Part shown: positions 1-64,000 of the stretch, one piece after another
Layout: each line of letters begins with the position of its first letter
Numbering within the stretch: the stretch's first letter is position 1
Program-made: the position numbers and the translations under genes
The notes under the pieces: generated by a model
Databases searched by the model: none
What the model was told of the DNA's origin: nothing
Seen by the model: the letters and a program-made list of their open reading frames with translations, nothing else
From: Planctomyces sp.
GTDB taxonomy: Bacteria; Planctomycetota; Planctomycetia; Planctomycetales; Planctomycetaceae
NCBI GenBank assembly: GCA_005778225.1
Contig: SXPC01000293.1
Span: forward strand, 1-64,000
Length of the DNA: 64,000 nucleotides
Direction: 5' to 3'

Positions 1-1
1 A

Positions 2-3000
2 GACTGGGTGATCGACATCGGTCCTGAAGGAGGAGCAGGCGGCGGAACGATTGTCGCCCAGGGGACCCCGGAGCAAATCGCCGCTAGTGAGATCAGCCAT
101 ACTGGACGGGCACTGAAAAGTGTTCTCCCAGCAGGACAGACACTCCTGTCTGTGAACAATTCCAAGAAGAAAGGCAAGAAGACACAGACAGGAATGTCTG
201 TGCCACTGAAGTCACTGGCCAGAGCAACGAAACCGGAGACAAACGAGCCTGCCTCTGCTCGTTGGAATCTCGGCGAGACGCAGGCCTACGATCCCTCCGT
301 CATCACGATTCGCGGGGCCAAGCAGCATAATCTGCAGAATCTTGATCTGACGATTCCGCGTGAGAAGATGTCGGTCTTCTGCGGGCCCTCGGGCTCGGGG
401 AAATCGTCGCTGGCGATGGATACGCTGTACGCCGAGGGGCAGCGCCGGTATGTCGAGTCGCTGTCGAGTTATGCCCGTCAGTTCCTGGGGCAGATGCCCA
501 AGCCCGTCGTTGAACACATTCACGGACTCTCGCCCGCGATCGCGATTGAGCAGAAGACGGTTGGCAACTCGCCACGATCGACCGTCGGAACGGTCACCGA
601 GATTTACGACTATCTGCGGATTCTCTACACGCGGCTGGGGACGATGTATTGCCCGGACTGCGATCTGCCGGTCATCCAGCATACGACCGATGAGATCGTC
701 GATCGCATTCTGGAGGATTGTGACGGGAAGAAGATCCTGGTGCTGGCTCCGATTTCCAAGGCCCATCAGCAGGATGCAGAAAAGCTCTTCCCACGCTTGA
801 AGGAGCAAGGCTTCCAGCGGGTCCGGTTGAACGGGAAGACGTACCAGATCGACGAACTCCCCAAGCTGGATCGGAAAGCGAAAACGAAGCTGGAAATTGT
901 GGTTGATCGTCTGAGTGTAACGCGGGCCATTCGCGGTCGTCTCAATGAATCGGTCGAAGTGGCCCTCGAGTATGCGGAAGGAGAAGCCTGCGTCGCGGTT
1001 GCGGATGACAAACTGGCCGAAGAGAAGTGGACGGTGCACCGCTATTCGCGTCACCTGAGTTGCCACAACTGCGGGCGAGGTTTTGAGACCCTGGTGCCGC
1101 AGAACTTTTCGTTCAACTCTCCGTTGGGGTGGTGTCCGAGTTGTCAGGGAATCGGGACCCAGGAAGGTACATCGCAGGCGGCACTCATTGGTGATCAAGA
1201 GCGAAGCCTCGCGGACGGAGCGATTATTGCGTGGCCGATGATGAAACCGGGGACGCTGTTTACGCGGATGACGCAAGTCATGGCGGCAGACCTTGGGATT
1301 CCACTCGATGTGCCATTCCGTGAACTGACGCCGACACAGCAGCGTGTTTTGCTGTATGGAGATGAGCAGCAGTGGTTCCAGCTGCCGGAGTTTTCGTTTC
1401 AGTATAAGGGACTGTACCCGGCGATCTACGAGGCGTCGCGGGTTTCGTTTGTCTGGCGTCAGAAGCTCGCGGAGATGATCGGACAGCAGACCTGTTCGAG
1501 CTGTCATGGGGCACGAATCCGCGAAGAAGCCGCTGCCGTTCGTTTTGACGGACTGACTATGGCGCAATTGACGCAGCTGCCTTTGGAGAAGACCCTTGGC
1601 AAGTTCACTGCTCTGAAGATGAACAAAGAGCAGAAGAAGATTGCGGGCGAGTTGATGGACGAAGTGAAGGGGCGTCTGAAGTTCCTCGTCGAAGTTGGCT
1701 TGGAGTACCTGACGCTGGACCGGGGAATGCCGACGCTCTCTGGCGGCGAGTCGCAGCGGATTCGACTGGCGGGGCAGTTGGGGCGTAGTCTCACGGGCGT
1801 TCTCTACGTGCTCGATGAGCCGACGATCGGACTGCACCCGCGCGACAATCACAAGCTGATCGGTGCGCTCAATCAGCTTCGCGATATTGGCAACACGGTC
1901 ATTCTGGTGGAACACGATCAGGATATCCTCACCGCAGCCGATCAACTCTATGACTTCGGGCCAGGGTCGGGTCGCTACGGTGGATCGATCGTCACGCAGG
2001 GAACGCCGAAGGAAGTCACAAAGGACAAGACATCGCTGACGGGCAACTATCTGGCAGGGCGAGAGCAGATCCCGGTACCGACGAATCGTCGGATGGGGAG
2101 TGTGTTGTCGCAGAGTGAGGTGGAAGCTGTCAGCGAAACGAAAGCGAAAAAGAAATCCAGGAAGACACAAACAGGAATGTCTGTGCCATCGGGAGAGAAT
2201 GCAACCTCGGGGGTTTCCATCTTTGAGACATCGACTCTACGGCCGGATCAATTGCCAGAGACGCCCAAGGGAGCGTGGCTGGAGTTGATCGGGGCTCGTC
2301 ACAACAACCTGCGGAATGTCGATCTGCGGATTCCTTTGGGGACATTGACCTGCATCACAGGAGTTTCGGGGTCCGGTAAGTCGTCGTTAATTCAGGACAC
2401 GCTGGCGACAGGGATTCAGCGTCGACTCAGACAGTTGAGCGAGGGGTACGGGGCATTCGATGAACTCAAGGGCCTGGGCTCGATCGATAAGCTGATCGTG
2501 GTTGACCAGAAGCCGCTGGGGACGACCCCGGCCTCCAACCCGGCGACGTACGTCGGGCTGTTTGACGAGATTCGCGAGCTGTTCAGCATTCTGCCGGAAG
2601 CGAAGATGCGCGGGTTCAAGCCGGGGCGGTTCAGTTTCAATCGCCCGGGGGGACGCTGCGAAGACTGCGAAGGAATGGGGCAGAAATGCATCGAGATGCA
2701 CTTCCTGCCGGATGTCTGGATCGAGTGTTCGACCTGTCGCGGGAAACGCTACAACCAGGAGACGCTGGCGATCAAGTTCCAGGGACGTTCGATCTCAGAC
2801 GTCCTCAACATGCCGATCAGTGAAGCGCTCAAGCTGTTTGACTCGATCCCAAAGTTGCGGGCACCGCTGAAGATTCTCGATGAAATCGGCCTGGGCTATC
2901 TGACTCTGGGGCAGTCAGCCGCCACTCTCTCGGGTGGAGAAGCACAGCGGATCAAACTGGCGGCAGAACTGTCTCGCTCCAACTACGGCAAGACGATTTA

Positions 3001-3958
3001 TTTGCTGGATGAGCCGACGACGGGGCTGCACATCAATGACATTTCCAAGTTGTTGAAGGTGCTTAATAGCCTCGTTGACCTGGGGAACACAGTCGTTGTC
3101 ATTGAGCACAATCTGGATGTCGTGAAGACGGCCGACTGGGTGGTTGATGTCGGTCCGGAAGCAGGAGCAGGAGGCGGGTATATCGTGGCGCAGGGGACGC
3201 CAGAGGATCTGGTGCAGTATGCACATGAGTACGCAGCCGGCCCCAAGGGACACCATCGATCTTACACGGCTGATCTGCTCGTACCATTCATCGAAAAGGG
3301 GACGCGTGAGGAGGCAGAGTCTCTCGACCTGAAAGCGATCACGAAGAAGCGGAGTGAGGATCGCGACTTCCGCGATATTGCCAAAGAACAGAAATCCCCC
3401 TGGCAGGTCGACGGCAGGAAATGGCATACCCAGGATCGTCTGTCGTACAACAGCAAATCGGTCCACTGGGATGGCTCTGCCTTGGAATTCGTCGTCGATT
3501 TGTTGAGTGAGTATGAAGAGCTCGCCGAGACGAACTGGAATCATCAGTCGGTCGTCGAAGTGAAAAGCCACGGCAAGGAAGGAACCTGGTTCCTGCACGC
3601 CCACACGGCTCACGAATGGCTGCTCAAGTTGTACTTCCGCGTGAAGAAGGGGACGTACACAACTGAGCAGCTTGTCAAGAAATTCCCCTGGGAGACCCTC
3701 AATGACATTGAGGAGATCCAGGCGTATTCAGGTGAGCCTCGGGTCCAGGTGCCATCCCGCAAGGGTCCCTGGCAGGAAGTCCTCTTTGCCGTTTACAAGA
3801 AAGAAGAGATCGACACGCCAGAGTTCCGGAAGTTCCTCGATAAGATGGTGAAGAATTATCTGGCAGAGAATGACCAGCAGATGCAGGGCTCGGAACTCGA
3901 ACGGGTCAAACAGGATCTCAAAAAGAAGGTTTCGCGAAAGGTGAAAGCAGCCGAGTAA
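2..3958 (+). CDS. uvrA: Excinuclease ABC subunit A, tandem-duplicated UvrA; 5' end lies outside the window
   Basis: Frame is open from base 2 (DWVIDIGPEGGAGGGTIVAQGTPEQ = C-terminal end of a first UvrA copy), followed by a complete second UvrA with GPSGSGKSS Walker A, zinc-finger CxxC pairs, LSGGESQRIRLA and LSGGEAQRIKLA signatures, then a non-canonical C-terminal extension of roughly 190 aa. Confidence 0.95.
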   Translation, partial: DWVIDIGPEGGAGGGTIVAQGTPEQIAASEISHTGRALKSVLPAGQTLLSVNNSKKKGKKTQTGMSVPLKSLARATKPETNEPASARWNLGETQAYDPSVITIRGAKQHNLQNLDLTIPREKMSVFCGPSGSGKSSLAMDTLYAEGQRRYVESLSSYARQFLGQMPKPVVEHIHGLSPAIAIEQKTVGNSPRSTVGTVTEIYDYLRILYTRLGTMYCPDCDLPVIQHTTDEIVDRILEDCDGKKILVLAPISKAHQQDAEKLFPRLKEQGFQRVRLNGKTYQIDELPKLDRKAKTKLEIVVDRLSVTRAIRGRLNESVEVALEYAEGEACVAVADDKLAEEKWTVHRYSRHLSCHNCGRGFETLVPQNFSFNSPLGWCPSCQGIGTQEGTSQAALIGDQERSLADGAIIAWPMMKPGTLFTRMTQVMAADLGIPLDVPFRELTPTQQRVLLYGDEQQWFQLPEFSFQYKGLYPAIYEASRVSFVWRQKLAEMIGQQTCSSCHGARIREEAAAVRFDGLTMAQLTQLPLEKTLGKFTALKMNKEQKKIAGELMDEVKGRLKFLVEVGLEYLTLDRGMPTLSGGESQRIRLAGQLGRSLTGVLYVLDEPTIGLHPRDNHKLIGALNQLRDIGNTVILVEHDQDILTAADQLYDFGPGSGRYGGSIVTQGTPKEVTKDKTSLTGNYLAGREQIPVPTNRRMGSVLSQSEVEAVSETKAKKKSRKTQTGMSVPSGENATSGVSIFETSTLRPDQLPETPKGAWLELIGARHNNLRNVDLRIPLGTLTCITGVSGSGKSSLIQDTLATGIQRRLRQLSEGYGAFDELKGLGSIDKLIVVDQKPLGTTPASNPATYVGLFDEIRELFSILPEAKMRGFKPGRFSFNRPGGRCEDCEGMGQKCIEMHFLPDVWIECSTCRGKRYNQETLAIKFQGRSISDVLNMPISEALKLFDSIPKLRAPLKILDEIGLGYLTLGQSAATLSGGEAQRIKLAAELSRSNYGKTIYLLDEPTTGLHINDISKLLKVLNSLVDLGNTVVVIEHNLDVVKTADWVVDVGPEAGAGGGYIVAQGTPEDLVQYAHEYAAGPKGHHRSYTADLLVPFIEKGTREEAESLDLKAITKKRSEDRDFRDIAKEQKSPWQVDGRKWHTQDRLSYNSKSVHWDGSALEFVVDLLSEYEELAETNWNHQSVVEVKSHGKEGTWFLHAHTAHEWLLKLYFRVKKGTYTTEQLVKKFPWETLNDIEEIQAYSGEPRVQVPSRKGPWQEVLFAVYKKEEIDTPEFRKFLDKMVKNYLAENDQQMQGSELERVKQDLKKKVSRKVKAAE
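136..153. repeat. Short palindrome family E (variant loop) inside a uvrA linker
   Basis: ACAGACA-CTCC-TGTCTGT, perfect 7-bp stem. Confidence 0.65.
183..202. repeat. Short palindrome family E inside a uvrA linker
   Basis: CACAGACA-GGAA-TGTCTGTG, perfect 8-bp stem. Confidence 0.75.
2166..2185. repeat. Short palindrome family E inside the second uvrA linker
   Basis: CACAAACA-GGAA-TGTCTGTG, one mismatch; flanks also match the 183..202 copy. Confidence 0.7.
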
Positions 3959-3980
3959 GTTCACAAGCCAGCTGCAGAAT

Positions 3981-4083
3981 AGCCATCGAGGACACAGAGA
4001 TCACAGAGAGAATGAATAAGAAAGAGTTCTGAACAACTCCTTTTCATTTCTTATCTCTGAGCCCTCTGTGAACTCTGTGGCGA
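3981..4083. repeat. Second locus of the ACCACAGAGG-type inverted repeat pair
   Basis: AGCCATCGAGGACACAGAGATCACAGAGAG (3981..4010) and CCTCTGTGAACTCTGTGGCGA (4062..4082). Confidence 0.7.
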
Positions 4084-4141
4084 ATCTTGCTTGTGATTTA
4101 GTAAAATCTCATTTGACGATTCGCACAACATCTTTTGACGA

Positions 4142-4663
4142 TTGGCACGCACGATGTCTCGCTTTGCTTTGATGATGTCTCGCTTTCTAGTGACTTCCTG
4201 GGTAGGAGCTGCAGGAATTTTTATCTGGTTGACCGTTCTGCTGGCGATCAGCCCGGAGCTGGATTCCATCGCCAAAGACAAAGCCGCGCTCATTCGCTTT
4301 CCGGTCATTTATCAGTTCAGCTTTTATGTGCTCGTGCCTGCTTATGTTTTTCACCTCATCAGCTTTCGCGCGATGCGAGCCTGTTTCACGCGGTGGGTAA
4401 TCGCTGCGTTTACGATTCCCTTTCTGGTGATGCTCGGGACAGTCGATTATTTCAACGTCTATCTGCCGATTGCAGACATGATTGATCCGCCGGGCATGGT
4501 GCGGCCGATGCAGTTTCATGACTATCATGATGCCAGCGAGCGGATGGGTGGGATGATGTTCGTGCTGGGGCTGGTAACCGCCCTGATGTTGAACTGGCCC
4601 GTAAAGGCCGGATGTGCTTCTCCTGATAACTCGAATAACGAATACGTTCCCGGAAACGGTTGA
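4142..4663 (+). CDS. Hypothetical multi-pass membrane protein
   Basis: 173 aa ORF with several hydrophobic segments; start uncertain (ATG at 4142, 4154 or 4172). Confidence 0.6.
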   Translation: MARTMSRFALMMSRFLVTSWVGAAGIFIWLTVLLAISPELDSIAKDKAALIRFPVIYQFSFYVLVPAYVFHLISFRAMRACFTRWVIAAFTIPFLVMLGTVDYFNVYLPIADMIDPPGMVRPMQFHDYHDASERMGGMMFVLGLVTALMLNWPVKAGCASPDNSNNEYVPGNG

Positions 4664-4838
4664 TGGACACTCTGGCATGGCGCGTGCATTGTAGCGGCGG
4701 TACACCAAAGAACGCGGCCGATCTCAGCGATGCGAGATGAATTGCTCGCCATCGTGACATTCTGAACGCCCGTCGTTCAGGCATGTGCTGATGGGTCGCC
4801 GCATCGTCAACAATGATCGCCAACGGAGATCCGTATCA

Positions 4839-5906
4839 ATGTTTTCACGCACAGAGTCCGTCCGACCGCTATGGGTCGTCTTATTCATTATGCTGATCAT
4901 GGCCGCGTCCGGCGTGCTCAAGCTGACGCTCGTTTTTCTGCTGCTCATCTTCGGAAGCATCCTGTTTGCCGTATTCTTACATGGCCTGGGAAAATGGCTG
5001 AGCGATTGGACAGGCTGGCCCTATCAGGCAACTTCGACAATCGTCTTACTCACGCTGCTCGTCGCGATTTTTGGCGGCGGCTATTTGATGGGCTCGAGAG
5101 TGATCGATCAGTTGTCAACGCTCTGGTCTCAGTTTGAAGCTTCCTTCGCTAAGCTCGAAGAATGGATCTCCGGTTACGAATGGGCCCAAGAATACATTCC
5201 GAAAAAAGAAGAGATGAAGGATATGGTTCAGACGGAAAAGATGGCCAACTGGCTGGCCAGCGGCGCTTCGCAGATTGGATCGACGGTGGGTCAACTGGGG
5301 ACCGTCATCGGCGGCGGGGTTCTGATGTTTGTGGTCGGAGCCTATCTGGCGCTGGAATCGAATATCTATCGAAAAGGAATGGTGAAGTTACTCCCCCCGC
5401 AACGTCGAGCAAAGGGGGGCGAAGTCATCTCCCGGTTGAACGAAACTTTGACCAACTGGATCCGCGGCCAGTTGATCTCGATGGCAATTATCGGTATCTC
5501 AACCATGATCGGCCTGTGGCTGATGGGGGTTCCGATGGCGATCACGCTAGGTGTGATTGCGGCGTTGTGCACCTTCATTCCGAACGTCGGCCCGTTCCTG
5601 GCAGCAATTCCACAATCCCTCGTTGCTGTCCAACTGGGGGGAATGGCAGTCGTGTATGTCATCATCTTCAATATTGCGTTGCAGTCCTTTGAATCGTACC
5701 TGATTACCCCTGTCGTACAAAAACAGCAGGCCAACCTTCCACCTGCGATGACGATCATGTTCCAGTTGCTGATGACTCTTTATTTCGGAATCCTGGGCGG
5801 ACTGCTCGGCGCACCGATGCTGGCTGTGCTGATCGTGCTGACGCAGGCGCTTTACGTCGAAGAGCTGGAAAAGAAGCCTGATTCCGGCGTTATCGCGAAC
5901 GCCTGA
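4839..5906 (+). CDS. AI-2E family transporter (TqsA/PerM-like permease)
   Basis: Typical hydrophobic profile and motifs (LGVIAALCTFIPNVGPFLAAIPQSLVA, GGLLGAPMLAVL); start chosen at MFSRTESVRPLW inside ORF 4785..5906. Confidence 0.85.
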   Translation: MFSRTESVRPLWVVLFIMLIMAASGVLKLTLVFLLLIFGSILFAVFLHGLGKWLSDWTGWPYQATSTIVLLTLLVAIFGGGYLMGSRVIDQLSTLWSQFEASFAKLEEWISGYEWAQEYIPKKEEMKDMVQTEKMANWLASGASQIGSTVGQLGTVIGGGVLMFVVGAYLALESNIYRKGMVKLLPPQRRAKGGEVISRLNETLTNWIRGQLISMAIIGISTMIGLWLMGVPMAITLGVIAALCTFIPNVGPFLAAIPQSLVAVQLGGMAVVYVIIFNIALQSFESYLITPVVQKQQANLPPAMTIMFQLLMTLYFGILGGLLGAPMLAVLIVLTQALYVEELEKKPDSGVIANA

Positions 5907-6002
5907 CCAGCACATCACTGCTGAGATCATTTCCTTTACAACATAAGCAGCCTTTGATCCAATGGATGCGATTTAACATCCATTGATTCCGTGGAGACTG
6001 CC

Positions 6003-7460
6003 ATGCTGCGCTCGCTTGTTTGCCTTATGTTCGTTTTCAGTTCAGGTTTTCTGGCGGCCAACGATCTGCCGAGACTGAAGGTCAGTGAAAACGGTCGCTA
6101 CTTGCAGTACGAAGATAGCAATCCCTTCTTTTATCTGGGCGACACCTCTTGGGAGCTTTTTCATCGACTCAATCGCGAAGAAGTCGATCGCTATCTGGAA
6201 GATCGAGCCGCCAAGGGGTTCAATGTGATCCAAGCCGTCGCGCTCGCGGAAATTAACGGGCTCAATGATCCCAATGCCTACGGCCACAAGCCTCTAATCA
6301 ACCAGGACCCGACCAAGCCGGACGTCAAAGATGGCCCGGAGAATGATTACTGGGACCACGTCGATTACTGCGTGAAGAAAGCCAATTCCCTCGGCCTCTA
6401 TATCGGTTTCCTGCCGACCTGGGGCGATAAGTGGAATCTTAAATGGGCAGCGAATTCAAAGTTCAATCCAGAGATCTTCACGCCCGCCAATGCAGAGGTG
6501 TATGGGAAATGGATTGGGAGTCGTTACAAGGATGCGGGAGTGATCTGGATTCTGGGAGGTGACCGACCTGTCGAGAACGACACGCATCGCGCAATCAATA
6601 CGGCAACGGCCAAGGGAATTCGAGCAGTGGATGGCAAAGCCCATCTGATGACCTTTCACCCGAGCGGAAGTTCGTCATCCACTGATCATGTCAAAGAGGC
6701 AGACTGGCTCGATTTCCACATGATGCAATCCGGCCACGCCCGTCCGGACAAACCAAACTACGAACGCATCGCCAATGATATCCGCATCGCTCCGAACAAA
6801 CCGATTCTGGACGGAGAGCCATGCTACGAAGATCACCCGTTGCGTGGCCGCGACCATTGGGAACGTCGACTCGAGCCAGGGTTCACGTTGAAATGGTTCG
6901 ACGAATTCGACGTCCGCGTGGCAGGCTACCGCGGAGTCCTCGCCGGTGCTTGCGGCCATACCTATGGCAATCACAACATCTGGCAGATGTGGGCACCTCC
7001 CAGAGAACCAGTCACTGTTGCCAGAACGCCATGGACCGATGCACTCAAACACCCCGGCGCAACGCAGATGGGGTACCTGAAGGAATTTTTCCTCGCCCGA
7101 CCGTACTGGAAGATGACGCGGGATGACTCGCTGATCATCAAGCCCTCAGACAATGTCGAAGAACGTCCCCTCGCCGCGATCAGTCAGGATGGTGATTTTC
7201 TGGTCGCTTACCTGCCTGTCGGCGGCACGCTGAACATCGCGACCGGAAAGCTGAAGGCAGAAAAACTCCGTGGCTGGTGGTTCAATCCGCGGCAGAATAC
7301 AGCGCAGTTGATTGGAACATTCGGAAAGAAGGAAACTACTGAGTTTGTTGCGATGAGCCAAGGGCGAAACAACGATTGGGTCTTGGTCGTAGAAGATGCT
7401 TTAAAACAGTATCCGCGGCTCGGGACGACCTACAACCAGTATGAGCCGAAAATGAAGTAA
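6003..7460 (+). CDS. DUF4038 domain glycoside hydrolase-like protein with putative collagen-binding domain
   Basis: N-terminal signal peptide; LKVSENGRYLQYEDSNPFFYLGDTSWELFHRLNREEVDRYLEDRAAKGFNVIQAV and WILGGDRP motifs typical of the DUF4038 family. Confidence 0.85.
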   Translation: MLRSLVCLMFVFSSGFLAANDLPRLKVSENGRYLQYEDSNPFFYLGDTSWELFHRLNREEVDRYLEDRAAKGFNVIQAVALAEINGLNDPNAYGHKPLINQDPTKPDVKDGPENDYWDHVDYCVKKANSLGLYIGFLPTWGDKWNLKWAANSKFNPEIFTPANAEVYGKWIGSRYKDAGVIWILGGDRPVENDTHRAINTATAKGIRAVDGKAHLMTFHPSGSSSSTDHVKEADWLDFHMMQSGHARPDKPNYERIANDIRIAPNKPILDGEPCYEDHPLRGRDHWERRLEPGFTLKWFDEFDVRVAGYRGVLAGACGHTYGNHNIWQMWAPPREPVTVARTPWTDALKHPGATQMGYLKEFFLARPYWKMTRDDSLIIKPSDNVEERPLAAISQDGDFLVAYLPVGGTLNIATGKLKAEKLRGWWFNPRQNTAQLIGTFGKKETTEFVAMSQGRNNDWVLVVEDALKQYPRLGTTYNQYEPKMK

Positions 7461-7471
7461 TGGATGATTTA

Positions 7472-7874
7472 GGAAGGATGAAGGATGAGTCAGAGGAAAT
7501 CAGGAGCGAGAACGCTTGGTGTTTCTGACAATGGTGACAAGGATGGCAATCAGTTCGTCAACCTCTTGTCGGATTTCAACAAGCTTTGAGTGCTCAACAA
7601 TTTTGGAGTCAGCGAGAAGCTCGAGCCAGTAGCCAGTTTCGTCGAGCTCCTGCAAACCAACCTCAAGTTTGCTGATGAATTCTGCCGTCGAACGTGCTCG
7701 AAAGCCTTCGCGGTAGTGAGCTCCGACAGAAGTTCCACTTCGAAGAAGCTGTTTACCAATGACTTGAGCCGTGGTTGAATTCGGGAGAGCTGCATAAAGA
7801 CGAATGATTCGTAATGCAAAATTCTTCGTCCTCACTATGAGCTCTTGTCCCTCTGACTCATCCTTCATCCTTCC
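7472..7874. repeat. 403-bp unit bounded by 25-bp perfect inverted repeats enclosing the four-helix-bundle gene
   Basis: GGAAGGATGAAGGATGAGTCAGAGG at 7472..7496 and its exact reverse complement CCTCTGACTCATCCTTCATCCTTCC at 7850..7874. Confidence 0.85.
7500..7868 (-). CDS. Four helix bundle protein (S23/TIGR02436-like)
   Basis: RTKNFALRIIRLYAALPNSTTAQVIGKQLLRSGTSVGAHYREGFRARSTAEFISKLEVGLQELDETGYWLELL is the classic four-helix-bundle (23S IVS-type) protein sequence. Confidence 0.85.
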   Translation of the reverse strand: MKDESEGQELIVRTKNFALRIIRLYAALPNSTTAQVIGKQLLRSGTSVGAHYREGFRARSTAEFISKLEVGLQELDETGYWLELLADSKIVEHSKLVEIRQEVDELIAILVTIVRNTKRSRS

Positions 7875-8425
7875 GCCTTCATCCTTTCCTTGTAAAACTC
7901 CAATGCTCTGCGGTTTGAGTTGAACGCCATCTTCTTCAGCGTCGCTGGAGTCAGCTTGCGGTACTTGTAGCTTGCGACTTCACCTGCATCCAGCTGCAGG
8001 TCATCCAGCGACTCGATGTGGCAGACGAAGAACGTGTCGCAGACCGGGAGTTCGTTGCCCTTGTAGACATACACGTTGGGGAAAGAGCAGAGATACTCCG
8101 GCTTGACCGCGGTGAGATTGAGTTCCTCCAGCGTCTCTCGAAGAACAGCTTCCTCAAGTTTCTCACCGACGTCGACAAAGCCCCCTGGCAGGCCGTACAG
8201 ACCTTTGCCCGGGTCCTTCGCCCGTTCGAGCAGCAGGACCCGTCCTTCGTCGTCAGCAACGATCGCAGCGACCGCTGTCGTGGGGCCAAAGAAAAACGTG
8301 AAGTCGCAGCGGTGGCATTGAAACGGATTCACGCCCGTTTTCTTTGCTTTGGCTTTGCAGACGGGGCAATAAACAAAGGCTGATGCGATGGGTTGTGACA
8401 TGGCTGGGCCGAAATCTGCTCTCAA
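7865..8425 (-). CDS. NUDIX hydrolase with N-terminal zinc ribbon
   Basis: YCPVCKAKAKKTGVNPFQCHRCDF zinc ribbon, then GLPGGFVDVGEKLEEAVLRETLEELNL Nudix box; true start may be downstream at MSQPIASAF. Confidence 0.9.
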   Translation of the reverse strand: MRADFGPAMSQPIASAFVYCPVCKAKAKKTGVNPFQCHRCDFTFFFGPTTAVAAIVADDEGRVLLLERAKDPGKGLYGLPGGFVDVGEKLEEAVLRETLEELNLTAVKPEYLCSFPNVYVYKGNELPVCDTFFVCHIESLDDLQLDAGEVASYKYRKLTPATLKKMAFNSNRRALEFYKERMKAEG

Positions 8426-8676
8426 GAAAAATTCAAAATGGACGGGGCTCCCTGCGTACTGTCATAACAGCATTGCCTGGCAAGAAAAAATGAGCAGCCT
8501 CCTATTGTATTAAGTTTGTGTGAATTCCCGACGGAGCCTGTAACGAGGAAACGGTCGAACGCGGCATATCCTGCGAATGGCCTCGCTGCGTGCGGGCTGC
8601 CAACAACGTAGAGTTTCCTCGCTGGGTTCATTTTCCCAGCAACATGTTTGCTTAAGGCATTGCGGAGTTCAAATTC

Positions 8677-9762
8677 ATGCTCAAACGCTCAACATCCGGG
8701 TTCACGCTGATCGAATTGCTTGTGGTGATCGCCATCATCGCGGTCCTCGTCGCCATTCTCCTGCCAGCCGTCCAACAGGCACGAGAGGCTGCCCGACGCT
8801 CCTCCTGCAAGAACAACTTCAAGCAGTACGGAATTGCCCTTCACAACTATCATGATGTCTTCAATAAATTTCCCCCGTTCACCGGCGGCGATGTCAACAG
8901 CTCGTTGAACTTTCGCACCTCGGGCATTGTCATGCTCCTCCCTTATATGGAGCAGACAGCAGCCTACGAGGAAATCATGGCCTTGACGGGAAACAACCGT
9001 CGTCCATGGACCAACATCTCGCCCTGGAATCGACGATTCTCCATCTTCGAATGCCCCAGCGACGCAGGTCAAACGGGCGTTCTGCCAGCCGACATGCGGG
9101 GCAAAAGAAACTACGTCTTCTGCGGCGGCGACAGCGAGTCCGGGAATGATTTCGATCGCCAGCGACCCCTGGTCAGCCGGGGTATGTTTGGCTTCGTCGC
9201 AACGAACAGCTTCAGCGACATCACCGACGGCACCAGCAATACGATCGCCATGTCAGAAATCATTGCTCCCACTTCGACCAATGGCCCGGGACTGGTCGCG
9301 ATGACATTCCTTCCTGCGGGAAGTATCAGCCCGGCATCCTGTAATGCTCTTTGGGACTACGGTTCAAAAACGTACCGTATGCCAGGCGGAGCAGATATCG
9401 GCAACGGCGGTCATCGTGCTTACCGCTGGGGTGACGGAGCCGCTCTGTTTTCCACCTTCTCGACTGCGCTGGCTCCCAACACATCGAGCTGCTACACCCG
9501 CAACTCAACCAGCCACACGGGCTTTGGAATATTCAACGCCGGCAGCCTTCACAAGGGCGGAGTACAGGTTCTCATGGGGGACGGAGCCGTCCGCTTTATC
9601 AGCGACAATATCGATACTGGCAACCAGAGCGCCATCCTGCCCGTCGCAGGATTTATCAACGGCAACACACCGCTGACCAGCCCGTCTTCCGAACAAAGCC
9701 CCTACGGCGTCTGGGGTGCTCTCGGTACGCGAGCCAGTGGCGAAGTCCTCGGCGAGTTCTAA
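8677..9762 (+). CDS. DUF1559 domain prepilin-type (type II pseudopilin-like) protein
   Basis: [40 protein letters not shown] prepilin signal and DUF1559 motif. Confidence 0.93.
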
Positions 9763-9798
9763 ATCAAAGTTTGATTTTGAACGACTGAAAAAGAAGAA

Positions 9799-9829
9799 GA
9801 CGGTGGTTGAGCAATGTTCAACCACCGTC
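9799..9829 (+). terminator. Strong hairpin, probable terminator of the DUF1559 gene
   Basis: GACGGTGGTTGA-GCAATGT-TCAACCACCGTC, 12-bp perfect stem followed by a weak T-rich tract. Confidence 0.6.
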
Positions 9830-9854
9830 CTTTGGCGTTGAAGAGCCTTCGAAT

Positions 9855-11192
9855 TCAGACCACTTCATTACTGCCAGGCGTCGGCAACGCCTGGACCACC
9901 GTCAGTTCAGAGCTGGCCAGATCGATGATGTTATCCAGATTATCTGAAGTCAGTGGATTGCCGTCGACGTCATTGACTCGCAGGACGATGGGCTTCGAGT
10001 AGTCTTCACGACGCCCTCGAATGACCTGGGCGATCGAGCCATCGCTGAGTTGAACGTAACTGCCAATCGGAAACAGCGACAGCACTCGCAACAATGCGCG
10101 CACGACATCCGAATCAACCGAACGTTCGCCAACCATGTGAATCAGCCGAGACATCGCCGAATACTTTGTGTATGGTGCGCGATACGGGCGAGGATTGATC
10201 AGCGCGTTGTAAATATCCGCGACCTGGATCACACGGGCAAACGGGTGAATGTTCACGCCACGACGACCACGGGGATATCCCGTTGCATTGAATCGCTCAT
10301 GCACCTGATAGGCGATCATCGAGATGATGCGAGGCAGGGAGCTGGCGTGCTGAATCATCTCGAGGGAGTAGATGGGATGCCTCATGATTTCCAGACGCTC
10401 GATATCGTTGAGCGCTCGTGGGGCATTGATCAGGTTCTGATCAACCTTCGCCATCCCCCAGTCATGCACCAGACCTGCGATACCGATCAAGCGGACGCTT
10501 TGTTCGTCGTATTCCATTTCGATACCGATCGCCATCGACAACAACGATGTCTCGATCGAACCAGATACGAGATCCGGCGATTCGGAATCATGGGATTTAT
10601 TCGACGATGGTCTTGAACTCAATGTGCAGTCAATATCGTTGTACATCTCGTCGAGATAACCATCCGCCATTCCTTCGACCGAAATGTCCGATTCCTGCCC
10701 ATGCAGCACACTTGTCATCAGGGAGGTCAGCAGTTTGCCATTCTTGCTGTGCTTATCCTGCAGACGTTGACGCTGTTGCTGGTCGTAAGGAGCCTTCCCA
10801 TTATTCTTAACGAATTGACTGACGGCAGGGCCGTTTGAAATGTCCGGAACAAGACCGCTATCGATTAAGGCATCAAGTTTGCGAGTCAGTTCCGTATCGA
10901 AGCTGATTCCGCGGGCCGGGGTTGAGGTGCTGGAGGTGGAACGAATCGTCAGAACAGAGGCATCATCTAAAGCGACCTCAACCGAATCGATCCCCCGCTG
11001 TTTTAGATGACGCTTGATTTCGACGGTGATCGGCGTATTACGAGCCAGGAGAAGCACGCCGTGTTTACTGACGATCGGTGCATTGATCTGACGACCGACA
11101 ATCAAATCGTCAACGCGAATACTGACAGCGCCATCATCGGGAACCTTACTCGACTTCAATGTCGGTGATTTCGTTGCGGCCGTCATGACCAA
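9855..11192 (-). CDS. HD-GYP domain-containing protein
   Basis: HD signature VHDWGMAKVDQNLINAPRAL, HPIYSLEMIQ, VHERFNATGYPRGRRGVNIHPFARVIQVADIYNAL. Confidence 0.88.
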   Translation of the reverse strand: MVMTAATKSPTLKSSKVPDDGAVSIRVDDLIVGRQINAPIVSKHGVLLLARNTPITVEIKRHLKQRGIDSVEVALDDASVLTIRSTSSTSTPARGISFDTELTRKLDALIDSGLVPDISNGPAVSQFVKNNGKAPYDQQQRQRLQDKHSKNGKLLTSLMTSVLHGQESDISVEGMADGYLDEMYNDIDCTLSSRPSSNKSHDSESPDLVSGSIETSLLSMAIGIEMEYDEQSVRLIGIAGLVHDWGMAKVDQNLINAPRALNDIERLEIMRHPIYSLEMIQHASSLPRIISMIAYQVHERFNATGYPRGRRGVNIHPFARVIQVADIYNALINPRPYRAPYTKYSAMSRLIHMVGERSVDSDVVRALLRVLSLFPIGSYVQLSDGSIAQVIRGRREDYSKPIVLRVNDVDGNPLTSDNLDNIIDLASSELTVVQALPTPGSNEVV

Positions 11193-11495
11193 ATCATTCT
11201 ATCGAAGAGGACAAGACAGGTGTCTTTATAGTTATGTCTATCAAGGAACTGTCGGCTGTTAACTCCCGCAATCATTATGAGCACGAATCATTTTCTTATG
11301 ACTTTTTCAGATCGGTTGTCGGGTATTCGTCTGACACTTATTGCAGGTCATGATCCGAAAGTGAGGATTTTTCCGCTCTGGAGTCGGATAAGTCCCTGCA
11401 GGCTGCATAAAACTTTGCCCGGTAACTTGATTGACAAAAACTGCCAAACAGTGGTAACGTGGCTTAGCCACTTCGTGAAACGGAAATGATAGAGA

Positions 11496-12278
11496 ATGAC
11501 TCCCCTTGTCCGGACGCCGCTGTATCAACAACTCTACGAAGAGTTACGTGCGCTCGCCGACGAGTCCGAGTACGCAACCGGCTCGAAGTTCCTGACGGAA
11601 CGCGAAATTGGCATACGCTATGGGGTCAGCCGGGCGACGTCGAACAAAGCCCTTGCCTCACTCGTCTCGGAGGGGGTGCTTGAATTTCGCAAAGGCATCG
11701 GCACTTTTGTCAAACCGAAGCGTCTGGCGTATCAGCTTGATCGCCTGATCAGTTTCACAGAAAAAGCAACAAGCGCCGGGCAGCGACCTTCGACGCAGGT
11801 ACTCACGCTGAAGTCCGTTCGTGCGACTCTCCTCGACCAGGAGACTCTCCATCGACTCAGGCTGGGAGTAAACGAGGAGGCCTGGTATCTCGAACGACTT
11901 CGACTCGCGGACGAACGTCCCGTGATTCTCGAACGGCGTTACATCGTCAAATCCTTGTGTCCAAAATTGACCCGGTCCAAGGTACAGGGGTCTCTCTATC
12001 GCCTTTGGACCGACGAATACCAGCTGACCATTACTGGTGCTGATGAATCGATTCGAGCCGTTAATCTGACACAGGAAGCAGCATCCCTCTTGAAAGTCGA
12101 TTCAGGGCAGGCTGGTTTGCTGGTCCGGGCGACTGGCTACTTAAAAAATGATGTCCCTCTCTGGAGCGAAGAGACTCTCTATCGCGGCGATTCTTATGAG
12201 TTCCAGAACCGGCTGGGAGGACTGGATCATCCCGGCCCAGCGATTGGCCACCTCGTCAAAAATCACCATTCAGAATAA
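11496..12278 (+). CDS. GntR family transcriptional regulator with UTRA domain
   Basis: N-terminal wHTH (TPLYQQLYEELRALADESEYATGSKFLTEREIGIRYGVSRATSNKALASLVSEGVLEFRKGIGTFV) and UTRA-like C-terminus. Confidence 0.9.
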   Translation: MTPLVRTPLYQQLYEELRALADESEYATGSKFLTEREIGIRYGVSRATSNKALASLVSEGVLEFRKGIGTFVKPKRLAYQLDRLISFTEKATSAGQRPSTQVLTLKSVRATLLDQETLHRLRLGVNEEAWYLERLRLADERPVILERRYIVKSLCPKLTRSKVQGSLYRLWTDEYQLTITGADESIRAVNLTQEAASLLKVDSGQAGLLVRATGYLKNDVPLWSEETLYRGDSYEFQNRLGGLDHPGPAIGHLVKNHHSE

Positions 12279-12299
12279 GAAATCATCAGGATCTAAGAC

Positions 12300-13457
12300 A
12301 TGAAGACGATTGGCGTGGCATTTATCGGAACAGGTTTCATGTGTACCACCCATGTGGAGGCATTGCGTCGAACGGGGATGACACACGTTGTCGGGGTGCT
12401 GGGGTCGTCGCTGGAAAAGTCGAAGTCGACCGCGGAGAAACTGGGGATTCCCAAAGCGTATGGGTCCTACGAGGAAGTTCTCGCAGATCCGGACGTTCAA
12501 TCGGTTCATATCGGGACGCCCAATCGCTGGCACTTCGAGATGGCAAAACGTGCACTCGTCGCGGGTAAGCATGTGATATGCGAAAAACCCTTGGCGATGA
12601 CCTCGGAAGAGTCGCGCGAACTCGTCGCCCTCGCGAAGAAGTATTCCAAACAGGCCACCGGCGTCAACTACAACATCCGCTTCTATCCACTCTGTCAGGA
12701 AGCCAAAGAGCGAGTCCATCGCGGCGACTTCGGGAACGTCTTTCACATCACCGGCAGCTATGTTCAAGACTGGCTGCTCAAAGAGACCGACTACAACTGG
12801 CGAGTCAAATCGAGCGAAGGCGGCGATCTGCGTGCCATTTCCGATATCGGGACACACTGGCTGGATTTGATCTCGTTCATTTCAGGTATGGAAGTCGAAG
12901 CAGTTTGTGCGGATCTGAAGATTGTGCATCCGACCAGACAGAAACCGGTCGGTGAAGTCGAGACATTTCAAAGCAAATCGCAGCAGGCAATAAAGACCGA
13001 GTCAGTCGAAGTCACGACGGAAGATTTTGGAAGTGTGATGTTGAGATTCAAGGGGGGAGCGCGCGGAGTCATGCACGTCTCCCAAGTGACTGCGGGTCGC
13101 AAGAACTGTCTGAGTTTCGAACTGGCGGGTGCGAAGCAATCGATGTCCTGGAACAGCGAACGGCCGAACGAGTTATGGATTGGTCACCGTGAGACGGCCA
13201 ATGAAATGCTGCTGAAAGACCCGTCGCTCCTGTCAGACTTTGCGCGTCGTTCAGCGGATTACCCCGGCGGCCATAATGAAGGGTATGGGGACACTTTCAA
13301 GCAGTGTTTCCGTGCGTTTTATCGAAGTATCCAGCAGGGCACGTTCGGTCCAGACAATGGTTATGCGACCTTTGAAGATGGTCATCGCGAGATCGTGTTA
13401 TGTGAAGCGATCTTGAAGAGCAGCCAAGAGGATCGTTGGGTGGCTGTTGAAAGCTAA
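12300..13457 (+). CDS. Gfo/Idh/MocA family oxidoreductase
   Basis: [10 protein letters not shown] Rossmann motif, [30 protein letters not shown]. Confidence 0.92.
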
Positions 13458-13511
13458 TGTTGTTTTTGAGTCCAACCTGAGCATATTCCCTTTTGACCCT
13501 GGAGCATCCCC

Positions 13512-14423
13512 ATGAAGCTCGGATTCGTCACTGCCATTCTCCCCGAACAAACTCTTGAGAGCGTCGTCAAGACAGCCTCAACCCTCGGCTATGACTGCAT
13601 CGAAGTCATGTGCTGGCCCCCCGGAAAAGCAGAGCGACGCTACGCCGGTGTGACCCACATCGACGTCACCTCCTTCGACGCCGCCCTGATTCAAGACCTG
13701 CTCGATCAGCATCACGTTTCCATCAGCGGCCTCGGCTACTACCCCAACCTCCTCTCCGCAGACGAAGCCGAAGGAAAAGCCGCCTTTGAACATCTGAAGA
13801 AGATCATCCACGCAGCCGCGAAGCTGAAAGTCGGAGTCGTCAACACCTTCGCCGGGCGAAACCCCAAACTCTCGGTCGATGAAAACTGGCCGAAGTTTTT
13901 GAAGGTCTTCAAGCCGCTCATCAAGCTTGCAGAAGATAAGGGAATCAAGATCGGCATCGAGAACTGCCCGATGCTCTTTACCAAAGACGAATGGCCGGGC
14001 GGAAAAAACCTCGCGATCAGTCCAGCTATCTGGCGTCGCATGTTTGATGCGATTCCCAGTGAGAATTTCGGCCTCAACTACGACCCCTCCCACCTTGCCT
14101 GGATGCAGATGGACCCGATTCATCCCATCTTCGAATTCGCGTCACGTTTCGTTCACGTTCACGCGAAAGACATCCGCCTCGACCGCTTCAAATTCAACGA
14201 ACTCGGCCCCCTGGCCCATCCCAACGAATACCACCACCCGAAGCTCCCCGGCATGGGCGAGATCGAATGGGGCAAGTTCTTTTCCGTCCTGGGAGATGCC
14301 GGTTATCGAGGTCCCGTCTGCGTAGAAGTAGAAGACCGCGTCTACGAAGGCTCGCTGGAACGCCGCAAACTGGCACTCACACAATGTCACACCTATCTGC
14401 GCAACTTCATGCCAAAGATGTGA
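13512..14423 (+). CDS. Sugar phosphate isomerase/epimerase (xylose isomerase-like TIM barrel)
   Basis: [46 protein letters not shown] motifs. Confidence 0.9.
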
Positions 14424-14440
14424 TGCAGCAGCCTTCCATC

Positions 14441-14511
14441 ATGAGTCGTGAGTCATGAGGAAAGGCCTTGGAAATTCTCTTCGTTTTACCTCATGACTAA
14501 AAACTCATGAC
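14441..14511. repeat. Imperfect inverted copies of an ATGAGTC(A/G)TGAGTCATGAGG dispersed repeat
   Basis: ATGAGTCGTGAGTCATGAGG (14441..14460) and CCTCATGACTAAAAACTCATGAC (14489..14511). Confidence 0.55.
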
Positions 14512-14530
14512 TTTTTGAAAGCTCTCACCC

Positions 14531-15262
14531 ATGACCAGCGCTCCCTATACCTATCTCGATATTGCCAAGATGATCGATCATTCGCTGCTCAATCCTACGC
14601 TGACTGTCAGTGACCTCGAAGCCGGAATTGATCTGTCGCTTGCTTACGATGTCGCGAGTGTCTGTATTCTGCCGTATTACCTCAAGCGATGTGCGGAGCG
14701 ACTGAAAGGAAGCAACGTCAAAGCGTCCACGACGATTGGCTTTCCGCATGGTGGCCACACCACAGCGATCAAGAAGCTTGAAGCTCAGCGTGCCGTCGAC
14801 GATGGCTGCGAAGAACTGGATATGGTCGTCAACATCTCCAAAGTCCTCAGTGGCGATTGGCAGTACGTTAAAGACGATATTGCCGTCGTCATCGATGTCG
14901 CCCATGCAGCCGGACAGAAAGTCAAAGTGATCTTCGAAAACGCCTACCTCAACGAAGCCCAGAAGATCAAGCTCTGCGAAATCTGCAGCCAGCTGAACGC
15001 CGACTGGGTGAAAACTTCCACCGGTTACGCCCCCACCGGAGCAACCAACGACGACCTGATCCTCATGCGAAAATACTCCGCTCCCGGCGTCCAGGTCAAA
15101 GCCGCCGGTGGAGTCCGCGACCTCGACAAACTCCTCGAAGTCCGCGCCCTCGGCGTCACCCGCTGCGGAGCCAGCCGAACCAAGGACATGCTGGATGAAG
15201 GCCGCAAACGCCTCGGCCTCCCAGCAATCAACGTCAAGGATGTCAGTAAGGGTGGATATTAA
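14531..15262 (+). CDS. deoC: Deoxyribose-phosphate aldolase
   Basis: IAKMIDHSLLNPTLT, VKVIFENAYL, DWVKTSTGYAPTGAT, VQVKAAGGVRDL motifs. Confidence 0.93.
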   Translation: MTSAPYTYLDIAKMIDHSLLNPTLTVSDLEAGIDLSLAYDVASVCILPYYLKRCAERLKGSNVKASTTIGFPHGGHTTAIKKLEAQRAVDDGCEELDMVVNISKVLSGDWQYVKDDIAVVIDVAHAAGQKVKVIFENAYLNEAQKIKLCEICSQLNADWVKTSTGYAPTGATNDDLILMRKYSAPGVQVKAAGGVRDLDKLLEVRALGVTRCGASRTKDMLDEGRKRLGLPAINVKDVSKGGY

Positions 15263-15343
15263 GCAGCATGTGACCACGCTGGTGGTCTGGACAGAGGCCC
15301 CCGCCGCGTTGCCGCATCGTTCCTCGCAAACTATGATCAGTCC

Positions 15344-15376
15344 GGCGTTGAAGAATGGTTCTTCAACGCCCTTTTT
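15344..15376 (+). terminator. Intrinsic terminator downstream of deoC
   Basis: GGCGTTGAAG-AATGGTT-CTTCAACGCC followed by CTTTTT. Confidence 0.8.
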
Positions 15377-15396
15377 CATAGCCGGAAGGAATCGGT

Positions 15397-15738
15397 ATGT
15401 CGCCTTGGTTGCTGTGTATTATCGGACTGTTGTTGAGCAACATTTTCATGACGTTCGCCTGGTACGGGCACCTCAAAAGTCTGGCGGAGAAACCCTGGTA
15501 CATCGCGGCGCTCGTCAGTTGGGGGATCGCCCTGTTTGAATACCTCCTTCAAGTCCCCGCCAACCGGGCCGGGCATCAGGTCTTCAGCGTCGCCCAGCTG
15601 AAAATCATGCAGGAAGTGATCACGCTGATGGTCTTCGTTCCCTTCGCGATGTTCTACCTACAGGAGAAGCCAACGTGGAATTATCTGTATGCTGGCATCT
15701 GTATGATTGGTGCCGTTTATTTTATGTTTCGGAAGTAG
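15397..15738 (+). CDS. DMT family protein (DUF486)
   Basis: Small four-TM protein; FMTFAWYGHLK, WGIALFEYLLQVPANRAG, LKIMQEVITLMVFVPFAMFYLQE typical of DUF486. Confidence 0.88.
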   Translation: MSPWLLCIIGLLLSNIFMTFAWYGHLKSLAEKPWYIAALVSWGIALFEYLLQVPANRAGHQVFSVAQLKIMQEVITLMVFVPFAMFYLQEKPTWNYLYAGICMIGAVYFMFRK

Positions 15739-15773
15739 ATTTTTTTTCGAATTCACTGACTGGCTAGATCCTC

Positions 15774-15806
15774 CTCCTCATGACTCATGACTCACGTCTC
15801 ACGACC
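15774..15806. repeat. CCTCATGACTCATGACTCACGTCTCACGACC repeat overlapping the bioA start codon
   Basis: Same motif family as 14441..14511; tandem TGACTCA/TGACTCACG units. Confidence 0.55.
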
Positions 15807-17135
15807 ACCCGCTTCCCCGTCTGGCATCCCTTCACGCAGATGCAGGTTTTCGTCGAAGAAAATCCCCCAGTGATTGTGGCCGGGGAGGAATTCGATCTCA
15901 TCGACGATCATGCCAACCGCTATCTCGACGGCGTCTCGTCCCTGTGGTGCAACGTGTTCGGACATCGCGTCCCCGAAATCGATTCCGCCATCAAACGACA
16001 AGTCGACCGCATCTCTCACACAACCCTGCTCGGGCTGCAAAGTGATGTCAGTATCGAACTGGCTCAAAAGCTGGTGTCGGTCACCCCGGAAGGGCTCAAC
16101 CACGTCTTCTACTCCGATGCCGGAGCAACCTCTGTTGAAGCGGCCCTCAAGATCGCCATTCAGTATCACGCACAAAAAGAACGCCCTCAAAAGCGCCACA
16201 TGTTCGTCCGACTGTCCGATGCCTATCACGGCGATACCATCGGCTCCGTTAGCGTCGGCCGCATGGAAACCTTTCACCATTTCTACGCACCCCTGTTGTT
16301 CGAAACCATCAACGTCCCCAGCCCTGGCCTCTCCCCATTACCTCAAGGCCAGACCCGCCAGACATTCTACGAAGACTGCCTCCAGCAACTCGAACAGGCC
16401 ATCAACCGTCACCGGGAGGAAATCGCCGCTGTCATCATCGAACCGATTGTCCAGGGAGCAGCCGGAGTCTTCGTCCATCCGCCAGGCTATCTGACCAGAC
16501 TGCGCGAACTGACCACGCAGCACGGCATCCTCCTCATCGCCGATGAAGTCGCCGTCGGCTTCGGAAAGACCGGAACCCTCTTCGCCTGCCAGCAGGAAAA
16601 TGTCACCCCCGATATTCTCTGCCTCGCCAAAGGACTCACCGGCGGTTATCTCCCCCTCGCCGCGACATTGACCACCAGCGAAATCTACGACGCCTTCCTC
16701 GGCCCACCTTCAGCCCGTCGCACCTTCTTCCACGGCCACACCTTCACCGGCAACCCCCTAGGCTGTGCCGCCGCCATCGCGACCCTCGACCTGTTCGCCA
16801 CGCGCCCTGTCCTCGAACAAGTCGCCACCAGCGAACAAATCCTCCAAGACAAACTCAGCCCTCTCATCGGCCACCCCCACGTCCGGGAGATCCGCCAAAA
16901 GGGGATCATGGTCGGGATCGATATCGTCAAAAACAAAGCCACCGGCGAACTCTTCGATCCCTCCCTGCGACAGGAGCATGCCATCGTCCGCGAGGCAAGA
17001 AAACGTGGCGTAATCATTCGCGCCCTCGGCAATGTCCTCTTTCTCATGCCCGCAGTCGCCATGCCCTCCGAGCTGGTCAGACAACTGGCCGAAGTGACGG
17101 TTGAGAGCTTTACGCATGTCATGCGGGACGATTAA
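15780..17135 (+). CDS. bioA: Adenosylmethionine-8-amino-7-oxononanoate aminotransferase
   Basis: [73 protein letters not shown] motifs. Confidence 0.93.
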
Positions 17136-17221
17136 CAGAGCGGATACAACGTCTGCAACGCTCTTACCAGTTGGAGAAGAATCTTGTTGCCGTGGTGCCT
17201 GTTGCCGTCGATAATTCCGGT

Positions 17222-18751
17222 ATGCCATCGCAACCGGCTCCCAAACCACGGGGTCCCCGCCGAGGCGTCCTGCAGAAAAGCCTCGAGCAACTCCAGCGTA
17301 ACTGGCGAGCCGAATTACATCGCTCGATCCCAGGGATGCTGCTGAGTCTGATCGTCCACACATGCATCTTTCTGGTGATGGGACTGATTGTCTATCAAGT
17401 CCAAACCGACTCAATGCCGCCGATGACCGATATGCTCTGGGGCGAAGACATCGGCGATGGGACCGATTTTGAGCTAGGCAACTTCGAGATGACTTCCGGG
17501 GTCGAGGTCAACATTGATGACAACCTCCCCAGTCTCCCCAGCAGCGAGCAGATGCTCGACCTGACGATGCCCAGTCTCGATCTCACGGCTCCACTCAAGA
17601 CAACGACAGCGATTCCGCAGAAGGCGACATTTGGAAATGTCTTCTCGGGACGGTCTTCCGGGCAACAGGGCGAACGCATTCGACAAAGCGGTGGCAATCC
17701 CAACGCGACTCGCACAATCCGGATGTCGCTGGAATGGATTGCGCGTCAGCAGCAAAAAGATGGCCGCTGGCAGTTCCATGAAGGCTATCCCCAGGCAAGC
17801 CCGGGCAGCAGGTGTGATGCGGCGGCGACGGGGCTGGCGCTGCTGACGTTTCTCGGCGCAGGCAGCACTCCCAAAGACGGCGATTATCGACGGGAAGTCT
17901 ATCAGGGCATCAAGTGGCTGCTCGAACATCAAAAACGCAACGGCAACCTCGATCAGGGGGACGGCCCCAGCATTTCCGTCATCTACTCTCACGCCATCGC
18001 GACGATTGCGCTGTGTGAATGCTATGCGATGACCGGTGATCCCGAAATGAAGTCGGCCTGCGAGAATGCGATCCGCTATCTCGACGAAGCCCAGCTTCGC
18101 GGCGAAGGAGGCTGGCGTTATGGAATTCTGTCGCCGGGGTCGGGGGGAGACTTGAGCGTGACAGGGTGGGCACTCATGGCTTTACAGACGGCTCGTGTCG
18201 CGGGAATAGAAGTTGAGCCTCGCATCTTCCGCAAATCGACCGGCTTTCTGAACCGTCTCGAGTCATCAGATCCATGGCTGTACTCTTACACGCCGGGCCG
18301 CTCACCGACGCTGTCAATGACGGCAGAAGGGCTCGTTTGCAGACAGTGGATGGGCATGGAGCCCAACAGCAAGATCATGAGAAACGGCATCAGCTATCTG
18401 ACTCGCCCACAGAACCTCCCTCAATGGAAAGAGGGACGTCGCAATGTCTACGCCTGGTATTACCTCGCCCACGCCCTGCATAACAACGGCGGTGAGACCT
18501 GGAAAGAATGGTACGGCTACACGCAGAAGATCCTGATGGAGCAGCAACTATTGGTTCCCTCCGAAGAGACGCCGGGTGATATCGTCGGCAGTTGGCATCC
18601 CCACACGCCGCAAGGTGATGGCCACGATTACGGCGACCGCTGGGGACGTCTCTATGTCACCTGCTTATGCACACTGATTCTTGAGACACCATTCCGTCAC
18701 TTGCCTCTCTACGAAGTCGCTGACTTGGAAAACACGACCAAGAAACGCTAA
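17222..18751 (+). CDS. Membrane-anchored prenyltransferase/squalene-oxidase-repeat (terpene cyclase-like) protein
   Basis: N-terminal TM (LLSLIVHTCIFLVMGLIVYQV) then alpha/alpha-barrel repeats (SLEWIARQQQKDGRWQF, GIKWLLEHQKRNGNLDQGD, GGWRYGILSPGSGGDLSVTGWALMAL); start chosen inside ORF 17171..18751. Confidence 0.82.
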   Translation: MPSQPAPKPRGPRRGVLQKSLEQLQRNWRAELHRSIPGMLLSLIVHTCIFLVMGLIVYQVQTDSMPPMTDMLWGEDIGDGTDFELGNFEMTSGVEVNIDDNLPSLPSSEQMLDLTMPSLDLTAPLKTTTAIPQKATFGNVFSGRSSGQQGERIRQSGGNPNATRTIRMSLEWIARQQQKDGRWQFHEGYPQASPGSRCDAAATGLALLTFLGAGSTPKDGDYRREVYQGIKWLLEHQKRNGNLDQGDGPSISVIYSHAIATIALCECYAMTGDPEMKSACENAIRYLDEAQLRGEGGWRYGILSPGSGGDLSVTGWALMALQTARVAGIEVEPRIFRKSTGFLNRLESSDPWLYSYTPGRSPTLSMTAEGLVCRQWMGMEPNSKIMRNGISYLTRPQNLPQWKEGRRNVYAWYYLAHALHNNGGETWKEWYGYTQKILMEQQLLVPSEETPGDIVGSWHPHTPQGDGHDYGDRWGRLYVTCLCTLILETPFRHLPLYEVADLENTTKKR

Positions 18752-18762
18752 AGGCGTCTTCG

Positions 18763-19107
18763 TTACTCCTTCGTTCCATACCACCGCTCTGCGATCCGAT
18801 CCATCTCGACCATCAGCGGATCTAGCTCCAGCACCTTCTCCGCCAGCGTATAAGTGACCTGCGGCGGAACCGTCGGCTCGTAATGACGGTGAACCCAGCC
18901 CTCTGCTTCGAGCATCCTCAGCCGCTCGGTCAACGTCTTCGTCGAGATCGATCCGAGACGCCGCCGCAAAACCCCAAACCGCATCGGCCCATCCTGATGA
19001 AGTCGATGGATCAGAAGCATCGTCCACGGGCTGGAAAGGACCTTCAGCAGCTTGGCCAGAGGTTCGTGATTGTTGTCCTGATTCGACATTTTCCTATTGC
19101 TTTCCAC
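18763..19107 (-). CDS. HxlR family transcriptional regulator
   Basis: LAKLLKVLSSPWTMLLIHRLHQDGPMRFGVLRRRLGSISTKTLTERLRMLEAEGWVHRHYEPTVPPQVTYTLAEKV. Confidence 0.93.
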   Translation of the reverse strand: MESNRKMSNQDNNHEPLAKLLKVLSSPWTMLLIHRLHQDGPMRFGVLRRRLGSISTKTLTERLRMLEAEGWVHRHYEPTVPPQVTYTLAEKVLELDPLMVEMDRIAERWYGTKE

Positions 19108-19109
19108 TA

Positions 19110-19142
19110 GTAAAGCAGCTGACTTTTAAGAAGCTACTTTAC
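19110..19142. promoter_or_regulatory. Palindromic operator candidate in the HxlR/SDR divergent intergenic region
   Basis: GTAAAGCAGCT-N11-AGCTACTTTAC, 11-bp arms with one mismatch, immediately upstream of hxlR-like and SDR genes. Confidence 0.6.
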
Positions 19143-19194
19143 AAAGAAAATCGACTGTGTAAAGTTCGTCTTCCTGAAATCAGTTTCACTCACC

Positions 19195-19992
19195 ATGGAC
19201 CACATCATGCAGACAACATCATTCGACGAAGGACTCGCAGGCAAGCGCATCCTTGTCACCGGCGGGACCAATGGCATCGGAGAAGCCATCGTGAACCGCC
19301 TCGTCGATGCGGGCGGCCTGGTCGTGACATCGGCACGTACCAAACGCGACAGCCGGGCACGACTCGTCATCGCCGCCGACAGTTCAACCGCCAGCGGCAT
19401 CGAACAGATCGCCATCCAGACACGCCGCGAACTCGGCGGCCTCGATATCCTCATCAACTCCGTCGGCGGTTCCTCCGCACCGGCTGGCGGGGCGCTGGCA
19501 CTCACCGACGAAGTCTGGATGGAAGAGCTGAATTTGAATCTTCTCTCAGCCGTGCGGATCGATCGCGCGATGCTCCCCGGAATGCTTGAGCAAGGCAGCG
19601 GAGTCATCGTGCACGTCTCCTCCATCCAGCGCACACTGCCTCTTCACGATGCGACCATCGCCTACGCCGCCGCCAAAGCCGCCCTGACCAATTACAGCAA
19701 AGGACTCTCCAAAGACGTCAGTCCACGAGGCGTCCGTGTCGTCAGCGTCGCTCCCGGTTTCACTCAAACCCAGTCCGCCGTCCGACTCATCGAACGACTC
19801 GCCCAGGAAAGCGGAACCGACTTCGAAACATCTCGCCAAACATTGATGAACGCCCTCGGGGGAATTCCTCTGGGCCGGCCGAATGAACCCGAGGAAGTCG
19901 CAGAACTCGTCGCCTTTGTCGTCTCAAACCGCGCCTCCTCCATGACCGGCTGTGAGCTCGTCATTGATGGTGGCAATGTCCCTTGCGTCTGA
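19195..19992 (+). CDS. SDR family oxidoreductase
   Basis: ILVTGGTNGIGEAIVNRL, INSVGGSSAPAGG, YAAAKAALTNYSKGL, MTGCELVIDGG. Confidence 0.92.
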   Translation: MDHIMQTTSFDEGLAGKRILVTGGTNGIGEAIVNRLVDAGGLVVTSARTKRDSRARLVIAADSSTASGIEQIAIQTRRELGGLDILINSVGGSSAPAGGALALTDEVWMEELNLNLLSAVRIDRAMLPGMLEQGSGVIVHVSSIQRTLPLHDATIAYAAAKAALTNYSKGLSKDVSPRGVRVVSVAPGFTQTQSAVRLIERLAQESGTDFETSRQTLMNALGGIPLGRPNEPEEVAELVAFVVSNRASSMTGCELVIDGGNVPCV

Positions 19993-20026
19993 ATTTGTTC
20001 TCTTAACCTTCTACTAAGGAATCACC

Positions 20027-20464
20027 ATGAAAACCGTCAACTACGTCATCCTCGCCTCTCTTCTCGCCGTCGCTTCTTTCACAACCGCAGCCTCGTTTTC
20101 CCAGGAACCCCCCACCACACCAACTCCCTCAGCGACCGCCTTCGAACTCCGCACCTACACCGCAGCAGAAGGAAAACTCGATACGCTCAACGCCCGCTTT
20201 CGCAATCACACGCTGAAGATCTTCGAAAAACACGGCATCAAAAACATCGGCTACTGGACCGGCACTGAGGGTGACGACAAGAACAAGATCTTCTACATCA
20301 TCGCCTACCCCGACCTCGCCAGCCGGGAGAAGATGCTGGTGAATGGCATCGCCAAAGATCCTGAGTTTCTCAAAATCGTCGCCGAGTCAGAAAAGGACGG
20401 CAAACTGACAACCAAAGTCGAATCCATCATGCTCAACGCAACAGACTACTCCCCCATCAAGTAA
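20027..20464 (+). CDS. NIPSNAP family protein with signal peptide
   Basis: FELRTYTAAEGKLDTLNARFRNHTLKIFEKHGIKNIGYWT typical NIPSNAP N-terminus after a secretion signal. Confidence 0.9.
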   Translation: MKTVNYVILASLLAVASFTTAASFSQEPPTTPTPSATAFELRTYTAAEGKLDTLNARFRNHTLKIFEKHGIKNIGYWTGTEGDDKNKIFYIIAYPDLASREKMLVNGIAKDPEFLKIVAESEKDGKLTTKVESIMLNATDYSPIK

Positions 20465-20474
20465 CAATTCCGAA

Positions 20475-20502
20475 AGGCGAGCGGGGGGTGTGGACCCCCT
20501 GT
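20475..20502. repeat. REP-like GC-rich palindrome AGGCGAGCGGGGGGTGTGGACCCCCTG
   Basis: GGGGGT-GTGG-ACCCCC hairpin preceded by AGGCGAGC, at the 3' end of the NIPSNAP gene. Confidence 0.5.
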
Positions 20503-20600
20503 CTTCTGCCGATTGGAACCGCCTATGAGCGATAGTTCGTCTTCAAGATCAATGTACGTCCGAACGCACATTTGGTGCGGTTCGAAGACCCACCGGCGCC

Positions 20601-21044
20601 CTACATTTGAGAATTGTGCGATCCGCCGCTGAATAAGATCATGTCTTGCAGGATGGGGCGTAAGTCGCCGCGGATGACGGGATCGATTTCGAAGGCGTCG
20701 TAGTGTTCCAGGACGTAACGTGAGTAGCGGATAATATCTGGCGGTGCGGCGGCGATTTCGTCTTCCCATTCGAGGCGACGCTGAAGCGTTAATGTCATCG
20801 CATGTATCAGCCCGGCATAGCCAGATGATCTAGTAGTGAAGACGAAATCGACGAAGGGTGTCAAGTAGAAGCAGAATGCCTTCGAGCCCATAAACATCAG
20901 GTCTTCGGTGTAATAAAAGCCCTCTTCTTCGCACTCATTAAAGATCTGCTGACGAGTCTTGCCGAGGAAGTTCTTAACAGCCTTTTGCCCGTCAAGATCT
21001 TCGGGAATCGGATTGATTTCTTCCTCAGTGGGTAATCGTTCCAT
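20601..21044 (-). CDS. Hypothetical protein
   Basis: 147 aa ORF with coding-like composition (ERLPTEEEINPIPEDLDGQKAVKNFLGKTRQQIFNECEEEGFYYTEDLMFMG). Confidence 0.75.
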   Translation of the reverse strand: MERLPTEEEINPIPEDLDGQKAVKNFLGKTRQQIFNECEEEGFYYTEDLMFMGSKAFCFYLTPFVDFVFTTRSSGYAGLIHAMTLTLQRRLEWEDEIAAAPPDIIRYSRYVLEHYDAFEIDPVIRGDLRPILQDMILFSGGSHNSQM

Positions 21045-21062
21045 ACTGTGATTCTACCAACA

Positions 21063-21094
21063 AAAAAGCGGGACGATTCAAATCGTCCCGCTTT
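21063..21094. terminator. Bidirectional intrinsic terminator
   Basis: AAAAGCGGGACGATT-CA-AATCGTCCCGCTTTT perfect hairpin with flanking A/T runs, downstream of the minus-strand gene ending at 21119. Confidence 0.8.
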
Positions 21095-21118
21095 TCTTTC
21101 TTGTTTTCAGTCGAACAC

Positions 21119-21631
21119 TTAATCCCAAAGCGAGTCAATGTCCAACCCCGCAATGACCTTACCGTTGCTACGCATCTGCATCGCGGCTGCGGTTTCCATC
21201 GGGGCTTGTTCCAGGATTGTCAGCACCAGCTGTTGATCGGCGACCAGTCCCGAAATCATCAGGCCCGCTGGTGCCGAGCGAAGCGATTCTTCGTCAGCAG
21301 TCGCATCCGGAACCGCAGTCCAGGTCATGCGATCAACCGAGGTAAAGTATTTCATCAGCATCCGGACGTCAAACTCGAAGTTCAGTGGCTTTTGCAGACC
21401 GTCGCTGACGCCGCCGACCATTTCGACGCGGCCCAGATACATTTGCAGATCCCAGTGGTCGTTGTTCCATTGGCAGTTGAAGCCCACGCGACCGGAGATG
21501 GAGATTGGTTCGAAGAGGTTGGCCAGTTCGTCGATCATTTCAGTCAGCCAGCCAGGTTTACGATCACGAGGGCGTGAGCGGTCGGCTTCGACTTGACGGA
21601 TCAGGTGTTGGACGGCCAGGTGAGAATGCAT
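21119..21631 (-). CDS. Hypothetical protein
   Basis: Start taken at MHSHLAVQHLIRQVEADRSRP inside ORF 21119..21721; followed by a terminator. Confidence 0.7.
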   Translation of the reverse strand: MHSHLAVQHLIRQVEADRSRPRDRKPGWLTEMIDELANLFEPISISGRVGFNCQWNNDHWDLQMYLGRVEMVGGVSDGLQKPLNFEFDVRMLMKYFTSVDRMTWTAVPDATADEESLRSAPAGLMISGLVADQQLVLTILEQAPMETAAAMQMRSNGKVIAGLDIDSLWD

Positions 21632-22161
21632 ACAAATTCCTCGGGGAAGATCTACTTTGAGTGGGAATCGCATCGGCCTGATCCTGGCGTTTGAAGAATT
21701 CGAACCTTGTCGCGACAACATCGGCCGGACACTCAGGAAGAATTGCTCGTCGTCAGGATGGAATAATAGATGCGATCGTCACGTCCACGATGTGCTGCTG
21801 GGGAGGGGCAAAGTCCATTGCCGTCAGGTTGCTATTTACTATCGGGAAAAGTCTCTCCCACGTGCGAGGATTTCCACCCCGCGCCCATGGGTCACACTTT
21901 TTCCCGAAGGTCGTGCAGAAGATGCCGACGTTACCGTCATCCTCAATTTTGCCTGACGAAATCTGCCCGATGAGCCTCATGTTCTCACCCACGCGTCTTG
22001 CTGCGTTGTTCATGTACTCTGAGATGAGCAATCGCAAAAGGTCAAGAATGGTACTGCGAATACGGGCGAAACATCGAGGCTCGCCATGCTAAACTCAAAC
22101 TGTCCTCCGTGACCGACATGACTTTCAGCAAAACACTCACTCCACGCCAGATTGACTGAAG

Positions 22162-22866
22162 ATGCAGATCATTCCTGTGATTGACATCAAAGCAGGATCG
22201 GTCGTCCATGCGATCGCCGGGCAGCGGGAACGGTATCAGCCAATCGAATCCCAGCTGTTTCACGGGACCGACCCGCGAGACTTTGCAGACGGGTTTCTTA
22301 GACTGGGATACTCACGAATTTACGTGGCTGATCTTGATGGTATCGCAAATGGCCAGCCGAACGTAGCAATTCTTCATGATCTGAAAAGGATGCCGATCAA
22401 CCTGCTGGTCGACGTCGGAATTCGATCGACTTACCATCTTCATCAGGTTTTGAATCAAGTCCACCCTTGGCCAGACTCATGGACCATGATCGTCGCCAGT
22501 GAGACGCTGGAACAACTGAGCGACCTCAAAGAGATCGTCAAACTCGGCATTCCGATTTGCTTCAGTATCGATCTTCATCATGGCGAATTGAAACTGGTAA
22601 ATGGCTGCTCTGATATCGAGAACCTCCTCAAGCAGGTGATCGAGGCAGACATCAAAGAAGTGATCATTCTGGACACAGCCGCCGTCGGAACGAAAACAGG
22701 GACAGTGACCATTGATCTGTGCAAGCAGATTAGGAAGTGCAATGTGAATCTATCAATCCTGACAGGCGGCGGGATTCGCGGGGTACCAGATCTCCAGTTG
22801 CTGGAGAACTCGGGAATCGATGCCGCCCTGGTCGCGACCGCCCTGCACAATAAAGCGATCCCGTAA
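22162..22866 (+). CDS. HisA/HisF-related TIM barrel protein (HisA-like)
   Basis: MQIIPVIDIKAGSVVHAIAGQRERYQPIESQ, LGYSRIYVADLDGI, LLVDVGIR, LTGGGIRGVPDLQLLENSGIDAALVATALH. Confidence 0.85.
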   Translation: MQIIPVIDIKAGSVVHAIAGQRERYQPIESQLFHGTDPRDFADGFLRLGYSRIYVADLDGIANGQPNVAILHDLKRMPINLLVDVGIRSTYHLHQVLNQVHPWPDSWTMIVASETLEQLSDLKEIVKLGIPICFSIDLHHGELKLVNGCSDIENLLKQVIEADIKEVIILDTAAVGTKTGTVTIDLCKQIRKCNVNLSILTGGGIRGVPDLQLLENSGIDAALVATALHNKAIP

Positions 22867-22892
22867 CGAAGAATAACCCGAACATTTCACTT

Positions 22893-26780
<3,888 letters not shown>

Positions 26781-26962
26781 GGAAACTCCTTAGGCCTGGC
26801 GCCATCAATAGCGAAGCCGGAACCGAATATCGAAAGATAGGAAAGTGGCGGTGGCTTGCCGAAATGTGATACGAAATGTCTCCTGTTAGGTTACCCGTCA
26901 ACAGTTGGTTATACAACTGGGCAGATTCACTCCAGAAGATGATTTTCGACGGATTGGCTAGG

Positions 26963-27769
26963 TCAAATGGTCAAAAACGGATCTCGGATACAACTGAGCA
27001 CGGCTTCATGAAGATGTCCGTTCGATGCCAGAATACTCGAATTGGCCAGTGGTAACGTCGAGCCGTCGGATGTGGTGATTTTTCCACCAGCTTCTTCCAG
27101 AATCAGTCGACCAGCCGCGAAGTCCCATGTCGACAACTTATACTCGAAGTAGGCTCCGAACATCCCGCAGGCCACCTGGCACAGATCCAGTGATGCCGTT
27201 CCCATACGTCGGATCCCATGAATATTGTGCCCGAACAACGTCCGGATGGCATCCAGTGTCGCGACCATCATCTGCCCACGGTCATAATAAAACCCGACAC
27301 CGATCAAGACTTCATCAAGACGCGATTGTTCGCCCACGCGAATGGATTTGCCATTATGAGTCGAGCCCCGACCAAGCGTCGCCTCGTAGGTATCATTGTG
27401 AATCGGATTAATCACGATGCCGTACTTGGCCTGTCCGCGGTGGTAATAACCGACCGAGATCGCAAAATGTGGGATCTGATGAGCGAAGTTGTTTGTTCCA
27501 TCAAGTGGATCGATGATCCAAAGATGCTCAGCAGACAGATGGGCCTCATGCCCTTCCTCGCCCAGAATCTCATGCGTCGGGAACTGCTCGCGAATGATCC
27601 TGGCAATGGCATGCTCTGATTCCACATCCGCGTCTGAGACGAGGTTGTAGCTTTCCTTGGCCCGCATCTTCACACCATGCTCAAAGTAATGCCGCACGAT
27701 GCCCGCACCAGCATGAGCAGCCAGCCGCCCTGTATTTTGAACATCATCCAGGAATGAGGTCTCGTCCAT
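26963..27769 (-). CDS. Inositol monophosphatase family protein
   Basis: EEGHEAHLSAEHLWIIDPLDGTNNFAHQIPHFAISVGY, STWDFAAGRLILEEAGG. Confidence 0.93.
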   Translation of the reverse strand: MDETSFLDDVQNTGRLAAHAGAGIVRHYFEHGVKMRAKESYNLVSDADVESEHAIARIIREQFPTHEILGEEGHEAHLSAEHLWIIDPLDGTNNFAHQIPHFAISVGYYHRGQAKYGIVINPIHNDTYEATLGRGSTHNGKSIRVGEQSRLDEVLIGVGFYYDRGQMMVATLDAIRTLFGHNIHGIRRMGTASLDLCQVACGMFGAYFEYKLSTWDFAAGRLILEEAGGKITTSDGSTLPLANSSILASNGHLHEAVLSCIRDPFLTI

Positions 27770-27798
27770 GATTCCTTCAGCAATAAGAAACGGAGATG

Positions 27799-29289
27799 TC
27801 AGGAAATGACGTTTCGATTCACAAAATGCGATAGTGAAGGTCGCGTCGTGCCATCCGGACGAATGAAACCCGAGTTGGGATAAAAATGCTGCTGACCATC
27901 TGCAATATGGGACCAGAAGACGCCCACAATCGCCTGCTTAGCCAGAAGCATCGGTAGGACTTGGTCAATCCACTCGGCCTGCGAATCATCACTCCAGGAC
28001 AAACGCCATTGATCAGGAGTGACCTTCACACGTGAATTCGCTTTGGCATCGACTTCCCGCGAAGTAGGATACGCCAGCGTGACATAAAGAGGAACCCCGA
28101 GCGTACTCCACAGATCAATCAATCGGGACATATCGAGGAGATCTCGAAATCCCGCTCCGACCATCTGATAGCCCATCGCGATCTCCAGATTCACCCCCGT
28201 CAGTCCGATCCCTGATCTGAGAAGCGCATCGACAAACTGAAACGGAGACAGGCGATGAGTCCCTCGTCCCTGATAAGCTCCCCAGGGCTGATCGACGCGG
28301 ATAAATAACTGGTTCTCGTCGTCGATCTGCCTGGCGATATCAATCACGCGAGCCGCCATTGTCAATCGGCTCTCCTCACTGAATCCGGGAGCACCTCCCG
28401 AGTTCGCCCGGGCGATGATCTCCCAATTGCGAATCTTGCCCAGATAACGACTCGTCACCGATTCAACATAGTGACAAATCAGATCCTGCATGTGCGTCGG
28501 GTCCTGCTGATAATACAGCAGCCACGACGGCAAACCTTCTGCAGACAGGTCAAGCAGAGGTCCGCCATAAGGCATCACACGGTGTTCCTGACACCATTCC
28601 ACCAGACGGTCCGCCGTTTCCCACTGCACGTGACCTTCGCTGTGCTCAATCAACTTCCAGTTCAGCGGAACCCCAACCGAAGAAAACCCGATACTCAGTT
28701 CCTCCAGCCAGGGCTCTTGAACGCTGTCACCCGTAATAAAACAGCCCAGAGAGACCATCGACGAATTCGACTTCTGTCGACGGAAAGCCATCCGCTGCGC
28801 TACATAGGCTTTCAGCAGGAGTTCCGTTGCCTGGAAGGATTTGCTCAGCGACTGTTCTGCAAGCTTGGTGGCTTGGTTAATGTCATCCTGGTGGCAGGCA
28901 GCCTGTCTGAAAAAGCGAAACGCCTCCTGCTCGAGTGTGAGATACTCCGGCGGCACGTTCATGCCCGAGTTTTCCCAGACTGCTCGCTGATCTTTCGTTT
29001 CCGACAGTTTCCCGCGTGCCAGTTCGACCGTCAGAATATAGGTCGATTGTCGCTCACTCAGCGAAGCCGTGCGAATGATCGGTCGTCCCCAGCCAGGGAT
29101 CGGCCAGGCAATATTGAGTTTGCAGCTGTCCGCAGTCGGCTTATTGAAATCCAGACTGCCCGCCTCGTAAGAAACGCGTGTCGGGAAAATATGACCATCG
29201 ATCCCGCTCATATAAGCAGCTTGAATCTCTGGCAATTCTGATTGAATATTGGCGTGTGGTACCAGGAAATGAATCGTTCCCACGTTCAA
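27799..29289 (-). CDS. Endo-1,4-beta-xylanase (GH10)-like TIM-barrel protein
   Basis: GCFITGDSVQEPWLEELSIGFSSVGVPLNWKLIEHSEGHVQWETADRLVEWCQEHRV resembles a GH10-like barrel; IVGVFWSHIADGQQHFYPNSGFIRPDGTTRPSL C-terminal end. Confidence 0.65.
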   Translation of the reverse strand: MNVGTIHFLVPHANIQSELPEIQAAYMSGIDGHIFPTRVSYEAGSLDFNKPTADSCKLNIAWPIPGWGRPIIRTASLSERQSTYILTVELARGKLSETKDQRAVWENSGMNVPPEYLTLEQEAFRFFRQAACHQDDINQATKLAEQSLSKSFQATELLLKAYVAQRMAFRRQKSNSSMVSLGCFITGDSVQEPWLEELSIGFSSVGVPLNWKLIEHSEGHVQWETADRLVEWCQEHRVMPYGGPLLDLSAEGLPSWLLYYQQDPTHMQDLICHYVESVTSRYLGKIRNWEIIARANSGGAPGFSEESRLTMAARVIDIARQIDDENQLFIRVDQPWGAYQGRGTHRLSPFQFVDALLRSGIGLTGVNLEIAMGYQMVGAGFRDLLDMSRLIDLWSTLGVPLYVTLAYPTSREVDAKANSRVKVTPDQWRLSWSDDSQAEWIDQVLPMLLAKQAIVGVFWSHIADGQQHFYPNSGFIRPDGTTRPSLSHFVNRNVIS

Positions 29290-29552
29290 TTCTCCAGTTC
29301 CGTCAACACCATCGTTCTCCCTGTCACGATCTACCTGCCATGATCTATTGGGGGGCGGTCTTTGAAGTCTTTAACGTAACGATGCGCTGTCGACCTCGCA
29401 ATGCGGTCAGAGATTTTACTCTGCCAGATATCGGAGAACCGACATCCTTCATCCCGTTGCATCAACGTGTTAGACTTTCATCTTAACACCACGCCGGTCC
29501 ACATACCAATCACGCTCGATACGATTCTATCGGTCTACACGAAAGCCTTTCC

Positions 29553-30449
29553 ATGACCTCTCAACCCAGCCTCACCATTCAAGATGGCGCACTCCTGGGC
29601 ACGAATCTCCCTTACTGGCATTGTCGACGTGGGAAAGTCCGCGATGTTTACGACCTCGGCGACCGCCTCCTGCTGATCGCATCCGATCGAATTTCCGCCT
29701 ACGACTGGGTCATGCCCAACGGAATCCCTACCAAAGGCAAACTGCTCAATCGGCTCAGCCTCATGTGGTTTGAGTTTCTGGGCGTTGAACATCATCTGCT
29801 TTCAACCGATATGTCCACCCTCCCCGAACTCACAACGGCTGAACGCGAGGCCCTGACGGGTCGCAGTGTCATCGTCCGGAAGACAAAAGTCGTCCCGATC
29901 GAATGCGTCGTCCGAGGTTACCTCGCTGGCTCTGGCTGGCAGGAATATCAAAAGACTCGCTCAGTCTGCGGCGTGGCGCTCTCTGACGGTCTTCAACAAT
30001 GCAGCCAGCTTCCAGAACCGATCTTCACCCCCGCCACGAAAGCGGAAGAAGGTCACGACGAAAACATCTCGTTTGAAGTCATGTGCCAGCACATCGATCC
30101 GGCTCTTGCTCAAACTCTCAAACAACTCAGCATCGACATCTATCAAAAGGCATCTCGATACGCTCAATCACGAGGCATCATCATTGCGGATACAAAATTC
30201 GAGTTCGGACTGGCAGGCGATAAGATCATCCTCATCGACGAAGTCCTGACGCCGGACAGTTCACGATTCTGGCCGAAAGACGATTATCAGCCAGGACGCG
30301 ACCAGGCCTCATTCGATAAGCAGTTCCTTCGAAACTGGCTATCAACATCCGGCTGGGACAAAAACAGTCCACCCCCACAGCTTCCTGAAGAAATCGTCAA
30401 GAAGACGCTCGAGAAATACGAGCAAGCCGAAAAACTGCTCGTCGGCTGA
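29553..30449 (+). CDS. purC: Phosphoribosylaminoimidazolesuccinocarboxamide synthase
   Basis: [79 protein letters not shown]. Confidence 0.95.
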
Positions 30450-30987
30450 TCGATCGCATCTCTGAAATTCTTATTCTCAATAACGGCTCGCCCCAGGAAG
30501 TTCTCTCTGGCTTGAGTCGTGTCTGCTAGCGATGCACGCATCTTGCGCAACAAGTCTGCTTTGATGCTTGTTTTTCCGTCTTAAACGAAACTGTGCACTG
30601 ACAGCCCGCTTTGCAGTCTTTGCAATTCCGGGGGCGGAATTTCGGAATTCTTCAACTCACTATTTCACCTCGCTAAAGTTTGATTTATGTTCCGCGCCGG
30701 TCTACCAATCTCGGCAGACCAAGGTGCGTCGTGAATCTGTTTCCACGATCCCCGACGCAAAGGGCCAAGTCACACCTCATATCTCACTTCACCTGTCATG
30801 AAATTGTCGCGACGTTTCGCGTCGTCTCATGATTCCGAACTCCTCTCCCTTTCCCTCTCCCCATTGCCTCTGGTTTTCATCTCACCTCGAATCCACTTTC
30901 GACCCGGACCGCAGGGACTCCCCTTCGGCGCGAGGTCTGCGTGGAGATTCCTCCCGCCAGGATGAATGCCAACCAACCGAGAGCTAT

Positions 30988-33900
30988 ATGACTGAGAGTC
31001 CCTCCAGCATGACCACTGCACCTGTAACAAATCGACTCGACGATGCCTCAACGTCGGCCCACCTTCAGACAAAGCAATTGTCTGGAAAACGCTGGCATCG
31101 CGCCGCTATCACCCGCTCGGTGCTATTCACCAGCGTTCTCTTCTCCTGGCTGATATGTGCCCCGATGGCACATGCACAGGAAAATGAGTCATACAACATC
31201 GGCGGCATGGATCAAGACATCTATACTCTGACCGAACCTGCCGAGGAACTCGCCGAAGGCGGCTTCGGCGCCTGGTTCCAGGGCGGATATACCGCTGGTC
31301 AATCGATCGACCTCGAAGAAGGCAATCTCAACTTCGAAGCCTCTCCTTATATGTTCGTCGAAGAAGGGATGTTCTTCGGCTCCGCTCGCTTCTTCCGCAC
31401 CAACACAGCTGACTGGGGCGGATCGGGAGGTCTCGGCTACCGCCACTACTTCCAGGGCATCGACAGAATGCTCGGAGCCAGTATCTGGTACGACCGTGAC
31501 GGTTCCCGCGGTTCGATCTTTGAACAGGTCGGTGCTTCATTCGAAACCCTGGGCAACAATTTCGACTTCCGCACCAACTTGTATTACCCGGTTGGGACCA
31601 AGGAACGTCAGCTCGATCTCTATATCGAATCAGGCAGTTTCCAATTCCAGGATTACAACCTGCTTTACGATCAGACGCGCGTCATCGGCGAAGCTCTCAA
31701 AGGGCTCGATATGGAAATCGGTCTGCCGATCAAGCAGGAAGTGGCCGAACGCCATAATATCCGCGCTTACGCAGGCTGGTACTACTTCCTGTCGGACAAT
31801 ACCGATGACGTCATCGGCTGGAAAACACGTCTCGAAGCCAACCCCATCCCATCCGTCACGATGGACGTGCAACTTCAAGATGACGAAGTCTTCGGTACCA
31901 GCGTCAACTTCTCCGTCGCCTGGACCTTCGATCCACACAACACCTACCGCAGCAACTGGCACCGCAGCACCTGGGATCGTATGACAACACCAGTCAAACG
32001 TAACCGTGGGGTCGTCGTCTCCAACCAGTACATCACTGAAGAAGATATTGTCGCCATCAACCCAGTCACCGGACTTCCTTACATCATCCGACACGTCGAC
32101 AGTGCAGCTGGCGGCGGCGGAGACGGGACCTTCGAGAATCCATTCGACCAGATCACCGATGCCACGACTCAAGGCGGCAACACGCTCGATTACGACATCG
32201 TCTACGTCCATGCAGACAGTATCTTCAACGGAGCCGATGCAGGGATCATTACTGATGCTGGCAAGCGAATGCTCGGCGAAGGTGATGGGATCACCCACTT
32301 CATCAATATCGCAGGTTTCGGCAACCGTGCCCTGCCTCGCGCAACAACAGGGATTGACCGACCACAGCTGATCAATGCTCCCGCTGACGGGCTCGAACTC
32401 GCTTCTGGTTCTGAATTCTCGGGCTTCATTATCGATAGCCCGGCTGGAAACGGGGTTGTCATCGACAACACGAACGGCGGTACGATGCGGTTCGTCGATA
32501 TCAACAACGCGGGCGGCAACGGGATCATCATGACCAACCCCACCGGCAACTACATCTTTGAATCCGTCAACATCGCTGATTCCGTCGGCAACGCCTTCGA
32601 AGTCAACGGCGGGAACGCCAACGTCACCTACTCTGGAAGTACCATCACGAATACCGGCGGCGGTCGAGCCGTTGAAATCGACGGAACGACTGGCGGCTTC
32701 ATTAATATGACCGGCACGACCATCGAAGATGATAACGGACAGGGTATCTTGATCACCAACACGGCAGGCTCTGTCACGATCGACACCGCAACCATCACTG
32801 ACAGCACGACGACCGGCGTTGATATCAACAACACCAGCGGTCGAGTCTCCTTCATCGGTATCACCACCATCGATAACGCAGCTGGCATTGCCATGAACAT
32901 CTCTGACATCGCAGCGACGTCTGTCATCTCGATGAACCGAACTACGATCAATAACCGGAACGACACCGGTATCAATCTCGAACGAGTCGCCGGTAGCGTC
33001 AGCTTTGTCGGTGCAACCGACATTGGCCCAACTGTCCCCGGGACCTTCCTTGATGAGACCTTCTTCGCAATCGACTTCCAGGAATCAACGGGAAATGTCG
33101 CGTTTAACTCCATCGATATCACTGGCGGTACGAGCGGCGTCTTCGCAGCTTCGGGAATTCGAATCGGTGAAGTAGGCACAGACAACTCCGGGAGTTTCAC
33201 GGTACTCGGTGCCGTCAACATGGACGCTCTTTTCGGACCATCCATCCTGGTTCAGGATGATGATTCGATCGTCCGATTCAACGGACCGGTCGACATCGAA
33301 TACACCATCTTCGACGATGCAATTCGCATTCAAAACAACCGTGGCGCGGTCTTCTTCGGCGGCAACCTGACAATGGACGGTACCTTGGCGAACGCCATTC
33401 TGATGCAAAACAACTCAGGCGGAATCTCGTTTAACACCGTCGACATCACCAGCGGCCTGAAAACCGACGGCGTCGTCATCTCTGACAACAACTCGGGAGC
33501 CGTCTCCTTCCAGACCCTCAACATTGAGAACGTCGGCGACTCGCTGGTCGTTTTTGACACCGACTCATTCTCGATCCTTCAAGGCGGTATTATTGACAAC
33601 GAAGCTGGCGTCGCAGTGCAGGTCGACAACTCAGATATCAATATCAACCTCACGCAGGTTATCGGCACAGGAGATGCCACCAACGTCATCGATGCAGGTA
33701 TCATCATTACCGACTCGACAGGGAGCTTCGAAATTGGTGGCGGAAATGGACAAAGCTCTCTCACAGACTACTTGAGTGCAGCGATCTTCCTCTCGGAATT
33801 CAATAACCTTAACGACTCAATCGATGCTGACGACGATGAAGTCCTCTCCTTCATAGTCACAGACATGCTGCTTGAAGCAAACAGCATCGGACTGTTCGCC

Positions 33901-34965
33901 CGTAACATTGATGAAATTGTTCTCGATGGTATGCAGATCGAAGAGTCGATCAATGAAGGTATTCTCGCCATCAACACACGAGTCTTCGCCCTCGGAAATT
34001 CAAGCACGGAAGATAACGGCGGTATTGGAGACAACGTCATCGACCTGCGTTACAACACCGTACGAACGGATGACCAGGAATACGAGGTTTACATCCTTGC
34101 CAACAACTTGAACAACAACGGCTTTAACGAAGACCTCAACACAATCATCAACATCCAGGCCACAACCAACATCGTTACCGATACCGTAACGATCGGTCCA
34201 TCAGGTGATGGCATCAATTCTGACACCGATGACAATGAAGAAATGGATATTTATGTCCAAATCGATCAGGGCAACATCTTCACTCTGTCAAACGATGCCA
34301 ACATCAACGACCTGGCTGCCATCAACATCGAATGGAACGGTCGTATGGAAGCCGTCATTGGCTCCGGATCAACTGCCGCTCTCCGTAACATCTTCAATCT
34401 GGGAGCCATTGGGATGGATGGCGATTTGATCGGACTCAACATCGTCAACAATACCTCTGAAACCGATGAAGACACCGATATCCTGATCCAGAACAACCAG
34501 TTCCAGATCAATGCCGACGAAGCGAATACAACCGTCATGAACTTCGAGATCGATAGCGAACTCGATGTCCTGATCAACAACAACGTCTCCACAACGCTGA
34601 CTCAATCCGCCAACATCTCCAGCTTCGGACTCGTCTTCGATGTCGGAGCCGACTCGGATATCGCCATCACCAACAACACTTTGGCATTCGGAACAGATGC
34701 AGGGACTGCAATCCTCTTCGATCGAATCCAGGGACCAAGCCGAGTCAACATCAGCAGCAACATCTTCACGATGCAGGATCTCAACCTCGGTGGCCCATTG
34801 GAACAGGGCGTGATTTTCAACAGTATCTTCGGAACCGTGACACTCCAAAGTACTGCAGGCAACACGTTCAACATCCAGGGCTTCCAGGGAACCGAAACGA
34901 TCTTCCAGGCACCGCTGGGATCAACCACTGGTTCTATCACGATCAATGGTGTTAACTACCCATAA
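30988..34965 (+). CDS. Inverse-autotransporter-type beta-barrel protein with long right-handed beta-helix passenger (adhesin-like)
   Basis: N-terminal barrel (GSGGLGYRHYFQGIDRMLGASIWYDRDGSRGSIFEQVGASFETLGNNFDFRTNLYYPVG) then many short NG/N-rich beta-helix coils; start chosen at MTESPSSMTTAPV inside ORF 30829..34965. Confidence 0.8.
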   Translation: MTESPSSMTTAPVTNRLDDASTSAHLQTKQLSGKRWHRAAITRSVLFTSVLFSWLICAPMAHAQENESYNIGGMDQDIYTLTEPAEELAEGGFGAWFQGGYTAGQSIDLEEGNLNFEASPYMFVEEGMFFGSARFFRTNTADWGGSGGLGYRHYFQGIDRMLGASIWYDRDGSRGSIFEQVGASFETLGNNFDFRTNLYYPVGTKERQLDLYIESGSFQFQDYNLLYDQTRVIGEALKGLDMEIGLPIKQEVAERHNIRAYAGWYYFLSDNTDDVIGWKTRLEANPIPSVTMDVQLQDDEVFGTSVNFSVAWTFDPHNTYRSNWHRSTWDRMTTPVKRNRGVVVSNQYITEEDIVAINPVTGLPYIIRHVDSAAGGGGDGTFENPFDQITDATTQGGNTLDYDIVYVHADSIFNGADAGIITDAGKRMLGEGDGITHFINIAGFGNRALPRATTGIDRPQLINAPADGLELASGSEFSGFIIDSPAGNGVVIDNTNGGTMRFVDINNAGGNGIIMTNPTGNYIFESVNIADSVGNAFEVNGGNANVTYSGSTITNTGGGRAVEIDGTTGGFINMTGTTIEDDNGQGILITNTAGSVTIDTATITDSTTTGVDINNTSGRVSFIGITTIDNAAGIAMNISDIAATSVISMNRTTINNRNDTGINLERVAGSVSFVGATDIGPTVPGTFLDETFFAIDFQESTGNVAFNSIDITGGTSGVFAASGIRIGEVGTDNSGSFTVLGAVNMDALFGPSILVQDDDSIVRFNGPVDIEYTIFDDAIRIQNNRGAVFFGGNLTMDGTLANAILMQNNSGGISFNTVDITSGLKTDGVVISDNNSGAVSFQTLNIENVGDSLVVFDTDSFSILQGGIIDNEAGVAVQVDNSDININLTQVIGTGDATNVIDAGIIITDSTGSFEIGGGNGQSSLTDYLSAAIFLSEFNNLNDSIDADDDEVLSFIVTDMLLEANSIGLFARNIDEIVLDGMQIEESINEGILAINTRVFALGNSSTEDNGGIGDNVIDLRYNTVRTDDQEYEVYILANNLNNNGFNEDLNTIINIQATTNIVTDTVTIGPSGDGINSDTDDNEEMDIYVQIDQGNIFTLSNDANINDLAAINIEWNGRMEAVIGSGSTAALRNIFNLGAIGMDGDLIGLNIVNNTSETDEDTDILIQNNQFQINADEANTTVMNFEIDSELDVLINNNVSTTLTQSANISSFGLVFDVGADSDIAITNNTLAFGTDAGTAILFDRIQGPSRVNISSNIFTMQDLNLGGPLEQGVIFNSIFGTVTLQSTAGNTFNIQGFQGTETIFQAPLGSTTGSITINGVNYP

Positions 34966-35122
34966 TTTTCTCCTTGTCTCGAATTTCACTTCTCATCATC
35001 ACGTCTCCGCATCGATCGACTCACCACCTCTTTATGCTGATCTGTCAGGACCAATCACCTCACCTCGGTCCTGATGGAAACGCGATCAATGCAGACGTTC
35101 TCGACGATCAAGGTTCGACCTC

Positions 35123-36502
35123 ATGACAATTCCATCTCGCAGACGGGCAGGAATACTCAGCTGGCGAAAAGCAGCAGTAGTCACTGCTATGCTCATGTCG
35201 TCACAGGCTCCTGCCTGGTCCCAGGATGGCCCGGGCCCGGCCGGTCTCGGCATGCCCGCCTACCCATCAGCTCCGATGATGGAGGCACCGGGCGCAGCCG
35301 GACAACCCTACTGCCCTCCGTCTGGCGGAGGCTATGCGGGCTTCGATCCCTATGCAAGCCAGACAGGGTACACCCCTCCTCATAGCTATGAGCGCATTCC
35401 CGAGGATCCCTTCCACGATCCAGGCTACAACGACCCGGCACACGACTTCCTCAAGGATGTCGCAAGAAACAGCTGGTTTCGACTGGAGTACATTCAATGG
35501 TCATTAAGAAATCCCGGGCCAAGACTCCTCGGAGCCGATGTCTCAGGAGTCACTGACCCTGAAGATCCCTTCCTGGCAACAGAGCGTTCGTCAGGGGATA
35601 TCTACGTCGGTAAAGTCGGCTCGCTCGCCGAGATCGACCTCGACAATGTCCCAGGGATCCGCGGTACACTCGGCATCGAGATGAACAACGGAACTCTTGA
35701 ATGGGCCACCTGGTACCTCGCCAAAGACACGACCACACTCGACTTCGGTGAGTTCTATTCGACTCCGGGAGCCGTCGATCCAATTCTCGATGCCGTCGGC
35801 GTCGACCGCGCGATTTACATTCCTCTCCTCTTCCAGGGGCAGATTCCTGCTGGCAACGGTTCGGGCATCACCAGTTCTCCTGTCCTTGCCTACGACACCT
35901 CGCTCAAAGCACGGTTCGAAACAAGCATGTTCGGCACCGAAGCCAACTACGTCTGGAACTCCAGCCGACCAAACGCCTTCTGGAACTGGCGACCAACGGT
36001 CGGGGTCCGCTACGTCAATCTGACCGAAGAACTCGGCATCACCGGCGTCACTACCGTTCCCGACGTCCACACCACGACCATCGAAAGCAAGTCGATCAAT
36101 AACCTGTTCGGCCCTCAGGCCGGACTGCGAGCCGAACTGCGTCACGAGTGGTTTACCGTCTCGGTCACTCCAACACTCGTTCTCGCCGCCAACGGACAAG
36201 CTAGCCGCGTCAAGACGAACGACCTGTTCGACTCAACCTCGGGCTTCGTCGATTCTAATGACCGCACGTACGAATTCTCTCCCATGTTCAATCTCGCCGT
36301 TCAAGGCAAGTTTCACATTCGAGAGCATATGTCCGTCTACGTCGGCTACGACTTCCTCTTCATCCACCGCGTCTCACGACCATTCGACAACATTGCTTAC
36401 AACGACAACGGCACAGGAACAACGCCAGCCGTCGTCCTCGACCAGAGCTTCACCGACTTCATGCTCCAGGGCCTCAGCCTCGGGGGTGAATTCAGATTCT
36501 GA
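35123..36502 (+). CDS. BBP7 family outer membrane beta-barrel protein
   Basis: Signal peptide, FRLEYIQWSLRNPGP, GIRGTLGIEMNNGTLEWATW, NAFWNWRPTVGVRYVNLTEEL, C-terminal FMLQGLSLGGEFRF. Confidence 0.82.
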   Translation: MTIPSRRRAGILSWRKAAVVTAMLMSSQAPAWSQDGPGPAGLGMPAYPSAPMMEAPGAAGQPYCPPSGGGYAGFDPYASQTGYTPPHSYERIPEDPFHDPGYNDPAHDFLKDVARNSWFRLEYIQWSLRNPGPRLLGADVSGVTDPEDPFLATERSSGDIYVGKVGSLAEIDLDNVPGIRGTLGIEMNNGTLEWATWYLAKDTTTLDFGEFYSTPGAVDPILDAVGVDRAIYIPLLFQGQIPAGNGSGITSSPVLAYDTSLKARFETSMFGTEANYVWNSSRPNAFWNWRPTVGVRYVNLTEELGITGVTTVPDVHTTTIESKSINNLFGPQAGLRAELRHEWFTVSVTPTLVLAANGQASRVKTNDLFDSTSGFVDSNDRTYEFSPMFNLAVQGKFHIREHMSVYVGYDFLFIHRVSRPFDNIAYNDNGTGTTPAVVLDQSFTDFMLQGLSLGGEFRF

Positions 36503-36569
36503 TTTCCGATGCCAGTAGAGACGGTCGTCTTCCCACCCCCCCTTCGACCAACGCTATCGGCATTCAATA

Positions 36570-36605
36570 AAAAAGACGCCCCGGTTTTCACCAGGGCGTC
36601 TTTTT
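36570..36605. terminator. Bidirectional intrinsic terminator between convergent BBP7 and YTV-like genes
   Basis: AAAAAGACGCCC...GGGCGTCTTTTT hairpin with A and T tracts. Confidence 0.85.
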
Positions 36606-36745
36606 CTTTGCGCTATTCAGTTTGGCGGGTTGTCCGTCACGGGGTGGCTGGGGTCAGGCTTTCTAGCTGCCCCCAGTTCATACGCAGTTGGACAAACACC
36701 CTGGGGTCCGGAATCGATCCTGCCCCCAGCGACATCCTTGAGAGA

Positions 36746-37984
36746 TTACTGATTGCAGGTCGAACAAGCAGGAGCAACGCCACAACCACCATCTGGACAG
36801 ACAGTGACAGGCACCATCTTGCAGACTTCGTAAGCAACTTGCTTAGGCACACACTTGGCAACCATGCGGGTGCAGGTCTGGGTTTCTTCGCGTGGAACCA
36901 TCTTGGCGACCTGATGAGTCACCGTGTATGGAACTTGCTTGGCGACGCAGTAGGGAACCGAACGAGTGCGGGTCTCGGTCACCATCTTGCAGGTCTGAAT
37001 CGGAATCTGTTGAACCTTCTCTTCACAGACCATTTTGCAGACGCGAACAGGAATCTGCTGAGTGACAGTCTCGTTCACATAGTTGCAGACACGGTAAGGA
37101 ATCTTCTGAGTCACTTGTTCCTGGACGACTTTGCAGACAGTCACAGGAATCTTCTGTACGACTCGTTCGGGAACATACTTGCAAACCTGAATCGGACAAA
37201 CCTGACGCACCACCTGTGGCTGGTAGCTGGTACAAGCAACTTGCTCGGTCACAACATTCGGACACCACACGCGTTTGCAAACAGTCCGACCTGGGCACTG
37301 CACCATGCAGACCTTAGGACAACCGGTACAAGGATCGATAGATCGCTGTGGAACCACTGGCCCTGGCAGGTAAACCTGCTGTGTTCCCCAGTGACCACAG
37401 TCGCGAGTGACTGGACGATAAGTCGTCACAGGTCGCATGACGGTATAGCAGCGTTCCTGATTGATCGTCTCGGTCACAGGTCGCATGACGGTGTAACAGC
37501 GTTCCTGCTCAATCGTCTCAGAGACCGTACGCGGCACGCAGTAATTGACTTCGCGGACATGATCCGTCCAGACAGGTCGTTGAACGACATGGGAACATTC
37601 GCGCGTCGTCGTTTCCCAGACAGGACGTTGAACCGTGTAACGCTGTTCCTGATAAGCGGTTTCGTAAACAGGTTTGCAGACCTGATACGTTTCTTCGCGA
37701 GAAGCAGTCTCGTAAACAGTCTTCATACACGTCTGTTCGACGTTCTCACACACGCGGTCATAAACCGTGCGGCAGGTCGTGTACTGCTGTGGTTCGTAGA
37801 CGGTTTCGTAGACAGTGCGATAACAGGTTTCACGCTCAACTTTACAGGTCGTGTAACACGACGACGGAGCGCACGCAGTGGTCGGGCAGCATTGATAGCT
37901 GGCACCGCCACAGTATCCAGCCTGGGCCGACTGCGCAGTCAGTCCAGAGGCCAGAAGGGCCAGTGCAAACATCAAACGGGACAT
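36746..37984 (-). CDS. Cys-rich repeat protein of planctomycete YTV type (cell-surface/cell-wall-like)
   Basis: Signal peptide then repeats such as TCYRTVYETVYEPQQYTTCRTVYDRVCE, QERCYTVMRPVTETINQERCYTVMRPVT and VTQKIPYRVCNYVNETVTQQIPVRVCKM. Confidence 0.85.
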   Translation of the reverse strand: MSRLMFALALLASGLTAQSAQAGYCGGASYQCCPTTACAPSSCYTTCKVERETCYRTVYETVYEPQQYTTCRTVYDRVCENVEQTCMKTVYETASREETYQVCKPVYETAYQEQRYTVQRPVWETTTRECSHVVQRPVWTDHVREVNYCVPRTVSETIEQERCYTVMRPVTETINQERCYTVMRPVTTYRPVTRDCGHWGTQQVYLPGPVVPQRSIDPCTGCPKVCMVQCPGRTVCKRVWCPNVVTEQVACTSYQPQVVRQVCPIQVCKYVPERVVQKIPVTVCKVVQEQVTQKIPYRVCNYVNETVTQQIPVRVCKMVCEEKVQQIPIQTCKMVTETRTRSVPYCVAKQVPYTVTHQVAKMVPREETQTCTRMVAKCVPKQVAYEVCKMVPVTVCPDGGCGVAPACSTCNQ

Positions 37985-38442
37985 AACATTCTCCTCAGTT
38001 GTACTAATGTGTCTTCGTGGGTCATCAGGGTTGTGTCAGTGACAACTCAAGGGGGGAGTTTGACGAGAAGCCGATCTGCATCCTGATCGTGCCGTCTGCC
38101 GCGCGAGTCCGTCCATTCGCGCCCCGTCGGGCGTTCATTATGAAAACGCGTTTGAGGGCATGCAAATTTTGAACGCTCGAAACTTGAGTCGAATCCTGAA
38201 AAATGATCTGACGGGTTGCAAAAAAGCATACATTGTCCGCAAACTCCGCCATCGACCAGATAGTCCAGGCAAGCTGGATTAACCGTGACGTTTACGCAAC
38301 ATCCGCGTAAAGACGATACAACCGTTAAAATGCCGACTTACACCCTAAGATAACAAGACATAAATGGGGGAATGCTTGACATCTCGCTCATCAAAACTTC
38401 AAAGGTCGACAACACAAAGCCCGACTTCATCCAATTGTCGAG

Positions 38443-40539
38443 TCAGTTTGGGTGGACTTCATTGTCACGTGTCTTTCCGGTCTTCTCTTCCTCCAATGAC
38501 TGCATGATCTTCACTTTTGACTTATCGAGACCGTTTCTCTCAGCAGGAGCCTCTGATTTCGATCCGTTCAATTCTTCATACTGTTGACGCAGCCGCAACT
38601 GCTCTTCAACTCGCTTCACCTCAGGATGATCCGGCCCGAAATCTTCTCGCAGTTCAAGCAGCTTCTTTCTCAATTTCTCATTCGGCTTTTCCTTGAACAG
38701 AATCGCACTCAAATCCGTGCGGATGTGCTGCGAGACGGCGTCAAAGCTCCCAAGTGATTTCTCATACGTGATGTACTTCAGTGTCTGGCGATAATGATCC
38801 AGAACCTGCTGATCACGCGGATCACCTGAGGGTGTTTCGTTGAGCTGTTTAGCTTGATAGTCGACAGTTCTCGTCAGTAGATCAATAAACGAGTCATAGG
38901 CTCGATTCCGAATTTGCGTTAACCGATCAGCGGCAACATCGGAATCAACTCGTAACTTCTCTTCAATCGATTTGAGATTGTGTTCCAGTAGGTTGAGAGA
39001 AAGAGAAATCGCATCTTCAATCTGTGTTACAAACCGAGGCTGATCCTTCGAGATCTGCAACTGTAATAATACAGAGCGATTCTTGATGTACTCCTCTGCC
39101 TGGTCTTCGTATGACTGCAAGAGATCAATTACAGAATCTCCAGATGCCGTAACCTGAGATACATTATTTTCATTCGAAGAAGATTCAGCCTGAGCTGGAA
39201 CGAAAGAAACTTCCTTTAACACCTCGCGCTCCTTCAAAACTTCCATATACTCAATTCGAGCGTCCAGGCGATTCAGCTTCGCCTGCTCAACATCACTTGA
39301 CGTGATCCCGCGACGATACAGCTCTTCTTGAGATTTCAACTGCTTTTCCGTTATCGCTACATTCAGTTTTGCACGCTCAAGTTTTAGATCGAGATAAAGT
39401 TGGAATGAGTATTGATCTGGCAGTTGTTGGGTTTCATCTTCCACTGCAGGTTGCATTGAAACACTGTTGCCAGGATTCGATGGGAACAACGAGTTATCAG
39501 ACTTCGACAACTCTTCTTCTGATTGGGTTTCGCTCGGTACACTGCGTTCGACAGGTACGTCATGGGGCGCATGAGTGTTTTGTATGACCGGCGTCGCTGC
39601 GGTCATTTTGACGATCGATGTCACGTTTTCTTCAGAAACGACCTCGTCATCGACTGCTGTTTCCACATTCACTGCCGCCACCCGCCCCTCCGCCTGCCCC
39701 CGATTCCCAATCCCCATTGTCGTCAGCAACAACAACGTCGTCACCGCCAGCGTTCCATAGAAAGTGGTCGAAGACATCACCGGTGCTCCTGTGGGAAGAA
39801 TCGTGATCGGGTCAATCGGCAGCGTGAACGTCGCACCTGAGAGTTCGCCAGTCTGGCAGGTCATCAAGGTTTGATCGATCAGCTGTTCGGGAAGAACAAC
39901 CGCAGCTTCGCTCGAAGGGGTCATCAGGCTGAAGGTCGTGAAAGCCGTCGTGAACGTGACGCCCTGTTTGAGTAGCCGAGCCCGCAGCAGATTTCGGCCT
40001 CTCGCCAGACGTGATTTGATGGTCTGCTCGGTCGTGTTCATCAACTCCGCGGCTGTTTGTCGCGAATGCCCTTCCAGGTACACAAGAACCAGCGACTCCC
40101 GCAAATGCTCCGGCAGCAGATGGAGTTCCTTGTTCAATGTCAGAATCAATTCCTGATGCTCGAGCACTTCGCGATCAGGATACGGCGGTGCTTCGACATG
40201 AACCGGAATCGGTGCATGGGCCCGTTGACGCGACATCATCAGACACGTCCTCACTGTCACACCATAAATCCACATCGCCAGCGACTCTCGTTGACGAATC
40301 TTCTGAGCCTGTTGCGACAACATCAAAAACACCGTCTGAAAAGCATCCGCCCGATCATGCGGCGACGTCAGCAGCTTATGCGTCAGCGAATGCACCAGAC
40401 GTCCATGTCGACGAATAATCGTCTCCAGCGACTTCGCATCCTGACGCTCGACCCACAGCGTTATCAGCTCGCGGTCCGTCGCTGGCGGGATCGAAAAAGT
40501 GGTTGTCGATGCGTCCAAACTCTCGGCCAAATCAGTCAT
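38443..40539 (-). CDS. ECF-type RNA polymerase sigma factor fused to TM segment and coiled-coil C-terminal region
   Basis: Sigma r2 (LETIIRRHGRLVHSLTHKLLTSPHDRADAFQTVFLMLSQQAQKIRQRESLAMWIYGVTVRTC), sigma r4 (LPEHLRESLVLVYLEGHSRQTAAELMNTTEQTIKSRLARGRNLLR), TM FYGTLAVTTLLLLTTMGIG. Confidence 0.9.
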   Translation of the reverse strand: MTDLAESLDASTTTFSIPPATDRELITLWVERQDAKSLETIIRRHGRLVHSLTHKLLTSPHDRADAFQTVFLMLSQQAQKIRQRESLAMWIYGVTVRTCLMMSRQRAHAPIPVHVEAPPYPDREVLEHQELILTLNKELHLLPEHLRESLVLVYLEGHSRQTAAELMNTTEQTIKSRLARGRNLLRARLLKQGVTFTTAFTTFSLMTPSSEAAVVLPEQLIDQTLMTCQTGELSGATFTLPIDPITILPTGAPVMSSTTFYGTLAVTTLLLLTTMGIGNRGQAEGRVAAVNVETAVDDEVVSEENVTSIVKMTAATPVIQNTHAPHDVPVERSVPSETQSEEELSKSDNSLFPSNPGNSVSMQPAVEDETQQLPDQYSFQLYLDLKLERAKLNVAITEKQLKSQEELYRRGITSSDVEQAKLNRLDARIEYMEVLKEREVLKEVSFVPAQAESSSNENNVSQVTASGDSVIDLLQSYEDQAEEYIKNRSVLLQLQISKDQPRFVTQIEDAISLSLNLLEHNLKSIEEKLRVDSDVAADRLTQIRNRAYDSFIDLLTRTVDYQAKQLNETPSGDPRDQQVLDHYRQTLKYITYEKSLGSFDAVSQHIRTDLSAILFKEKPNEKLRKKLLELREDFGPDHPEVKRVEEQLRLRQQYEELNGSKSEAPAERNGLDKSKVKIMQSLEEEKTGKTRDNEVHPN

Positions 40540-40729
40540 ACGTCACTCCTGAACTAATAGTGACGTAAACCGCTCGCACGGACCACGCCTTTCCTCCCTC
40601 CCGTCCGTTTTTCCCACAATTCGCAACACATCCTTCCTGCGCCCGTCATGGTTTCAGAAACTCTTCGGAAAACTTCTGAAAATTTGTGGTCCGTCCCGCT
40701 CAAAGCAGTCACCATACTTACAGGAGACT

Positions 40730-43700
40730 ATGATGAACCTGTTTTCGACCACCTTAAAACGCCCTGCCAGACACACCAGCCTGGACGAGGAATCGGCTGC
40801 GGAAGTTCTTCTCTCGAAAGACGTTCCGACCATTCCTCCTCCCACCGACCGCGAACTGTTGACGCTCTGGCTGGAACACAAAGACACCTCCGCGCTGGAA
40901 GCCATTATCAGACGCCACGGACCACTCGTCCGTTCGCTGTCATCGCGTCTGTTGCGTTCGCATCACGAACAAGCCGACGCCTTCCAGACCGTCTTTCTGG
41001 TTGTCTCTCAAAACGCGTCCCGCATTCGCCATCGCGAATCACTCGCCAGTTGGATCTACGGCGTCACAGTGAGGACCTGCCTCATGTTTTCCCGCCAACG
41101 CATCTATGATCCGATCCCCGAGGAAACCGAAGCCCCCTCGTTCCCGCGCCAGGAAGTCCTCGAACACCAGGAACTCGTCCTCACCCTCAACAAAGAACTC
41201 GACCTGCTTCCCTCCCACCTGCGCGAATCACTGGTCCTCGTCTACCTCGAAGGCTATTCCCGACAAGCCGCTGCCGACTTGACGAACACCACCGAACAAA
41301 CCATCAAGTCCCGCTTAGCCCGCGGCCGAAACTTGCTCCGCACCCGCCTGCTGAAACGAGGCGTCACCTTCAGCACCGCCTTCACTCTCTTCAGCGTCAC
41401 AACCACAGCCGACGCAGACCCCCTGACCATCCCCGACCTGCTCCTCAACAAAACCCTCGACACCTGCCAAACCGGCCAACTCCCGTTAACCTTCCCCTCA
41501 GTCCCCCTCGACCCCATTGCCATCGTCCCAACCGGAGTCCCGCTCATGTCCTCAACCACTTTCTACGGCACCCTCGCCGTCGCCACTTTGCTGCTGCTCA
41601 CGACCCTGGGAATGGGAAACCGCGGGAAGGCGGATGGCCAGCAAGCAGTCACTTCAGCGATCGATACCTCGATCAATGAATCAATTCCCGAGATCGTCGA
41701 AATCATCCCTAGCGTGGCCCTCGAACAGCAGTCCGCAACAACGACTCCAGCACCAGCAACTCCTGCAGCCGAGCCCGTCCAACAGACTTCTTTGACGGAG
41801 AAACAGACCCACGATAATCCTCCTTCTTCGTCTCCTGTCAACACCATGGAGTTATCGCTCCTGGATCGCGAAATCGAGCTCTTCAAAGCGGCTGAGAAAG
41901 GGTACCGCGACACGATTAAGAAATTTGAATCGATGTCGATGGATCAGCTCATTGAGTTCTACAAAGACAAGGGGGTAGAGCCAGAGCAAGGACGCAAATC
42001 CTATCTCGATTTCTCGAATCACCGATTAGCACTCTGTACTGATCATCTCGCAGACCTGGAAGACCGCCGTCAAAAATTAATCGACGCTTCAAAGAACTAT
42101 TCTGCTGTCGCAATTGATCTTATTGCCGAGGAAGCAAAACTGCGCCTGCAACTCGATGCGGCGTTGGCCGAATATGAACAACTATTAGACCGTCGCTTGC
42201 GGATCGTTGGATACCACGTTCTAAAGAAGGACATTCTTGGAAATCTTCCTGGCGAACATCTTGTCCCGCACATTGACGAGAAAACGGCCGAACTGAAAAT
42301 CGAGATGCCTGAGTTGCAGGCCAAAATCATCGACTTGACCCAACGACACGCCCAAGTCAAAGCCAAACTCAACGCCCCCGTAGGGTCCGCTGTGCGGACC
42401 GTCGGACCACCCACGACTCCCATTGCTCCGCCCGCCGTCGCCGACGTCGATCTCTCCCCCAATCCCATCAATCTCCAACCCGCTCCCAACTTGCCACCCC
42501 TCAAGCAACACGAACAGTCTCTCCTCGACCTGAAAGTCGAACGAGCTGAACTCAACGAGAAGTACGCTCGTGAACTCGCCGAATCCGAAGTCACCCTTGA
42601 GGAACGCAATGTCGTTCAACTCAAGTTCCTCGATGCCAAGATCGCGCTGCAGGAAGCATTGCTGGAGCGTGAACGGTTTGGGGTGGAGCAGGTAGCGGAG
42701 TTACCGTTGAAGAGCGGGATTCAAAGTGAGTTGAGCGAGACTGGAGAAGATCAAACCAAGGAGTCACTCTCTCACACCGATACCCTGATCATGGATCTGC
42801 GTCGCGTTCAAGAGAACTATAAACATCTTGCAAAAGAGGAAGCACACAAACCGTATCCTGATAATGCTAATGCTGGCACCTTTAAAGGGATGGCAGAAAT
42901 CTACGAAAAGAAGATCCAAAAGCTGATCACAGAACAAATTCATAAAGACGATTTGCCTTTAGCAGAGCTAGAACCTTGTCGGATAAGTTTTGCGTCGACG
43001 TTTCGTGGTTGCCGTATGAACTATCTTGATGCAAATGGATTGAAACGTAGCATCATTTTTGATCAGGGAGGCTCGTACACACCACTTCGACTGGGAGTTG
43101 GTCGTCATCAAATCGAGCTGATTTTTGATGAGCAACAGTTTTGGCCTTCCGAGCCTCAACGGTTTCCTGGAACTTTGGAGTTATTTGATTTAGGTACAGA
43201 GGACTCGAAATATCGATACTGCGTATTCGATGCTGAACTTACGAAGAAGCTAATTGAGGGCGAGATCGCAACTGCCACGATGTTTTTCTGGGTGTCTCAA
43301 GATTCTCAGAATACTGAAAACAAATTTAACGTCAGCGTCTGCGAAGCGTTGTCTCCAGGGCAGTCCGAAGAAGATGTTCTGAAGGAAATCGAGTCACAAA
43401 ATGGCAAACTCCTTGCCGTTCTGCGTCTCAATGAGCGCTTGAACAAACTCAACCCACCTCGTGATTTTGGGAATAAGGAATTGCAGAGTGAGCAGGCAGA
43501 GAACTCGACACCGGCGCCTGCACCAAAGACTCCAGAAACGCCGTCCTCAACAGACAAATCCGTTTCAGAAACCCCTCCAGTCGATCTAGCCAAACAAGCA
43601 GAATTTGCCCAGCTCAAGACTCGTTATCGCCATCTCATCGAAGAATACCGTCAGCATCGGCTTGAACTGATAGAGGTTCAGCGCAACCAATTCTTTCCGA

Positions 43701-45643
43701 ATGCAATGCCGACACGCGAAGACGATCAAGCGGAGCAAAAGGCGAAGATTGTTTCTTATCTGGAAAACGAGCTGCGAAAAATTGAAAGCTATTATCATGA
43801 GCAAACGTCGGGTGAACTATCAGAACTTCGGCAGAAAGTGCTGGAGCAAATCAAGGTTCAGATCATTTCTGACATCAGCAAATTGGAATCTTACGTTGTC
43901 AAATTAGAGATTGAAACGATCAAAGGCCCTGTCGAAGGTCATCAAGTCGAACACTTTCAGAAAGCGATTGAGTTCTCACAACAACAGCTCGCAAAGATTC
44001 AAGAAGAACTCAAAGCAAGTTCGTTTACTGCTGCACATGCAAACGGTACAGCTACTTCGCCTCCAAGCGAGTCATTAGGGAAGGCCGATGAAAGACCAGC
44101 AGATCAACAGACACAGCCACTGGCAACGTCAGTTGAGAAACCGCTTGCTGAAGACGAATTGAATATTCTGATCGACTTTCCCGTTCCAGCCGACATCGAA
44201 ATTCGACGGAGTGATCGGGTTGCAGGTAGCCCCGATAATCCGTTTAAGACGGAGTCTGGAAAGCCGGTCCCGCTTAAGCCCGGAGTCTATGATGTGGAAA
44301 TCTATGTTAAAAAATTCGATCCCAAACTTCACTATTACATGGAGTTGTCGTTAACGCCCGATCTTATTTTCACCAAGTCGATCGCCAGGATAGATTCACT
44401 TCCCATCATTGTTTCCGAGAAAGATCTGATCGCTCTACACAATAGCCTGGGATCCATCACACGCGGTTATGCGATCTCCACTTCCTCGATGAGACCTGAT
44501 TCGGGATATACGGTCGACTATGTGGGAGTCGATTCTGCAGGGAAATTAAACATCGACGCATCCAGGATTGGCCTTGCTTACACCAGGTTGTCGCGTCTAA
44601 CGAGTGGCAAGTCTCCCGAGACACCAGCAACCGAGTCAACTAAGCCCACTGAACCGCAGCCGGAGAATCCGTCGTCCTCAGTGACTCCCCCCATTACCAC
44701 TCCCAAAACCCTCGGCGTCAAATTCTCCAACGATTTCAACGCCAAACTCACTTTCGACAAACTCACGCTTCCCGAACCCAATACGGGAGTACCTCAGCCC
44801 ATTCCAGCGGGCGTTCATCCGGTCACGCTCACTTACAAATCATCCGACAACAATCAGACCTTCTCCCAGCCACTGATTCTGGAAGTTCTGCCGGAAATTA
44901 ACGAACTCGATATGGGCGAACTTTCAGGCGACTTTCAATTAACTCTTGATAACCTCGCGCTGATGCAAAAGGGACTCTTCGGCCAGGCCCTCGTTGCCTA
45001 CGACAGACCCAACAACCGCATCACCGCCAGCGGCCGCGTTGGATCAGGAGCATTGGTTTCCCAGATTAATACGATCGTTGATCTGGAAACCATTCGCGCG
45101 GGAGCCAAAGACTTTAATTCCAATCTGCGAACTTTCGGCCGGGACCCTCAACAACGCGGTCACATCGTCGCGATTCTTTATTCGCCCGACTACGACAAGA
45201 ACGTCAAGTTCCGGCATGAATACTACTCACCGGGGCGTATAGGGGGGCGAGGGGGATTTTCCGGTCGGACGAATTTGACGCTTCTGACTCCTGACGGCAT
45301 CCCTGAGGTTGGGAGCGACGTCGAATTGTTCTATGTGAATGCCGATGCGTCGTCTATCGACGAACTTCGGATCGTCGCCGCTGGTCAGAAGAATGCGCCC
45401 GTTACGCAACAGTTTAATATCGGCGAAATCACCGCCAATGAAATCTATCTTTCACAGAGCGATCGGAACATTGAATCGCTACAGCCAAATCCGAACACTT
45501 CGCCGCTACATCCTCTCTCGCGGTCGTTCTTTTTCCAACAGGCACGCGACCAAGATCTCATCCTCGTCCCCAAAGACAAATACACCCCGGACACCCTCAG
45601 CACAGAAATCTGGAACAAACTCCACCCACCAGCCAAAGATTAG
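40730..45643 (+). CDS. Giant ECF-type sigma factor fusion (TM + about 1,300 aa C-terminal region)
   Basis: Sigma r2/r4 near-identical in pattern to the 38443..40539 product, TM FYGTLAVATLLLLTTLGMG, then long charged/Pro-rich and beta-rich region to aa 1637. Confidence 0.9.
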   Translation: MMNLFSTTLKRPARHTSLDEESAAEVLLSKDVPTIPPPTDRELLTLWLEHKDTSALEAIIRRHGPLVRSLSSRLLRSHHEQADAFQTVFLVVSQNASRIRHRESLASWIYGVTVRTCLMFSRQRIYDPIPEETEAPSFPRQEVLEHQELVLTLNKELDLLPSHLRESLVLVYLEGYSRQAAADLTNTTEQTIKSRLARGRNLLRTRLLKRGVTFSTAFTLFSVTTTADADPLTIPDLLLNKTLDTCQTGQLPLTFPSVPLDPIAIVPTGVPLMSSTTFYGTLAVATLLLLTTLGMGNRGKADGQQAVTSAIDTSINESIPEIVEIIPSVALEQQSATTTPAPATPAAEPVQQTSLTEKQTHDNPPSSSPVNTMELSLLDREIELFKAAEKGYRDTIKKFESMSMDQLIEFYKDKGVEPEQGRKSYLDFSNHRLALCTDHLADLEDRRQKLIDASKNYSAVAIDLIAEEAKLRLQLDAALAEYEQLLDRRLRIVGYHVLKKDILGNLPGEHLVPHIDEKTAELKIEMPELQAKIIDLTQRHAQVKAKLNAPVGSAVRTVGPPTTPIAPPAVADVDLSPNPINLQPAPNLPPLKQHEQSLLDLKVERAELNEKYARELAESEVTLEERNVVQLKFLDAKIALQEALLERERFGVEQVAELPLKSGIQSELSETGEDQTKESLSHTDTLIMDLRRVQENYKHLAKEEAHKPYPDNANAGTFKGMAEIYEKKIQKLITEQIHKDDLPLAELEPCRISFASTFRGCRMNYLDANGLKRSIIFDQGGSYTPLRLGVGRHQIELIFDEQQFWPSEPQRFPGTLELFDLGTEDSKYRYCVFDAELTKKLIEGEIATATMFFWVSQDSQNTENKFNVSVCEALSPGQSEEDVLKEIESQNGKLLAVLRLNERLNKLNPPRDFGNKELQSEQAENSTPAPAPKTPETPSSTDKSVSETPPVDLAKQAEFAQLKTRYRHLIEEYRQHRLELIEVQRNQFFPNAMPTREDDQAEQKAKIVSYLENELRKIESYYHEQTSGELSELRQKVLEQIKVQIISDISKLESYVVKLEIETIKGPVEGHQVEHFQKAIEFSQQQLAKIQEELKASSFTAAHANGTATSPPSESLGKADERPADQQTQPLATSVEKPLAEDELNILIDFPVPADIEIRRSDRVAGSPDNPFKTESGKPVPLKPGVYDVEIYVKKFDPKLHYYMELSLTPDLIFTKSIARIDSLPIIVSEKDLIALHNSLGSITRGYAISTSSMRPDSGYTVDYVGVDSAGKLNIDASRIGLAYTRLSRLTSGKSPETPATESTKPTEPQPENPSSSVTPPITTPKTLGVKFSNDFNAKLTFDKLTLPEPNTGVPQPIPAGVHPVTLTYKSSDNNQTFSQPLILEVLPEINELDMGELSGDFQLTLDNLALMQKGLFGQALVAYDRPNNRITASGRVGSGALVSQINTIVDLETIRAGAKDFNSNLRTFGRDPQQRGHIVAILYSPDYDKNVKFRHEYYSPGRIGGRGGFSGRTNLTLLTPDGIPEVGSDVELFYVNADASSIDELRIVAAGQKNAPVTQQFNIGEITANEIYLSQSDRNIESLQPNPNTSPLHPLSRSFFFQQARDQDLILVPKDKYTPDTLSTEIWNKLHPPAKD
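42380..42400. repeat. Palindromic repeat family A, inside the giant sigma-factor CDS
   Basis: GTAGGGTCCGCTGTGCGGACC, encodes VGSAVRT in frame. Confidence 0.85.
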
Positions 45644-45867
45644 CGCAACTCTTTCCCACAATACTGACACGTTGTCCTTTCCGACGACGTCTCCTTCCCG
45701 CAATGCCAGCAGTTCAGCCTCGCTTGTTTCTGGCTCAGGTCAGTCACCATTTCCATCGTCTGTGAACCCAGCCACAGATACAGCGGCACGCCGATCACCA
45801 GCAGGCCGACAAAGCTGCCGCCGATCACCGCGATCCAGTACAAGAAGCTCCATGCTCCCAACATCAT
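45640..45867 (-). CDS. Small membrane protein with C-terminal zinc ribbon
   Basis: TM YWIAVIGGSFVGLLVIGVPLYLWLG and CWHCGKETSSERTTCQYCGKELR. Confidence 0.7.
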   Translation of the reverse strand: MMLGAWSFLYWIAVIGGSFVGLLVIGVPLYLWLGSQTMEMVTDLSQKQARLNCWHCGKETSSERTTCQYCGKELR

Positions 45868-46066
45868 TCACCTGCGTCATTCATCTCGGAAGATACTTCA
45901 CGCGTCTATTATATGCACGACAGGGGAGTCAAAACACAACCCTTTCCCCATTCCTTCTCCGCGACACACCCGAATTGCACGTGAATTTCCGGCCCAAACA
46001 AATTCCTTACCCAACAGCGCTACTTCCTCTTCTCAGCCCGCTTCACGCCGGATAAAGTGAGCGGCT

Positions 46067-47143
46067 ATGACCACCTCGACCGTCCCCACCACGCCCACGC
46101 TTGCGCCCCCCATTGTCCAGCCAAGAGTTCTCTTCGGCATGGTTTGCGGGTTGCTCGCGGCCCTCTGCTACGGCAGTTCCAACGTCTGCCAGCGCTTCAT
46201 CGCCGCAGAGCGGGCCGACGTCAGCTGGGCGATCTTCGTCTGTATGTTCAAGCTGCTGCCTCTCCTGATGATGGGTATCGCCGGCATGCTCTGGGCAAAA
46301 TCCCAGGGACGCCCGATCAAGACCACCCGCCGCATCATGATCACCATGTTCTTCGCCGGACTCGTCATGCAATGGCCCGGCAACATCCTCATCCAGCTCG
46401 GCATGAGCTACTGCGGACTCGCCGTTTCCGTGCCGTTGTGCTTTGCCTTCATCCTGATCTCGGGCTCTCTGTTCGGAAAATGGATCCTCGGCGAAGGCAT
46501 TTCAAAACGCTCGATCCTCTCTCAAGGCGTCCTCGTCATCGCAACCGGCCTGCTCGCCATCGGCGCTCCTCAAGCCGTCGACTCCGTCGCGGGCACCACC
46601 TCAACAGCCAGCATCGCGTTTGGCATCACCGTCACGATCATCTCCGGCATCGCCTTCGGCTACGTCGCAGTCCCCATGCGTGAAGCCGTCAAAGACAACG
46701 GCTCTGTCTCTGCTTCCATGGCCATGATGGCCGCGGCGGGGGTACTGAGCTGCGGCGTTGTCAGCTGTTTCACCATGACACCACAAGCCCTCTCCGATAT
46801 CAACATGACCTCCTGGTCAGCCATCATCGGGCAAGGCGTTCTGACCGGCGTCGCCTACATCTTCATCAGCCTCGCTTTCGCCAACCTCAGCGTCATACAG
46901 GCCAACATCGTTAACGCCTCCCAGATCGCCCTCGCAGCCCTCGGCGGTGTCCTCGTCTTCCACGAACCCGCCACAATCTGGCTGCAACTCGGCACAGTCC
47001 TCAACATCCTCGGCTTAGTCAGCATGGACCACAAAGCCCCCGAAGAAGCCACCCCCGCAGAACTCAACGCCGTCGAAGCCATCGAAGCCTGGCCTAACCA
47101 CCCCGAATCAGCCCTAGTCCACCAGACCGCCGAGGTGGCTTAG
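46067..47143 (+). CDS. DMT superfamily / RhaT-like transporter
   Basis: About ten hydrophobic helices, GLLAALCYGSSNVCQRF start, EamA-like C-terminal half. Confidence 0.75.
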   Translation: MTTSTVPTTPTLAPPIVQPRVLFGMVCGLLAALCYGSSNVCQRFIAAERADVSWAIFVCMFKLLPLLMMGIAGMLWAKSQGRPIKTTRRIMITMFFAGLVMQWPGNILIQLGMSYCGLAVSVPLCFAFILISGSLFGKWILGEGISKRSILSQGVLVIATGLLAIGAPQAVDSVAGTTSTASIAFGITVTIISGIAFGYVAVPMREAVKDNGSVSASMAMMAAAGVLSCGVVSCFTMTPQALSDINMTSWSAIIGQGVLTGVAYIFISLAFANLSVIQANIVNASQIALAALGGVLVFHEPATIWLQLGTVLNILGLVSMDHKAPEEATPAELNAVEAIEAWPNHPESALVHQTAEVA

Positions 47144-47149
47144 ACGTCC

Positions 47150-47914
47150 ATGCAAATCCCCGTCTGGCGTGAAACGCTCCCCGAAATCGATAGCACCAAC
47201 ACGTACTGCCTGACCGCTCTTCGAAACAAGCATCCCGTCAATCTCCCCTGGCTGGTCGTTGGCGAGAAGCAAACCGCCGGTCGTGGACGCGGCGAAAATC
47301 GCTGGTTCGCAGGCAATGGGGCGCTGACGTTTTCACTTGTCATCAGCCCCGCCGACTTCGACCTCAAGTCAGACACTCTGGGCCTACTCTCCCTCTCAAC
47401 CGGTGTCGCCATTTGCGAAGCCCTCGAAAGCTTCTACGGACAACTCTCTCTCAAAGTGAAGTGGCCCAACGACGTCTACCTCAACGCGAAGAAGCTCGCT
47501 GGCATCCTCATCGAATCGGCCCACGGCCCCGAAGGCCCTCTCGTCATCGGCGTCGGCATCAACACTCACAACTCCCTATTGAACGCCCCTGTCGACGTCC
47601 AGCAACGCGCCATCAGCCTCGGGGACGTCCTCACAGATCTCGACTCGAACGACACTCTCGTCGACACCATCACCCAACGCATGCTGCAAAGCTATTTAGC
47701 ACTCGGCCAGTCACCTGCCGAGACGTCGGAATCTCTCCGAGACCGCTTCCAGTCACGTTCCTACCTCGACCGACTCGACGTCACCATCACCACCGGAGAA
47801 ACGATTCACCAGGGCATTTGCATCGGCATCGACACACGCGGCGGCCTCATCCTCCAAACCCCCGCCGGCACGAAAACCCATTACGCCGGCACCGTCCGCC
47901 TTAGAAGCGAATAG
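47150..47914 (+). CDS. birA: Biotin--[acetyl-CoA-carboxylase] ligase
   Basis: EIDSTNTYCL, EKQTAGRGRGENRWFAGNGALTFSL, VKWPNDVYLNAKKLAGILIES, VIGVGINTHN. Confidence 0.93.
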   Translation: MQIPVWRETLPEIDSTNTYCLTALRNKHPVNLPWLVVGEKQTAGRGRGENRWFAGNGALTFSLVISPADFDLKSDTLGLLSLSTGVAICEALESFYGQLSLKVKWPNDVYLNAKKLAGILIESAHGPEGPLVIGVGINTHNSLLNAPVDVQQRAISLGDVLTDLDSNDTLVDTITQRMLQSYLALGQSPAETSESLRDRFQSRSYLDRLDVTITTGETIHQGICIGIDTRGGLILQTPAGTKTHYAGTVRLRSE

Positions 47915-47968
47915 TCTCAACAGAGCCGCGACCGACAGAGAGCGCACCTATTCGCAACGACGCAACCT

Positions 47969-50230
47969 TTATCGCACCACACTGAACTCATTCGAATTCA
48001 CATACGCCCAGGCAATATCCTCCAGCGTCTGCTGATACATCGCCAACTGCTTCTCAGCAGTTCCCGTCGCCTGATGACGCGTTGCCAGCAAGGCCCGACG
48101 AAACGCCGTCAGTTCTTTCTCCGTCGGCTCCCGTGACAACGTCTTCTGGCAGATCGATCGCACGAGCCCCTGCTCCTGCTCCGACGTCAGACGAGCCGGG
48201 TTAATGTCTCTCATCACGCTGACCGCGATCGCCTTCACGGTCTCCTGGCTCATCTCTCCGTTAATCAGTTCGAGAGCCTGAGGGACCGTTCCATCAAGGA
48301 GATTCACTTCATCATTCTCATCCGTCTGCGAAGCAATCGAGAACTGACGAATCCATTCATCGCGCCCCTTGAGATAACGATCCCAATCCTGTCGGTTCTG
48401 AGGGTACTCATCGCTCATCAGGGAAAACGAATCATATACCTGCTCCGGCGACATCGGCTTCAGATACATCTTCGAAAAGACAGGCACACCAGCCGCAAGA
48501 TCGGCTTCGGGAGTCCCGGTCGTCTCGCTTGAAAGTCGATACAGATCGCTCAGACAGATCCATGTCATCAGACGCTTCGTGTCAAAGTCCGACGCAGCAA
48601 ACTGCTGCGACAGGAACTGGAACAGTTCCGGATAAACAGCAGGATTGTGGCTTCCCAGATCATCGACCGGGTTCGTAAATCCATAGGTAAAGAAGTACGA
48701 CCAGATGCGATTGACATACGCAGCCGCCAGTTCGTTCTTCCCCTGATTCTGCAAAATGCGAGCCAGTTCTTCGCGACGATTAACGTCGTCACCTTCCCCA
48801 ATCGTCACCCCCGCGTACGAAGGAAATGCCACATGCATCACATCGTTGCGCGATTCATAGAACGTCGGCCCGCCTTGCTTCAGATTGACGAGTCGCACGC
48901 CGCCGTTGGGGCTGCTCGTCATCGTACTCATCTTGTTCTGCAGCTCTTCGCCACCCGTGACCGCCTGGATCTTCGTCTGTTTGAAGAAGCTGTTGAGCTG
49001 CCAGAAGTCGGTCTGACGAGAATCATTGAACGGGTGATTGTGACACTGCACGCACTGCATCTGCTTGCACAGGAATAAGCGAGCCGTCACCGCCGTTGCA
49101 GGGACCGCCTGATTATTGAGGTGAGCAACCAGATAATTCGCGGGCCCGTTCTCCGCAGGATTCCCCTCAGCAGAAATCAGGTCCGCAACTACTTCATCCC
49201 AGTAAGGCTTCTCATGAAAACGATTCGCCAGATATGACCGCAGTTGATTGGAATGCACGAGCGCGTTAGGACGTCTTCCCACCAGCAGCGTCGTCCAGTA
49301 GTCAGCAAAGTGAAGAGCATACGCTTCCGAAGCCAGTAACTTCTTGACGAACCGAGCCCGTTTGCCATCACCCTCAGCAGACTGAAAGCCATTCATTTCC
49401 TTGACACTGGGAATGCGTCCCCACAGGTCCATGGTCACCCGTCGCAGCCAGACATCATCACTGGCAAACTCAGCCGGTTTGACGGCCTGCTCGGTCCACT
49501 CATCATGCAGCAACTGATTGATCTTCGCGATGACGGCTTCGTCGTTAAGTGGTTTGCCATCATCAACGACAGCAACCGCATTCTGCGTCGAAGGGGTTAC
49601 CATTGGCTCCAGGAACGAAGGCGGCAACCCAGGCTCTTCCTTCATCAACGGCTTGCGACCATCGGACTCAACGATCGAGTTGGCATCAGGCCCACGCATC
49701 GGTGGAGCGGTTACCGGCGTCGATACATCAGGACGAGCAACCGTCGGCTTCTGATTATCAACGACCAGCGGCGCGTCGATCTTAGGATTAGCCGCAGGCG
49801 TTTTCTCAATAACAGACGTTACCTCAGCAGACGTCTGAGGCTTGGCAACATTCTCCACGATGGTCGGTCCAGACTCGTTCTTCGGAGTCCAGAACACGAA
49901 CACCCCAAACATCAATGCCAGCGACACCACCGCCCAACTGGCGGGCTTCGCCATCGCGCGACGGACGACTTTAAGTACCCGGCGTCGGCCGATCGCGGGA
50001 CGACTCTGCGTCCGCTCACCGAGACGCCCTTCATCCCACAGCAACTCGCCATGCACCTGCAGATAGTCGAGGTAATACTGTGTGTAGCCAGGATGACTCA
50101 TCACCAGTGCTTCGAGACGCCGCGTTTCTTCCACCGTCAATGACTGATCGCAAAGCTTGCCCAGCAACGCGGACAGCTCGTCGATAATCTCAGGCTTGAT
50201 GGTGTTACTTCGGGAAGTCATGAACGACAA
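47969..50230 (-). CDS. Anti-sigma-factor-like N-terminus + TM fused to DUF1549/DUF1553 domains with CxxCH motif
   Basis: N-terminus LLGKLCDQSLTVEETRRLEALVMSHPGYTQYYLDYLQVHGELLWD; TM ASWAVVSLALMFGVFVFW; CVQCHNHPFND; DUF1553-like C-terminus. Confidence 0.85.
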   Translation of the reverse strand: MSFMTSRSNTIKPEIIDELSALLGKLCDQSLTVEETRRLEALVMSHPGYTQYYLDYLQVHGELLWDEGRLGERTQSRPAIGRRRVLKVVRRAMAKPASWAVVSLALMFGVFVFWTPKNESGPTIVENVAKPQTSAEVTSVIEKTPAANPKIDAPLVVDNQKPTVARPDVSTPVTAPPMRGPDANSIVESDGRKPLMKEEPGLPPSFLEPMVTPSTQNAVAVVDDGKPLNDEAVIAKINQLLHDEWTEQAVKPAEFASDDVWLRRVTMDLWGRIPSVKEMNGFQSAEGDGKRARFVKKLLASEAYALHFADYWTTLLVGRRPNALVHSNQLRSYLANRFHEKPYWDEVVADLISAEGNPAENGPANYLVAHLNNQAVPATAVTARLFLCKQMQCVQCHNHPFNDSRQTDFWQLNSFFKQTKIQAVTGGEELQNKMSTMTSSPNGGVRLVNLKQGGPTFYESRNDVMHVAFPSYAGVTIGEGDDVNRREELARILQNQGKNELAAAYVNRIWSYFFTYGFTNPVDDLGSHNPAVYPELFQFLSQQFAASDFDTKRLMTWICLSDLYRLSSETTGTPEADLAAGVPVFSKMYLKPMSPEQVYDSFSLMSDEYPQNRQDWDRYLKGRDEWIRQFSIASQTDENDEVNLLDGTVPQALELINGEMSQETVKAIAVSVMRDINPARLTSEQEQGLVRSICQKTLSREPTEKELTAFRRALLATRHQATGTAEKQLAMYQQTLEDIAWAYVNSNEFSVVR

Positions 50231-50266
50231 ATCGTTGTTTTAATAAGGCTGTTTTAATGAGGGTAG

Positions 50267-50884
50267 TCAAGTTGTATGCGGATGTTGCTCAAGGCTCATC
50301 TCGCGACGAATACATTCCAGAAGCGTCTTGCGAATCCGCCCGATCGATTGGTAAATCGAGTTGGCAGGACGATGCAGACGCTCCGAAAGGTCTTGCGTGC
50401 TCACATCCGGATTGTACCGGTTCTCAATGATCTCGCGATCCTTAGGACGCAGTTTATTCAGACAGTTTCTCAACGCCCGTTGCTTGAGTTCAGACAGCCC
50501 ATCATCCTGAGCCAACGTCGCGGAGACGATGTGCTGTAGGAATTCATCACTGTAGATCAGCTTGCTGCGTTGTTTACGTTGTCGAAACTTCAGGATCTCA
50601 TAATGAGCAATCTGACAGACCCAGGCATAAAAATTCGTGCCGCGCTGAAATTGTTCCAGCTTGGTCAGGATGACGACATTCGTCTCCTGCAGAATTTCTT
50701 CAGCCTGATCGGGATTGCCCGTCGCATGCAGGATGAACACGTACAATCGACGTTGCGTCTTCGTGAAAAGACTGATCAATTCGGAATCCGCGTGAATCTG
50801 AATTTTCTTCAGCTCCCCGTCAGTTCCCGAATTGATTTCGTCAGGCTGCCCGCCTGTCAGATGGTCGTGTTCTCCAGAAGACAT
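50267..50884 (-). CDS. ECF sigma-70 family RNA polymerase sigma factor
   Basis: RRLYVFILHATGNPDQAEEILQETNVVILTKLEQFQRGTNFYAWVCQIAHYEILKFRQRK and region 4 LRPKDREIIENRYNPDVSTQDLSERLHRPANSIYQSIGRIRKTLLECI. Confidence 0.93.
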   Translation of the reverse strand: MSSGEHDHLTGGQPDEINSGTDGELKKIQIHADSELISLFTKTQRRLYVFILHATGNPDQAEEILQETNVVILTKLEQFQRGTNFYAWVCQIAHYEILKFRQRKQRSKLIYSDEFLQHIVSATLAQDDGLSELKQRALRNCLNKLRPKDREIIENRYNPDVSTQDLSERLHRPANSIYQSIGRIRKTLLECIRREMSLEQHPHTT

Positions 50885-50927
50885 GCCAGAGCGCTGCTTT
50901 ATGAATCAAAAGGGCTTCGGTCAGAAA

Positions 50928-52190
50928 CTACGACAGCAGATCCGCAATCGGAGTACCGCCGTTGGCGATCTTCATCGGACGACCACGCTTGGACGTGTGA
51001 ACCGTGCTCAGCGGAATGCCCATGGCTTGCGCGACTGTCGCCCACAGGTCGCCCGGCAGGTAGCTTTGGCTTTCGATACCAACGCCATCCTTATCGGTTG
51101 CCCCGACAGCACGCCCCCCCTTGAGACCACCGCCACCAATTGCCAGTGACCAGCTCGACGCCCAGTGATCCCGCCCGACATCCTGGTTGATGCGAGGTGT
51201 CCGGCCGAATTCACCCATGACCAGAACAACAACATTGTTGAGCATGCCGCGGGCCGTTAGGTCGTTCATCAGAGCAGCAACCGCCTGATCGAGAGGCGGC
51301 AGCTTGTTGTTCTTGAGGGCGTTAAAGACACCGTTGTGAAGATCCCAGCCGCCATCATTGACTTCGATGAATGGCACACCTGTCTCGACCAGACGACGAG
51401 CCATCAGCAGACCGCGTCCCAGGTTGTTATTGCCATAGGCTTCGCGTGTCTTGGCGTCTTCCTGTTCGGTCTTGAAGGCCGCCATCTGTTGAGACGTCAG
51501 CAGGTTCTTGGCCTGGACGTAAATGTCTTTGTGAGCCTGTGGCAGCTCACCCCGATTCGAGCGAATGAAGTTGTCTTCGATCACACCGAGCATCGACAGA
51601 CGCTGACCAAGACGATCAGCCGTCATGTTGCGCATCTCAGCGTTGCGAATGTTTCCATTTCCATCGACAACGAACGGAGCATGCGACATCCCCAGGAAGC
51701 CCGCACTCCCGCCACCGCCACCAATGGAGATGAACGATGGAATTTCCAGATAGCTGCGTTTGGGCCCCAGTTCGTAGCTGACCACCGAACCGAAGTCTGG
51801 GTGCTCAACAGTCGGGTTCGGAACATACGCCGTATGCATGTAATAACGACCGCGAGCGTGATCCGCTTCGCGAGTACTCATCGAACGGACGACACTCATG
51901 CGATCCATCACACCGGCCAACTTCGGCAGCTGATCCGAAATCTGGAAGTCCCCCTTGGTCGCAATCGGCTTGAACTCGCCGCCGTTCTTGGATTCTGGTT
52001 TCAGATCCCACATATCGATCGTCGGGGCACCGCCACCCAGCCAGACCATAATACAGGCCTTCTCAGCCTTTTTGACCTGCTGCACGTTGGCACTCAGGTG
52101 CTCCAGAAAGCCGAGCGTCGGAACCGTCAGAGCAGCCCCCGCAGCCACGTGCTGCATGAAGTGACGTCGATCAAGAAGTGGATTGAACAT
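50928..52190 (-). CDS. DUF1501 domain-containing protein
   Basis: [69 protein letters not shown]; upstream ORF extension to 52256 starts inside a repeat and is rejected. Confidence 0.93.
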
Positions 52191-52233
52191 GACGGGAATT
52201 TCCTTAGAAGAAGTGATAGTTCCGAGTGTCTTC

Positions 52234-52329
52234 GTAGGGTCCGCTGTGCGGACCAAAAGTGAACGTTTTATTCGAGTAAAGGCCGACGAGATTCAGCGCT
52301 GGTTCAACGGTCCGCTCTGCGGACCCGAC
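52234..52329. repeat. REPIN-like inverted doublet of palindrome family A
   Basis: GTAGGGTCCGCTGTGCGGACC at 52234..52254 and GGTCCGCTCTGCGGACCCGAC at 52309..52329 in inverted orientation. Confidence 0.85.
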
Positions 52330-52333
52330 AGGA

Positions 52334-53953
52334 TTAGTAAATCAACTGAAACTCGTTGCTGTTGAGCAACGCCCAGTAGAGATCTTCGTACGCTTCACGG
52401 ATCGTGGCTTTGCGGTTCAAAACCGGACGGAGTTGATTCAATTCCGCTCGTGTCGGAGACCGGCTGAGAACTGTCTGATACAGCTCTTGCACGACGTCGT
52501 TTGGATCCTTCGCAGCCGCAATGACCTGCTGCAGACGAGTCGCCTGATTCTCCGCGAGAGCACGGTTAATCAGTTCGCCGTTCATCATCATCAGGGCTTG
52601 TGGGATCGTTCCGTTGAAGTTGGTCGATTCGTCATTCTCATCGGTCCCGAAGGTCGTGATGAATTGCTGTAACCAGCGCTGACGATCCGCTTGAGCCTGT
52701 TCCAGGTTAAGTTCACCAGCCTGAGCAGGCAGCGTCGCGACGAGCATGGAGTCATAAACCTGTTCTGCCGTCATCGCCTTGACATACATCCGACTGAACA
52801 ACGGCGACTCTCCCGCAGCGGGGTTATCGATCTCGTTGGAATTGCTGAACTTACTTTCCAGCTGATACGACTCACAGCTGACAATCCACGCCATCAACTG
52901 CTTGACGTTGTAATTCGACTCCGCAAACTTCGCTGTCAGGAATTCCAGCAGCTCAGGATTCGATGGTGGGTTGTGAGGTCCGATGTCATCGACAGGTCGA
53001 GTGAATCCATAGCCGAAGAAATGAGCCCACATTCGATTGACGAAGGCCCGGGCAACGTGACGTTCTTCATCCGCTCTCAGCAGTTCACCAAACACCATGC
53101 GTCGGTTGACCTTCTCATCAGGCCCAATCTGCTTGCCGAAGTAGTTCGGATAAGCGACCTGCATGACACCGTTGCGTTTTTCAAAGTAGACCGGACCATT
53201 GAACTGCCCGTTGAGCAGTTCCGAGTAGTCGTCCACTTGACGTCCCGAATTGGGATCAAGTTTGCGGTGATCAACACGACGAGCTTCTTTCAGGAAGCTG
53301 TTAAATTCCCAGAACTGCGAGTGTTGCCACTCATTGAACGGGTGGTTATGACACTGAGTACATTGCACCTGAATCCCCAGGAACAGACGAGTCGTCTTGG
53401 CAGTTGCCTGAACGCCTCCATCACGATCCTGCATCTGGCTCAGCAGATAATTGACCGCACCATTCTCATCAAAACGACCTTCCGCCGTCACGAGATCAAA
53501 CACCATCTCGTTCCAGGGCTTGTTCTTGGCCAGCGATTCACGCAGATACTTCTGCATTCCCTCACGACTCGTCCGGTCGGGGGTTCCCTGACCGATCATC
53601 AGGTTGGTCCAGACAGTCGTCCAGTTTTTCACATAGTCAGGATGATCCAGCAGACGCAGGATCGCATGCTGGCGTTTGGCTTTGTCTTTATCGGCGTTAA
53701 ACGCAGCGACTTCTTTGGAGGTCGGGATGTGCCCGTGCACATCAAGTGTGACCCGACGCAGCCACTCACCATCGGCAGCCCGAGCAGACGGCTTGACGTC
53801 ATTGTCTTCCCACCCCTGCTTGATCATGCGGTTGATTTCCGCCACGATCTGCTCATCTTCGCCACTCATGCGAACCGACTGGGCAGACAGCGATGGCACA
53901 GCCATCAAGCTGACACACATGACAAACGTGATTCGAAGGGCGATAGCTCGCAT
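52334..53953 (-). CDS. DUF1549/DUF1553 domain-containing secreted protein with CxxCH motif
   Basis: Signal peptide MRAIALRITFVMCVSLMAVPSLSAQ; DGEWLRRVTLDVHGHIPTSKEVAAF; CTQCHNHPFNEW; FVNRMWAHFFGYGFTRPVDDIGPHNPPSNPELLEFL. Confidence 0.93.
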   Translation of the reverse strand: MRAIALRITFVMCVSLMAVPSLSAQSVRMSGEDEQIVAEINRMIKQGWEDNDVKPSARAADGEWLRRVTLDVHGHIPTSKEVAAFNADKDKAKRQHAILRLLDHPDYVKNWTTVWTNLMIGQGTPDRTSREGMQKYLRESLAKNKPWNEMVFDLVTAEGRFDENGAVNYLLSQMQDRDGGVQATAKTTRLFLGIQVQCTQCHNHPFNEWQHSQFWEFNSFLKEARRVDHRKLDPNSGRQVDDYSELLNGQFNGPVYFEKRNGVMQVAYPNYFGKQIGPDEKVNRRMVFGELLRADEERHVARAFVNRMWAHFFGYGFTRPVDDIGPHNPPSNPELLEFLTAKFAESNYNVKQLMAWIVSCESYQLESKFSNSNEIDNPAAGESPLFSRMYVKAMTAEQVYDSMLVATLPAQAGELNLEQAQADRQRWLQQFITTFGTDENDESTNFNGTIPQALMMMNGELINRALAENQATRLQQVIAAAKDPNDVVQELYQTVLSRSPTRAELNQLRPVLNRKATIREAYEDLYWALLNSNEFQLIY

Positions 53954-54316
53954 GGTTGAGGTCTTCCCAGACAGACACAGATGGGACCGGAACATCAGAT
54001 GTGATCGCTCAGAACACTCTGGCAAAAGTTCTCAGACGAAATAGAACCGCCGGAACGCCACAAGTCGTTGTGATTGATTATTTTGCCCACAGTTATACCT
54101 GCAAAGCGACCCCGACGTTCGAGAGGATTTCACCGAAAAAATTTCGAAACACCACAATATTCTTCGCAGCCGTGTCGAACCGGTCCAGACGTCCCCCGTT
54201 TCGCCCGCCCGCACGTCGTGAAAAATCCCCCCCACCCTTGCAGTGCTTAACATTTCTCGAAACAATACGTCCCGCTGACCAGCTCACCGACACATTTCAC
54301 AAGTGAAGCCAAATCC

Positions 54317-55522
54317 ATGAACTTCCACGACTTAACGCGACAGTTGCAAAAAGACAACGGCTCAAAAATCGTCCTTCTCGTCGCCGACGGCCTCGGCGGC
54401 CTGCCACTCACTCCCGGCGGCAAAACCGAACTCGAAACCGCCAAGACCCCGAACCTCGACGCCCTCGCCAAAGCCGGCGTCCTCGGTCTCTCGACTCCCG
54501 TCATCCCCGGAATCACCCCGGGTTCAGGCCCCGGCCACCTCGGACTGTTCGGCTACGATCCTCTCGAATACAACATCGGCCGCGGCGTTCTCGAAGCCCT
54601 CGGCATCGATTTCGAACTCGGCGATAAAGACGTCGCGATCCGCGGCAACTTCTGCTCCCTCGACGACAAAGGGGACATTTCGGACCGTCGTGCAGGTCGC
54701 ATTTCGTCCGACATCGCTGCCAAGCTGTGTGAGAAACTCGACAAAATCACCATCCCCGGCGTCGAAGTCTTCGTCCGACACGTCAAAGAATACCGCCTCG
54801 TCATCGTCTTCCGTGGCGATGGACTCGAAGGGGATGTCGCCGATACAGACCCCCAGAAGACCGGCGTTCCTCCCCTCGAACCACATGCCCGTTCTGCTGG
54901 TTCAAAGAAAACCGCCGAAGTCGCGACCGCGTTCCTCAAACAGGCCCGCGAAGTCCTCAAAGGTGATTTTCCCGCCAACTTCCTGACCCTCCGCGGCATC
55001 GACTGCAAGCCGGTCATCCCGACCTTCAAGGAAGTCTATGGCGTCCGCCCGGCTGCCATCGCTGTCTATCCGATGTATCGCGGCCTGGCCCGTCTGGTCA
55101 GCATGGACATCCTCGACGCCGGCCAGACTCTCGATGATCAGTGTGAACGCCTGAAATCATCGTGGAATGATTACGACTTCTTCTTCATGCACTTCAAATA
55201 CACCGACTCCACCGGCGAAGACGGCAACTTCGACGCTAAGGTCAAACGCATCGAAGAACTCGACGCCGCGATCCCGAAAATCACCGCCCTCAAGCCAGAC
55301 GTCCTCATCGTCACAGGTGACCACAGCACCCCCGCCAAGATGAAGTCACACAGCTTCCACCCCGTCCCAGTCCTGCTCTCGTCCGACATGGTCCGCACCG
55401 ACGCCTGCGAATCCTTCGGCGAAGCCAGTTGCCTCTCCGGCGGCCTCGGCCAGTTCCAGGCCAAATACCTGATGAGCTTCGCCTTAGCCCACGCCGGCCG
55501 CTTTGAGAAATACGGGGCGTAG
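54317..55522 (+). CDS. apgM: 2,3-bisphosphoglycerate-independent phosphoglycerate mutase, archaeal type
   Basis: KIVLLVADGLGGLPL, ELETAKTPNLDALAKAG, GSGPGHLGLFGYDPLEYNIGRGVLEALGI, VTGDHSTPAKMKSHSFHPVPVLL. Confidence 0.92.
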   Translation: MNFHDLTRQLQKDNGSKIVLLVADGLGGLPLTPGGKTELETAKTPNLDALAKAGVLGLSTPVIPGITPGSGPGHLGLFGYDPLEYNIGRGVLEALGIDFELGDKDVAIRGNFCSLDDKGDISDRRAGRISSDIAAKLCEKLDKITIPGVEVFVRHVKEYRLVIVFRGDGLEGDVADTDPQKTGVPPLEPHARSAGSKKTAEVATAFLKQAREVLKGDFPANFLTLRGIDCKPVIPTFKEVYGVRPAAIAVYPMYRGLARLVSMDILDAGQTLDDQCERLKSSWNDYDFFFMHFKYTDSTGEDGNFDAKVKRIEELDAAIPKITALKPDVLIVTGDHSTPAKMKSHSFHPVPVLLSSDMVRTDACESFGEASCLSGGLGQFQAKYLMSFALAHAGRFEKYGA

Positions 55523-55543
55523 GTTTTGGCCAAATGCAAAACG

Positions 55544-55574
55544 AAAAAGGGAGGCGACAAGCCTCCCTTTTTTT
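55544..55574 (+). terminator. Intrinsic terminator after apgM
   Basis: AAAAAGGGAGGCGACAAGCCTCCCTTTTTTT. Confidence 0.85.
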
Positions 55575-55582
55575 ACGTACAT

Positions 55583-55951
55583 CGGGAGGGCGAGGCTCCG
55601 TCCGAGCCGCTGTCCCGCGTTGCAACCTATCATCGACTTCTCGACGCCAATCTCACTCTCTTCCTCTGAGGCCTGAAGGGCCGTTATCTACCAGCCCAGG
55701 GTGAAACCCTGGGTATGTGATGCGAAAGAGAAGTTTCCGTCCTGAAAGGACGGCTCACGTAATACCCCGCGCTGACCCACCCCTGCAGGGTGGCGATGTT
55801 TGATCTGCCCGCTCACCCAGGGTTTCACCCTGGGCTGACAGAATCCGTCCCTACAGGACGGGAATCAAATGCACGGAAGCCTTCGTCGTCTACTTCACTG
55901 CTATAGTTTCGCAATGCAAAGGAGCGGCTCACACGGAGGTTCGCCCTCCCG
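55583..55951. repeat. Composite nested palindromic repeat element between convergent apgM and aldose epimerase genes
   Basis: Outer inverted arms GGGAGGGCGAGGCTCCGTCCGAGCCGCT / AGCGGCTCACACGGAGGTTCGCCCTCCC; inner exact 23-bp inverted pair CAGCCCAGGGTGAAACCCTGGGT (55692) / ACCCAGGGTTTCACCCTGGGCTG (55815); further palindromes at 55737, 55777 and 55845. Confidence 0.85.
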
Positions 55952-55962
55952 CTCCGCAAAAA

Positions 55963-57063
55963 TCACTCCACCGAAAACGCATACACCGTATGATGCTCAT
56001 ACGTCTCACCCGGTTTGAACACGCTCTTGGGAAAGCTTGGCGTGTTGACGGCGTTAGGATAGTTCTGGGTTTCGAGACAGAACGCACTCTTCTTGCCATA
56101 CGGTTTGCCACCTTTACCCGCGGGCACGGTCATGCCGTTGGCGGTGTAAAGCTGAATCCCTGGCTGGTCGGTGTAACACTCCATCACCCGCCCTGACTTC
56201 GTATCAACGACGCGAGCTGCGAGCACCACGCCCGGGCCTTGGCGGTTGATGACGTAATTGTGGTCATAGCCTCCCGTCTGAGGCAGTTGCTCGATCCGAT
56301 CGCCAATCGGCGTCGGCTGGCGGAAATCGAGCGGCGTTCCGGCAACGCTCGCCAGTTCGCCCGTTGGGATCAACCCTTCGTCAACAGCCGTGAAGCGGTC
56401 TGCGTTGATCATCATGATCTGATCAGCGACCGACTTCGCCCCTTCGCCAGCGAGGTTGAAGTAGGAGTGATTCGTCAGATTGATTGGGGTGGCTTTGTCG
56501 GTCGTCGCGGTGTAGTCGATCTTGAGTTCGTTCTTCTCGGTCAGCGTGAAGGTGACGACGAACGCAACATTCCCCGGATACCCTTCTTCCCCATCGGGAC
56601 TGGTGAAGGTGAAGCGAACAGCGTTCTCTGCTTCGAGAGGCGTTGCCTTCCAGATGACTTTATCAAGACTTCGCTTCAGACCGCCATGAAGGGCGTTCTT
56701 GCCATTATTGACAGGAACCTGATATTCAACTCCCTCGATCGTGAACTTGCCAAACGCGATGCGGTTGGCAACTCGCCCCGTGGTGCAGCCGAAGTAGGGG
56801 TTGTGTGGCCCTTCAAAGCCAGTGACGTCATCAAAGCCGAGCAGGACGTCGGCTTTGGTTCCATCGCGTCCAGGGACAATAATCTTCGTCAGCGTCGCGC
56901 CGCGCGTCATCACGCCGACTTCCATCCCCTTGCTGTTGGTGAGGGTGTACTCGACGACCTTGTCGCCGTTTTTTGTTACGCCGAAATCCGCTGAGACCAC
57001 GCCAGCCACTCCTGAATCAAAACATGTCAAAATGAAGGCAAGGAGACAAATCAGACGCTTCAT
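55963..57063 (-). CDS. Aldose 1-epimerase (galactose mutarotase family) with signal peptide
   Basis: NPYFGCTTGRVANRIAFGKFTIEGVEYQVPVNNGKNALHGG, INLTNHSYFNLAGEG, GGYDHNYVI, FCLETQNYPNAVN; start taken at MKRLICLLAFILTC. Confidence 0.92.
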   Translation of the reverse strand: MKRLICLLAFILTCFDSGVAGVVSADFGVTKNGDKVVEYTLTNSKGMEVGVMTRGATLTKIIVPGRDGTKADVLLGFDDVTGFEGPHNPYFGCTTGRVANRIAFGKFTIEGVEYQVPVNNGKNALHGGLKRSLDKVIWKATPLEAENAVRFTFTSPDGEEGYPGNVAFVVTFTLTEKNELKIDYTATTDKATPINLTNHSYFNLAGEGAKSVADQIMMINADRFTAVDEGLIPTGELASVAGTPLDFRQPTPIGDRIEQLPQTGGYDHNYVINRQGPGVVLAARVVDTKSGRVMECYTDQPGIQLYTANGMTVPAGKGGKPYGKKSAFCLETQNYPNAVNTPSFPKSVFKPGETYEHHTVYAFSVE

Positions 57064-57094
57064 GGAAAGCTCCGAGCCGGGGTTGAAGAAGATT

Positions 57095-57272
57095 TTACCA
57101 CAGAGGACACCGAGGTCACGGGGAAGAGGTAAATCGACTAGTGTTTCATAGTAACGTATCGCACCATAGGCTCGCGAATAGCCTAAGGGCATTTTCGAAA
57201 AAGCAGAGAGGCAGATAAGCCATTGTCTGACTTTTCTACCTCTCTGTGAACTCTGTGTCCTCGGTGGCTAAG
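57095..57272. repeat. Inverted ACCACAGAGGACACAGAGG-type dispersed repeat pair
   Basis: TTACCACAGAGGACACCGAGGTCACG (57095..57120) and CCTCTCTGTGAACTCTGTGTCCTCGGTGGCTAAG (57239..57272) in inverted orientation. Confidence 0.75.
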
Positions 57273-57282
57273 TTTCTTTTTC

Positions 57283-58326
57283 TTAACCTTTGCGAGATGG
57301 CTCGATCAGAACCTTCATCAGGCCTGGAGCACCCTTGTAAAGTTTCTCGAACCAGGCTGGGCCTTCTTCGAGAGTGGCAGTGGCAGAGATCAGAGGTTCG
57401 ACGTTGATCAAGCCGCGAGACAGCAGGTCGATACACTCTGGATATTCGCCGTTGCAGCCACAGGTTCCCTGCAGGCGGACTTCTCGGGTGACGACCGACT
57501 GCAGTGGCAGGTTGACTTCGGGAGAGAGGTTACCGACCAGCGTGACGGTTCCCCCTTTGCGAACGCAGTCGATGGCGGTCTTGATGGTCGGAGCAGCCCC
57601 GACCACTTCCGCACAGATATCGGCCCCGCGTCCGCCGGTCAGTTCCTTAACCTTGGCAGCGACGTCGCATTCCTTCGGATTGAGACCGACATCCGCTCCG
57701 AGCAACTTGGCTGTCTTGAGCTTCTCATTATCGAGGTCGACCGCGATGACCTGACTGGCCCCTTTCAGCTTCAACGTCTGCACGACGAGCAGACCGATCA
57801 TCCCGGCTCCGACGACCACTGCGGTATCGCCAAGTGTCACCGGCGTGACGTTGGCAGCATGCACAGCGACCGAGACTGGCTCGATCATCGCCGCCTGTCG
57901 GAAGCTGACGGTCTCAGGAATCTTGTAGACGATCTGCTGAGGAACACGAATCAACTCCGCAAAGGCGCCGTGCTGACGATACTCGCCACACGAAACCCCC
58001 AGCACACGTCGGTTATCACACAGATTGCGCTGACCACGCAGGCAGAAGTGACACTTCCCGCAGAAGACCATCGAATCAAACGTGACCCGATCGCCCACGG
58101 CAAACGAAGTCACTTCGGCACCGATCTTCGAGATGATCCCGGCTGCTTCGTGTCCCATGATCAGCGGCGGGATACGTCGTCCCGTGCTGCCGTCGTAACC
58201 GTGGATATCGCTGCCGCAGATCCCGCAGGCTTCGACCGCGACAATCACATCCAGCGGCCCACATTCCGGAGACGGGAAGTCCTGAAGATCGAGTTTCTTG
58301 TATTCGTTGAGCACCATCGCGCGCAT
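57283..58326 (-). CDS. Zinc-dependent medium-chain alcohol/sugar dehydrogenase
   Basis: VEACGICGSDIHGYDG, MGHEAAGIISKIG, CGKCHFCLRGQRNLC, VVVGAGMIGLLVVQTLKLKGASQVIAVD; start taken at MRAMVLNEYKKLDLQ. Confidence 0.93.
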   Translation of the reverse strand: MRAMVLNEYKKLDLQDFPSPECGPLDVIVAVEACGICGSDIHGYDGSTGRRIPPLIMGHEAAGIISKIGAEVTSFAVGDRVTFDSMVFCGKCHFCLRGQRNLCDNRRVLGVSCGEYRQHGAFAELIRVPQQIVYKIPETVSFRQAAMIEPVSVAVHAANVTPVTLGDTAVVVGAGMIGLLVVQTLKLKGASQVIAVDLDNEKLKTAKLLGADVGLNPKECDVAAKVKELTGGRGADICAEVVGAAPTIKTAIDCVRKGGTVTLVGNLSPEVNLPLQSVVTREVRLQGTCGCNGEYPECIDLLSRGLINVEPLISATATLEEGPAWFEKLYKGAPGLMKVLIEPSRKG

Positions 58327-58346
58327 AAGGTCACCTGTTTGAAAGT

Positions 58347-58400
58347 CCCTTCTCCCTCGGGGAGAAGGTGGCCGAGTCTTCGAGGTCGGATGAGGGAAGG
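58347..58400. repeat. Dispersed palindromic repeat CCTTCTCCCTCGGGGAGAAGGTGGCCGAG...CGGATGAGGGAAGG
   Basis: CCTTCTCCC-TCGG-GGAGAAGG hairpin with characteristic GTGGCCGAG/GGATGAGGG tail; lies just upstream of the dehydrogenase start. Confidence 0.7.
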
Positions 58401-58436
58401 CTTCAATCGCCTCCACTCAACCGCCTCTGTTAAAAA

Positions 58437-59573
58437 TTACGGTTTCGGATCGTGGGCGTTGTTCGCGGTGTGGCCTTCTTTGTAGTGTTCGGCCAGGAAG
58501 TCGCGACCAAAGTCTCCTTTGAAGTCTCGCAGGACCGCATGGATGTGATTGTGGTTGTTCTGAGAGTTGGCAAACTCGATCAGAAACTCCGGGCTCACGA
58601 TGCGGTAATAATGCTGTTGTCCCAGTTCGGTCCCGCCCGACCAGGCAAATCGCAGGCCTTTGCCATCTTCGAGCAGCCCCTTGTATTTCGTCCCTTGAAG
58701 AATCTCGGGCTGGAAACGTCCCAGGTAGACATTGACCAGTGAGACCAGTTTCTGCTGCTGTTCAGCCGTCAGGTCTTCGTAGACCAGTCCATGTTGTTCG
58801 AAGGTTTCCCGCTTTGCGGTTCGATCATCGGACGTGATGACTTCGTCGACATTCTTGCCCGGGATCATGACTTTCTTCATCTGCTCAGCCGTCAGCGTTT
58901 TGACGAGGTCAAGCGCCATCCGCTCTTCGCCGACCAGCACTTCGGTCCCCTTCATCGGCCCTTCTTGAATGATGGCCGGGTTGGTTCCAAAGAACGACGG
59001 GGTGACAGAGAATTTCTTGCCTTCGATAATCGTGACGTTGACCGACAGGTGGTGACCTTCAAATCGCCAGCCCCAGGTCCCTGTTGCGCTTGGTGTTCCG
59101 AAGATCGAAACGTAATAACGCTGCGGATTGCGGATCTCGTTCCCTTTTTCGAGTTCGAACAGGAACTGCTCCAGCGACATGATCGACATCGCTTCGAGGA
59201 AACCGCGATTTGACAGCGCCGTCGCCGGCAGGGCCTTCGCGAGGTTCTTCTGGTTGGGCTGCATCTGCTCGATCGTCAGCCCCTTGCGAGCAGCTTCCGG
59301 CTTGATGAATTTATCGGGGACGAAGTGGAAATCTTCCCGCTCTTCATCGCCGAATTCAAAGACGACTTGCTTGCGCTGTTCTTCCGTCAACGACATCAGC
59401 AGGCGATTGGCCGCCGTCGCCATCAACTCGGCCACTTGAGGAGCCGACTTCGCGCCAGCAGTTCCATGGCCCGGGTGTCCCCAAGTCGATCGCGTGCCTG
59501 CAAAGACGAGACAGGAGATCGCCAGACAGATTGCAGCCAGAGATTTTTTCATCACATTCCTCATCGAGAGCAT
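58437..59573 (-). CDS. DUF3500 domain-containing protein
   Basis: LLMSLTEEQRKQVVFEFGDEEREDFHFVPD, GTPSATGTWGWRFEGHHLSVNVTIIEGKKFSVTPSFFGTNPA, GQQHYYRIVSPEFLIEFANSQNNHNHIHAVLRDFKGDFGRDFLAEH. Confidence 0.92.
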   Translation of the reverse strand: MLSMRNVMKKSLAAICLAISCLVFAGTRSTWGHPGHGTAGAKSAPQVAELMATAANRLLMSLTEEQRKQVVFEFGDEEREDFHFVPDKFIKPEAARKGLTIEQMQPNQKNLAKALPATALSNRGFLEAMSIMSLEQFLFELEKGNEIRNPQRYYVSIFGTPSATGTWGWRFEGHHLSVNVTIIEGKKFSVTPSFFGTNPAIIQEGPMKGTEVLVGEERMALDLVKTLTAEQMKKVMIPGKNVDEVITSDDRTAKRETFEQHGLVYEDLTAEQQQKLVSLVNVYLGRFQPEILQGTKYKGLLEDGKGLRFAWSGGTELGQQHYYRIVSPEFLIEFANSQNNHNHIHAVLRDFKGDFGRDFLAEHYKEGHTANNAHDPKP

Positions 59574-59653
59574 TCACGAGTGATCAGACGAATCAATATT
59601 CACTCACCCGTTATAGAAAAACTCTCACATAAACACAAAGCCGCCGACGACTC

Positions 59654-59843
59654 GTAGGGTGCTGGTGAGGCTCCGCGAACCGCACCTGTTGTTCGATCAC
59701 TTTGCAAGGAGGCTCGCAAGAGGGAGAAGATTTCATGGGATTCCACTGGAATTGTCAACGAGCCGGGCCGCAATGATGTCTGGATAACCTCTCGGCGATC
59801 GCATCCACTCCCGGTGCGGTTCGCAGACTCACCCGCACCCTAC
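59654..59843. repeat. REPIN-like inverted doublet, family B
   Basis: GTAGGGTGCTGGTGAGGCTCCGCGAACCGCACC (59654..59686) and GGTGCGGTTCGCAGACTCACCCGCACCCTAC (59813..59843). Confidence 0.8.
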
Positions 59844-59852
59844 TGCAAACCC

Positions 59853-60590
59853 TTATATAAACGTCTGCACGGTTGGCTTGATGACCATTTCCAGGACATT
59901 CGCCCGCGGAGGCAGCTTCGCGATCATGATGACAGCCGCTGCGACATCTTCCGGCTGCACCATCGCAGCCCGGGCTTCTGCGCTGGGCGGGACGGGGCGT
60001 CGGTCTAGAATCGCCGTTGCGACTTCGCCCGGGTAAATAGTCGTCACGCGGATGCCGTGCTTCTTCTCTTCTTCCGCGACCGCCGTCCCGAGCGCCGAAA
60101 CAGCAAATTTCGAAGCACAATACGCCACCCCTGCCAGTCCCGCGATCGCGCGCAGCCCGGCAATCGAGGCGACGCTGATGATCAGCCCGTCTTTCTGCTC
60201 CCGCATCCCCGGCAGGACGGCCGCCATACAGTTGTAGGCTCCGGTGGCATTCGTCGTCAGCACTTTATCCCAGTCTTCAGGGACCATCTCAGCCATGGAC
60301 CGCTTGGCGATATTGATCCCGGCGGAGTTGATCAGGATATCGACGCCACCCAGGATCTCTTTAGCCCAGACGAAAAACGTCTCGACGCTCGTCCGGTCCG
60401 CCACATCGAGCGGGTGATAGCCAACAGTGTGCTCTCCAGAAATCCCCTCGGCGACGACTTTCAGCTTCTCGACTGTCCGGCCGCCGATGACCACTCTGCA
60501 ACCTTCAGCCGCAAGCGCCTTGGCGATCCCTTCGCCGATTCCCGACCCGCCCCCGGTAATGACCACCCGTTTTCCTGACAGTTCCGACAT
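59853..60590 (-). CDS. SDR family oxidoreductase
   Basis: KRVVITGGGSGIGEGIAKALA, INSAGINIAKRSMAEM, YCASKFAVSALG, IYPGEVATAIL. Confidence 0.93.
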   Translation of the reverse strand: MSELSGKRVVITGGGSGIGEGIAKALAAEGCRVVIGGRTVEKLKVVAEGISGEHTVGYHPLDVADRTSVETFFVWAKEILGGVDILINSAGINIAKRSMAEMVPEDWDKVLTTNATGAYNCMAAVLPGMREQKDGLIISVASIAGLRAIAGLAGVAYCASKFAVSALGTAVAEEEKKHGIRVTTIYPGEVATAILDRRPVPPSAEARAAMVQPEDVAAAVIMIAKLPPRANVLEMVIKPTVQTFI

Positions 60591-60804
60591 GACTGATCCG
60601 TTTCCTGCTGAGCGTCACGCTATTCAACGTGAGAATGTATGAACTTGAGGATGTATTTTGTCGCCTTGATCTATCGTACGCTTCGCGACGCAAATACACA
60701 ACGATCGCTTGAAACCCTTCCGTTTGCCGTCCGAATCGGTTTTCTGTAAGGTGGCATCAACAAAACGGCACTTTTTTGCGCTCGCTGACAACCCCCGGTG
60801 ACTG

Positions 60805-62430
60805 ATGCTAACTCCCGAATCGACTCCGAACAACCACGCCGTCGAGCCGCCACGCAGCCTCGGGCGAATCCTGTTGCAGATGGGCCCCGGGCTCATCATC
60901 GCAGGCTCGATCGTTGGGTCGGGTGAACTCATCTCGACGACCAAAACCGGCGCCCAGTCCGGGGTCACCCTGCTGTGGCTCATTCTCTTCGGCTGCATCA
61001 TCAAAGTCTTCGCCCAGGTCGAGATCGGTCGACACACAATTCTGACCGGCCAATCCTCTCTCCGCGCACTCAACAGCGTCCCCGGTAAGATCGGGCCGAT
61101 CAACTTCATCCTCTGGACCTGGATCGCGATGATGCTCGTCAGCGTCGTCCAGCTTGGCGGGATCGTTGGAGGCGTCGGCCAGTCCCTCGCGATCGCCTGC
61201 CCGATCACCCGCGATTACGTCAACGCGATCGCGATCCCCAGCAAAGGGGAACTCAAACATTACATTAAGTACCGCAACGCCATCGACACCCAGCACGAAT
61301 CCTTCACCTCCCTGCCCGACGAAGAGCAGACACGCCTCCTACGAGGCATCGACCGCATCGAACAACAACTCTCGATCGCTGGCTCTCCCGGTGAGGAAGC
61401 CCTCAGACTCGTACGAGAAACTGGGGATTGGGCAGACCCTTATACCTATGACGATAAACTCTGGGCACTGATCATGGCCGTCCTGACATCCTATCTGCTT
61501 TACGTCGGATCCTACTCACTGCTGCAGAACCTTACGACCGCCTTCGTCTTCACCTTCACACTCGTGACAATCGGCAACGTCGTCGCCTTACAATTCACCC
61601 CCAACTGGGCGGTCACCTCGACACAGGTTCTTGAAGGCCTCTCCTTCAAACTGCCGCCGAAGACGTCATCCTCCAATCCCCTCAGCACCGCGCTGGATGC
61701 TTTCGGCGTCATCGGCGTCGGAGCAGCAGAGCTGATTCAATACCCTTACTGGTGCTTAGAGAAAGGCTACGCCAAACACGTCGGCTACCGCGACAACAGC
61801 GAAGCCTGGGCGACCCGCGCGACCGGCTGGATCAAGATTATGATGCTCGATTCGTTTCTCTCGATGATCGTCTACACGATCGCGACCGTCGCATTCCTGA
61901 TCCTCGGCGCCTCTGTCTTGTACCCCGAAGGTCTCGACCCCGACGGCATGCGGATGGTGAGTACACTCGCAGCCGCGTATCGCCCCATCTTCGGCATCTA
62001 CGCCAGCTGGCTGTTCCTGCTGGGAGCATTCTGCGTCTTGTTCTCAACGTTTCTGGTCGCCAACGCTGGCCACGCCCATACCCTCGCTGACTTCTTCAGC
62101 ATGCTTGGCTGGCGAAAAGACACCAGCGAGGTCGCATCGAATCGAAACATCGCCACCTGGGGAGCAGTCTTGCCGATGCTCAACTTCGCGATGTACTGCA
62201 CCGGTGCCAATCCTGTCCGGGCGATCCTGCTCGCCGGCATGATGCAGGCCCTCCTGCTCCCGATGATCGGTATCGGCACGCTGATGTTCCGCTACTCCAA
62301 CAAAGACCCCCGCTTCAAACCCGCCCTCTGGTGGGACATCTGCCTGATCCTCTCCGTCCTCTCCTTCATCACGATTGCCAGCTGGACCCTCTACGAAAAA
62401 GGCCGCTACCTCCTAAGCCTGCTCGCGTAG
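60805..62430 (+). CDS. Nramp family divalent metal transporter
   Basis: GPGLIIAGSIVGSGELISTTKTGAQSG, multi-TM pattern; stop codon TAG lies inside a family A repeat. Confidence 0.87.
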   Translation: MLTPESTPNNHAVEPPRSLGRILLQMGPGLIIAGSIVGSGELISTTKTGAQSGVTLLWLILFGCIIKVFAQVEIGRHTILTGQSSLRALNSVPGKIGPINFILWTWIAMMLVSVVQLGGIVGGVGQSLAIACPITRDYVNAIAIPSKGELKHYIKYRNAIDTQHESFTSLPDEEQTRLLRGIDRIEQQLSIAGSPGEEALRLVRETGDWADPYTYDDKLWALIMAVLTSYLLYVGSYSLLQNLTTAFVFTFTLVTIGNVVALQFTPNWAVTSTQVLEGLSFKLPPKTSSSNPLSTALDAFGVIGVGAAELIQYPYWCLEKGYAKHVGYRDNSEAWATRATGWIKIMMLDSFLSMIVYTIATVAFLILGASVLYPEGLDPDGMRMVSTLAAAYRPIFGIYASWLFLLGAFCVLFSTFLVANAGHAHTLADFFSMLGWRKDTSEVASNRNIATWGAVLPMLNFAMYCTGANPVRAILLAGMMQALLLPMIGIGTLMFRYSNKDPRFKPALWWDICLILSVLSFITIASWTLYEKGRYLLSLLA

Positions 62431-62534
62431 GGTCCGCTGTGCGGACCGTAAATCGCGTGAGTGAAAAGTTTGGGAGTGAATGGGTGTTGGTTGACATTCC
62501 ATCCTCAATAGATGGTCCGCACAGCGGACCCTAC
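62427..62534. repeat. REPIN-like inverted doublet of palindrome family A
   Basis: GTAGGGTCCGCTGTGCGGACC (62427..62447) and exact reverse complement GGTCCGCACAGCGGACCCTAC (62514..62534). Confidence 0.9.
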
Positions 62535-62539
62535 AAAAA

Positions 62540-64000
62540 CTACTCCTGCGATTTCACCTGAATCTTCAACCCCTGCATCAACTCAATCGTGGGCAGGAAC
62601 AGCGCAATCGGAAAAGGCGACTCACCCGCCAGGCTCGATTGTGCCAGCTTGATATGCCCCGCTCCAATCCCTCCTTGACCCAGCGTGGCATCGACCGGCA
62701 GCCAGCGGTCGCCAACCCAGGCTTCTGTCCACATGTGACCTCCGAAAGAATTCAGCGCATCGACATAAACCAGCCCTACACAAACGCGCGATGGAATCTC
62801 TTTCACCCGCAACAGCGCAGCCAGCAGAACCGCATGCTCCGTACAATCACCCTGCAATGACTTCGCAACTTCCGCAGCCGTCGCAAATGCAGTACTGAAA
62901 TCCTTCCGATTGAGACGCTTAAAGACTTCCTTCTCGAGCGCGAGCGCCTTCTCTCCCGGCGTCCCCGTCACATTGATCGCCTTCGCCAGCGCCATGAGCT
63001 CAGGATCTTTCAGCTCCAGGTACAACGAAGACGCCAGGTACTCATCGGGTTTGACCTGATTGAGATCGGCCTCAGGATTGACGGGGAACTTGCCCTCCGC
63101 ATCGATTTCGATCTGGATGATCCGCTGATCGCCGGATTTCTTCTCAGTGACCTTCTGATACCTCCCGCTGGGAATCTGGCTGATACTCGAAGATGAGGGC
63201 ACGCTGAGCGAGTACATCGCATGGCGCGTCCGGTGCCCCTTCTCCAGAGGCGGTGTCGGCTTGACCAGCGAGTTCATTCCAATATCAATCATCTTCGGCA
63301 TGATCTCGGTCAGCGCGATCTCCTTGGTCGTTGCCTGCGTGACCAGGTTCATCCCCATCTGCTGAACTTCACTCCGCACGAATTTATTCTTCGCATCGAG
63401 AAAAACTTTACTCACCGTCCCCGGCAGCAGACTGCTCTTCTCCAGGATGACGTTATACGTCCTTTCCTTGCCCGCCTTGTCTTTAACGACGACCTCCCCT
63501 TGCCCGGTATGCGTAATCGTCGCGATCTGGCTGTACTCAGCCATAAAGACTTTCATCTGTCGGACATCTCCCTTTTTCAAGGGCTTCGTCTCAAGCAGGT
63601 AAGAGGCGTAATCTGCACTCATAAAGTCATCGTTCCAGGGAATTTCTTTCTTCGCCTGCGAATTGCCGGTCCCCGTTGTGACTTTCATGACTTTCCCGTC
63701 GCGCACACCGCTGCTGGTGATCGACATGAGAGGCTTGTTGTCCATCTCGAACTGAAACGACTTCACGTTCCCATCCGCCGACTGCACAGTGACATGGGTT
63801 GCATCAATGGCAATCGTCTGTCCGAACCGGCTGACTTCCAGGTGCTCGTTGGACGTAAAGGTGAGCTCACCATCCTGACCGACACTTCGCGCCGATTTGC
63901 GATAACCCGCAGGGTTGCCATCAATCAGAATCTGTTCCCACGTCTCTTCGCTCTCTGCAGCAAAGATGCTGGGCTGCAGACAGAAAAAACTACAAACAAT
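62540..64000 (-). CDS. Transglutaminase-like domain protein, 5' end outside the window
   Basis: LQGDCTEHAVLLAALLRVKEIPSRVCVGLVYVDALNSFGGHMWTEAWVGDRWLPVDATLG; the frame stays open from 63787 to the window edge (reads ...CLQPSIFAAESEETWEQILIDGNPAGYRKSA...). Confidence 0.88.
   Translation of the reverse strand: MVCSFFCLQPSIFAAESEETWEQILIDGNPAGYRKSARSVGQDGELTFTSNEHLEVSRFGQTIAIDATHVTVQSADGNVKSFQFEMDNKPLMSITSSGVRDGKVMKVTTGTGNSQAKKEIPWNDDFMSADYASYLLETKPLKKGDVRQMKVFMAEYSQIATITHTGQGEVVVKDKAGKERTYNVILEKSSLLPGTVSKVFLDAKNKFVRSEVQQMGMNLVTQATTKEIALTEIMPKMIDIGMNSLVKPTPPLEKGHRTRHAMYSLSVPSSSSISQIPSGRYQKVTEKKSGDQRIIQIEIDAEGKFPVNPEADLNQVKPDEYLASSLYLELKDPELMALAKAINVTGTPGEKALALEKEVFKRLNRKDFSTAFATAAEVAKSLQGDCTEHAVLLAALLRVKEIPSRVCVGLVYVDALNSFGGHMWTEAWVGDRWLPVDATLGQGGIGAGHIKLAQSSLAGESPFPIALFLPTIELMQGLKIQVKSQE

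Follow-up and report, generated by a model that had tools for sequence, protein, structure and literature searches.

A 23S rRNA intervening-sequence-like gene between inverted heptamer arrays in Planctomyces sp.: a probable member of a widespread family of small mobile cassettes

A gene of the four-helix-bundle family known from 23S rRNA intervening sequences (IVSs) lies between inverted arrays of a seven-base repeat within a 64,000-nucleotide stretch of Planctomyces sp. DNA (the window). This unit probably belongs to a widespread mobile-cassette family whose members, around 400–600 bp long, enclose an Avd/S23-like gene between inverted heptamer arrays, and we conclude that the cassette is related to 23S rRNA IVSs. 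The architecture, its 7-bp periodicity, the tracking of protein subfamily by heptamer, presence/absence polymorphism, and gene-less copies are all seen directly. Recurrence over phyla, together with the subfamily-tracking repeat and the empty sites, points to a small mobile element that is widespread and has largely been overlooked.

In the window, the 23S-rRNA-IVP-like gene (hereafter, IVP gene; 7500–7868, minus strand) encodes 122 amino acids and is the sole open reading frame (ORF) of the cassette, matching TIGR02436 at 94.4 bits (cut-off 24) and PF05635 at 73.8 bits (cut-off 33.8) in profile searches. As an earlier note on this DNA had described, perfect 25-bp inverted repeats bracket the gene: the left arm, GGAAGGATGAAGGATGAGTCAGAGG, lies at 7472–7496 on the plus strand, downstream of the IVP gene, and its exact reverse complement forms the right arm at 7850–7874 (minus strand). 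Allowing up to three mismatches, this arm sequence is matched at these two sites only in the 64 kb, with a chance expectation of none (0 in 100 shuffles). The right arm holds the IVP start codon (7868–7866) and the codons for MKDESEG, and the IVP stop codon starts 4 bp inside the left arm, both as previously noted. The inverted repeat extends imperfectly to 42 nt (7455–7496 and 7850–7891, 86% complementary).

The outer, imperfect part of the left arm (7455–7471, plus strand) overlaps the stop codon (7458–7460) of a convergent gene that the earlier note called DUF4038 and that here gives Pfam matches to PF13204 (Apiosidase-like) and PF12904. The right arm likewise has an outer part, AAGGAAAGGATGAAGGC (7875–7891, minus strand), which codes for a portion of the C terminus of a NUDIX protein (MKAEG-stop), the last codons of this gene being arm sequence. 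The NUDIX gene itself (PF00293, 68 bits; 7865–8401, minus strand, with an ORF start possibly at 8425) is a neighbour outside the cassette, upstream of it and in the same direction; relatives of its product are at most 56% identical. Read directly from the sequence, the NUDIX stop TGA and the IVP start ATG overlap as ATGA (7865–7868, minus strand), and because of this overlap the IVP gene appears to be arranged for translational coupling to the NUDIX gene. The cassette thus has an Apiosidase-like gene on one side and a NUDIX gene on the other, and lies outside any 23S rRNA gene. Neither a reverse transcriptase (RT) nor template/variable repeats were found beside the IVP gene, no direct repeats were found in 7000–8400, and the single RT match of the genome is on another contig.

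An AlphaFold2 model of the window protein comprises four helices (pLDDT 94.4). Its best Foldseek match is 2rld of the S23 family, followed by 2gsc (also S23) and by Avd (4dwl), and the ribonucleoprotein structure 8ub7 of a diversity-generating retroelement (DGR) is matched as well. Similarity to Avd corresponds to a TM score of about 0.7–0.8 at a sequence identity of about 16%. Together with the profile scores, these matches bear out the relationship to 23S IVS proteins and Avd proposed in the earlier note. The 2rld structure contains five chains, and the Xanthomonas protein has been published as a homopentameric ring (as stated in PMC4990558). Residues invariant in the window subfamily include R13, Q40, S44, E54, R57, E74, E77, and E102, with conserved acidic residues at E54, E74, E77, and E102; no recognised catalytic domain was found in the protein.

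In seven-base steps, the right arm reads AAGGATG-AAGGCGG-AAGGATG-AAGGATG-AGTCAGAG, and the window arms are short tandem arrays of the heptamer GGATGAA. The minimal cassette suggested earlier stands as a discrete unit of gene plus inverted ends; the ends, however, are subfamily-specific heptamer arrays and not a fixed transposon terminus.

The same arrangement recurs widely. The IVP gene was found in 53 of 79 related genomes, and for each gene, arms were sought in an alignment of the 250 bp upstream against the reverse-complemented 250 bp downstream, a score of at least 16 being counted. Inverted arms flank 66 of 96 related planctomycete genes, against seven of 96 with arms in direct orientation, and the rates at control positions are 1.4% (displaced positions in the same loci) and 0.3% (random window positions); about a third of units fall under this single alignment threshold and are without clear arms. 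Identity at a lag of seven bases is 0.60 in the arms against a background of 0.26, with a best lag of 7 or 14 in 63 of 77 units. Every locus carries a heptamer of its own (examples being GGATTCA, TAGTGGG, GTCCTTG, and TCGTCAT), shared in inverted orientation by both sides. Beyond this phylum, inverted arms with 7-bp periodicity accompany 48 of 79 genes from a sample of more than ten phyla, among them Chloroflexota, Acidobacteriota, Cyanobacteriota, Bacteroidota, Pseudomonadota, and Nitrospirota. Arms are likewise present around 26 of the 30 genes nearest to the window protein (window gene included), five of the first six plasmid genes taken, and seven of eight viral-contig genes, six of these eight sharing one neighbourhood. 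The IVP gene had eight matches in IMG/VR, and none was found on phages in INPHARED.

The heptamer follows the protein. Similarity of heptamers and identity of proteins are correlated across 108 units (Mantel r = 0.51; the maximum of 2000 permutations was 0.23), a value that includes common descent, which is not entirely removable from it as protein and arms are co-inherited. Proteins of the NIAEGCGR type are accompanied by TCAGCNN arrays in many phyla, those of the ADSIGANIAEG type by TNGTCAN-like arrays, and those of the window subfamily (SGTSVGA.YREA.RAR) by NGATGAA or NGCGGAR arrays, relatives of the window protein also having arms of the GGATGAA type. In the TCAGCNN class, the motif is retained in 43 of 52 units at a mean third-codon-position identity between genes of only 0.34, and thus neutral sequence in this class is near-randomised. 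The NN bases of these arrays vary, and matching between arms (36, versus 33.9 with shuffled order) shows no excess. Because the motif is kept despite randomised third positions, and because the NN bases are unmatched between arms, selection seems to act on a motif that is read out—most simply through recognition by the protein—and not on stem pairing; base-pairing of the stem as the conserved property is rejected on the same ground.

Precise presence and absence can be followed for six such units, all of this architecture, on plasmids of cyanobacteria, with empty counterparts in relatives at up to 97% identity, no empty allele having been found for the window's own locus; for comparable cassettes at equivalent sites, this supports the mobility that the earlier note had supposed. 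A Trichormus plasmid (L144, also L239) carries a cassette at a place that is empty in 97%-identical plasmids (L228, L229, and L240). The other filled sites, with their empty counterparts, are L145/L241 (empty in L231, L232, and L242), L143/L238 (L233, L234, and L236), L393 at a cas10/cmr3 junction (pAQ6, L396), L394 (L398), and L395 (L399/L400). The empty sites carry no heptamer array. Two related plasmids of a single Nostoc strain (L143 and L237) differ both in their cassette and in which junction of one operon it occupies. Five-base repeats resembling target-site duplications, which the earlier note had suggested looking for, accompany two insertions (GTAAT and TTCTA), but there is no general excess over the 108 units, and universal target-site duplication is accordingly unsupported. 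In 63 of 85 units, no more than 25 nt separate the left edge from the stop codon of the incoming ORF, compared with 45 of 425 random positions that were not confined to intergenic DNA. Among 20 loci picked for strongly conserved flanks, no Rfam rRNA match was found, the flanks being protein operons. Within a genome, DNA identity between cassettes reaches about 75% at most; movement is therefore slow or mainly horizontal, and recent within-genome bursts are rejected.

The arms also occur without the gene. At the L238 site, a gene-less unit (around 170 bp between arm ends) with arms of the same heptamer splits the IVP gene, and L397 carries a gene-less inverted pair where L394 holds a full cassette; gene-less inverted pairs are found in three genomes. 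One of these pairs, 130 bp end to end, is on contig C44 of the window's own genome (G000), a 5.1-Mb draft that is 87% complete and contains one TIGR02436 gene. Including this pair, about ten further arm copies in this genome lack the gene, mostly single and intergenic, and hence the idea that every arm copy brackets a four-helix-bundle ORF does not hold. Linkage between gene and arms is one-way, since most genes have arms, yet arms also occur gene-less in this genome. The gene-less copies are consistent with action in trans, which lends some weight to the trans-mobilisation envisaged earlier; as a whole, the earlier cassette interpretation is partly supported.

Solo heptamer arrays are present in G000 and in two other genomes, G012 and G001. 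They are rich in two of six gene-bearing genomes sampled, with none or one per 100 kb in the other four, and six genomes without the IVP gene contained no strict arrays; an association of solo arrays with the gene is suggestive only. Those of G012 and G001 resemble the cassette heptamers of their own genome about as well as those of the best other genome. The longest solo array seen consists of around 200 bp of CGAGAAA/GAGAAGC heptamers (G012, L255, 13386–13605). In the window's genome, direct solo arms surround a 108-residue ORF, Rieske-type by eye (C47, L001; arms at 1509 and 2197), and a 387-residue ORF that by eye is of Ada/alkyltransferase type (C265, L005; arms at 475 and 1713).

RAYT proteins are Y1 tyrosine transposases, and none lies between the window arms, where the PF05635 gene is the only gene. 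Like the REP/REPIN–RAYT arrangement (REPINs: PMC3116915), the present units combine a single-copy gene flanked by inverted short repeats with dispersed gene-less copies of those repeats; they differ from it in encoding a four-helix bundle, for which no catalytic site is known, and in having a heptamer array as the repeat. The fold is that of Avd from DGRs (4dwl and 8ub7), but unlike DGR Avd the window gene has no adjacent RT or template/variable repeats. The closest parallels are with 23S rRNA IVSs: that of Coxiella burnetii, with its S23p ORF, is 428 nt long, possesses complementary ends forming a stem, carries GACAGAT heptamers just upstream of the ORF, and is regarded as selfish (PMC4990558). 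The window unit shares the protein family, a similar size, complementary ends, and heptamers near the ORF start, whereas 23S IVSs lie within 23S rRNA and are cut by RNase III and the present units lie between protein genes. Tracking of the heptamer by the protein is absent from the papers found.

Seven-base tandem arrays between genes, which the present arms resemble, are known from several bacteria. Heptameric tandem repeats and minitransposons are reportedly mentioned in a study from 2008 on small dispersed repeats of Nostoc. Intergenic heptameric arrays have been described in Xanthomonas (GGGAATC) and Nostoc (GGGGA(C/T)T) (PMC4692102) and in Beggiatoaceae (TAACTGA; PMC4679880); Xanthomonas genomes contain 70–75 convergent inverted pairs each, and no general link of the Xanthomonas and Nostoc heptamers to mobile elements was seen (PMC4692102). 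No mention of the IVP gene family beside the arrays was found in either paper, and no paper joining the two was found in literature outside subscription journals.

A likely sequence of events would begin with expression of the IVP protein through read-through from the gene behind which the cassette lands. The protein would then bind its cognate heptamer arrays via the tandem 7-nt sites, on DNA or on the cassette RNA, perhaps with one heptamer per subunit of the pentamer, and this binding would mark out the ends of the cassette, which would then be copied or transferred elsewhere, as a rule to a position in an operon directly after a stop codon. Inverted pairs without the gene, and solo arrays, would either have been moved in trans or been left behind. 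Rather more tentatively, and at somewhat less than even confidence, the units may constitute a separate class of mobile element: a four-helix-bundle pentamer, and not a known transposase or RT, would define the element through subfamily-specific 7-nt arrays, with gene-bearing and gene-less copies entering gene junctions over many phyla, and 23S rRNA IVSs would be the special case inserted in rRNA.

Other readings account for part of this evidence. The strong hairpin, with the start codon in its stem, would also suit a stationary host gene whose arms serve in its autoregulation at the RNA or DNA level, through the hairpin or through self-repression via the heptamers, and the match between protein and motif fits a self-binding regulator equally; presence/absence polymorphism at six sites, sister plasmids that differ in the junctions occupied, copies that lack the gene, and the dispersal of arms on their own nevertheless make a stationary element quite improbable. 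A less stationary alternative is RNA-based (retro) mobility, in which the cassette RNA hairpin would be bound by the Avd-like protein and copied by an RT in trans, as Avd participates in DGR retrohoming. The Avd-like fold (with 8ub7 among its matches), a transcript that folds far better than shuffled sequences (z = −7.1), the excision of 23S IVSs as RNA by RNase III (PMC4990558), and insertion into transcribed operons are all compatible with this route. It is nonetheless thought unlikely: five of six related genomes without a PF00078 RT keep the IVP gene (G011, G052, G054, G055, and G078), leaving a resident RT unsupported as a requirement, the variable array positions are unmatched between arms, and no poly-A or other retro-signature was observed.

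Terminal inverted repeats, precise empty sites, gene-less copies, and possible 4–5-bp duplications at two sites would be expected of a MITE-like non-autonomous transposon that had captured the IVP gene and depended for its movement on a DDE or tyrosine transposase unrelated to it. Such elements would share a common terminus, which is missing here: the arms differ completely within one genome, following the protein, and therefore a single transposase could not read the cassettes. The same gene family moreover recurs in units of many phyla, and a captured passenger is judged very doubtful; a simple MITE or insertion sequence, with terminal inverted repeats constant across the family, is rejected since the arms are not constant. 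Least probable by far is that the arrays represent an independent simple-repeat family, shaped by slippage and recombination, into which the gene tends to insert. Solo arrays in G000, G012, and G001 agree with this; the flanking arrays, however, are inverted and not direct (66 versus 7 of 96), the empty sites have no array, and strict arrays are missing from the six gene-free genomes, although four of six gene-bearing genomes also have none or one per 100 kb.

If the cassette reading is correct, a common and unexplained family (annotated as four helix bundle protein, S23, or 23S rRNA IVP) acquires both a testable role and a molecular setting, and is connected with the long-noted, unexplained heptamer repeats of bacteria. 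Matched pairs of protein and heptamer would be ready test cases for the reading of nucleic acid by a four-helix ring. Apparent gene associations of the family may, in addition, often be cassettes that have landed in operons, as at L393 (cas10/cmr3), L030 (ATP synthase gamma-like), and L351 (type II secretion/pilus-type).

The first of these cassettes (L393, 1771–2127) separates cas10 from cmr3 in a type III-B CRISPR operon and is absent from pAQ6 of PCC 7002 (L396). As 23S rRNA IVP is listed among the domain abbreviations in a figure of CRISPR-linked genes (PMC10910872), the CRISPR association of this family may reflect a landed cassette. Elsewhere, contigs C1 of G039 and C1 of G041 carry group-II-intron-like RT genes, up to ten near-identical copies in one planctomycete genome. 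In four genera (L030, L034, L040, and L083), cassettes with different heptamers adjoin the same conserved gene, either through repeated insertion at one spot or through one old insertion whose arms have changed together; that of L030 follows an ORF reading as ATP synthase gamma and precedes the next gene of the operon. The L351 cassette (1444–1914) is situated between genes that by eye encode a GspE/PilB-like ATPase and a PilC/GspF-like protein, and L348 and L352 share its flanks.

Follow-up and report, generated by a model that had tools for sequence, protein, structure and literature searches.

What kind of element fills the space between two convergent planctomycete genes, apgM on the forward strand and an aldose epimerase gene on the reverse strand, where a dense cluster of palindromes lies just past the apgM terminator? 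Within the window – the whole stretch of DNA analysed here, 64,000 nucleotides long – the cluster occupies positions 55583–55951 as a composite without an assigned strand, and the intrinsic terminator hairpin of apgM (AAAAAGGGAGGC-gacaa-GCCTCCCTTTTT, 55544–55572, forward strand) is outside it.

Architecture of the composite

The initial annotation had described outer inverted arms enclosing five palindromes, the first and fourth of them belonging to an exact 23-bp inverted pair, in a region that no ORF explains, and each of these observations holds. The arms (55583–55611 and 55923–55951, 29 nt) are 86% complementary; the palindromes (55695–55713, 55737–55753, 55777–55793, 55816–55834 and 55845–55861) are perfect or near-perfect; the 23-bp pair (55692–55714 and 55815–55837) is exact and sits within a longer, 43-nt inverted pair (55672–55714 and 55815–55857, 84%); and an ORF check likewise left the element unexplained. 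Counting stems of at least 6 and loops of 3–7, the composite has five palindromes, whereas 2000 dinucleotide-preserving shuffles average 0.43, and its summed palindrome stem of 35 bp is longer than in any of these shuffles, which never went above 34. It is the densest region for such palindromes in the window and, folded as single-stranded DNA, reaches −93.6 compared with −57.3 ± 4.3 kcal/mol (z = −8.5). The cluster is real, and chance is excluded.

A sixth, previously overlooked hairpin makes the inner part (55670–55861, no strand assigned) mirror-symmetric, in the order h1-h2-h3 / h4-h5-h6. On the forward strand, the shorter terminal hairpin h1 (GGCCTGAAGGGCC, 55670–55682) has its mirror partner in the terminal hairpin h6 (CCGTCCCTACAGGACGG, 55845–55861), and h2 (CCCAGGGTGAAACCCTGGG, 55695–55713) has its reverse complement in h5 (CCCAGGGTTTCACCCTGGG, 55816–55834); between them stand h3 (CCGTCCTGAAAGGACGG, 55737–55753) and h4 (CCACCCCTGCAGGGTGG, 55777–55793).

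Two nested repeat families

The genome-wide search that had been suggested for this element was run on the genome of origin (5.1 Mb in 305 contigs, an 87% complete, Pirellulaceae-like draft). It showed the composite to be multi-copy: its 88 matches sort into two families, both dispersed, an outer one (family A) and an inner one (family B). In the window, the left arm of A (CGGGAGGGCGAGGCTCCGTCCGAGCCGCTGTCCCGCGTTGCAACC, 55583–55627, forward strand) is 90–100% conserved in dozens of copies, and the right arm, ending in TTTCGCAATGCAAAGGAGCGGCTCACACGGAGGTTCGCCCTCCCG, lies at 55906–55951 on the reverse strand. Solo copies of A are inverted doublets of ~160–185 bp with conserved 45-nt arms and a variable centre, and no obvious target duplication was seen in their flanks. 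The arm core GGGAGGGCGARGCTCC occurs exactly 66 times in the same genome and is patchy elsewhere in the phylum; further genera, an uncultured Pirellulaceae MAG among them, have related inverted doublets with other cores, and across several genera A-type doublets of 70–215 bp consist of a variable spacer between two short, conserved arms in inverted orientation. Family A is, by description, a REPIN-like doublet. A search for an autonomous partner, in the form of a transposase between A arms, found none, and the occurrence of A arms beside Y1 genes is anecdotal, being confined to one genome (G034), where a RAYT on contig C173 (L193/L217) has a family-A-type arm a few hundred base pairs upstream. 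No such arm was seen at 29 related RAYT loci, and only the G034 gene hints at a possible transposase for family A.

Family B is present in 36 regions of the genome of origin, many of them without A, and about ten of its left-type ends lie at most 110 nt from an A arm. Several A+B composites have a common junction (..TGATTTTCACATCTTCTTCTCAGG) that is absent from both solo A and solo B, which indicates that the composite has multiplied as a unit. One copy of B would have inserted mid-way in the outer palindrome, the resulting composite would later have multiplied itself, and the window copy would be one such composite, at a site that tolerates it, past a terminator and with convergent genes on either side. 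This copy is not recent, since the best other copies in the same genome are only 70–77% identical to it over their length. An empty-site comparison of the apgM–epimerase region in relatives matched the separate genes and yielded no alignment across the intergenic region.

The arrangement recurs, in that five of 25 gene-less B-like elements from two other genera lie within a different inverted repeat: in these second matryoshkas (L291, L292, L293 and L295 in G005, and L303 in G054) the outer arms GAAGTTGCGCACTT..AAGTGTGCAACTTC surround the inner pairs. Such nesting may reflect a target preference. The proposed matryoshka of repeat families has therefore kept its nesting, though not its three or more families, of which there are two. 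The inner palindromes do not represent repeats in their own right: h1-h2-h3 make up the left end of a single transposable element and h4-h5-h6 its right end. The suggested resemblance to a BIME/REPIN cluster proved right in kind, as A is a REPIN-like doublet and B a REPIN-like derivative.

A transposase gene between the same hairpins

The genome of origin has two Y1-transposase genes, one for a TnpA (locus L031) and one for a RAYT (L032). The former, an intact gene for a 150-aa HUH/Y1 protein, sits exactly between h1-h2-h3 and h4-h5-h6 sets homologous to those of the window, with h3 directly before the tnpA start codon and h4 directly after the stop; because the gene lies between the same three-hairpin ends, B can be read as the gene-less version of this element. 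The protein scores 92 bits with Pfam PF01797 and 72 bits with the NCBIfam IS200/IS605 model NF033573 (cut-off 55); at 23.2 bits with the RAYT model (NF047646, REP_Tyr_transpos; cut-off 80), it is not a RAYT. It carries the motifs DHVH, WQ and YIQRQQEHH, the tyrosine being Y115, and is related to the PDB chains 2fyx and 2xm3. The signature of TnpA-Y1 subclass 1.2 (Y---Q--HH, as defined in PMC6006769) was found in 41 of 46 extracted TnpA-locus records, a set that includes a few repeats of one gene. No tnpB was found beside the L031 gene, which is single-copy in the 87% complete draft, and several near-identical intact insertion sequence (IS) copies were not seen there.

The inner 192 bp of the composite are thus very probably a gene-less copy of [h1-h2-h3]-tnpA-[h4-h5-h6], a derivative of a subclass 1.2 element whose copies TnpA would move in trans. 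Such movement would account for the presence of one or few genes alongside dozens of gene-less pairs. No target duplication, exact target site or transposition event was found for B.

The gene is common among relatives, occurring in 29 of 61 genomes (58 genera, one Planctomycetes family). TnpA relatives were not found in viral contigs, and a search of phages gave one distant match.

The ends of B and the Acido-Lenti-1 family

Both ends of the window's B element match the Rfam family RF01687, a 46-nt module of two hairpins with a gathering threshold of 37 bits: the left end (55669–55713, reverse strand) at 39.5 bits and the right end (55816–55860, forward strand) at 37.0 bits, each pointing outwards. 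This family, Acido-Lenti-1 (Weinberg et al. 2010, PMC2864571), is filed as an sRNA with no assigned function from Acidobacteria and Lentisphaerae.

The same module flanks TnpA on both sides, facing outwards, at seven loci (L031, L106, L110, L111, L113, L115 and L122) and on one side at others, with some of the matches at TnpA loci scoring under gathering; at several loci the first hairpin has a long loop that the Rfam model leaves unscored. No RF01687 match was found at 20 RAYT loci (64 kb scanned). Across the family, 32 of 61 genomes contain RF01687, whose copies have diverged and number dozens per genome; its distribution follows that of TnpA: 27 genomes have both, 27 neither, two TnpA only and five RF01687 only (Fisher p = 3.8e-10, with genomes taken as independent and phylogeny ignored). 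The five with RF01687 only (G004, G009, G048, G058 and G063) have a few matches each, and two of them are less than 90% complete; as for the two with TnpA only, the TnpA match in G027 is distant (28% identity), and G066 has a sub-threshold RF01687 match at its locus (L120, 30 bits). Close pairs among the best 150 RF01687 matches are divergent in 29 of 29 cases, 27 being spaced at 133–196 bp without a gene and two at ~600 bp with tnpA between them.

A sequence-independent search for the end motif (hairpin, CT-N, linker, hairpin, with perfect stems required) points the same way. The strict motif was present at 30 of 36 TnpA loci, on both sides at 17 of them, compared with 2/1440 shuffled flanks, 2/50 RAYT flanks and 0/84 distal segments; the six loci without it owe this at least partly to the perfect-stem requirement. 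An earlier proxy for B ends in the 61 genomes, the pattern GCCCAGGR..YCCTGGGC, was too rigid and was replaced by the RF01687 model.

The system extends beyond the phylum. The best plasmid match of TnpA, in Persicobacter sp. JZB09 (Bacteroidota), has the same 3+3 hairpins around one tnpA, and its left end matches RF01687 at 35.7 bits. About seven further gene-less copies with both ends lie on the same plasmid and one more on another, up to 97% identical per end. Six gene-less copies occupy one 13-kb stretch; several have flanks in common with the tnpA copy, so that multiplication was in part segmental duplication, and others have unrelated flanks. A Bernardetia plasmid (L288, 1290–1480) encodes a TnpA relative without a Y---Q--HH match; it was rejected as the same system, its upstream palindromes being of another type (several GTTGC-GCAAC) and RF01687 being absent.

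The best reading of Acido-Lenti-1, judged from sequence, is that it represents the paired DNA end-hairpins of a TnpA element, in this Planctomycetes family and in one Bacteroidota strain. More broadly, it is probably no gene for an RNA and would instead form the DNA ends of a widespread, unnamed subclass 1.2 Y1-transposase system with IS200-type proteins and REPIN-type behaviour, found in at least Planctomycetota and Bacteroidota, which may resemble a stage on the way from IS to REPIN.

DNA or RNA, and other explanations

A structured RNA is expected to pass through G-U intermediates and to show a strand bias of G-U over A-C. The covariation check that had also been suggested revealed strong covariation in the aligned ends, and the element is thus neither single-copy nor devoid of covariation. 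Among 50 distinct ends, 594 of 600 stem cells are Watson–Crick, with all four pair types, one G-T and one A-C – a figure slightly flattered by the second-hairpin register having been set per sequence – and a fixed-register count gives 12 of 13 pairs changed on both sides; none of 500 shuffles matched the covariation score. As both the G-U intermediates and the bias are absent, and the ends are arranged as mirror images, the hairpins of B appear to act as DNA, although gene conversion between palindrome arms could be an alternative source of the same stem perfection. A multi-hairpin RNA had been one of the original suggestions; the Rfam label would apply, but the evidence favours DNA ends.

Could Acido-Lenti-1 nevertheless be a genuine sRNA, the window holding two opposite RNA genes and the link to TnpA being secondary, for instance an RNA that regulates the transposase? 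Many terminal hairpins read CTTCG on one strand, a loop that is stable in RNA; both B ends score at or above gathering; and Weinberg et al. (2010) scored the motif as "probably RNA, not cis-regulatory" (PMC2864571). An RNA gene, however, would have no reason to occur in close pairs that are all outward-facing mirror images, nor would it be expected to let its stems vary so freely with so few G-T and A-C cells, or to occur in dozens of diverged copies per genome that so strongly accompany tnpA. The window element moreover lies past the apgM terminator, and a scan for a sigma-70-like promoter, itself weak evidence, found none. We regard the sRNA reading as decidedly unlikely. It is somewhat less so, yet still unlikely, that B is domesticated or dead DNA, now immobile and kept as a terminator or mRNA-end stabiliser. 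The site between convergent genes and the lack of a recent close copy would suit such a role, but the apgM terminator already precedes the element, compensatory changes keep the stems despite diverged sequence, and tnpA is intact. Highly improbable is a classical GTAG-tagged BIME/REP cluster mobilised by the genome's own RAYT: such a gene is present (L032; NF047646, 178 bits), as are true GTAG-type REP-like repeats in the window (at 42380, 52234, 62427 and 62514), yet that RAYT is flanked by other repeats (GTAGGGTGCGTC..GACGCACC), neither A nor B, no conserved GTAG stands at the hairpin foot in the 50 aligned B ends, and RAYT loci lack RF01687. A CRISPR-like array and a simple terminator were ruled out by structure and copy pattern.

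A proposed mechanism and its relation to known systems

If B is the gene-less form of the TnpA element, its multiplication can be pictured as follows. When the locus becomes single-stranded, during replication or repair, each end would fold into its hairpins; by analogy with IS608/ISDra2 and RAYT, single-stranded DNA would be the active form, and TnpA made from the single gene copy would bind the end hairpins in it. Its single tyrosine would cleave, and the segment, with or without the gene, would be circularised and re-inserted in trans, so that end-to-end gene-less copies accumulate as in RAYT/REPIN. That TnpA moves these copies is again suggested by analogy, as is a further role for the hairpins adjoining the tnpA start and stop, which may restrain tnpA expression as in IS200.

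The system shares with RAYT/REPIN (PMC3116915) a low-copy Y1 transposase, many dispersed and largely extragenic gene-less inverted hairpin doublets, and a transposase gene flanked by the same hairpins as the dispersed copies; it differs in that the transposase is IS200-like and of subclass 1.2, the GTAG foot is missing and each B end adds a third, inner hairpin to its two-hairpin module. With IS200/IS605 elements (IS200, IS608, ISDra2) it has in common a ~150-aa HUH/Y1 TnpA with DHVH, WQ and Y..Q and hairpins at both ends, but its two ends repeat a multi-hairpin module in true inverted orientation, a single gene copy accompanies many gene-less derivatives in the genome of origin, and L031 has no tnpB. 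Bertels & Rainey (2011) suggested an ancestral IS200-like element whose palindromic ends gave rise to REPINs (PMC3116915). Since an IS200-type TnpA coexists here with REPIN-like offspring, that origin becomes directly testable, and the element may be a link between ordinary IS200 and REP/REPIN repeats.

According to the description by Quentin et al. (2018), subclass 1.2 generally lacks terminal hairpins, has a low copy number and comes mostly from cyanobacteria or Bacteroidetes (PMC6006769). The proteins considered here resemble it in their Y---Q--HH signature, ~150-aa length, low copy number and occurrence in Bacteroidetes, and depart from the description in being common in one family of Planctomycetota and in having conserved hairpin ends. 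Hairpin ends at 30 of 36 loci amend the description of the subclass, not membership in it, and would supply the missing substrate for proteins portrayed as IS-like but lacking IS features; the literature searched held nothing that ties subclass 1.2 to hairpin ends. In TIRYTs and TIRtrons (Di Nocera et al. 2013), too, a tyrosine transposase lies between inverted repeats that are also dispersed gene-less, and some of these repeats are partly self-complementary; TIRYTs differ in carrying RAYT motifs, and the available text describes no link to RF01687 or subclass 1.2 (PMC3733652).

As for Acido-Lenti-1, the module is the same as in Rfam; unlike the family as filed, it would here be DNA at the end of a transposase element, facing outwards and in many cases paired with an inverted copy. 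A 2026 paper guessed that it regulates Tannerella proteases (PMC13298647), and no transposase link was found in the accessible portions of the literature searched. The present reading would supply a mechanism for an Rfam family that has been without one since 2010 and is still annotated as ncRNA, and RF01687 matches could be read as mobile-element ends instead of sRNA genes.

Other repeats in the window and genome

GTAG-tagged REP-like repeats (GTAGGGTCCGCTGTGCGGACC) occur in the window at 42380–42403, 52234–52255, 62427–62447 and 62514–62534, the last two forming an inverted REPIN-like doublet; this repeat family is separate from A and B. The classical RAYT of the same genome (L032, 1420–2004 on contig C140; 178 bits with NF047646) is flanked by GTAG-tagged GTAGGGTGCGTCAAGG..CCTTGACGCACCC repeats. 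The window also contains a 48-bp tandem duplication (37425–37520, 88% identical) and a 31-bp inverted repeat (3980–4010 and 57240–57270, GGACACAGAG.., 94%), another dispersed short repeat.
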